Positions 1 through 32,356 of a DNA stretch of 32,356 nucleotides are shown one piece after another (position 1 is the first letter of the stretch; every line of letters begins with the position of its first letter). The position numbers and the translations under genes are program-made. This DNA is from Oscillospiraceae bacterium (lineage in GTDB: Bacteria; Bacillota; Clostridia; Oscillospirales; Acutalibacteraceae). The stretch spans positions 64,798 through 97,153 of the forward strand of contig CACYHA010000016.1 of NCBI GenBank assembly GCA_902774035.1, read 5' to 3'. Below the pieces are notes generated by a model, which saw nothing but the letters and a program-made list of their open reading frames with translations, searched no databases and was not told the DNA's origin.

Positions 1-1
1 C

Positions 2-964
2 CAAGATGTGACGCTCAACGTCAGCATCAAGCACAGCTACAAGGACCCCGAGGATGCAAGCTCCTATGACGGCGACGCGATCAAGTCGGAAAAAGAGCTG
101 AATATCCTCTCCGGCAATATCACGGTGTCCGCGAACGACGACGGCATCAAGAGCGACCATGTGCTGAACATCGGCGCAGAAGGCACGGCCGGCCCGACGA
201 TCACGGTCACCAAAGCCGCCGAGGGCATCGAAGGTGCCGTGGTCAACGTCTACAGCGGCAGTGTCAGCGTGACGGCAACCGACGACGGCATCAACGCCGC
301 CAACGGCGATATTGCCGACTGCAGCAAAGACTTCAGCTATAACCAGTACGGCGGCTATGTCTTTATCAATGTGACGAACGGCGACGGCATCGATTCCAAC
401 GGCAGCGCAACCCTCGCCGGCGGCACGCTGGAGGTCTACGCGCCCTCCCAGGGCGACGGCGACCCGATCGACACGGAATACGGCTGCACGTTCAGCGGTG
501 CGACGGTGCTTGCGGTCGGCCACGCCATGATGCCACAAAGCTACAGCGGCACCTACGTCGCCTTCGGCGGCAGTGCCGGTTCGGGCTTCGGCGGCTTTTA
601 CGGCGGAGGTTCCGGCAGCAACATTGTCGCGGCCGGCAGCACGATCAAGATCACCGACGCAAGCGGCAACGCGCTGTACACGGCACAATCTGCAGCGCCG
701 CGGAACGCCGGCTATGTGGTGTTCGCAAGTCCTTCGCTCACTTCCGGCAGCACCTATAAACTGAACGGCAGCACAAGCGCGACGGCGCAGACTTCCTCCG
801 GCGGCCAGATGGGTCCCGGCGGGCAGCAGGCGGGCGGCCCGGGCAGCTTCCCGGGAGGATTCCCCGGCAGCAATTCCGATGGCGGCAGCGGATTTTTCAG
901 CTTCTTCCAAAACTTCTTCCAGCGCATTCTCGCGTTCTTCCGCAGCCTGTTCGGCATCGAATAA
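2..964 (+). CDS. Secreted carbohydrate-binding protein, Cthe_2159 (DUF4353) type, 5'-truncated
   Basis: The gene is cut by the window edge: the frame is open from base 2, so the start, any signal peptide and the first part are missing. About 320 residues are visible. They carry repeating beta-strand units built on motifs such as GDAIKSEKELNI, NDDGIKSDHVLNI, TDDGINAANGDI and NGDGIDSNGSATL. This is the pattern of the Cthe_2159 family, whose founding member from Clostridium thermocellum is a beta-helix that binds acidic plant polysaccharides. A Gly/Ser/Pro/Gln-rich linker follows (about residues 265-295), then an aromatic amphipathic tail, FFSFFQNFFQRILAFFRSLFG, at the extreme C-terminus. There is no LPXTG motif. 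An extracellular polysaccharide-binding role is inferred from the family; the precise ligand is not visible. A hairpin terminator lies about 140 bases downstream. Confidence 0.85.
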   Translation, partial: QDVTLNVSIKHSYKDPEDASSYDGDAIKSEKELNILSGNITVSANDDGIKSDHVLNIGAEGTAGPTITVTKAAEGIEGAVVNVYSGSVSVTATDDGINAANGDIADCSKDFSYNQYGGYVFINVTNGDGIDSNGSATLAGGTLEVYAPSQGDGDPIDTEYGCTFSGATVLAVGHAMMPQSYSGTYVAFGGSAGSGFGGFYGGGSGSNIVAAGSTIKITDASGNALYTAQSAAPRNAGYVVFASPSLTSGSTYKLNGSTSATAQTSSGGQMGPGGQQAGGPGSFPGGFPGSNSDGGSGFFSFFQNFFQRILAFFRSLFGIE

Positions 965-1105
965 CGCAGACAGTTTTCCTCTCCTCTTTTTGTGGGGCGG
1001 CGCCGAGACTTCGGCTTTCGGCGTCGTTCGTTCTGTATAATCCGGGGATTCATTGCGGGAGCAGTCACGGCGGGTCAAGGTGTACGGATCAAGAAAAAAA
1101 CTGCA

Positions 1106-1144
1106 GGACATGTGAGCCTTTCAAGGTTCGCGTGTCCCTTTTTT
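1106..1144 (+). terminator. Intrinsic terminator
   Basis: A 13-bp stem, allowing three G-T pairs, starts with GGACA (1106-1110) and closes with TGTCC (1133-1137). The loop is TTTCAA and six T follow at 1139-1144. A run of A at 1094-1100 precedes the stem, so it could also stop minus-strand transcripts that pass the tRNA. It probably ends the upstream carbohydrate-binding gene. Confidence 0.75.
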
Positions 1145-1305
1145 ATGCGTAAAATATGATTTGATTTTTTTAAAACCGGTCATCAGGCGCGTCCTGCCCA
1201 CAGCAACATTTCCACCGCATCGAATCTCTTCACGCAGATTGATTTCAATTTCAAAGGGAAAACAGCGAATGCCATTGTCGGACGAATTCCGGCCTGAAGA
1301 AGCAA

Positions 1306-1334
1306 TTCCCGAAACGCAGGATACGTTTCGGGAA
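1306..1334 (-). terminator. Hairpin downstream of tRNA-Leu, probable terminator
   Basis: An 11-bp perfect inverted repeat, TTCCCGAAACG and CGTTTCGGGAA, with a 7-base loop lies just past the 3' end of the tRNA. Read on the minus strand it is followed by TTGCTTCTT, an imperfect T-run, so it fits a tRNA terminator of moderate strength. Confidence 0.5.
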
Positions 1335-1341
1335 AAAGCGA

Positions 1342-1428
1342 TGGTGCCGGTGACCGGGCTCGAACCGGTACTCTGTTGCCAGAACGGGATTTTAAGTCCC
1401 GGGTGTCTGCCAATTCCACCACACCGGC
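1342..1428 (-). tRNA. tRNA-Leu (anticodon UAA)
   Basis: On the minus strand the sequence folds as a class II tRNA of 87 nt including an encoded CCA. The acceptor stem is GCCGGTG with CACCGGC. The anticodon stem-loop is CGGGA-CTTAAAA-TCCCG, giving anticodon TAA. The long variable arm TTCTGGCAACAGAGT is typical of leucine tRNAs. The T arm is CCGGTTCGAGCCCGG. The discriminator is A, followed by CCA. A consensus promoter lies about 20 bases upstream. Confidence 0.97.
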
Positions 1429-1447
1429 TGATTATTTGTTCCCGTTG

Positions 1448-1476
1448 ATTATATCGCTTTCCCGGCCGCTTGTCAA
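1448..1476 (-). promoter_or_regulatory. Consensus housekeeping promoter for tRNA-Leu
   Basis: On the minus strand TTGACA (1476-1471) and TATAAT (1453-1448) are separated by exactly 17 bases. Both hexamers match the vegetative sigma consensus perfectly, as expected for a strongly expressed tRNA. The mature tRNA begins 20 bases after the -10 box. Confidence 0.9.
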
Positions 1477-1517
1477 CCCTTTTTCCGGGGTTTCGTGCAA
1501 AGGCTCGTCCGCTTCCG

Positions 1518-1546
1518 GCATAACAGCGTCCCCGTGTGCATACACT
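1518..1546 (+). promoter_or_regulatory. Candidate sigma-E-type sporulation promoter
   Basis: GCATAAC (1518-1524), 14 bases, then CATACACT (1539-1546) fits the sigma-E consensus of Bacillus and Clostridia (KMATATT, N14, CATACANT) at 6 of 7 and 8 of 8 positions. It is placed correctly, about 30 bases before the ATG of the SipL-like gene, and sipL belongs to the mother-cell sigma-E programme in Clostridioides difficile. The assignment rests on motif and context only. Confidence 0.55.
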
Positions 1547-1577
1547 GAACTGAAATGCAAACAAAGGAGATGTCGGT

Positions 1578-3107
1578 ATGGAGCTTGCTCTGAAAAAGGA
1601 AACGGTGGCTTATTGCGGGTGCGTGTTTGAAAAAAGCGTAAAGCAAAATCTGGATCTCGGGTGGAACCTGCCCGATTACTGCGCGGATATCCAGCGCATC
1701 CTGTGCTGCACGGTCATGCCGTGCGTCAGCGGGGTCTCGGTCGGCGGGGGCCGGGCGAGCGCGGTCGGGGAGATCCGCGTGCGGCTGATCTATCTGAACG
1801 ACAAGGGCCGCATCGATACGTTCTTTGAGACAGCGGAGCTGTCTGCGGCGGCCGAACTGAGCGCCGGGGCGCAGGATGCCCAGATGCTTGCGCTTGCGGC
1901 GGTGGACTATGCGAATCCCCGTGCGGCAAGTGCGCGGCGTTTTACGCTCAGCGGTGCGGTGAGCGTGCTGTTCCGCGCGTTTCGGCGTGAGACACGAACG
2001 CTGCTGTGCGGCGTTGAAAACGGCGGCGGCCAGACGAAATGCGCCGAGGTGCCGTGTCTGAGTCTGCTTTCCTGTGTGGAAAAAACCTTCGACCTATCCG
2101 AAACGCTGGAGCTTCCCGAACAGGTGCGGCCGATGGAAAAGCTGCTGCGCGTTTCGGGAACGCTTCGAAAGGATTCGTTGAAAGCCGTGTGCGGAAAGCT
2201 GCTGCTGCGCGGCGAACTCGCCGTGGAGCTTGTCTATCTTTCCGGCGGCGACACACAGGAGCTTCAGCGCTATGAGCACCGGATGCCCATCAGCCAGATC
2301 ATCGAAGTGCCGGATCTGACGGAGGAGGCGCTGTGCGAGGTCAATCTGCGGCTGCAATGTCTGCGTGTGAGCCCGCGCGCGGATTCCACGGGCGCGCTGC
2401 GGCTGGCGGACATTCAGTCGCAGATCAGCGCCTTCGTCAAAGCCTTTGAAAAAAGAACGCAAACCGTTGTGACGGATTGTTATGCGACTCAGCTTCCTTT
2501 GCTTGCCTCTTATGGCGAGGTGCCTTTCTGCAATTATCTGCAAACGGTCGATCAGACGCTGCAGCTTCGCGCTGTGCTGGAGCCGGGAGACGCCGCGCCG
2601 ACGCAGGCGGAAGACGTGTCCGCGCAGGTTTGCGGCTGCTCGGTGCTGTCTTCGCCCGAGGGCTTTGCGGCAGCGGGGGAGATGACAGTTCGCCTGCTTT
2701 GCCGAACGAAGGACGGCGGATATGTCCATCTGGAGCGCAGCGTGGAAGTGCGGCAAGCGCTTTCGCTTGGGCAAACGGGGCAGGAGATCACCGGAACGCT
2801 GCAATGTGTGCCGCAGGAGGCCGAGGCGCAGGTGCGTGCCGACGGAAAGCTGGAGCTGACGCTGAACTGCCGCCTGCAGGGCGAGCTTTATACGGCGCAG
2901 ACGCAAACCGTCTGCGTGGACGCCGCCGAGGATCCGTCCGGCGAATCCGGCCGCAGAAGCGCGCTCACGCTGTATTTCGCGCGGCAGGACGAACCGCTTT
3001 GGGACATTGCGAAGCATTATCGCACCTCGGTCGCGGCGCTGCGCGAGGAAAACGCGCTCGAGGGCGACAAGGTCCCGGAGGAACGCATTCTGTTTGTGAC
3101 GGCGTAA
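1578..3107 (+). CDS. SipL-like SPOCS (DUF3794) protein with C-terminal LysM
   Basis: This 509-residue protein has the length and layout of clostridial SipL: repeated SPOCS/DUF3794 modules over about residues 1-450, then a LysM domain at about 463-507 (LTLYFARQDEPLWDIAKHYR onward). There is no signal peptide, as expected for a protein made in the mother cell. In C. difficile, SipL uses its LysM domain to bind the ATPase SpoIVA and is needed for coat encasement of the forespore. The start is an ATG with AAAGGAGA eight bases upstream. A sigma-E-like promoter lies just before it, which supports a sporulation role. Clostridia can encode several DUF3794/LysM paralogues, so orthology to SipL itself is likely but not proven. 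It is transcribed alone and followed by a hairpin in a repeat. Confidence 0.85.
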   Translation: MELALKKETVAYCGCVFEKSVKQNLDLGWNLPDYCADIQRILCCTVMPCVSGVSVGGGRASAVGEIRVRLIYLNDKGRIDTFFETAELSAAAELSAGAQDAQMLALAAVDYANPRAASARRFTLSGAVSVLFRAFRRETRTLLCGVENGGGQTKCAEVPCLSLLSCVEKTFDLSETLELPEQVRPMEKLLRVSGTLRKDSLKAVCGKLLLRGELAVELVYLSGGDTQELQRYEHRMPISQIIEVPDLTEEALCEVNLRLQCLRVSPRADSTGALRLADIQSQISAFVKAFEKRTQTVVTDCYATQLPLLASYGEVPFCNYLQTVDQTLQLRAVLEPGDAAPTQAEDVSAQVCGCSVLSSPEGFAAAGEMTVRLLCRTKDGGYVHLERSVEVRQALSLGQTGQEITGTLQCVPQEAEAQVRADGKLELTLNCRLQGELYTAQTQTVCVDAAEDPSGESGRRSALTLYFARQDEPLWDIAKHYRTSVAALREENALEGDKVPEERILFVTA

Positions 3108-3119
3108 GGGATCCGCACA

Positions 3120-3269
3120 GAAAAAACGTCGAGTCAAAGCAAATAATCTTACTTTTCTTGAAAAAAATATAATATAAAGGAAAGAAAGCGCTGAAATCAC
3201 AGAATCACTCTGTGGAAAGCGCTTTCTCTTTCGGTTGCTTTGACGTTTTTCGCGAAATGTAACAGCCCC
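3120..3269 (-). repeat. Short interspersed repeat, copy B of a MITE-like element
   Basis: The reverse complement of this segment matches 18865-19006. The end GGGGCTGTTACATTTCGCG through CAAAGC is identical at 31 of 33 positions, the other end (GCTTTGACTCGACG plus TTTTTTC) at 21 of 21, and the central hairpin is shared. Its own ends are imperfect inverted repeats (GAAAAACGTCAAAGC and GCTTTGACTCGACGTTTTTTC). It fills the gap between two convergent genes. Compared with copy A it lacks the distal 69 bases and so one outer terminal repeat. Confidence 0.8.
3184..3232. terminator. Hairpin inside the repeat, possible bidirectional terminator
   Basis: GAAAGCGCT (3184-3192) pairs with AGCGCTTTC (3218-3226). 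An inner stem, CACAGA with TCTGTG, is separated by a small internal loop. On the plus strand it is followed by TCTCTTTC and on the minus strand by CTTTCCTTTATATT. It lies between the ends of the SipL-like gene and the DUF1294 gene, so it may stop both. Confidence 0.5.
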
Positions 3270-3295
3270 GTTTCTCTTCGAACGATTGAATGATC

Positions 3296-3589
3296 TCAAG
3301 CCGGTTGTTTCAGCAGGATGAACACCGCGACCGCCAGCGCGATCTGCAGCAAAATGATCGCCGGAAGCCCCAGCATGAAGCGCTTGTGCAGCGTCTTGTG
3401 GCGGATGATGCGCATGGTGCAGTATTCGCCGATGCTGCCGCCCAGAAGCGCGGCGAGAAACAGCGCTTTTTCCGGAATGCGGCGGCGCTGCCGGATGCTG
3501 CGGCGCTTGTCGCTGACCGTGAGGATCACGGCAAGGAGATTGACTGCCGTCAGATACGCGCCGAGGACGTAAAGCCATAGCTTATCCAC
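3296..3589 (-). CDS. DUF1294 family small membrane protein
   Basis: This 97-residue protein has hydrophobic segments at about 5-23, 42-55 and 75-92, consistent with three membrane passes. Between them lie a basic stretch (DKRRSIRQRRRIPE) and the family-typical LLGGSIGEYCTMRIIRHKT. This matches the DUF1294 family, which has no established function. The start is GTG within CGTGGATAA, so it overlaps the end of the upstream zinc-ribbon gene by 8 bases and is probably translationally coupled to it; no in-frame ATG lies nearby. The two genes form a minus-strand operon driven by the promoter at 3897-3925. Confidence 0.85.
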   Translation of the reverse strand: MDKLWLYVLGAYLTAVNLLAVILTVSDKRRSIRQRRRIPEKALFLAALLGGSIGEYCTMRIIRHKTLHKRFMLGLPAIILLQIALAVAVFILLKQPA

Positions 3590-3866
3590 GGCCGTTCACC
3601 AGAATGCGCAGATCGCCGGGTTCGAGCGTGCAGACCGTTCCGATGCTTTTTTGCTCGATGTAGTTGTCGTTCACGGAAAACACCGCGGCGCATTTCGGAC
3701 AGACGGCAAAGCCGCTGTCGCGCTTCTTTTTGAGCAGGGAGACCGCAGAACGGTCGCTGTTGACAAAGAGCTGCAGCGCGGTCGCTTTGTTGCAGCAGGG
3801 GCAAAGCAGGACGTTGCTTTCGCCCAGCGGCTCGGTTTTCAGGTTTTCGATGGAACGAATGGCCAT
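3582..3866 (-). CDS. Small zinc-ribbon-like protein, function unknown
   Basis: This 94-residue soluble protein has CPCC at residues 22-25 and CPKC at 56-59. Two such cysteine knuckles about 30 residues apart are what a zinc ribbon needs. Between them is a Lys-rich stretch (SLLKKKRDSG). No catalytic motif is visible and I do not recognise a named family. I chose the ATG at 3866 because AAAGGAG sits eight bases before it. The GTG nine bases further upstream would lie inside that ribosome-binding site. It is the first gene of the operon with the DUF1294 protein. A nucleic-acid or metal-binding role is only a guess from the cysteine pattern. Confidence 0.75.
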   Translation of the reverse strand: MAIRSIENLKTEPLGESNVLLCPCCNKATALQLFVNSDRSAVSLLKKKRDSGFAVCPKCAAVFSVNDNYIEQKSIGTVCTLEPGDLRILVNGRG

Positions 3867-3896
3867 TGCGGACACTCCTTTGTTTTCGTTGTTTTA

Positions 3897-3925
3897 ATAG
3901 TACCCTTTTTTATCTGAATTGTCAA
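3897..3925 (-). promoter_or_regulatory. Promoter of the zinc-ribbon/DUF1294 operon
   Basis: On the minus strand TTGACA (3925-3920), a 17-base spacer and TACTAT (3902-3897) form a near-consensus vegetative promoter, about 30 bases upstream of the chosen ATG. It lies in the short divergent gap to the GHL10 lipoprotein gene. Confidence 0.8.
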
Positions 3926-3939
3926 GCGTGGAGGAAGCC

Positions 3940-5196
3940 ATGAAACGTATTTTTCTTTTGGCCGTTTTGCTGCTTTTGCTGCTGTGCGGCTGTACGGTGC
4001 AGGTGCATTTTGCGGGTGAGGCGCAGCCCTTGCCGGAAACCGTGTCGGCCTCGGGGGAGGAGGCGTCGTCTTCTTCGCCGACGACCCTTTTGCAGCCGGA
4101 AGCCGAAAAAGAGGAGATCCGCGCCGTCTGGGTGTCATTTTCCGAGCTGAATCCCGAAAAGACGCGCGATGAGGCCGCGTTCCGCCGCCGGGTGCGTCAG
4201 CTTCTTGCGCCGATGCAGACCCTTTCGGTCACGGACATTTTTTTGCACGTGCGTCCCTTTGCGGATTCCATCTGCCCTTCGGCGTTGTTTGCGTCTTCTT
4301 CTGCGGTCGTTTCCCGGCGCGGCGATTCGCTGCCGTTTGATTGCGCGGCGGTCTTTCTTTCGGAAGCGGAAAAGGCCGGAGCGCGTGTCCACGCCTGGAT
4401 CAACCCCTACCGCGTGAGCGCGAAAACAGGCGACGTTTCGGCGTTTGCCGAAGATCCTGCCGTCGGGGCGCTGCTGAAAAAGAAGGGGCCGCCCTGTGTC
4501 CTTGCCTGGAACGGCGGCGTGTATCTTGACCCGGCGAGCGCGGATGTGCAAACGCTGATCGTGCAGGGCGCGCGGGAACTGCTGGAGCATTATGCTTTCG
4601 CCGGGGTTCACATCGACGACTATTTTTATCCGACCGACGATGCTGCCTTCGATGCGGAAAGCTACAAAGCCTACCTTGCAAGCGGCGGCACCGACGATCT
4701 TTTCGCGTTCCGCAGAGAAAACGTCTGCCGTCTGCTGCGATCGCTTTATGCGGCGGTGAAATCCTTCGGCGCGGAGAAGATCTTTTCCGTCAGCCCTGCG
4801 GCGGATATCGAAAGAAACGAAAACGTCCTGTTTGCCGACGTGAAACGCTGGGCCTGCGAGGACGGCTTTTGCGACTGGCTGATCCCGCAGATCTATTTCG
4901 GCTTTGCCAACGAGACCCGCCCGTTCGAAGACTGCGCGGCGCAGTGGAGAACGCTTTGCGGCGGCCGGAACGTGCGCCTGCTCGGAGGGCTTGCAGCCTA
5001 TAAGATCGGCCGGGACGACCTGTTCGCGGGTTCGGGACGCGGCGAATGGAAAACGGACGCCGCCATCCTCAAACATCAGGTTTTGACCCTGCGAAGCCTC
5101 GGCTATGACGGCTTTGCGCTGTTTTCGGCGTCATTTTTGAATTTTGATAAAAAACTTTCCGCAAAGGTGTTAAAAAATCTGAAAGATGTGTTATAA
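3940..5196 (+). CDS. Lipoprotein of the GHL10 (DUF187) glycosidase-like family
   Basis: The 418-residue product starts with a lipoprotein signal peptide (MKRIFLLAVLLLLLLCGC) with the lipidation cysteine at residue 18. A low-complexity Ser/Glu linker follows. The rest matches the GHL10 family (glycosyl-hydrolase-like 10, DUF187), a TIM-barrel group related to glycoside hydrolases. Its blocks are IRAVWVSFSELNP, ARVHAWINPYRVS, FAGVHIDDYFYPT and DWLIPQIYF, and the conserved Asp pair in HIDDYFY is present. It is presumably anchored to the outer face of the membrane and acts on cell-wall or environmental glycans; the substrate is not known. I chose the ATG at 3940 because GGAGGA precedes it by about six bases and it begins the signal peptide. 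Thirty-four bases later comes the cell-wall amidase gene, a plausible functional partner. Confidence 0.85.
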   Translation: MKRIFLLAVLLLLLLCGCTVQVHFAGEAQPLPETVSASGEEASSSSPTTLLQPEAEKEEIRAVWVSFSELNPEKTRDEAAFRRRVRQLLAPMQTLSVTDIFLHVRPFADSICPSALFASSSAVVSRRGDSLPFDCAAVFLSEAEKAGARVHAWINPYRVSAKTGDVSAFAEDPAVGALLKKKGPPCVLAWNGGVYLDPASADVQTLIVQGARELLEHYAFAGVHIDDYFYPTDDAAFDAESYKAYLASGGTDDLFAFRRENVCRLLRSLYAAVKSFGAEKIFSVSPAADIERNENVLFADVKRWACEDGFCDWLIPQIYFGFANETRPFEDCAAQWRTLCGGRNVRLLGGLAAYKIGRDDLFAGSGRGEWKTDAAILKHQVLTLRSLGYDGFALFSASFLNFDKKLSAKVLKNLKDVL

Positions 5197-5197
5197 T
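5169..5197 (+). promoter_or_regulatory. Candidate extended -10 promoter for the amidase gene
   Basis: TATAAT (5192-5197) is preceded by TGT, giving an extended -10 (TGTTATAAT). The -35 is weak (GTTAAA, 17-base spacing). The box overlaps the TTATAA that ends the GHL10 gene and lies 33 bases before the amidase ATG, so the amidase may have its own promoter besides read-through. Confidence 0.5.
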
Positions 5198-5230
5198 ACC
5201 CTTGATTCCGACCGATCACAGGGGGCTTCC

Positions 5231-6952
5231 ATGAAAAAAAGATTGCTCTATCTCGGCGGCGCGGCGGTGCTGCTGCTCTGCGCCGTCACGCTGGTTCTGG
5301 TTCTGACGCCTCTCGGCGCAAGCCTGTTTTCCAAGCCGTCCGGCGGACTGATCTTTTCGGTGGAGCCTGCCGGTATGCTCTCTGCTCGGGCAGGGGAACA
5401 GGCTGCCGTGCGCATCACTGCAGCAAAGGACGCTGCGGTCACTGTGCGTCTGGGAACAGACGAGATCCCGGCCGAACGGAAGCAGACCGTCGGAGACGAC
5501 GCGGCGGTTTTCGAGGCGGTTGTGACGTTCCCGCAGGAGCAGACCGCCCTCGCGCTGCTGGACAAGCTGACCGTCACGGCGCGAAAGGGCGGCAAAACGC
5601 AGACTGCCGACGGGCCGCGTGTCGTGCTCTATGCCGAAGAGATGACCACCGAACTGCCTTCCGTCGGCAATCAGATCCCGGACAGCCCGGCAGACGTCAC
5701 GCAGGGCGGCGCTTATTCCGAGATCGATGATTTTGACACACAGGCCGTGCAGGTGCCGCTTGCCCGGAACGGACAGCTCTGCATGGTCACGGGCGGCTAT
5801 GCCGACACCTGGAACGCCGACCCGAACGACGACACCTTTTTCCCGTTTCAGACCACGCTTGCGCCCGGAACGATCGACTTTGCCGTCGGCCAGTCCCAGG
5901 TCTACGACCCGGACGGCGACGATCTGCGCTCATTCTATATCCTGTCTTCCGGCCGCAAGGTGCGCACCGAGGCGGTTCAGCTTCTCGGCGGCGTGATGCC
6001 GAATTCCAACGCGCTGCGCGTGCTTTTGTGCGAAGCGCAGAACGGCGCGCTGGTGCTGCGGCTGCAAACGAGCTGGAACGTGCCCTATGATTTCAGCTTC
6101 GGCCCCCAGGATTACTACGCGGCCAACAGCGAAAAATTCAACGTCTCCGCTTTCACGGCAAGCGCGATCGCCTTCACGTTTCATTATACCACCGCCGCTT
6201 CCGGCAATGTCAACGCCGCGGGCAGCGATGTGATCTCCGGCGGCGCGTGGAGCCTCGATCCGGAAAAGCAGACCGCCACTTTGACCCTTGCTTTGCGCGA
6301 GGCCGGGAAATACTACGGCTATGTTCTGCGTTATGAGACGGAAGGAACGCTGACGCTCACGATCCGCAAGCGGCCGAAAGCCCTTTCCGGCGCGGTCGTG
6401 ATGCTCGATCCGGGTCACGGCGGCGTGGATTCCGGCGCCCTCGGCTTTTCCGGAGCAGTGCAGGAATCCCAGGTCAACTTCGCCCTTGCCGTGGCGATCA
6501 AAAACGCGCTGGAGCGCCGGGGCGCAACCGTCTGGTTCACCCGCACGTCCGACGTATATATGAGCCTTGAGGAGCGCAAGACCTTTGCCCGCTCCGTTCA
6601 GCCCGACGTTTTTCTCAGCATCCACTGCAATGCGGCGGAAAACCCCGACCGCTACGGCACGGCCGTCTATTATTACCGCCCGATGTCCTTCCCGCTGGCT
6701 GACGCGCTGCACACCCGGCTTTCCGCGCTGTTTCGCAGCGCCTTTTACGCCGGAACGTCAAAAAGTGCCCGCACGGGGCACGGCGTCGTTTTTCATCCCT
6801 TCAGCGTCACCCGGCTGGAGGAGTGCCCCGGCGTGCTGATCGAAACGGCCTTCATCACCAACAATGACGACTGTCTGCTGCTGTTGGACGCGGCGAACCG
6901 CGACAAAATCGCAGAGGCCGTCGCCGACGGATTGGAAGACTATTTCGGCTGA
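5231..6952 (+). CDS. N-acetylmuramoyl-L-alanine amidase (Amidase_3) with large N-terminal region
   Basis: The 573-residue protein has an N-terminal membrane anchor or signal (residues 1-29), then about 360 residues that I do not recognise, then a zinc amidase domain of the Amidase_3/CwlD-AmiC type. The zinc and catalytic residues are in place: His396 in LDPGHGG, Glu412 in VQESQVN, His465 in LSIHCNA and Glu538 in LIETAFITN. The enzyme should cut the bond between N-acetylmuramic acid and the stem peptide outside the membrane. I chose the ATG at 5231, preceded by AGGGGG, because an earlier in-frame ATG at 5186 overlaps the previous gene and lies before the likely promoter. The N-terminal part contains beta-rich stretches and acidic turns such as NADPNDDTF and DPDGDD, so it may be a wall-binding region. 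A role in growth, spore cortex or germination cannot be decided. Confidence 0.87.
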   Translation: MKKRLLYLGGAAVLLLCAVTLVLVLTPLGASLFSKPSGGLIFSVEPAGMLSARAGEQAAVRITAAKDAAVTVRLGTDEIPAERKQTVGDDAAVFEAVVTFPQEQTALALLDKLTVTARKGGKTQTADGPRVVLYAEEMTTELPSVGNQIPDSPADVTQGGAYSEIDDFDTQAVQVPLARNGQLCMVTGGYADTWNADPNDDTFFPFQTTLAPGTIDFAVGQSQVYDPDGDDLRSFYILSSGRKVRTEAVQLLGGVMPNSNALRVLLCEAQNGALVLRLQTSWNVPYDFSFGPQDYYAANSEKFNVSAFTASAIAFTFHYTTAASGNVNAAGSDVISGGAWSLDPEKQTATLTLALREAGKYYGYVLRYETEGTLTLTIRKRPKALSGAVVMLDPGHGGVDSGALGFSGAVQESQVNFALAVAIKNALERRGATVWFTRTSDVYMSLEERKTFARSVQPDVFLSIHCNAAENPDRYGTAVYYYRPMSFPLADALHTRLSALFRSAFYAGTSKSARTGHGVVFHPFSVTRLEECPGVLIETAFITNNDDCLLLLDAANRDKIAEAVADGLEDYFG

Positions 6953-6953
6953 G

Positions 6954-7217
6954 CTATCGCAGGATCAGCTTGCAGACAAGCAGCGTCACCACGCCGGAGA
7001 TTCCGGCAACGGCGCTTGTGCCGAGCGTGGCCGGATTGATCGCCAGATCCGTGCCCGTGAACTGCGAGAGAAAATGCACCGCGAAGAGGGCCGCGACCCC
7101 GGACAGCGCGGAAAGGCCGAAGGCGCGGAAAAACTTTCCGCTGCGGCCCATGGCGAGCAGCATAAGCGCGCCGAACGCGCAGGCGAGCACGGCCATCGCC
7201 GTGTTTTGAATCCCCAA
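6954..7217 (-). CDS. bofA: BofA-family pro-sigma-K processing inhibitor
   Basis: The 87-residue protein has two hydrophobic segments and the BofA pattern: GRSGKFFRAFGLSALSGVAA, then NPATLGTSAVAGISGVVTLL. In Bacillus, BofA sits in the membrane around the forespore and holds back the SpoIVFB protease that activates sigma-K; many Clostridia keep a homologue. The start is ambiguous. GGAGG at 7229-7225 is one base before an ATG at 7223, too close to serve it, but seven bases before an in-frame TTG at 7217, so I prefer the TTG. The ATG would add two residues. A sigma-E-like promoter lies upstream. The stop is one base from the end of the convergent amidase gene. Confidence 0.8.
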   Translation of the reverse strand: MGIQNTAMAVLACAFGALMLLAMGRSGKFFRAFGLSALSGVAALFAVHFLSQFTGTDLAINPATLGTSAVAGISGVVTLLVCKLILR

Positions 7218-7248
7218 AACCATTCCTCCAAAAAAAGCATCTATCCTA

Positions 7249-7276
7249 TATGTATCACCGTTTGACCGAAATATGA
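7249..7276 (-). promoter_or_regulatory. Candidate sigma-E-type promoter for bofA
   Basis: On the minus strand TCATATT (7276-7270) matches the sigma-E -35 consensus KMATATT perfectly. It is followed by 13 bases and GATACATA (7256-7249), a 6-of-8 match to CATACANT. The spacing is one base short of ideal. B. subtilis bofA is sigma-E-dependent, which makes this plausible. Confidence 0.4.
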
Positions 7277-7293
7277 CAAAGGAGCGTGAATTC

Positions 7294-8259
7294 ATGCAGC
7301 CCATGAAACTGCAGTGCGCCGTCAAAGGCTATGTCTGGGGCGGAACCAGACTGCACACCCAATTCGATCTTCCCATGCCGGAGGACAAGGACAGACTCGC
7401 GGAGGCCTGGGTGCTTTCCTGCCACCGCGACGGCGAAGACGTCATCACCAACGGAAAATTTGCCGGCAGAACGCTCTGCGACGTTCTCGCCAACGAGGGC
7501 AAAGCCTTTTGCGGAACCAACGCGGCGGCCTTCGATTTCTTCCCCGTCCTCGTCAAGCTGATCGACGCCGCCGACAACCTTTCCGTTCAGGTGCATCCGA
7601 GCGACGCCTACGCGCTCGAACACGAGGGCCAGCTCGGCAAGACCGAGGCGTGGTTCATTCTCGACTGCGCCGAGGACGCCGAGATCATCTACGGCTTTGC
7701 GCAGGAGATGACCAAAGACGAATTTCGCGCGGCAATCAAAGACGGAACGCTGCTGGACAAGGTTCGCCGCGTGAAGGTCAAACCGGGCGAACTGTATTTC
7801 ATCCCCTCCGGGACGCTGCACGCCATCTGCAGGGGAATTCTGCTGGCCGAGGTGCAGCAGAATTCCAACGTGACCTACCGCGTCTATGATTACGGCCGCC
7901 TGGTCGACGGAAAGCCCCGCGACCTGCACATTGCGCAGGCGCTGGACGTGACCAATCTTTCCCCGATGGAAAACGGCGGAAAGCCGCTCGGACCGCCGCA
8001 AAAAAAAGACGGCTACACCGAGACTCTTCTCACGCAGTGCGAATACTTCACCGCATACTGCCTGAACATCGAAGAAAAGGCCGAGCTGAACGTGGACGGG
8101 ACGTCTTTCGTTTCTCTGGTCGGTCTGGACGGCAACGCCGTGCTGCTGCACGACGACAACGCGCTGACGCTCTATAAGGGCGAAAGCATCTTTTTGCCCG
8201 CCGGTCTCGGCAGGGTCGAGATCCTCGGCAAAGCGCAAGTGTTGATGACAAAAGTATAA
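7294..8259 (+). CDS. manA: Mannose-6-phosphate isomerase, class I
   Basis: The 321-residue protein is a type I phosphomannose isomerase of the short Firmicutes form, a zinc cupin that interconverts mannose 6-phosphate and fructose 6-phosphate. Visible family blocks are VKGYVWGGTRL, LSVQVHPSDAYA (zinc His), GKTEAWFIL (zinc Glu), YFIPSGTLHAI (zinc His) and the active-site stretch NSNVTYRVYDYGR. The start is the ATG at 7294, with AAAGGAG nine bases upstream. An earlier ATG at 7273 lies before that site. It is apparently transcribed alone, divergently from bofA, and ends in a bidirectional hairpin. It would feed mannose into glycolysis or supply mannose 6-phosphate for glycan synthesis. Confidence 0.93.
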   Translation: MQPMKLQCAVKGYVWGGTRLHTQFDLPMPEDKDRLAEAWVLSCHRDGEDVITNGKFAGRTLCDVLANEGKAFCGTNAAAFDFFPVLVKLIDAADNLSVQVHPSDAYALEHEGQLGKTEAWFILDCAEDAEIIYGFAQEMTKDEFRAAIKDGTLLDKVRRVKVKPGELYFIPSGTLHAICRGILLAEVQQNSNVTYRVYDYGRLVDGKPRDLHIAQALDVTNLSPMENGGKPLGPPQKKDGYTETLLTQCEYFTAYCLNIEEKAELNVDGTSFVSLVGLDGNAVLLHDDNALTLYKGESIFLPAGLGRVEILGKAQVLMTKV

Positions 8260-8291
8260 TCCTTTGCCAGCAGAAGCTATATGCAAATAAA

Positions 8292-8340
8292 GAACGGCTG
8301 CCTTTCGTGGGTCAGCCGTTCAATTTATTTTAGTTTTTTT
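8292..8340. terminator. Bidirectional intrinsic terminator
   Basis: GAACGGCTG (8292-8300) pairs with CAGCCGTTC (8313-8321). A T-rich run, including seven T, follows on the plus strand and TTTATTT follows on the minus strand. It sits between the convergent manA and D-2-hydroxyacid dehydrogenase genes. Confidence 0.75.
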
Positions 8341-8386
8341 ACTATTTACTGTAATATTTTATCATTTCAAGTCACGAATTACCGGA

Positions 8387-9346
8387 TCAGTTTACAACGT
8401 TCTGCACTTCGCCGCGCAGAAAGCCTTCGACATTGCTGCGGAAAATGTTCATCAGCCGCGTGCGCGCCTCAAGAGAAGCCCAGGCGATGTGCGGCGTGAT
8501 GATGCAGTTTTCGCAGCAGAGCAGGGGATTGTCGGCTTTCGGCGGCTCGGTCGAAAGGACGTCCACGCCCGCGCCCGCAATGCGGCCTTCTTTCAGCGCG
8601 GCGGCGAGGTCGGCCTCGTTGACCACCGGCCCGCGCGAGGTGTTGATCAGCACGGCGTTGGGCTTCATTTTTGAAAGGAAGTCCCGGTTCACGAGTCCGG
8701 TGGTCTCCGGCGTGAGCGGGCAGTGCAGCGTGATCACGTCGCTCTCTTTGCACAGCGTGTCAAGGTCGACGAATTCCACTGTGCCGAAGCCGCTGTAATC
8801 GCGGCTGTGGGGCGACGTTGCCAGCACGCGCATCCCGAAGGCGTTCGCGATCTGCGCCACGGCCTTGCCGATCTGCCCGAAGCCGAAAATGCCGAAGGTT
8901 TTGCCGTGCAGCTCGGTCAGCGGCGCTTTCCAGTAGCAGAAATCGCGGTTTTTTGTCCAGTCGCCGGCCTTGACGCTGTCGTTGTGCAGGCCGACATGGT
9001 TCATCAGCTCCAGCACCAGCGCGAACACAAGCTGGGCCACGCCGTTTGTGCTGTAGGCCGGAATGTTGGAAACCGGAATGCCGCGCTCCCTTGCGGCGGC
9101 AATGTCGATCACGTTGTAGCCCGTGGAAAGGGTGGAGATGAATTTGAGCTCCGGCAGCGCACGGATGATCTCGCCGGGAATCACCGTTTTGTTGGTGACG
9201 AGAATGTCGGCGTCGGTACTGCGCTGCAGGACCTCCTGCGGCTTTGTGAATTCATGGACGACGTATTCGTCCACCGTGTCTTTCAGCCAGTCCCAGGAAA
9301 GGTCGCCCGGGTTTTCGGCATAGCCGTCAAGAATCACAAGCTTCAT
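8387..9346 (-). CDS. D-2-hydroxyacid dehydrogenase (glycerate dehydrogenase/hydroxypyruvate reductase-like)
   Basis: This 319-residue cytoplasmic oxidoreductase has the classic D-2-hydroxyacid dehydrogenase layout. The nucleotide loop is GFGQIG (155-160). The catalytic residues are Arg238 in NTSRGP, Glu267 in DVLSTEPP and His286 in TPHIAWAS. It should reduce a 2-keto acid to a D-2-hydroxyacid; the best guess is hydroxypyruvate or glyoxylate. After the second Rossmann strand the sequence is LATSPHSRDY. It lacks the usual NAD-selecting acidic residue and has Arg182, so NADPH use is possible. I chose the ATG at 9346 with GGGAG nine bases upstream. It is a single-gene unit with a strong promoter containing a perfect palindrome, so expression is probably controlled. 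Confidence 0.9.
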   Translation of the reverse strand: MKLVILDGYAENPGDLSWDWLKDTVDEYVVHEFTKPQEVLQRSTDADILVTNKTVIPGEIIRALPELKFISTLSTGYNVIDIAAARERGIPVSNIPAYSTNGVAQLVFALVLELMNHVGLHNDSVKAGDWTKNRDFCYWKAPLTELHGKTFGIFGFGQIGKAVAQIANAFGMRVLATSPHSRDYSGFGTVEFVDLDTLCKESDVITLHCPLTPETTGLVNRDFLSKMKPNAVLINTSRGPVVNEADLAAALKEGRIAGAGVDVLSTEPPKADNPLLCCENCIITPHIAWASLEARTRLMNIFRSNVEGFLRGEVQNVVN

Positions 9347-9379
9347 AAAAGAAAACTCCCTTCGTGTTTTGTCTGTTCT

Positions 9380-9409
9380 ATTATGACAAATTTGTCTTGT
9401 ATTTGTCAA
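9380..9409 (-). promoter_or_regulatory. Promoter of the D-2-hydroxyacid dehydrogenase gene
   Basis: On the minus strand TTGACA (9409-9404), an 18-base spacer and CATAAT (9385-9380) form a good vegetative promoter about 30 bases before the ATG. Confidence 0.75.
9385..9396. promoter_or_regulatory. Palindromic candidate operator
   Basis: GACAAATTTGTC is a perfect 12-bp palindrome lying between the -35 and -10 boxes of the dehydrogenase promoter and overlapping the edge of the -10. The half-site GACAAAT also occurs at the -35 box in direct orientation. Binding here would block RNA polymerase. The regulator is unknown. Confidence 0.5.
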
Positions 9410-9453
9410 GTCTAAAAATCTTAGAAAGAATTACGAAAAAACAATAAAATGAC

Positions 9454-9482
9454 TTGACCAAAAACCCTCTTTGTTATACAAT
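9454..9482 (+). promoter_or_regulatory. Promoter of the VTT-galactokinase operon
   Basis: TTGACC (9454-9459), a 17-base spacer and TACAAT (9477-9482) form a good vegetative promoter. It gives a leader of about 70 bases before the VTT gene. It is divergent from the dehydrogenase promoter. Confidence 0.7.
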
Positions 9483-9559
9483 AAAAAAGAATATAGGCAT
9501 CGTGCGCCCTTTTTTACTCTGCCTGTTTCTGTGCGCACCTTGTCCTCGGAGGGTTCTTT

Positions 9560-10291
9560 TTGAAACAAAAAATCGGTCGGAGCTATATCATGAACTTCGC
9601 CGCATTCATCTGCTTTCTGCTGGCGCTGGCGCTGATCGTCTTTCTGCGGCTGATCGAGATGGATGAGGCGATGGAGTGGTACTATAAATATACCGACACA
9701 CTGAGCAATTTTGAACAGTGGATCCAGACCCACGGCGCAAACTGGCGCTCCGTTCTCATCATTCTGGGCAATTTTGTGCTCAAGGCTGTGATCCCCTGGT
9801 TCCCGATCTCCTGCATCTGCGTGGTCAGCGGCGCGCTGTTCCCGGCCTACACCGCGATCGCAATCAATGTTGTGGGTCTGGCGCTGCTGTTTACCATCAA
9901 GTTCTTTTGGGGCAAGCGCTTCGGCGGCGGCAACGCGGAAAAGATCCTGCGCAAATATGACCGCGCCTCCAAATTCATCGACCAGAGTAAGCTCGGCTCC
10001 GCGATCGTGCTGTTTTTCCTGCGCCTTGTGCCCTGCGTGCCGATCAATTCCGTCAGCCAGCTTTACGGCACCACGGGGATCAGCTATTGGAAATATCTGC
10101 TCGTGTCCCTCGTCGGTTTTTCCTATAAGCTGTTTTCCTATACGATCATCGGCCGCAACGTCTATGATCCGCTCTCCGCAAAATTTTTGCTGCCCTTCGT
10201 CTTCCTGTTCCTGTTCTCCGGCTTTGTGCTGCTCGGCCTCAACGGCGTGATCGGGCTGACGGGATATCTGAGCAGTAAACATAAAGATTAA
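9560..10291 (+). CDS. VTT-domain (TVP38/TMEM64, DedA-related) membrane protein
   Basis: The 243-residue protein has about five or six hydrophobic segments and the VTT-domain core: PISCICVVSGALFPAY, then FFLRLVPCVPINSVSQLYG (the re-entrant FxxRxxPxxP-type block), then YWKYLLVSLVG. Proteins of this superfamily act in lipid movement across membranes, and DedA relatives in undecaprenyl-phosphate recycling; the substrate here is unknown. The start is uncertain: a TTG at 9560 has the stronger site GGAGGG six bases upstream, while an ATG at 9590 has GGAG seven bases upstream and would remove ten residues. It is the first gene of a plus-strand run with a galactokinase-family gene 21 bases downstream. 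Confidence 0.87.
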   Translation: MKQKIGRSYIMNFAAFICFLLALALIVFLRLIEMDEAMEWYYKYTDTLSNFEQWIQTHGANWRSVLIILGNFVLKAVIPWFPISCICVVSGALFPAYTAIAINVVGLALLFTIKFFWGKRFGGGNAEKILRKYDRASKFIDQSKLGSAIVLFFLRLVPCVPINSVSQLYGTTGISYWKYLLVSLVGFSYKLFSYTIIGRNVYDPLSAKFLLPFVFLFLFSGFVLLGLNGVIGLTGYLSSKHKD

Positions 10292-10312
10292 TCACAGAGA
10301 GGAAGTTCTTTT

Positions 10313-11599
10313 ATGGCAACATGCAAACAAATGCAGTCCCTGCTGGAGACCCGGGCGCTGGATGCCGCGTTCGCAAGGGTTTACACCCCGGCGCAGTATG
10401 AGGAGCAGTACGCCCGGTTCCTTGCGGTACTGAAGGATTTCGGCGTGCGGTTCGACCCGCAGCAGCAACGTGAGGTCGCGCTGTTTTCCGCACCGGGCCG
10501 TTCGGAGGTCGGCGGCAACCACACCGACCACAATCACGGCAAGGTCCTCGCCGCAGGCATCAGCCTCGACGCCGTTGCCGCGGCATCCAAAAACAACGAC
10601 GGCGCCGTGCGCATCAAATCTGCCGGTTATCCGATGGATGTTGTGTCCTGCGACGATCTGGAGATCCATCCGCAGGAGTTCGGAAAGAGCGTTGCCCTTT
10701 TGCGCGGTATGCTGGCGCGTTTTGTCCAGTTGGGCTACAAAATCGGCGGCTTTGACGCGACAACGGCCAGCAAGGTGCTTTCCGGCTCCGGGCTTTCCTC
10801 TTCCGCGGCCTTTGAGGTGCTGATCGGCACGATGATCAATGAGATGTACAACGGCGGCGCGGTTTCTCCCGTAGAGATCGCCAAGATCGCCCAGTATGCC
10901 GAAAACGTCTATTTCAACAAGCCCTGCGGCCTGCTGGATCAGATGGCCTGCTCCGTCGGCGGCTTTGTCTCCATCGACTTTGCCGATCCGGAAAACCCGG
11001 TCATCAACAAGGTGGATTTTGATTTTTCCGCCAGCGGCTATTCCCTTGTGATCGTTGACACCCTCGGCAGCCATTCCGGTCTGACCGACGATTACGCCTC
11101 CATCCGCGCCGAGATGGAGGCTGTGGCCGGCTTCTTCGGCAAAAAGGTCCTGCGCGAGGTCACTAAAGCGGATGTGCTGAACAACGCCGCCGCCATCGCG
11201 AAGGTGACCGGCGAACGCGCCGTGCTGCGTGCGCTGCATTTCTTCGGCGAAAACGAGCGGGTCGATTCCGAGGTCGCCGCGCTGCAGAGCGGCGCGTTTG
11301 ACCGCTTCCTTTCTCTGGTGATCGAGAGCGGACGCTCCTCGTATATGTACAACCAGAACGTGTTCACCTCCAAGTTCCCGACGCGGCAGCCGTTGTCGCT
11401 GGCGCTGGCCGTCAGCGAAGATCTGCTGGCCGGAAAGGGCGCCTGGCGTGTTCACGGCGGCGGCTTTGCCGGAACCATCCAGGCCTTTGTGCCGGATGCG
11501 CTGCTGGCTGCCTACATCGAGGCGATGCAGGCGCTGTTCAGCAAAGACGCTTGCTATGTTTTGCAAATCAGGCCGTTCGGCGGCGTGAAAATCTATTAA
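10313..11599 (+). CDS. galK: Galactokinase-family GHMP kinase
   Basis: The 428-residue sugar kinase carries the three GHMP landmarks: PGRSEVGGNHTDHNHG (61-76), the phosphate-binding loop LSGSGLSSSAA (156-166) and HGGGFAGT near the C-terminus. The catalytic Asp209 in GLLDQ and Arg63 are kept, so phosphorylation of a sugar at C1 is expected. The signature differs from classical GalK (GRVNLIGEHTDYN): the Glu that contacts galactose is Asn69, as in a clostridial galactokinase subgroup. The substrate could be galactose or a relative. No galT or galE gene is next to it. The ATG is preceded by GAGGAAG. It lies 21 bases after the VTT gene and 14 bases before a secreted FN3 protein gene, so all may be co-transcribed. 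Confidence 0.88.
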   Translation: MATCKQMQSLLETRALDAAFARVYTPAQYEEQYARFLAVLKDFGVRFDPQQQREVALFSAPGRSEVGGNHTDHNHGKVLAAGISLDAVAAASKNNDGAVRIKSAGYPMDVVSCDDLEIHPQEFGKSVALLRGMLARFVQLGYKIGGFDATTASKVLSGSGLSSSAAFEVLIGTMINEMYNGGAVSPVEIAKIAQYAENVYFNKPCGLLDQMACSVGGFVSIDFADPENPVINKVDFDFSASGYSLVIVDTLGSHSGLTDDYASIRAEMEAVAGFFGKKVLREVTKADVLNNAAAIAKVTGERAVLRALHFFGENERVDSEVAALQSGAFDRFLSLVIESGRSSYMYNQNVFTSKFPTRQPLSLALAVSEDLLAGKGAWRVHGGGFAGTIQAFVPDALLAAYIEAMQALFSKDACYVLQIRPFGGVKIY

Positions 11600-11613
11600 A
11601 AAGGAGTTTCAAC

Positions 11614-14100
11614 ATGAAAAAAACAATTCAAAAAACGCTTGCGCTTGTGCTTGCCATTTTGCTGATGTTCGGAACGGCGACAGTCGGTTTTGCCGCCTCC
11701 GTCGGCCAGGTGACAAAGCTTGCACTGGCCTCGCACACAAGCACGCAGATCAAGATCAAATGGAAATCCGTTGCAAAAGCGGACGGTTACCTGGTGGAGC
11801 TCTATGACGGCGACGAAGAAGAGTGGACCGTTGAGAATTACACCACGAACGCTTATTATGTCGACAAGGCGCTCACCCCGGGTACAAAATACGCCTACCG
11901 CGTGAAGGCCTATGTCAAGTCCGGCGGCGGCCGCACCTTCGGCAAAGCCTCCGACAAGCTCTCGGTGCTGACCGATCCCGAACGCGTGATGAAGGTCAAG
12001 GCGACCGTTCTCTCTCCGACGGCCGTCAAGCTGGAATGGCCTGCGGCTGCCGGCGCCTGCTCCTATCAGGTGTTCCGCAGCAGCACAGCGGACGGCAAGT
12101 ACAAAAAGGTGACCGAGACGGATAAAACAAGCTGCAAGGTCTCCTTCAGCTCCGCCCCCGGCACAGTCTATTTCAAAGTGAAATCCGTTGCGGAAGACGG
12201 CACGCTGACCCGCGCTGCGGCCGCCAGCCCTGCGGCGGACGTCAAGGTTCTGCCGAACGCCGTGCAGGAAGTGACCGTGAACGATTACACCGCCTCCACC
12301 GTCACCCTGAAGTGGGATGCCGCCAAGGGCGCCGCCGGTTACTACATTCTGAAAAAAGACGTGACGACCAACAAGGAATATGTCCAGCTCGCGAAGACCA
12401 CGGACACCACCTACAAGGTGAATTTCCCCGCCGCCCCGGGAACGGTCTATTTCAAAGTCCAGGCCTTCTCCAAGTTCGGCGGCGCCGTCAACACCGCCAA
12501 GGCCAGCGCGCCGGTGAAGCTGAACCTGAAGCCGGACAAGGTCACGGGTCTGGTCGCCATGAACGCCACTTCCTCCAGCATCACCCTTGCCTGGAGCGCG
12601 GCGGACGGCGCAACGAGCTATGAGATCTGCCAGCGCGACGAGAGCTTCGACTATGTGCCCATCGCCACGGTCAGCGAAACGACCTACACCGTGACGGGCC
12701 TTTCCAAAAACAGCGAGTACTATTTCTATGTGACCGCCATCGCCGATTACAACGGCAACATTCTGCGCGGCCCGAAGAGCGACGTTCTGAACAACGCGCA
12801 GACCGTCTTCGGCAACATTGAAAACTTCAAGATCAGCGTGGAAAGCGACGGCAAGGTCTGGGCCTCCTGGAGCCCGGTCAAGGGCGCCGAGGGCTATGTT
12901 ATCGAAAAGAGCACCGACGGGACGACCTGGGCGCAGGTTGCCGACACCAAGGACTGCTCGTTTGAAGTCACGAGCGTCGAGCCGAACGGCGTTTTGCCGA
13001 AGGGCGGCGCCGTGTCCTATCGCGTCTATGCCTACACCACCGAAAACGGAGCGCGCATCACCACGGATCCCACCGAGCCGAAGGCGGTCCGCGCACTGAC
13101 CGATGTTCCGAAGATCACCCGCGCCGGAACAGCCTCGCAGCACAGCGTCTGCCTGGAATGGACGACGGTCGAGGGCGCCGACGGCTACATGGTTGAGCGC
13201 TATGACACGATCAGCGGCCAGTGGCTCACGTCAACGATGAACAAGATGCGCTCCTATGTCAACGAAAAGGGCGAAAACATCACCTATTGCAGCATTCCCG
13301 AAAATGCGAGCGGCACGTTCCAATACCGCGTCTGCTCCTTTGTGAGCAACGGCGGCGTTAAGACCCAGAGCGAGTTCAGCGAACCCTTCGAATGGAATTA
13401 CGTCTATGCCGAGCCTCCCGCGAAGCAGTATCCCGACGCCATCCAGAAATCCGGCATCGTCGGTTATCTCTACGATCAGGAAGCCGGCGTGTTCTACACC
13501 GCGGACGACCCCTGGCAGCGTGTTTTCGGCTTCAACACCGTTTATGATATGGCCTCCCCGTTCATCATGCTGCCCTATGATACCGATCGCATCAAGTTCA
13601 CCTGCCACGGTGGCGAAAAATGGATGATCCAGCCGTGGAAAGGCCAGTACGGCATGATCCTTTACGGTTCCGAGGTCGGCGTCTACAGACAGTACACCGA
13701 CCGTAATGTGGAGCATTACGACTGCGTGCAGGACGATGAAAAGCTGATGATGGATATGCAGTTCTACCGCAGAGAGGAGAATAGCTCCGTCTGGCCGGAA
13801 AATCCGGAATTCACCCGTCCCTACGCCGAATACTGGTGGGTCACCGGCTTCACCTTCGGCTTTGTCCGCATGAAGAACCCGATCGAAGCGCTGAAGAATG
13901 TCAACTTCACCGATTTCAAGATCACCTTCCGCATCACTATGCTCGACTTCGATATGAGAAACGCGTTCAAGCAGGCGCTGCTGGACGAGATCGAATATGA
14001 AAAATCGCACTACGGCTTCAAGAACGACAAGGGCGAATCCGTCGGCCGCTTCACGATCCTCAAGGAGGACGGCCTGGACTTCTGGATCGCATACGTCTAA
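11614..14100 (+). CDS. Secreted fibronectin-III repeat protein with C-terminal DUF4474, paralogue 1
   Basis: The 828-residue protein has a signal peptide (MKKTIQKTLALVLAILLMFG onward, cleavage near FAA at residues 26-28). Six FN3-like repeats of about 90 residues follow (about 29-600), each with a Trp/Tyr core such as KIKWKSVAKADGYLVELY, KLEWPAAAGACSYQVF and TLKWDAAKGAAGYYIL. The C-terminal DUF4474 domain (about 605-826) contains DDPWQRVFGFN, KWMIQPWKGQYGM and AEYWWVTGFTFGF. DUF4474 has no known function. No LPXTG or membrane anchor is visible, so the protein is probably released or held non-covalently. The ATG has AAGGAG seven bases upstream. It is the first of three tandem paralogues. An adhesion, glycan-binding or matrix role is a guess. 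Confidence 0.88.
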   Translation: MKKTIQKTLALVLAILLMFGTATVGFAASVGQVTKLALASHTSTQIKIKWKSVAKADGYLVELYDGDEEEWTVENYTTNAYYVDKALTPGTKYAYRVKAYVKSGGGRTFGKASDKLSVLTDPERVMKVKATVLSPTAVKLEWPAAAGACSYQVFRSSTADGKYKKVTETDKTSCKVSFSSAPGTVYFKVKSVAEDGTLTRAAAASPAADVKVLPNAVQEVTVNDYTASTVTLKWDAAKGAAGYYILKKDVTTNKEYVQLAKTTDTTYKVNFPAAPGTVYFKVQAFSKFGGAVNTAKASAPVKLNLKPDKVTGLVAMNATSSSITLAWSAADGATSYEICQRDESFDYVPIATVSETTYTVTGLSKNSEYYFYVTAIADYNGNILRGPKSDVLNNAQTVFGNIENFKISVESDGKVWASWSPVKGAEGYVIEKSTDGTTWAQVADTKDCSFEVTSVEPNGVLPKGGAVSYRVYAYTTENGARITTDPTEPKAVRALTDVPKITRAGTASQHSVCLEWTTVEGADGYMVERYDTISGQWLTSTMNKMRSYVNEKGENITYCSIPENASGTFQYRVCSFVSNGGVKTQSEFSEPFEWNYVYAEPPAKQYPDAIQKSGIVGYLYDQEAGVFYTADDPWQRVFGFNTVYDMASPFIMLPYDTDRIKFTCHGGEKWMIQPWKGQYGMILYGSEVGVYRQYTDRNVEHYDCVQDDEKLMMDMQFYRREENSSVWPENPEFTRPYAEYWWVTGFTFGFVRMKNPIEALKNVNFTDFKITFRITMLDFDMRNAFKQALLDEIEYEKSHYGFKNDKGESVGRFTILKEDGLDFWIAYV

Positions 14101-14144
14101 GTTTCCTTTCAGAAAACACATAGAAGGAGAATCAGGAGCACCCC

Positions 14145-16334
14145 ATGAATAAAATCCTGCACCGAGCGCTTGCGCTTTTGCTCGTTTGCCTGCTGCTGAC
14201 CGGCGCAGCCGTTCCCGGCTTCGCCGCGTCAGTCGCCCGGGTGACGAAGCTGACGCTCAAGGAAAACACGAGCACTTCGATCCAACTCGGCTGGAAGGCC
14301 GTTTCCAAAGCGGACGGCTATGTTGTGGAACGCCGCGCCGGTCAATCGGAATGGAAAACGGCGAAGGAGACAGCGAAAACCGTCTTTACGGACACTTCTG
14401 TGAAGCCGGGCAAGGTCTATTCCTACCGTGTGAAGGCTTTCGTCAAGAACGGCAAGGCGAAGACCTTCGGTGAAGCGTCTGCGGCTCTGACCGCAATGAC
14501 AAAGCCCGAAGCGGTTTCCGAAGTCCAGATGGTCTCCGCCGCCTCAGGCGCCGCCGCAGTCACGCTGAAATGGCCTGCGGCCGCCGGCGCAACGAGCTAT
14601 CTCGTCTTCAAAAAGGACGTAACGACCAACCAGAAGTTCACGCAGCTTCTGGAAACGAAAAAAGAATCCTGTCTTGTGCAGTTTTCCGCCGCCCCGGGCG
14701 CCGTGGCATTCAAGGTGAAGGCGGTCGCAAAAAGCGGCGAGCTCAGCGAGAGCGCAGGCTTCAGCCCGGCGCTGAGCCTGAACCTCAAGCCGGAGCGTGT
14801 TGCCCGCCTTTCCGCAAAAAAAATCACCCCCACTTCGGTCACACTGACGTGGGATCCGGCGGACGGCGCTTCCTCCTACGAGGTCTTTCTGCGCAACGAG
14901 GCAAACTTTGAATACGAGCTGGTCGAGACCGTCACCGGGACGACCTGCACGGTCAAGGGGCTGGATTCCCTGACGCCGCATTACTTTGCGGTTAAAAGCG
15001 TCGCCTCCTACGGCGGCCAGATTCAGCGCACCGGTTTCAGTCCCGCGTATACGGCGACCACGGCCTTCAACGGAATTACCGGCCTCAAATTCTCACTGAA
15101 GGACGGCAATAAAGCGGTTCTCACCTGGGATAAGCTCTCCAGCGCCGACGGATATGAGATCGAAAAGAGCGCCGACGGAAAATCAGACTGGCAAAAGCTC
15201 GCCGATGTAAAGTCCGCCTCCTTTGAAGTCAGCGCGAAAGAACCGGGCGGCGTGCTCGAGAAGGGCAAGCAGTATTTCTACCGTGTTCGCGCCTATGCCA
15301 ACGAGGGCGGTGAAACGCAATTCACGGCATACAGCGAGATCGTAAAGATCCAGCCGGTGCCGGATACGCCGGTCATCACCCGCGCCGGAACCGCCTCGCA
15401 GCACGGCATCTGTCTGGAATGGACGGCGGTCAGCGGCGCCGACGGCTATGAGATCCAGTTCTGCAGCCCGCAGGACGGCAAATGGAGAGAGCTCGTTTCG
15501 GGAGAGATGCGATCGAAGCAGTTTAAGACCTATGTGAATGAAGACGGCGTCAAAACCGTGTATTATCTCGATCAGGGTCTGACGACGACCGACACCTATC
15601 AATACCGCGTGCGCGCCTTTGTGCAGGCGGGGGAGGAGCGGAGTTTCACCGAACCGAGCAACGCGTGGTCCCAAAAGTACATCTATTCTCCGGAACCGCA
15701 GGCTTACTATGCCGACACCTTCCAGAGCATCGGCATCGCCGGTTATCTCTATGATCCGGTGGAAAAGGTCTTCTTTACGGCGGAGGATCCCTGGCAGCGC
15801 AACTACGGCTTCAACACCGCCTACGACGTCGCTTCCCAGCATGTGTTCATTCAGTATGACACCGCGCCGATCCGTTTCACCTGCCACGAGGGTGAAAAAT
15901 GGATGATCCAGCCCTGGAAGGGCCAGTACGGCTTCCTGTTCTACGGCGGCGAGATCGGTGTGTATAAACAATACAATCCCCGCGATGTGGAGCATTACGA
16001 CTGCGCCGAAGACAAGGATCAGTTGATGATGGAGATGACGGTCAGCCGCCGCCAGCTCACCGGAAAATGGTCAAAGGAGATCCACCGCCCCTACGGTTCC
16101 TACTGGTGGGTCACCGGGTTCAAGCTCGGCTTTGTGCGCTTTGTCAGTTCCCTGCGCGCCCTGCGGTTCGATACCTATCGCGATCTGCGTATCGAGGCGC
16201 GGATCACCATGATGGACTATGATATGCGCAACGCTTTTGTGGCTGCGGTCAATGAGATCAACGCAAAAGAGCGGCGTTTCACCATAGCGGAATACGGCAA
16301 AAACGACCTGGATCTTTATATCACGTTCAATTAA
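14145..16334 (+). CDS. Secreted fibronectin-III repeat protein with C-terminal DUF4474, paralogue 2
   Basis: This is the 729-residue sister of the upstream gene. It has a signal peptide (MNKILHRALALLLVCLLLTG onward, cleavage near GFAA), five FN3-like repeats (about 29-515) and a DUF4474 domain (about 520-729) with DPWQRNYGFN, KWMIQPWKGQYGF, GEIGVYKQY and SYWWVTGFKLGF. It is about one FN3 unit shorter than paralogue 1, as expected from repeat gain or loss. The linker before DUF4474 (YIYSPEPQAYYADTFQ) resembles that of its sisters. The ATG has AGGAG six bases upstream. It starts 44 bases after paralogue 1 and ends 12 bases before paralogue 3, so the three are probably one transcript. Confidence 0.88.
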   Translation: MNKILHRALALLLVCLLLTGAAVPGFAASVARVTKLTLKENTSTSIQLGWKAVSKADGYVVERRAGQSEWKTAKETAKTVFTDTSVKPGKVYSYRVKAFVKNGKAKTFGEASAALTAMTKPEAVSEVQMVSAASGAAAVTLKWPAAAGATSYLVFKKDVTTNQKFTQLLETKKESCLVQFSAAPGAVAFKVKAVAKSGELSESAGFSPALSLNLKPERVARLSAKKITPTSVTLTWDPADGASSYEVFLRNEANFEYELVETVTGTTCTVKGLDSLTPHYFAVKSVASYGGQIQRTGFSPAYTATTAFNGITGLKFSLKDGNKAVLTWDKLSSADGYEIEKSADGKSDWQKLADVKSASFEVSAKEPGGVLEKGKQYFYRVRAYANEGGETQFTAYSEIVKIQPVPDTPVITRAGTASQHGICLEWTAVSGADGYEIQFCSPQDGKWRELVSGEMRSKQFKTYVNEDGVKTVYYLDQGLTTTDTYQYRVRAFVQAGEERSFTEPSNAWSQKYIYSPEPQAYYADTFQSIGIAGYLYDPVEKVFFTAEDPWQRNYGFNTAYDVASQHVFIQYDTAPIRFTCHEGEKWMIQPWKGQYGFLFYGGEIGVYKQYNPRDVEHYDCAEDKDQLMMEMTVSRRQLTGKWSKEIHRPYGSYWWVTGFKLGFVRFVSSLRALRFDTYRDLRIEARITMMDYDMRNAFVAAVNEINAKERRFTIAEYGKNDLDLYITFN

Positions 16335-16346
16335 GGAGGGTTCTCC

Positions 16347-18843
16347 ATGAAGAAAACCACGCATCGTGTCCTCGCGCTGCTGCTGGCCTGCCTTCTTCTG
16401 GTCGGGTCGGCGAACGTCGCCTTTGCCGCTTCGGTCGGCCAGGTGACAAAGCTTTCGGTCGAATCGCGCAAGACCACGTTCATCAAGCTCAAATGGAAAG
16501 CGGTCTCCAAGGCTTCCGGCTATCTTGTGGAGACCTATGACGAGGGAAGCTCGGGCTGGAAGACCGCAGGCACCACAAGCAAAACCGTCTTTGCCGTCAA
16601 TTCTCTGAAGCCCGGCACGAAATACACCTTCCGTGTGAAAGCGTATTCCGGCAGCGGAAGCGCCCGCGCCTACGGCAAGGCTTCGGAAAAGCTCTCCGTG
16701 CTGACGAATCCCGAACGTGTGGCCAAGGTGACGCTCGCCGCAACAACGCCGACGGCCGCCAAGCTGAAATGGCCTGCGGCCAAGGGCGCGTCCGGCTATG
16801 TCATCTATCGCGGCAAAACGGCGGACGGCAGCTTCAAAAAGATCGGCACGAGTGAAAAAGCGAGCTATAAAGCCACATTTGAGTCTTCTCCCGGCACGGT
16901 CTATTTCAAAGTCAGAGCGCTCGCCAAGAGCGGCGATCTGGAGCGGATGAGCGAACCGAGCGCCCCCGTGAAGGCAACGCTGCTTCCGAACGCCGTTGAC
17001 GAGATCGCCGTGAAGGAGTCCGGCGGAAAATACGTCGTTTTGAAGTGGAAGGCTGCCAAAGGCGCGGCAGGCTATTATCTTTTCCAAAGAGATGTGACGA
17101 CGAACAAGGAATTCGTGCAGGTCGCGAAGACCTCCAAGACCACCTATAAGGTTAAATTTCCGGCGGCTCCGGGCAAAGTCTGGTTCAAGGTGCAGGCTTT
17201 TTCAAAGGGCGGCGGCAAAGTTCTCACCGCCAAGGCCAGCCCTGCGCTGAAGGTTTCGCTCAAGCCTGCAAAGGTCACGGGTCTTGCCGTGAAAAGCGCG
17301 GGTCCGACAAAGCTGACGCTTGTTTGGAACGCCGCGGACGGCGCGACCGCCTATGAGCTCTATATGCGCGATGAGGCGACCCAGGAATACAAGCTCCTTG
17401 ACACCGTGACGGGAAAGACTTACACCGTCACTGGACTGGAACCGAGCACGGCCTATTATTTCTCTGTGAAGAGCGTTGCGGATCAACATCCAGCGTTCCA
17501 AGTTCAGCTCTGTGCTGAAGGCGGAAACGATCCTCGGCGTCATCACCGGGTTTGACTTCTCTCTGGATTCCGGCAACAAGCTGTTTCTGACCTGGAACGC
17601 AGTCAAGGGCGCGGAAGGCTATCAGATCGAGAAAAGCGCGAACGGCATCGACGGCTGGAAGACCATCGGCGACATCAAGGCAACCGTTTTTGAAGCCAGC
17701 GCTGTGGAAAGCGGAAAAGCGCTCGCCAAGGGGAATAAGTATTTCTACCGTGTACGTGCTTACGCAACGGAAGACGGCGCCCGTGTGTTTACGCCTTACA
17801 CCGATGTTGCCGAAGTGCATCCCATTCCAGACGCGCCGAAAATCACGCGTACCGGGTCCGGCGCGCAGCACTCCATCTGCATTGAATGGACGGCAGTGCC
17901 CGGCGCCGACGGGTTCGAGGTGTTCCGCTATGACAACGCCCAGAAAAAGTGGGTCAGTCTGATGAACGAGAACTCTCTCGTGGACGGCAACCTCTTCAAG
18001 ACCTATACGAATGAAAAGGGCGTCAAGACCACGTACTATTCCAACAAGGGGCTGGAAAAGAGCGGCACGTATCAATACCGTGTCCGTTCCGTTGTGAAAA
18101 ACGGCAGCCATTACAATTTCAGCGATTACAGCAATTCTGTTTCGCAGGACTATACTTTCACGCCGGAACCGCAAAAATACTATGACGACGCCACCCAGAA
18201 AACCGGCATCGCCGGCTATCTGTATGATCCGCAGGAGGATTGCTTCTGCACGGCGGACGATCCGTGGCAGCGCAATTTCGGCTTCAACAAGGTCTATGAC
18301 ATCGCCTCACAGGCGGTGATGATCCAGTATGACACCGATCCGATCCAGTTTGTTTGCCACGAGGGTGAGCAGTGGATGATCCAGCCCTGGAAGGGTCAGT
18401 ATGGCATGGTCCTTTACGGCGGCGAAGTCGGCGTGTATAAAAAATACACCGAGCGCGACGCGGATCACTATGACTGCGCGAAGGACGACGATCTTCTGAT
18501 GATGGAGATGGATCTTTACAAGTATAACTATGACACCCAGCAATGGGATCACGCGTTCCACCGTCCTTACGGCTCCTACTGGTGGATCACCGGCTTCAAG
18601 TTCGGCTATCTGCGCATGGTGAATCCTCTGCAGGCACAGTCCTTCAACACCTATCGTGATCTGTACATTGACGTGCGAATCACGCTGTTGGATTTTGATA
18701 TGTTCAACGCATTCAAAGCCGCGCTGGATCAGCAGATCGCCAAAGAAAAGGCGAGCGGAATGACCCGCATGAGCTATACCACGGGCGATGCGCCGAAGGG
18801 TACATCAACCGGCAATCTGGATCTGTATATCAAGTTCCAATAA
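16347..18843 (+). pseudogene. Fibronectin-III/DUF4474 paralogue 3, frameshifted
   Basis: The first frame opens with AAGGAGGG and an ATG at 16347: signal peptide MKKTTHRVLALLLACLLLVG, then four FN3 repeats. At codon 379 (17481) it leaves the family alignment and stops at 17555. The alignment resumes immediately in another frame from 17482, with two more FN3 units and an intact DUF4474 domain (DDPWQRNFGFN, QWMIQPWKGQYGM, SYWWITGFKFGY) to a stop at 18843. Aligned to paralogue 2 (KSVASYGGQIQR), the break is best explained by loss of 8 bases, for example from gcggat-tacggc-atcaac, where a repeated 'at' could allow slippage. Restored, the protein would have about 830 residues, close to paralogue 1. 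Recent inactivation and an assembly error both fit; the downstream frame shows no other damage. Confidence 0.85.
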
Positions 18844-18864
18844 TCATTCTTTCACTGATTGTGC

Positions 18865-19075
18865 GGGGCTGTTGCATTTAGCGAAAAACGTCAAAGCCAA
18901 AGAAAGGAAAAGCGCTTTCCGCAGACTTGTTCTGTGAAGAAAGCGCTTCTTTGCTTTTTCATTCGTAAAAGAAGTAGGGCTTTCTGCTTTGACTCGACGT
19001 TTTTTCGCCCTCGGCGTACTTTTGTACAGCCTTCGGTCGAAGAAAACGCCGTTTTCATCTAAATGCGACAGCCCC
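18865..19075 (+). repeat. MITE-like element with terminal inverted repeats, copy A
   Basis: The ends GGGGCTGTTGCATTTAG (18865) and CTAAATGCGACAGCCCC (ending 19075) are inverted repeats over about 23 bases with few mismatches. Inside lie a second inverted pair (GAAAAACGTCAAAGC at 18883-18897 and GCTTTGACTCGACGTTTTTTC at 18986-19006) and a strong central hairpin. There is no coding capacity. The inner 142 bases are repeated in opposite orientation at 3120-3269. I see no clear target-site duplication. It lies directly against the structured element that follows. Confidence 0.75.
18910..18959 (+). terminator. Hairpin terminator after the FN3-DUF4474 genes
   Basis: AAGCGCTTTC (18910-18919) pairs with GAAAGCGCTT (18939-18948). 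CGCAGA pairs with TCTGTG inside it, with a two-base bulge. CTTTGCTTTTT follows. It is the central hairpin of the MITE-like element and probably ends the long plus-strand unit. Confidence 0.6.
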
Positions 19076-19084
19076 CCGTTTTTT

Positions 19085-19259
19085 CGCACGGCTGTGCCGT
19101 GCGAAATGCGGCGGCGGGACCGCGCAGCCCGGGCTGCGCGAAAAAGGCGCGGGTATCCGCGCCTTTTTGCCTCGTGCAGATGCACGAGGCGTCCCGCCGC
19201 CGCCTTTTCGCGCAGAGGAGCTGCGCAAAAAATCCGCCGCAGGCAAATGCCTGCGGCGG
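19085..19259. repeat. Multi-hairpin structured element, copy 1
   Basis: Six stem-loops lie in order. (1) CGCACGGC/GCCGTGCG, 19085-19103. (2) A closing stem GCGGCGGCGGGAC (19108-19120) with GTCCCGCCGCCGC (19191-19203). This encloses three hairpins: (3) the palindrome CGCGCAGCCCGGGCTGCGCG (19121-19140); (4) AAAAAGGCGCGG/CCGCGCCTTTTT (19141-19168); (5) GCCTCGTGCA/TGCACGAGGC (19169-19190). Then come GCGCAG/CTGCGC (19210-19226) and (6) CCGCCGCAGGCA/TGCCTGCGGCGG (19234-19259). The architecture recurs at 26681-26865 with the enclosed core inverted. Every stem is almost perfect, so the structure rather than a protein appears to be kept. It lies between convergent genes. Confidence 0.85.
19227..19259 (-). 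terminator. Intrinsic terminator of the secreted-protein operon
   Basis: Read on the minus strand, CCGCCGCAGGCA-TT-TGCCTGCGGCGG is followed by ATTTTTT, a textbook intrinsic terminator 20 bases past the stop of the papain-fold gene. It is also the last hairpin of the structured element. Confidence 0.8.
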
Positions 19260-19279
19260 CCTAATAAGCAACGGATGTT

Positions 19280-20923
19280 TTATTTTTCAAACTTCGCTTT
19301 AGATCTGCGCGTAAACAGATCAAACAACTGCTGCAGCAGAGATTTCAGGTTTTTGAACAGCGCTTTGTACCAGGCCAGCGGTTCCGGATTGCCCTCAACT
19401 TTGAGCGAATCATAGGCACTGATGTCCTCGTTCCAGGAAAAGCCGTCCAGCAGATAATAGGTGTCGCTGTCATAGTAGCATTGCTCATAAAGATCGGTGA
19501 ATGCTTCGTCAATGTAGAAAATGTCGCAGGTGCCGTTTGCGTAGCAGCTTGAGCGGTTGTCCCAGCCGATGAGAATGCGGTTGCCCTTGCCGTCCGTGTA
19601 GGCGCCGGTGAGAAGAATCCCGTGGGCGCCTGTTGTGGCAAAGTCTTTGATCTCATCGATGCTTGCGGTTTTCAGCGGATGGTGGCCTCCCGGATAAAAC
19701 TCAAAGTATACGGGTGTTCCGTCGAGCAGAGTTTCGTAAAGCATTTTGAGCTGATTACGGTACTCAGCAGTGCCGCGTTCAATGGCGTTGTGGTTCGTCA
19801 CATGGGCAGCGGTGCACTGGTTGTTGTAGAAATTGATGATGCTTTGCAGCTCTTCGTCCGGTTCCAGCTCCGAAACCTTGCTGACGCCCTGGCGGGAGAG
19901 CAGGTCGAGCTTTCCGTAATATTGCAGCATGGTCGCGATCGGGAATCCGCAGCAGGAGCCGTCGAATTCCTGCGTCGGCCAGACGGTCATGAAGAAGGTC
20001 AGGCCCGCAGCCGCGATCGGCATCAGCGGGGTAAAGCCGAAGGTGGCGATCCAGTCCTTGCAGAACTGGCGCATGTGCTCCGGTTTGTAAAGATATCCTT
20101 CCGGAAGATCCGCGTTGAATACACCGCTGCTGTTGACAAAGGAGAAGACCTCGTCCTTCGCCATTTTCAGCGACGCATAGACAGGATAAAAGTCATAGAC
20201 GGTCTTGCCTTCGGCAACAATGCCCGTGTTGTCGATGGTGTCGGCGATTTCGTGATCATAGTGGTATTCGTCGGCCGCTTCGTCATAGACGTAGGGCGTG
20301 AGCGTGTTGTCGTAATAAAATGCCTTGCCGTCGGCGGTTTTCCAGCCGACGAGCATCTGGTGGCCGAACTGGCGCATTTTATAGGCGCCGGGAAGGTGGA
20401 TGTTGTCGCCCTCTTCACTGACAAGGGCAACGATCCCGTCTTCCAGATGGTAGTTCACCAGCGCGTACTTGTCAAGAACAGGCGAGATCCGCGTGATGCG
20501 GAAACCGTAGGCTGTGCCTGCTTCGTCGCTGTCGAGCGTGAGCGTAAAGCTGTTGCCCGGGAGGTAGATCCGCTTGGAGGACAGCCATTTTCCGGTGAAG
20601 CGGCCGTAAAGCGTGCCGTTGCCGTCAAGGATCGTCAAAAAGTCGCCGGTCTGGACAAAGCCGTTTTCGGCGTATTCCTGCAACTGCGATTCCGTGAAGT
20701 TTTCGTCAAGAAAATACAGCTCGCCGGCGTCAAATTCCGTTCTGTAATCAAAGTAAACGTAGAGTCCGGCTACGTTTTCCGGATAGGTGTAGGTCCACGT
20801 TTCGTGGCAGTTGTTTTCATAGTTGTGCGCGCTTTCGGGATAGGGGTCGGCGGCAAACGCAAAGGGCACAAACGTCAGCGCAAGCATGAGCGCAGACAGA
20901 AATACGCAAAATGATTTTTTCAT
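19280..20923 (-). CDS. Secreted CUB-like / papain-fold cysteine peptidase-like protein
   Basis: The 547-residue protein starts with a signal peptide (MKKSFCVFLSALMLALTFVP, cleavage near FAFAA, 24-25). A CUB-like beta-sandwich follows (about 36-148: LYVYFDYRTEF, GDFLTILDGNG, TLTLDSDEAGTAYGF). Residues about 154-250 resemble an InlB/Flg_new repeat (GWKTADGKAFYY, FYPVYA). A papain/C39-like domain spans about 315-490. Gln318 lies six residues before Cys324 in GSCCGF, like papain Gln19 and Cys25. His434 in GAHGILLTGAY and Asp455/Asn456 in GWDNR could complete the triad. Activity as a peptidase is inferred. The tail (LAWYKALFKNLKSLLQQLFDLF) is amphipathic and the end is basic. GGAGG lies eight bases before the ATG. 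It is the last gene of a three-gene exported-protein operon. Confidence 0.78.
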   Translation of the reverse strand: MKKSFCVFLSALMLALTFVPFAFAADPYPESAHNYENNCHETWTYTYPENVAGLYVYFDYRTEFDAGELYFLDENFTESQLQEYAENGFVQTGDFLTILDGNGTLYGRFTGKWLSSKRIYLPGNSFTLTLDSDEAGTAYGFRITRISPVLDKYALVNYHLEDGIVALVSEEGDNIHLPGAYKMRQFGHQMLVGWKTADGKAFYYDNTLTPYVYDEAADEYHYDHEIADTIDNTGIVAEGKTVYDFYPVYASLKMAKDEVFSFVNSSGVFNADLPEGYLYKPEHMRQFCKDWIATFGFTPLMPIAAAGLTFFMTVWPTQEFDGSCCGFPIATMLQYYGKLDLLSRQGVSKVSELEPDEELQSIINFYNNQCTAAHVTNHNAIERGTAEYRNQLKMLYETLLDGTPVYFEFYPGGHHPLKTASIDEIKDFATTGAHGILLTGAYTDGKGNRILIGWDNRSSCYANGTCDIFYIDEAFTDLYEQCYYDSDTYYLLDGFSWNEDISAYDSLKVEGNPEPLAWYKALFKNLKSLLQQLFDLFTRRSKAKFEK

Positions 20924-20938
20924 GGTGCATTCCTCCTT

Positions 20939-21988
20939 TTAATAGTGCCGTGCGCCGCAGCCGCAGAATTGATGGGTGCCGGTCAGGTGCCAGAACGCAA
21001 GCTTGAAGCGGAAGATCGCGTTGCGCAGCACTTGTGTCCAGTTGTCTTTTGTCACTTCCAGCGCCCAGGTGCGGTTGATCTTGTGGCAAAGGCAGTCGCA
21101 GTCGATGTCTTCGGTGTCCGCGAGGTTGGAGCTTCTGATTTCGCCGCAGCGTGAGCAATACACTTCGATGTAGGTTTTGCCGTCCTCTTTTTCGGTGCGG
21201 CGGGTCGTCCAGTTGTGGGAGAGCGGCTTGCTCTGTTCGCCGTAGATGCAGACGCCGCAGGGGCAGGTGACCGTGATTTCGCCGCCGTGCAGGCAGGTCG
21301 CTTCTTTTTCGCAGCGGAAGTAGGTGTGCGTGTGTCCTTCGCCAAGCAGCACAAAGGTCAAACCGTTTTCTTCGGCAAAGCGCTCCGCTGCGGAACCGGC
21401 AGAGCCTGCAAGCGCCGGAGTTTTGCCGCCGGCAAAGTTTTCGTCGATCTCCGTCACGCTTGCGGGGATCACGATGCAGACGCTTTGTTCGTTTTCCACC
21501 GGCGGATTCTTGATCACAACGCTGTATTCGCCGAGCTTTTCCGTGCCGTCGGGAATGCGGACGATGCCCTGCACAAGATTGCCCGGAACGGCAACCAGCG
21601 TTTTGCCGTCTTTGGTGAACAGCATCCCGTCAATGAGCGTGAACTGCGTGTTGTCCTCGTCAAGGCGGAAATCGCTTTGCGCCTTGCTTCCGGAATAGAA
21701 AGCGAAAACGGCGCCGGTGAAGTTTTCGGGCGTCACAGGCACATCGCCGAGCGTTTTCGGCACATAGATGCCTTCTGCGGCGTCAGCGGTAATGGGCGTC
21801 AATAATGACGGGCCGACATAACGCACGTCGGTCAAAACCTTTCCGTCCTCCGTTTCCTCCACATCGTAGGTGTAGCCGTATTCGTCCGAGAGGATCGGCA
21901 GCGGGGGATAGATGACCGTTGCGCCGGCGGGCAGCACCAACAAGCACACCAGCAGTAAAGCGAGCAAAATCGAGATCGTTTTTTTCAT
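20939..21988 (-). CDS. Secreted leucine-rich-repeat-like protein with Cys-rich C-terminal module
   Basis: The 349-residue product has a signal peptide (MKKTISILLALLLVCLLVLP). Its central region has BspA-like leucine-rich traits (FTLIDGMLFTKDGKTLVAVP, VRIPDGTEKLGEYSV, IPASVTEIDENF). The Cys/His-rich C-terminal part contains HTHTYFRCEKEATC, ITVTCPCGVC and VYCSRCGE, then CDCLCHK, an amphipathic stretch (LRNAIFRFKLAFWHLTG) and the ending CGCGARHY. The CDCLCHK-to-CGxxHY ending recurs in exported proteins of Clostridia and may bind metal or serve attachment; no function is proven. The ATG at 21988 overlaps the TGA of the GDPD gene (ATGA) and has AAAGGAG seven bases upstream, so the two are coupled. 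The next gene starts 15 bases after its stop. Confidence 0.82.
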   Translation of the reverse strand: MKKTISILLALLLVCLLVLPAGATVIYPPLPILSDEYGYTYDVEETEDGKVLTDVRYVGPSLLTPITADAAEGIYVPKTLGDVPVTPENFTGAVFAFYSGSKAQSDFRLDEDNTQFTLIDGMLFTKDGKTLVAVPGNLVQGIVRIPDGTEKLGEYSVVIKNPPVENEQSVCIVIPASVTEIDENFAGGKTPALAGSAGSAAERFAEENGLTFVLLGEGHTHTYFRCEKEATCLHGGEITVTCPCGVCIYGEQSKPLSHNWTTRRTEKEDGKTYIEVYCSRCGEIRSSNLADTEDIDCDCLCHKINRTWALEVTKDNWTQVLRNAIFRFKLAFWHLTGTHQFCGCGARHY

Positions 21989-22803
21989 GCGGATACTCCT
22001 TTCGTGAACGAGCGGCACAACTGCGGCGTCAGCTCGTCCGTTTCAATATAATCGACGCCGCAGGCAACACAGCGCTCATAATCTTCCCGTTCGTTGACCG
22101 TAAAGCAGCTCACACGCAGGCCCTTTTCGTGGAACCGGTCCACGATCTCCTTTGTCAGCTTGTTTTCCCTCATGTCGAGGTCAAAGCCCAGCCACCGGGC
22201 GACCTTTGCGTTGAAGCCGTCCTTCGTGCAGGCCATCATGATGCGCAGCTCCGGAAATGCGAGGCGTGCGATCAGAAGGTTCGGTAGTTCAAACGACTGA
22301 AACTCCACCCGGGAAAGGTCGTAGCGTTCCCTAGCCAGTCGGAATGCCGCAATGATGCTGCCCGGCAGCCAAACGCCCTTCAGCTCCACAAAGCAGATCA
22401 TGTTGAATTCTTTGCAGATATCCAGATACTCCGCAAAGCTGCAAAGATAGAGCTTGCTTTCGGTGCAATCGTTCTTGAGCGGCTTTTTTGTCAGTTGTTT
22501 GTAGGTGTGCGTGGCAATGCGCAGCCTGGAGCCGTCTTCAAATTCGGCCTCTGCGTCGTGGCTGAGCACACAGACGCCGTCAAGCGTCAGCCGCATATCG
22601 GTCTCCGCGCCCGGAAAACCGGCTTCTCCGGCTTTGCGAAAGGCCTCGGCGGTGTTGCCCTCGTAAAGAGAGGAATAGCCCTTGTGTCCGATCAGACATA
22701 CCTCGTCGGCAGAAGCCGGGTCGGTTCCTTCCCCGGCGGCAAACACAGGCAGTGTACACATAAGAAGAACGCAAAGAAAAGCGACTACGGATTTCATTGG
22801 CAT
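21985..22803 (-). CDS. Exported glycerophosphodiester phosphodiesterase-family protein
   Basis: The 272-residue protein has a signal peptide (MPMKSVVAFLCVLLMCTLPV, cleavage near FAA) and a GDPD TIM-barrel. The catalytic frame matches GlpQ: His40 and Lys41 in GHKGYS, Glu67 and Asp69 in GAETDMRLTLDG, and His82 in LSHDAE, with the usual spacings. The normal His-Arg-Gly motif reads His-Lys-Gly, a conservative but unusual change at a phosphate-contacting residue. Such enzymes hydrolyse glycerophosphodiesters to glycerol 3-phosphate and an alcohol; outside the cell, lipoteichoic acid or phospholipid head groups are possible substrates. AAAGG precedes the ATG; a second ATG two codons later is possible. 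It is the first gene of the exported operon and has a promoter at 22821-22849. Confidence 0.87.
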   Translation of the reverse strand: MPMKSVVAFLCVLLMCTLPVFAAGEGTDPASADEVCLIGHKGYSSLYEGNTAEAFRKAGEAGFPGAETDMRLTLDGVCVLSHDAEAEFEDGSRLRIATHTYKQLTKKPLKNDCTESKLYLCSFAEYLDICKEFNMICFVELKGVWLPGSIIAAFRLARERYDLSRVEFQSFELPNLLIARLAFPELRIMMACTKDGFNAKVARWLGFDLDMRENKLTKEIVDRFHEKGLRVSCFTVNEREDYERCVACGVDYIETDELTPQLCRSFTKGVSA

Positions 22804-22820
22804 CGCATCCTTTCCGCTTA

Positions 22821-22849
22821 ATCATAGCACAGTCGGCGTCACAAAACAA
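22821..22849 (-). promoter_or_regulatory. Promoter of the exported-protein operon
   Basis: On the minus strand TTGTTT (22849-22844), a 17-base spacer and TATGAT (22826-22821) are seen. TGC before the -10 gives an extended -10. It lies 18 bases before the GDPD ATG. Confidence 0.65.
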
Positions 22850-22888
22850 GAGCTTTGCAAAAAATGGACGAAAAATCGCGCCGTGAAC

Positions 22889-22916
22889 TGGACAAACGCG
22901 GAAAAAAGATTATAAT
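22889..22916 (+). promoter_or_regulatory. Promoter of the beta-propeller gene
   Basis: TGGACA (22889-22894), a 16-base spacer and TATAAT (22911-22916) lie 21 bases before the ATG. It is divergent from the exported-protein operon. Confidence 0.65.
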
Positions 22917-22937
22917 AAATAGAAAAGGAGTGGTGTT

Positions 22938-23741
22938 ATGCAGCGGAAAACCTATTCTTTGCGCGAAGTGCATGAAGTGCGCGGGCGGCAGGGGATCGCC
23001 TTTTGCGACGGCGGCTATATTGTCAGCGGTTCGACGACGCTCACACGGTATGACGAAAACTGGAACGTCTTCGCGGAGAACGCCGACCCCTTTGCTGTCG
23101 GCTTTTCTCAGCAGGTGAACCACATCGGCGACATCGACGTTTTTGACGGCGAGATCTTCTGCGGCGCGGAGCTGTTTTTGGACGGCGTTGCCGCCAACAT
23201 CCAGATCGCGGTCTATGACGCCGAAACGCTGCGCTTCAAACGCGCCTTTCCCTTTGCGCCGGAAAGCGGACAGACCGAGTGCTCCGGCATCACGGTGAAC
23301 GGCGACGACCGCACGGTGTGGATGTCCTCCTGGGCGGACGGGGAATCCGGCCGCTACCTTTATCAGTATGATCTGGATACCGGAAAATATCTGCGCAAGG
23401 TGCATCTGCACGCCGTGCCGCAATGGATCCAGGGCGTGGCTTATTTTGACGGCGCGTTTTATCTCACGGCCGACGACGGCGACGCCGATCTGGACGAGCC
23501 GGATCATATCTACCGCTGCGAGATCCTTCCCGGCGAGACACACTGCAAAGTCACGGAAGAAAAAACGCTGGACGACGTGATCAAACAGGGCGAGATCGAA
23601 GGTCTGGCCTTCGGAAAAGATCCGTTGCGGCTGCTTGTGCTCTATAACCGGGGCATGCGCATCGTTCTGGGTATGCCGGTCGCGCCCTATGAGGGCTACG
23701 ACGGAGAGATCCACGAAGTCTTTGTTTATGATATCTCTTGA
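22938..23741 (+). CDS. Predicted beta-propeller protein, function unknown
   Basis: The 267-residue protein has no signal peptide. It is built from repeated beta-strand blocks that read like propeller blades: GIAFCDGGYIVSGSTTLTRYD, IDVFDGEIFCGAEL, IAVYDAETLRFKRAFPF, GITVNGDDRTVWMSSW, LYQYDLDTGKYLRKV, GVAYFDGAFYLTADDGD and IEGLAFGKDPLRLLVLYN. This resembles six-bladed propellers of the esterase-like, phytase-like or SdiA-regulated type, but no catalytic motif is clear. AAAAGGAG lies seven bases before the ATG. It is probably a single-gene unit; a strong promoter for the next operon lies 17 bases after its stop. A cytoplasmic sensing, binding or lactonase role cannot be told apart here. Confidence 0.75.
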   Translation: MQRKTYSLREVHEVRGRQGIAFCDGGYIVSGSTTLTRYDENWNVFAENADPFAVGFSQQVNHIGDIDVFDGEIFCGAELFLDGVAANIQIAVYDAETLRFKRAFPFAPESGQTECSGITVNGDDRTVWMSSWADGESGRYLYQYDLDTGKYLRKVHLHAVPQWIQGVAYFDGAFYLTADDGDADLDEPDHIYRCEILPGETHCKVTEEKTLDDVIKQGEIEGLAFGKDPLRLLVLYNRGMRIVLGMPVAPYEGYDGEIHEVFVYDIS

Positions 23742-23757
23742 GGAAATCATCGGTTAC

Positions 23758-23786
23758 TTGACACGAAAAGCGGTCAATGCTATCAT
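23758..23786 (+). promoter_or_regulatory. Promoter of the M20-CMD-SDR operon
   Basis: TTGACA (23758-23763), a 17-base spacer and TATCAT (23781-23786) lie about 40 bases before the M20 peptidase start. The -35 is perfect and the -10 differs by one base. Confidence 0.8.
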
Positions 23787-23824
23787 CTGAACGAGCTTTT
23801 ACGAATTGGAAGGGTGGAATGTTC

Positions 23825-25291
23825 ATGGAACTCGGCTTTTATTTTCTGATTGGTGTGGCGGTGCTGGCCGCTGTGCTGTTTGCGGTGCTTGCCGTGCGTG
23901 CACAAAGGATCAAAGCGCAGGAGCGCCCGCCGCACGAAGCCTTTCGCAAGGAGATCGACGAGCAGAAGGCGATCCGCGATTTTTCGATGATGCTGCAGAA
24001 AAAGACGATCTGGCCGCGCGGAGAAGCGCCGGATCTGGCGCAGTTCGATGCGTTTTTACCGCTGCTGCAGTCGATGTATCCGCGCTGCTTTGCAGCCTTT
24101 GAAACGAACATTGTCAACGGTTACGGCATCCTTCTGCGCTGGAAAGGCAAAGACGGAACGAAGCTCCCGGTGGTGCTTATGGCACACTATGACGTGGTCG
24201 CCGCCGACGAGAGCAAATGGACGCTGCCGCCGTTTTGCGGCGAAGAACACGCGGGCTACATCTGGGGCCGCGGCGCGGTGGACACCAAATGTATCATCGC
24301 GGCGCTGCTGGAGGCGAGCGAGACCCTGCTCGCCGAGGGCTTTGCTCCGGAGCGCGACCTTTATTTTTCCTTCACCAACAACGAGGAGACCGGCGGCGAC
24401 ACCACGCCCGCCGTTGTGGAATGGTTCCGTGCGCGGGGCATCCGTCCCTGGTTCGTTCTCGATGAGGGCGGTGCGATCGTTCATGCTCCCGCGTTTGGCG
24501 TCAAGCGCGATTTTGCCATGGTCGGCGTCAGCGAAAAGGGCGTGATCGACGCGATCGTCAATGTGCGCGGCGTGCCGGGCCACTCCTCCACGCCGAAGGA
24601 CACCGATTCGACCTACCGCCTCATCAAGGTCTGCAACGAGATCGAGCACCATCAGTTCGAAGCGCATCTTTCGCCCGCCACGCGCGAGATGCTGCAATCC
24701 ATTGCGGGTTACGCCTCCTTCAGCACGCGGCTGGTGTTTGCGAACCTCTGGCTGTTTTCTCCGCTGGTGAAGCTCATCATGAGCCAGAACCCGGAGACCA
24801 ACGCCATGCTGCGCACCACGGTCGCCCTGACGAAGCTGCGCGGCTCCGACGTGATCAATGTGATCCCCACCACGGCGCAGGCGGGCTTTTCCGTGCGCGT
24901 TGCTCCGTGGGACAACGACGAGAAGGTCATCAAGCGTCTGCGCTCCATCTCCGGCGAGCATACCGAGATCACGAGCGAATACACCGTGGAGCCCTCTCCG
25001 GTCTCCCCGACCGACAACGACGCCTTTGCGCTGCTCAGTGAAACGGTGGACGATGTTTATCCCCGCGTTAAAACGGTGCCCTATGTCATGAACGGCGGCA
25101 CAGACTCCAAGCACTTTACCGGAATTTGCGAAAATGTCTACCGCTTCGGCGGCTTCCGCTTTTCCGACGAGGAACGCGCCGCCATGCACGGCAACGACGA
25201 AAAACTGAAAACCGAGAGCTTTCTGGACGGTATCCAGTTCTATCTCAAGCTTCTCATCAATCTGAATAAAGGAGAAACACCATGCAACTGA
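23825..25291 (+). CDS. M20-family metallopeptidase, membrane-anchored
   Basis: The 488-residue protein begins with one membrane segment (residues 4-25). The M20 zinc-peptidase motifs are complete: the His in VVLMAHYDVVA, the bridging Asp in GRGAVDTK, the Glu pair in FTNNEETGGD, the Asp in WFVLDEGGAI and the distal His in GGTDSKHF. The dimerisation domain lies between, with VRGVPGHSSTPKD. Length and layout resemble carboxypeptidase-S-like M20 enzymes, which cut dipeptides or N-acyl amino acids. The N-terminal anchor may place it on the membrane. I chose the ATG at 23825 with GGGTGG seven bases upstream; an ATG six bases earlier is too close to that site. Its stop overlaps the start of the CMD gene by 10 bases, so coupling is expected. 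Confidence 0.88.
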   Translation: MELGFYFLIGVAVLAAVLFAVLAVRAQRIKAQERPPHEAFRKEIDEQKAIRDFSMMLQKKTIWPRGEAPDLAQFDAFLPLLQSMYPRCFAAFETNIVNGYGILLRWKGKDGTKLPVVLMAHYDVVAADESKWTLPPFCGEEHAGYIWGRGAVDTKCIIAALLEASETLLAEGFAPERDLYFSFTNNEETGGDTTPAVVEWFRARGIRPWFVLDEGGAIVHAPAFGVKRDFAMVGVSEKGVIDAIVNVRGVPGHSSTPKDTDSTYRLIKVCNEIEHHQFEAHLSPATREMLQSIAGYASFSTRLVFANLWLFSPLVKLIMSQNPETNAMLRTTVALTKLRGSDVINVIPTTAQAGFSVRVAPWDNDEKVIKRLRSISGEHTEITSEYTVEPSPVSPTDNDAFALLSETVDDVYPRVKTVPYVMNGGTDSKHFTGICENVYRFGGFRFSDEERAAMHGNDEKLKTESFLDGIQFYLKLLINLNKGETPCN

Positions 25292-25824
25292 TTCCGATGA
25301 CCGACTATGAAACCGCCACGCCCGAAGTGAAAGCGGAATACGACGACCAGATCCGAAAACACGGACGCATCACCAACATGAAGCGCACCCTCCTGCACGA
25401 CGTTCAGTCCTTCAAAACCTACATGGACTGGTACACGCTCTACGACGAGCTGAAGCCGACCTTCGGCGACCGTGCGCTGACGATTTTCTCCCATGCGATC
25501 TCCACCGGCAACGACTGCCTGATCTGCGGCACATTTTTCCGTAAGATCCTGATCGACGCAGGGGAGGATCCTGCGAACCTCACACTGAATGAGACCGAGC
25601 AGCTTCTCTTTAACTTTGGATTGCAGATCACGAAAAATCCGCACACCATTGACAACGCGATCTATGATAAGCTGCGTGCGCGCTACACGGATCAGCAGCT
25701 TGTGCAGCTCATCGCCTTTGCCGGGATCATGTATGCCACGAACCTGTTCAACACTGTGGCGAAGGTGCCGCTGGACGACGTGCTTTACAGCTATTTGAAC
25801 GATGCAAACAAGGAGGAAGACTGA
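25282..25824 (+). CDS. Carboxymuconolactone decarboxylase/AhpD-like family protein
   Basis: The 180-residue all-helical protein carries the AhpD-like redox motif: Cys79 and Cys82 in GNDCLICGTFF, preceded by HAIS in place of the usual proton-relay residues. The family includes peroxidase-associated disulfide reductases and gamma-carboxymuconolactone decarboxylases. The CxxC favours a redox role, but the substrate is unknown. AAAGGAG lies before the ATG. The gene overlaps the M20 gene by 10 bases, and its stop overlaps the SDR start (TGATG), so all three are translated together. This suggests one pathway: peptide or amide cleavage, redox protection and alcohol/ketone conversion. Confidence 0.85.
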   Translation: MQLIPMTDYETATPEVKAEYDDQIRKHGRITNMKRTLLHDVQSFKTYMDWYTLYDELKPTFGDRALTIFSHAISTGNDCLICGTFFRKILIDAGEDPANLTLNETEQLLFNFGLQITKNPHTIDNAIYDKLRARYTDQQLVQLIAFAGIMYATNLFNTVAKVPLDDVLYSYLNDANKEED

Positions 25825-26627
25825 TGGGAACATTTGACGGAAAAGTGGTATTTATCACCGGCGCGGCTCACGGCCAGGGCAGAGCCACCGCCCTTGCCTT
25901 TGCAAAAGAGGGCGCTGCGGTCGCGGCGTTCGACGTTGCAAAGAAGATCGAATACCCGGCCTATGCATTCGGCACAAGCGACGAACTGAAAAGCGTGAAG
26001 GCCGAGATCGAGGCGCTCGGCGGAAAATGCCTGATCGCCAGCGGCGACGTGCGCTCCGACGAAAGTGTGACTGCCGCTGTGGAGGCGACCGTTGCTGCCT
26101 TCGGCAAGATCGATGTGCTGTTCAACAATGCCGGCATCTGCGCTTACGCCGAGATCGACACCATGACCGACGAGGCATGGAACGCCATGATCGATATCAA
26201 TCTCAAAGGCCCGATGAATGTCACGCGCCGCGTGGTGCCCTACATGAAGAAAGCGAAAAGCGGCGTGATCATCAATAATTCCTCTGTCATGGGTCTGCGC
26301 GGCGGCAACCGTCTGTCGCATTATGCCGCCTCCAAATGGGGCCTGACGGGCTTGACAAAATCCTGGGCGATCGAGCTTGCGCCCTACGGCATCCGCGTGG
26401 TATCCATCCATCCCACCGGCGTGAACACCCCGATGAATGACGGTCTTGCCGCCATGGAAGGTATGACGCCGCAGGAGATCGCCGAGCGTTCGGCGGGCAA
26501 TCTGCAGCCTGTGCCTTGGGTGGAGCCGGAGGACACGGCGAACATGGTGCTGTTTTTGGCGAGCGAAAAGGCGCGGTACTGCACCGGCGGACAGTATTTG
26601 CTGGATGCGGGTTTGCTGACGGTGTAA
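25824..26627 (+). CDS. SDR-family NAD(P)-dependent oxidoreductase
   Basis: The 267-residue short-chain dehydrogenase has the cofactor loop TGAAHGQG (12-19), Asp37 at the end of the second strand (NAD preferred), NNAG (101-104), a Ser at 153-154, and Tyr167 with Lys171 in HYAASKWG. The insert after strand 2 (YPAYAFGTSDELKSVKAEIE) and the block NSSVMGLRGG resemble the subfamily that includes mycofactocin-coupled SDRs, although no mycofactocin genes are visible here. It should interconvert an alcohol and a ketone; the substrate is unknown. GGAGG lies seven bases before the ATG, inside the end of the CMD gene. It is the last gene of the operon, ended by the hairpin at 26652. Confidence 0.9.
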   Translation: MGTFDGKVVFITGAAHGQGRATALAFAKEGAAVAAFDVAKKIEYPAYAFGTSDELKSVKAEIEALGGKCLIASGDVRSDESVTAAVEATVAAFGKIDVLFNNAGICAYAEIDTMTDEAWNAMIDINLKGPMNVTRRVVPYMKKAKSGVIINNSSVMGLRGGNRLSHYAASKWGLTGLTKSWAIELAPYGIRVVSIHPTGVNTPMNDGLAAMEGMTPQEIAERSAGNLQPVPWVEPEDTANMVLFLASEKARYCTGGQYLLDAGLLTV

Positions 26628-26651
26628 GCTTATTTTAAGCGATTGTGTTTG

Positions 26652-26680
26652 GGGGCTGTTTTCGGAACAGCCCCTTTTTT
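26652..26680 (+). terminator. Intrinsic terminator of the M20-CMD-SDR operon
   Basis: GGGGCTGTT (26652-26660), the loop TTCGG, then AACAGCCCC and six T. The stem arms are the same sequence as the outer ends of the MITE-like element at 18865-19075. The structured element starts immediately after the T-run. Confidence 0.9.
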
Positions 26681-26865
26681 CGCACGCTGCTTTGCAGCGT
26701 GCGAAAGGCGGCGGCGGGACGCCTCGTGCGTTCGCACGAGGCAAAAAGGCGCGGACACCCGCGCCTTTTTTGCGCGGCGTTCGCCGCGCGGTCCCGCCGC
26801 CGCCTCGCTGCGCAGCGAAGCTGCGCAAATTGCCCCCGTGCAGAGTTTTCTCTGCACGGGGGCAA
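26681..26865. repeat. Multi-hairpin structured element, copy 2 (core inverted)
   Basis: Its order of hairpins is that of 19085-19259. CGCACGCTGC/GCAGCGTGCG lies at 26681-26703. The closing stem GGCGGCGGCGGGAC (26707-26720) pairs with GTCCCGCCGCCGCC (26791-26804), 14 perfect pairs. It encloses GCCTCGTGCG/CGCACGAGGC (26721-26742), AAAAAGGCGCGG/CCGCGCCTTTTT (26743-26770) and GCGCGGCG/CGCCGCGC (26772-26789). The palindrome TCGCTGCGCAGCGA (26805-26818) and a 16-bp stem TTGCCCCCGTGCAGAG/CTCTGCACGGGGGCAA (26830-26865) follow. The GCCTCGTGC hairpin is first in the core here and last in copy 1, so the core is reversed while the flanks are not. The last hairpin may also terminate the minus-strand genes. 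Confidence 0.85.
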
Positions 26866-26895
26866 AGCGAAAGCGAACAGCTAAGTAATCACACT

Positions 26896-27402
26896 TCACA
26901 TCCGCAGCAGCGCCTTCATCTGCGCCGTGAACCGCTCGGGCCGGATCGCATAAAGGATCACGGTCAGCGCAAGCGTCACGATCATGACGAACAGCGTTGT
27001 GTTTGCGTTGTGGAAAAAGATTAGGCAAATCAGAACGAGCAGCAGCTCTATGCCGACTTGGGCGATCAGCGCGACGGCGGAATGCAGCAGCTCACCTTTT
27101 TCTTTCAGGCCGCAGATGAACAGATAGATCGCCACACCGAGCAGAATCATCGGCGAAAGGAGACTGTAAAGCAGGCTGTTGCCGAGGATGCAAAACAGCA
27201 GACAAAGAGCGGCTGCGACGCGCAGCACCCATTTGTTCGGCAAAATACGCTCTTTCCTTTTGAGCAGCTTTTCCGTCTTTTCCGGATACGGCGCCTCTTT
27301 GATGCCGTTCAGAACGGGCGGTATGTTTTCTGCCGGCGCGCCGCAGAGCGGGCAGGTGGTTTGGCTTTCACCAAGATCGACGTTACAGTTGGAACAACGC
27401 AT
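26896..27402 (-). CDS. DUF6320-like zinc-ribbon membrane protein
   Basis: The 168-residue protein has an N-terminal zinc ribbon (Cys3, Cys6, Cys17 and Cys20 in MRCSNCNVDL and TTCPLCGAP). A cytoplasmic linker follows, then four hydrophobic segments (about 58-76, 81-96, 107-128 and 135-150). This fits DUF6320, a clostridial family of unknown function. The ATG has GAGG seven bases upstream. It is downstream of the HxxxDG acyltransferase-like gene on the same strand, with an 87-base gap that contains a large inverted repeat. From memory, DUF6320 genes are often paired with such acyltransferases, which suggests a shared function. Confidence 0.75.
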   Translation of the reverse strand: MRCSNCNVDLGESQTTCPLCGAPAENIPPVLNGIKEAPYPEKTEKLLKRKERILPNKWVLRVAAALCLLFCILGNSLLYSLLSPMILLGVAIYLFICGLKEKGELLHSAVALIAQVGIELLLVLICLIFFHNANTTLFVMIVTLALTVILYAIRPERFTAQMKALLRM

Positions 27403-27431
27403 AAAAGTACCTCACTTTCTGTGTATCCGTT

Positions 27432-27484
27432 GATTCACTCGATGTGTGAAAATTTGCCGTTAAGATTGCGCATCTGAGTGAATC
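27432..27484. repeat. Intercistronic inverted repeat
   Basis: GATTCACTC-GATG (27432-27444) and CATC-T-GAGTGAATC (27471-27484) form a 13-bp stem with one bulged base and a loop of 26 bases. It fills most of the gap between the acyltransferase-like and DUF6320 genes. No T-run follows on either strand, so it is more likely an mRNA-stabilising or processing hairpin, or an operator pair, than a terminator. Confidence 0.6.
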
Positions 27485-27489
27485 GGCGG

Positions 27490-28770
27490 TTACCTGTTGG
27501 TTTCAACGTGGACTGGCACGCCCTGGGACGCGAGAAACCGCAGGAAAAACCGCTGCTTTTCCATGTCATCTCTGCAATCGTTGAAGGTGACCGTCAGCAG
27601 ACCGCCCACGGAGACCACGCCGACGCCGAAGGGGTTGTAGGGCGTTTCGCCGAGGGTGAATTCCGCGCGGTTGATGTGGCGCAGCACCTCCGGCGGCGCA
27701 AGCACTTCTCCCACATTGGAGAGGAAGGTGGTGAATGAGCACTGGTTTTTGCGGTAGGTGTTTTTCAAAAACAGATGCTTGAGCGGATAGGGGATCGGAC
27801 GCAGCAGGGGAGACTGCTGGGCGCGCACGTTGGCGCTGATCTCCTGCGAAAGATAATCAACCGTCGCTTTTTCCTGCACCATGCCTGCAATGCCCTCGCT
27901 GATCTCCGCAAACGTGAGATCGCGCCGTCCCTGCGGATGAAACGTGATGTCGGACATGTAGCAGAAATTGCGCACGCTTTCCGTGCCGAAGCGCCGGCGC
28001 AGATCCAGCGGAATGCTGACGCTGATCGCTTGGTCGATGGGCTGCGGCGCGGTTTGAATGTAGGTGAAGATCAGGATCGCCGTCAGGTATTCCGTCACGG
28101 TGAGCGCATAGGCGGACGCCGCCTGCTTCAGGTCTTCCACACGGCAGATACCGTGCGTCACGCGCATATTGTCCTTCAGGAGCGGCTCTTTGATGTGGTA
28201 AACGCTGACTTCGCTGTAGTTCTTTGCCTTGACGCCTGCCGTGCTGTTTTTGATGAACGGATCGCAGGTCTCTTCCTGCGTCGGTTCGTCGTCTGCGCGC
28301 AGCGCGTGCGGCGCGTCGGAAACCGTTTCGCCCAGCAGCTCGTAATATCGTGCGACAAGAGATGTGAGGAAGCGGATGCTGCCGCCGCCGTCGGTGATGC
28401 CGTGGAATACTTCGAGCGTGATGCGGTTTTTGTAATAAAGAACGCGGAAATTCGGCTGCATCGTGCGCCCGGTGTTGATCGACCGGCCGGGGACATCGAT
28501 TTCCTTTTGCAGCTTCGGCTGCACAGCGGTGCGCTCAAAATAGTTCCAGAACAGACCGCTTTTGACAATGGCGCAAAACGTCGGAAAACGTCGGCTCATG
28601 TCACACAGTGCCTGCTGCATCTCCTCCGGCTTCACCGGTTCGTTCAGCACGAAGGAAAGCCGCAGCGTTCTTGCCCAGCCGGGGCGCCGGTTGCCGCAGT
28701 AAAGGTTTGCCGCGTTGTCAACCGGGAACCAGGGTTCGCACATACCTGTTGTGGTATTTTTTTCGTTCAA
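27490..28770 (-). CDS. HxxxDG acyltransferase/condensation-fold protein
   Basis: The 426-residue protein has the active-site motif of the BAHD/condensation/WS-DGAT fold, HxxxDG, as His123-GIT-Asp127-Gly128 in EVFHGITDGGG. A second family block, SVSIPLDLRRRFGTESVRNFC, is followed near the C-terminus by FTTFLSNVG and a beta-rich end. It resembles the alcohol acetyltransferase-like proteins of Clostridia, which move an acyl group to an alcohol or amine; donor and acceptor are unknown. The start appears to be TTG at 28770 with AGGGGAG eight bases upstream; the first in-frame ATG is nine codons later. It is the first gene of an operon with the DUF6320 protein and has a strong promoter. Confidence 0.8.
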   Translation of the reverse strand: MNEKNTTTGMCEPWFPVDNAANLYCGNRRPGWARTLRLSFVLNEPVKPEEMQQALCDMSRRFPTFCAIVKSGLFWNYFERTAVQPKLQKEIDVPGRSINTGRTMQPNFRVLYYKNRITLEVFHGITDGGGSIRFLTSLVARYYELLGETVSDAPHALRADDEPTQEETCDPFIKNSTAGVKAKNYSEVSVYHIKEPLLKDNMRVTHGICRVEDLKQAASAYALTVTEYLTAILIFTYIQTAPQPIDQAISVSIPLDLRRRFGTESVRNFCYMSDITFHPQGRRDLTFAEISEGIAGMVQEKATVDYLSQEISANVRAQQSPLLRPIPYPLKHLFLKNTYRKNQCSFTTFLSNVGEVLAPPEVLRHINRAEFTLGETPYNPFGVGVVSVGGLLTVTFNDCRDDMEKQRFFLRFLASQGVPVHVETNR

Positions 28771-28815
28771 GCTTTTCTCTCCCCTAAATATAGAAATTGT
28801 TCTTCTATTTTTTCT

Positions 28816-28844
28816 ATTTTAACCGGAATGGCGTAATTTGTCAA
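28816..28844 (-). promoter_or_regulatory. Promoter of the acyltransferase/DUF6320 operon
   Basis: On the minus strand TTGACA (28844-28839), a 17-base spacer and TAAAAT (28821-28816) are seen. AT-rich TTCTATTTT repeats lie between it and the start. It is divergent from the promoter at 28916. Confidence 0.8.
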
Positions 28845-28915
28845 GAAAAAGCGGGGATTCCGTTCATATTTGGAAAAAAATTTCATGGAAAGTTTTATCT
28901 TTTTTCAAAAAAGTG

Positions 28916-28944
28916 TTGACTTAAAGCGAAGAATCATATAAAAT
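28916..28944 (+). promoter_or_regulatory. Promoter of the unrecognised membrane-anchored protein gene
   Basis: TTGACT (28916-28921), a 17-base spacer and TAAAAT (28939-28944) form a near-consensus vegetative promoter. It gives a leader of about 70 bases with GGGAGGA eight bases before the ATG. Confidence 0.78.
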
Positions 28945-29023
28945 GAGATAGCTGAGACCATGTTCAAATTTTTAACAAATTTTACAGAGGGAGCTTTTTC
29001 TTCTGTATGGGAGGACAAAGATT

Positions 29024-30553
29024 ATGCAAAAGAAATCGAAAGCCAAGACAATTGTGATTGTAATTCTCTGCATCCTGCTTGTCGTGGAGTCTGCTGTGCT
29101 GATTTTCGGCAAAAAGGGTGACGATGCAATCGCCGGTACTGCCGACGATCCCGTGCAGGTTGTTGACGGCGGCAAGGGCGAGATCGATACTTCTGAAGTG
29201 ACAACTCAGGACGATCTCAACACAAACGCTGATCCCGCAAGTATTTTGAGCGCTCTGCTCACAGATGAAAACGGCAAAACCAAGAACGTTGGCGATATGC
29301 TGCGCGATATGCTTTATACCAATGCGCTTCCGACGGCCGCGATGACTGCTGTCATGCCGATGCTCTATGATCAGGCCGGCGATCTTGCGTCTGTTGCGCC
29401 CAACATCAACCTTTACGTGACCGGTCCTCTGCTTGCGGAGCAGATGGGCGAGGTTGCATATACCGCCGTGGATAAAGACGGTGTGCGCAAGCCCCTGACG
29501 GATATTCTGACAAAGCTCGGAACAAAATGGAAATATCTGGATACCATTGTCAAATGGACGGATGAAAACGGCGAAGAGCAGGAAGGCACGATCGCCAGCT
29601 CCATCGACTGGTGTGTCCGCGATCAGGAATCCTTCTATCAGGCGATGAACGATGCCTCTCTCGGCTTCCGCGGCCTGCTTGAAATCAGCGTTCAGAGCAA
29701 AAAAGGCTCCATCGAACTTTCCAAGGCGTTGAGCATGGCGCTGGACGAAGCCATGGCTGAAAAGCTTTCTCCCGTAGTCGGCATGATGACCGGCCTGCCG
29801 GGTCTCGACACGCTGAAATATGCCGCGCATGTTTATAATCCCTATGAAATGTCCGGCTATCAGGCCTTCTTTGTCTACCTGTTCAACATTCTCGGCCTTG
29901 TGGACGGCGAATACCCCTCGGATTCGGAAGTCCGCAACTATAACACTATGGGCGAACTGTTCAAGGCGCTGATCGAGAGCATCATCTTCGCTGTTGAAAA
30001 AATCATGAGAGATCCGGGCCAGAACCTTGCCAATGTGCTGCTGAACCTGGTGGACGCCATCGACTCCGGCAAATTCATCAAACGCTTCTATATGTGCGAT
30101 ATGCACATTGAATACAACAAGACGCTCCAGAAGCTCGGCGTTGTCGGTGCGGACGATACACTGTTCAACCTCGGCGACACCGTGAACGGCATCGTCAAGG
30201 ATATGGGCATCGACCTTCACAACGACTGGAACGGCCTGCTCAAGGGCGTGTTCAAGATGCTCGGCGCAGGCAACAATGTTCCGAAGTTCAACACCGCGAA
30301 ATTCCTTGCCACCGGCAAAGCCCGCAAGCTGCCCAACGGCAACAAGGTCTACACCGCAAACAGAGACGCCACCTTCGGCTACTTTGTGGATTACATCATG
30401 CAGGGCGAGATCGTGGATCTCCTGCTCGGCAAGGTCGGCTTCTTCAAGAAGAAGGACGTCAAGAAGATTGTCAAGGCCTTTAACAATGCGGACGACGGTA
30501 TCAGCAATCTGATGAAGGCGATCATCGCAGGTGCATTGAACAATCTGGTGTAA
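29024..30553 (+). CDS. Membrane-anchored or exported protein of unknown family
   Basis: I do not recognise this 509-residue protein. It has a basic N-terminus and one hydrophobic segment (residues 8-28, TIVIVILCILLVVESAVLIFG) without an obvious cleavage site, so it is probably anchored with its bulk outside. An acidic Asp/Thr-rich linker (about 31-68) follows, then a largely helical domain with Met-rich stretches (AAMTAVMPMLYDQAGDLAS, MAEKLSPVVGMMTGLPGLD). Near the end are basic patches (KARKLPNGNKVY, FFKKKDVKKIVKAF) and a hydrophobic finish (MKAIIAGALNNLV). It is a stand-alone unit with its own strong promoter and a strong terminator, and its Shine-Dalgarno is good, so it may be well expressed. 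No enzyme motif is visible. Confidence 0.75.
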   Translation: MQKKSKAKTIVIVILCILLVVESAVLIFGKKGDDAIAGTADDPVQVVDGGKGEIDTSEVTTQDDLNTNADPASILSALLTDENGKTKNVGDMLRDMLYTNALPTAAMTAVMPMLYDQAGDLASVAPNINLYVTGPLLAEQMGEVAYTAVDKDGVRKPLTDILTKLGTKWKYLDTIVKWTDENGEEQEGTIASSIDWCVRDQESFYQAMNDASLGFRGLLEISVQSKKGSIELSKALSMALDEAMAEKLSPVVGMMTGLPGLDTLKYAAHVYNPYEMSGYQAFFVYLFNILGLVDGEYPSDSEVRNYNTMGELFKALIESIIFAVEKIMRDPGQNLANVLLNLVDAIDSGKFIKRFYMCDMHIEYNKTLQKLGVVGADDTLFNLGDTVNGIVKDMGIDLHNDWNGLLKGVFKMLGAGNNVPKFNTAKFLATGKARKLPNGNKVYTANRDATFGYFVDYIMQGEIVDLLLGKVGFFKKKDVKKIVKAFNNADDGISNLMKAIIAGALNNLV

Positions 30554-30575
30554 ACTTCTGAAATTTCAAAAATTT

Positions 30576-30610
30576 GGGGTACAGAATCCGCTTCTGTACC
30601 CCCTTTTTTT
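30576..30610 (+). terminator. Intrinsic terminator
   Basis: GGGGTACAGAA (30576-30586) and TTCTGTACCCC (30592-30602) form an 11-bp perfect stem with the loop TCCGC. One C and seven T follow. It ends the unrecognised protein gene. Confidence 0.93.
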
Positions 30611-30681
30611 GCTTGTTGATCCTGTTTTTGGAAATGCTTCGGCTGAGATAATCAACAAATGTAGTAAAAATGACGCGAAAC

Positions 30682-30710
30682 TTGACGAGCAGATTTTTAT
30701 CATGTATAAT
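30682..30710 (+). promoter_or_regulatory. Promoter of the acyl-ligase operon
   Basis: TTGACG (30682-30687), a 17-base spacer and a perfect TATAAT (30705-30710) lie 34 bases before the ligase ATG. Confidence 0.82.
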
Positions 30711-30744
30711 AAACGAAAATCGACTCTCTCGAGGAGGGACTGCC

Positions 30745-32292
30745 ATGCAGCCAACTGAGATCCCAACTGTGCGCGAACTGATCGATCGGGCGGCCGAACG
30801 ATATGAAGATCGCACTTTTTTGATGTTTGTGCGCAACGGCGAGGTGCAGGAGCGCTCTTTCCGAAAAACGCAGCAGGACAGTCTATCCGTCTGCCGCTAT
30901 CTTCGCTACGTTTCCGACCGCCGGATGCATGTGGCGATCATGAGCAAAACCTCCTACGACTACATCACCTGCCTGACGGGCATCCTCATGAGCGGCAACG
31001 TGGCGCTGCCTCTTTCGCCCGACATCTCCGAGGCCGAGGCGTCCATGCTTCTGGAACGCGCCGACGTGGAATTTCTCTTCTACGGAAACGAGATCTCCGA
31101 AAAGGTTGAATCTCTCTGCCGCCATTGCGTGAGCCTGAAAAAGGCCGTTTGCATCGGTACGGAACAGTTCGCACGGATGTATGATGATTTCGGCGCCGGT
31201 TCGCAGTATGTGCATCTTTCCGATTATACGGTCGACCCCGAAGCCTGCGCCGCCATGATCTATACCTCCGGCACCACAGGCGACCGCAAGGCTGTCATGC
31301 TTTCCACGAAGGCGCTGGTCGGCAATGTGATGTATCACGATTACTGCGAAGACATTTTCACCGAAGACGACGTTGCAATGTCTGTTCTGCCGATGTATCA
31401 TGTCTATTGCTTTACCGGCGATTATCTCAAAAACCTGAAAGACGGAATGCGCGTGGCGCTGAACGGCGAAATGCACGATCTTGTGCGCAACCTGACGGTG
31501 TTCCAGCCCAAGGTGATGCGCGTTGTGCCGATGATCGCCGCAACCCTCCTGCGCCGCGTCAAGGCCATCTGCACTCGTCGCCCGGAAACGGATCCGTTTG
31601 ATGCTGCCCGCGAGGTCTTCGGCAAAAACATTCGCTGGCTGATCTCCGGCGGCGCTTATCTGGATCCGGCGCTGATCTCGGCGTATAATGAACTCGGGAT
31701 CTTTCTTCGTCAGGGCTACGGCATGACGGAGGCCGGCTGCCGCATATCCGTCCCGGACGAATATGCATCCTTTGAATCTGTCGGCCGCGTGATCGACATC
31801 TGCGACGCCCGCGTGTACGGCGGCGAGATCCAGGTCAAATCCGACACGCTGATGCTCGGCTACTATAAGCAGCCGCAGGAAACGGCCGCCATGTTCACCT
31901 CGGACGGCTGGCTGCGCACCGGCGACATCGGCTTTTTAACCCACGACCGCCAGCTTTTCATCACCGGCCGCGTGAAGAATCTCATCATCCTCTCCAACGG
32001 TGAAAATGTTTCGCCCGAGGCGATCGAAAAGAAATTCAGCGACCGCCGCCTGGTACAGGAAGTCATGGTCTACGCCGAAAACGACAAGATCGTTGCCGAG
32101 ATCTTCCCGAACTATGACTTCGCGGAAGAAAACCGGATCGACGACGTGGTCGGTATGCTGGAGAACATGGTCGATACCATGAATATGACTGCGAAGCCCT
32201 CCCACATGATCTCGCGCATCAAGCTGCGCAACTCGCCGTTTGAGCGCACTGCCACCGGCAAACTGATTCGCAAAAAGACAAATGTATTATAA
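30745..32292 (+). CDS. AMP-forming acyl ligase (ANL superfamily, acyl-CoA synthetase-like)
   Basis: The 515-residue enzyme has the ANL core motifs in order: phosphate loop YTSGTTGDRKAV (173-184), QGYGMTEAG (323-331), WLRTGD (389-394), GRVKNLIILSNGENVSPEAIE starting at 408 with Arg409, and the C-terminal lysine Lys506 in TATGKLIRKK. It should activate a carboxylic acid with ATP to an acyl-AMP and pass it to CoA or a carrier protein. The phosphate loop reads TGDRKA where TGxPKG is usual, a mild departure. The protein is slightly short for a long-chain acyl-CoA synthetase. I chose the ATG at 30745 with GAGGAGGG six bases upstream; an in-frame start at 30670 precedes the promoter. The next gene follows after 18 bases, so this is the first gene of an operon that continues past the window. 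Confidence 0.88.
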   Translation: MQPTEIPTVRELIDRAAERYEDRTFLMFVRNGEVQERSFRKTQQDSLSVCRYLRYVSDRRMHVAIMSKTSYDYITCLTGILMSGNVALPLSPDISEAEASMLLERADVEFLFYGNEISEKVESLCRHCVSLKKAVCIGTEQFARMYDDFGAGSQYVHLSDYTVDPEACAAMIYTSGTTGDRKAVMLSTKALVGNVMYHDYCEDIFTEDDVAMSVLPMYHVYCFTGDYLKNLKDGMRVALNGEMHDLVRNLTVFQPKVMRVVPMIAATLLRRVKAICTRRPETDPFDAAREVFGKNIRWLISGGAYLDPALISAYNELGIFLRQGYGMTEAGCRISVPDEYASFESVGRVIDICDARVYGGEIQVKSDTLMLGYYKQPQETAAMFTSDGWLRTGDIGFLTHDRQLFITGRVKNLIILSNGENVSPEAIEKKFSDRRLVQEVMVYAENDKIVAEIFPNYDFAEENRIDDVVGMLENMVDTMNMTAKPSHMISRIKLRNSPFERTATGKLIRKKTNVL

Positions 32293-32310
32293 AAAAAGGA
32301 GACGCACCGA

Positions 32311-32356
32311 ATGAAAGAAAAGAGCACCGGACCCGTTTATGACCTCACCCCGGCAC
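32311..32356 (+). CDS. Start of next operon gene, possibly a condensation-domain protein
   Basis: Only 15 residues are visible: MKEKSTGPVYDLTPA. AAGGAG lies nine bases before the ATG, 18 bases after the ligase stop. The string YDLTPA resembles the beginning of condensation-domain proteins (YPLTPAQ-like), which would fit an acyl-activating enzyme next door, but the fragment is too short to be sure. It runs off the window edge. Confidence 0.6.
   Translation, partial: MKEKSTGPVYDLTPA

Follow-up and report, generated by a model that had tools for sequence, protein, structure and literature searches.

A dispersed palindromic repeat family with a potential four-armed junction and inverted cores in an Oscillospiraceae bacterium and its relatives

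Several groups of short dispersed repeats resemble the elements that we describe here. The GC clusters and double-hairpin elements of fungal mitochondria are dispersed GC-rich hairpin units; unlike these, the present element lies on a bacterial chromosome and has five hairpins and a closed junction. MITEs are short, non-coding and present in high copy number, as is the element, and are characterized by terminal inverted repeats and target-site duplication, whereas for the element neither a terminal inverted repeat spanning the entire unit nor a clean insertion with a target-site duplication was found. The element also resembles the REP, BIME and REPIN sequences, which are dispersed extragenic palindromes with many copies and several hairpins per unit. 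It differs from these in its unit of approximately 150 bp, its four-way junction, its inverting cores, and in that no RAYT linkage was found. A search of titles and abstract openings, mostly outside the subscription journals, returned no description of this layout.

Template switching is described in one study as homogenizing the arms of inverted repeats and inverting the spacer between them, the spacers studied reaching up to 70 nt (PMC8604942), and another describes compensatory changes together with loop inversion (PMC8794818). Perfect arms, two-sided changes and spacer or loop inversion are common to these cases and to our element, which differs in that a single repeat family shows them on two nested scales, one of them with a spacer made of three hairpins.

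The window analyzed is a stretch of 32,356 nucleotides (contig CACYHA010000016.1, positions 64,798 to 97,153) from an Oscillospiraceae bacterium (GCA_902774035.1). Two structures that the initial annotation had pointed out in it, here called W1 and W2, are both present (Table 1). In each, two flank hairpins, H1 and H5, lie on either side of a closing stem that encloses three hairpins, the junction usually having no unpaired base. The core hairpins run A-B-C in W1 and C-B-A in W2, so the core order is reversed, whereas H1 lies to the left of the core and H5 to its right in either copy. With DNA parameters W1 folds at −77.1 kcal/mol against a shuffle mean of −40.6 (z −11.8), and with RNA parameters W2 folds at −127.3 kcal/mol against −77.2 (z −12.0), each from 200 dinucleotide shuffles. 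The closing stem encloses a spacer of 70 nt in W1 and W2, and a longer one where copies have long loops; these lengths lie at or beyond the limit of the range studied in PMC8604942, which counts against template switching as the cause.

Table 1. Features of W1 and W2 and of their immediate neighbors (positions within the window).
Feature	Position	Strand	Remarks
W1 flank hairpin H1	19082..19106	+	TTTCGCACGGC TGT GCCGTGCGAAA
W1 closing stem, 5′ arm	19108..19120	+	GCGGCGGCGGGAC
W1 core hairpin A	19121..19140	+	first in W1
W1 core hairpin B	19141..19168	+	A-tract/T-tract, bidirectional-terminator-like
W1 core hairpin C	19169..19190	+	GCCTCGTGC; last in W1
W1 closing stem, 3′ arm	19191..19203	+	GTCCCGCCGCCGC
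W1 flank hairpin H5	19210..19226	+	GCGCAG..CTGCGC
W2 flank hairpin H1	26678..26706	+	TTTCGCACGCTGC TTT GCAGCGTGCGAAA
W2 closing stem, 5′ arm	26706..26720	+	AGGCGGCGGCGGGAC
W2 core hairpin C	26721..26742	+	first in W2 (inverted core)
W2 core hairpin B	26743..26770	+	
W2 core hairpin A	26772..26789	+	last in W2 (inverted core)
W2 closing stem, 3′ arm	26791..26805	+	GTCCCGCCGCCGCCT
W2 flank hairpin H5	26809..26827	+	TGCGCAGC GAA GCTGCGCA
Terminator-like hairpin of leftward gene 19280-20923	19234..19259	−	outside element
Separate repeat abutting W1	18866..19075	.	across genus; outside element
Terminator-like hairpin of SDR gene 25824-26627	26651..26675	+	outside element

The element is smaller than had been proposed. 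The left flank shared by both copies (ACAGCCCC, then TTTTTT) is not part of it, since in W2 this sequence reads as the terminator of the SDR gene and in W1 it closes another element, itself widely repeated. The long terminal hairpins that had been included also lie outside it; the one beside W1 reads as an intrinsic terminator, that of the leftward gene. Terminators were called here by matching to a consensus, and the two matches per region are not clearly above the shuffle means of 1.3 and 1.1. No promoter-like match was found around W1 or W2.

Nor is the element confined to the two copies first recognized. The genome of the window contains 69 distinct places at E≤0.001 (94 strand matches, obtained by scoring 150 of 3804 candidates), the goat-rumen MAG RGIG3704 contains 39 (from 53 strand matches) and the MAG RUG13829 at least 43 (from at least 62), and the further copies carry compensatory changes. 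When 34 genomes of the genus were searched by sequence, the element was found in these three, one (G004) gave a borderline match, and 30 gave none. Its absence from most of the genus holds for sequence search, as a structural scan adds a family in G002 which was found by structure alone: it has 51 places, the same core layout, a different sequence, and again an A-tract/T-tract in the middle hairpin. The carriers are a few related bacteria, apparently of the rumen. Applied to 622 kb of fetched loci, which were picked for their matches to the element and include overlaps, a strict structural scan recovered 97 distinct, perfect four-way cores; it recovered none once 195 kb of these loci had been shuffled in blocks of 50 bases. 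Members of the family are dispersed, intergenic and lineage-specific, each can fold into a four-armed junction, and many occupy orthologous sites in different species. At the gathering score Rfam recognized a tRNA in the window and no family for the element (W1 gave 58 sub-threshold matches), in agreement with the initial view that no named family has this layout. An origin from phages or plasmids was considered and set aside: viral contigs held no exact pattern match, and phage and plasmid records no distant match to W1.

The elements lie mostly at the 3′ ends of genes, the 97 cores being distributed among convergent (46), tandem (38) and divergent (3) gene pairs, predicted ORFs (3) and edges (7). 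With so few cores inside ORFs, and with its copy number in the window genome, the family has the dispersed, extragenic, high-copy distribution of REP, BIME and REPIN sequences. Terminator-like sites aimed at the element flank 18 cores on the left and 16 on the right, compared with 9 of 243 random pieces. Hairpin B carries an A-tract/T-tract in most aligned cores (A-U in 22-25 of 33 per position), and a GC stem followed by a T tract, as in an intrinsic terminator, is found in most aligned copies and not in all, some hairpins B having no T tract.

Alignment of 34 cores (33 distinct) showed 97.4% of 1346 cells to be paired, against 31.6-46.4% in slid controls. Two-sided changes affected 162 cells and one-sided changes 8, and 24 of the 42 pairs showed two-sided change. 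G·U accounted for 10 of about 1311 paired cells (about 0.8%), as against 14 of 150 pairs (9%) in seven tRNAs of the fetched loci. In orthologous hairpins, 416 inner stem positions carried seven two-sided and three one-sided changes, a small count from hairpins that had to be perfect in both orthologs. Among the copies compared no loop sequence is conserved, and the arms of the closing stem differ.

That the core is reversed by inversion between its arms, as the initial annotation suggested, was seen at orthologous loci. Twenty-five comparisons of core orientation gave 15 same, 5 inverted and 5 unclear; the five inverted comparisons represent three loci, and W2 compared with its ortholog in RGIG3704 (inverted score 100.5, direct score 54) is a fourth. 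At these four loci, with the flanks in register, core inversion is real. Strict scoring of the 97 cores found 41 scorable, 37 of them standard and 4 inverted (one of these is doubtful, as L040 belongs to a divergent subtype), and 56 not scorable. Loops behave similarly. Flank-checked windows from 23 ortholog pairs, counting element hairpins only, contained 33 changed loops of equal length, of which 7 were exact inversions against a permutation mean of 2.5 (P 0.0021); since 8 others were single direct substitutions and 18 were neither, loop inversion is one process among several.

We consider it somewhat probable (roughly 0.55) that this is a REP-like palindromic DNA repeat family of new layout, whose shape is kept mainly by template switching during replication. 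A polymerase jumping between the arms of an inverted repeat would use one arm as template for the other, so that stems become perfect and changes appear on both sides, and one crossing the spacer would invert what lies between the arms, be it a three-nucleotide loop or the whole three-hairpin core. Spread would be REP-like, by some transposition or copying step. Two-sided changes, rare G·U and loop inversion all fit template switching, so that compensatory change is no proof of an RNA; from these sequence patterns we infer that template switching is the cause and that the element has no RNA function. The compensatory changes reported initially are confirmed, whereas the conclusion of selection on structure is weakened because loops and arms also invert and homogenize. 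Of the mobile element, RNA and recombination substrate among which the initial annotation did not choose, the evidence favors a DNA-level palindromic repeat. Template switching alone does not explain the sequence-unrelated family of G002, which suggests that something favors the layout itself.

A structured non-coding RNA or cis-acting 3′UTR element, selected for its folded shape, would account for the near-complete pairing with two-sided change, the extreme folding energies of W1 and W2, the position at gene 3′ ends and the unrelated G002 family of the same core layout. We think it unlikely, given loops that are not conserved, G·U pairs far scarcer than in the tRNAs, inversion of loops and whole cores between orthologs, the lack of an Rfam family at gathering score, and a terminator-like hairpin of a neighboring gene adjoining both W1 and W2. 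Slightly better placed, and still tentative, is selection of the element as an insulator or strong bidirectional terminator separating gene ends. The excess of convergent over divergent sites argues for it, as do the A-tract/T-tracts of most hairpins B and of the G002 middle hairpin; in a share of the copies, however, hairpin B lacks the T tract, some copies are already flanked by terminator-like sites, and terminator polarity is seen in only one of five hairpins. Site-specific recombinase action on the closing-stem arms, making the element an invertible switch, is improbable. Core inversion between inverted repeats, as in such switches, does occur at four orthologous loci, but the arms vary among copies, no promoter-like match lies near W1 or W2, one relative orientation predominates among the scorable cores, and three-nucleotide loops also invert, which would not be expected of a recombinase with its own site.

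Mobilization as a non-autonomous REP/REPIN-type element, by an HUH transposase such as a RAYT, is possible on about the same footing as the terminator. The hairpins are dispersed and intergenic, G012 and G015 have no four-way core at their W2 gene, and locus L220 of RGIG3704 has a composite that is not present in RUG13829. No clean filled/empty pair at the nucleotide level was found among the loci compared, the difference at L220 being a larger composite and the 164-bp extra at L257 another palindromic repeat. The window genome (85% complete) has two Y1_Tnp matches; C16 was examined for hairpins and C15 is partial. The C16 gene (C16:241-573) is adjoined by a different hairpin, and on this gene the link to RAYT/IS200 was rejected. 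Matches to Y1_Tnp occurred in 13 of 21 genomes searched, comprising 2 element carriers, 10 genomes without an element match and the borderline G004, and no foot tag of the GTAG/CGTC type was noticed by eye in element copies. It is also conceivable, though doubtful, that the working form is the folded DNA four-way junction, which would make this a new class of chromosomal element with junction enzymes or folded single-strand spread, and core inversion in its cycle. One genus holds two families with no recognizable sequence similarity, a closing stem around three hairpins and an A-tract/T-tract middle in common, an observation in favor of such a class.

Covariation commonly serves as an argument that an RNA is functional. 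In the present family strong covariation goes together with inverted loops and cores and with few G·U pairs, a pattern expected if replication keeps the stems perfect, and the family offers a caution for RNA discovery resting on covariation alone. The unrelated G002 family with the same core layout raises the question of what favors such junctions. With dozens of copies per genome in three related genomes, the family is a test bed for the rates at which template switching produces compensatory changes and inversions in bacteria.

The window contains two members of a dispersed repeat, W1 and W2, each consisting of a flanking hairpin (H1), a closing stem with hairpins A, B and C inside it, and a second flanking hairpin (H5). 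Judged by eye, H1 looks like hairpin C and H5 like hairpin A in the window's family, which gives the layout C′-(A-B-C)-A′. Two features assigned to the element by the initial annotation belong elsewhere: the long hairpin to the right of W1 reads as the terminator of the leftward gene, and the supposedly shared left flank (ACAGCCCC/T6) reads at W2 as the terminator of the SDR gene and at W1 is where another repeat ends.

The window's own genome (G000) gave 53 strand matches in a BLAST search with W1. A covariance model (R1), built from 34 cores, gave 94 strand matches at 69 distinct places, a lower bound with 150 of 3804 candidates scored. Among the 34 genus genomes, the own one included, R1 matches are numerous in three (G000, G018 and G036, the last presumably the same genome as G032), G004 has a single borderline one and the other 30 have none; 11 genomes from different families of the order likewise had none. 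Of 84,980 species genomes, a set that may lack records that are the window's own or very close to it, only two MAGs contain an exact pattern of 31 letters, 27 of them specified: RUG13829 (G018; 8 stretches), where we take RUG to stand for rumen, and the goat-rumen RGIG3704 (G032; 10 stretches). Searches of phage, plasmid and viral collections gave no match to the element. Several contigs end inside or beside elements (G032 C7, C17, C24, C45, C58 and C66; G000 C32 and C42), an effect to be expected of repeats or of mixed orientation.

Table. Elements and neighbouring features (G, same-genus genomes; L, loci fetched from them; C, contigs)
Feature	Location	Coordinates	Remarks
Element copy W1	window	19082-19226	
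Element copy W2	window	26678-26827	core order reversed relative to W1
MITE-like repeat	window	18866-19075	GGGGCTGTTGCATTT ends; adjoins W1; conserved ~80-bp end found across genus, e.g. 16 matches in G002
Split fn3-repeat/DUF4474 gene	window	16347-18843	overlapping ORFs 16347-17555 and 17476-18843 differ in frame; frameshift or assembly error
Composite repeat, 450-580 bp	G018/G032: L122; L119; L129; L220	1-520; 5650-6260;; 1378-1960	GGAATTTGGAATGTGG-like ends; embeds element
Palindromic repeat, 164 bp	L257 (G032)	1606-1770	GTACCC..GATTCACTC ends; precisely missing at G018 orthologous site
RAYT-like Y1_Tnp gene	L190 (G000 C16)	241-573 and downstream	own GACAGGGGGACGGTTCTCTGTC hairpin; adjoins apparent IS110-type transposase (by eye)
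G002 family examples	L284-L289 (G002 C33)	e.g. L284 19614-19733	four-way-junction family, sequence unrelated
Lone strict four-way core	L309 (G031)	14546-14627	yet another sequence

Ninety-seven distinct strict cores were collected, 77 of them without an unpaired junction base; of the 291 core loops, 255 measure 2-4 nt and 22 measure 29-40 nt. Across 34 aligned cores 97.4% of cells are paired, with two-sided change in 162 cells versus one-sided change in 8, and G·U accounts for 10 of about 1311 as compared with 14 of 150 in seven tRNAs.

For elements that occupy orthologous sites and whose flanks match on either side, cores were compared in both direct and inverted orientation. Orientation was the same in 10, inverted in two and unclear in one of 13 comparisons of G032 with G018; the corresponding figures are four, two and three of nine for G000 against G018, and one each of three for G000 against G032. 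The inverted cases represent three loci. The L224 core is flipped relative to L113/L259 (inverted 157, direct 35). That of L239 is inverted with respect to both L250 and L086, which agree, placing the flip on the G018 branch, and that of L031 is inverted, with moderate margins, relative to both G018 and G032, which places the flip on the G000 branch. W2 is a fourth such locus: its G032 ortholog, located after the same SDR gene and split over two contigs, carries the core the opposite way, and the inversion between arms initially guessed for W2 is thus borne out. Loops are also inverted. In flank-checked windows of 23 ortholog pairs, element hairpins are identical in 18 cases and different in 48; among the latter are 33 changed loops of equal length, of which seven are exact reverse complements (one of only 2 nt; permutation mean 2.5, P 0.0021) and eight are single substitutions. 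At L221, for instance, GTT faces AAC between nearly unchanged flanks. Neighbouring hairpins gave 0/8 loop inversions.

Template switching between inverted-repeat arms is reported to leave homogenised arms and an inverted spacer (PMC8604942), and in RNA genes, including bacterial ones, to produce compensatory changes as well as inverted loops (PMC8794818). As a single process it would account for the perfect stems, the changes on both sides, the scarcity of G·U and the inversion of loops and core. It explains neither spread nor the recurrence of the core layout, with a different sequence, in G002. At some sites the presence of elements differs between genomes: a structural scan found no four-way core downstream of the W2 gene in G012 and G015, G018 has a different insert there, and the L220 element of G032 sits within a composite absent from G018. 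Many sites are common to G018 and G032, so movement now seems slow.

A structure-only scan, run on stretches of further genus genomes, revealed 10 strict four-way cores within 140 kb of G002, a genome without R1 matches. The same scan found four in G000 (140 kb) and one each in G018 (100 kb) and G031 (15.6 kb); G016 (120 kb), G014 (140 kb), G030 (140 kb) and block-shuffled sequence had none. The G002 cores differ in sequence from the window's family, having the closing stem GCGGGGAGGC and A5/T5 tracts in the middle hairpin, and H1/H5-like flanks were not seen at them by eye. Seven well-aligned cores are 98.0% paired, with 16 two-sided cells and one one-sided; a model built from these (R2) gave 89 strand matches at 51 distinct places in G002, single weak matches in G000, G017, G018 and G036, and none in 29 of the 34 genus genomes.

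According to our own ORF caller, the 97 cores lie in convergent (46), tandem (38) or divergent (3) gaps, in predicted ORFs (3) or at edges (7). Because a chromosome has about as many convergent as divergent gaps, 46 versus 3 is a strong excess (3.5e-11, orthologs not being independent); in G000 alone it is 25 versus 2 (2.8e-6). This fits promoter avoidance or terminator preference, and is no proof of terminator function. Twelve G002 cores (13 relaxed hits minus one AT-rich hit) are convergent in six cases, tandem in four and divergent in two.

The window's family is genuine and out of the ordinary. The most probable reading is a REP-like palindromic repeat acting at the level of DNA, with a closed four-way layout that is unusual and that recurs within the genus in unrelated sequence. 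The covariation in the window's family should not count as proof of an RNA.
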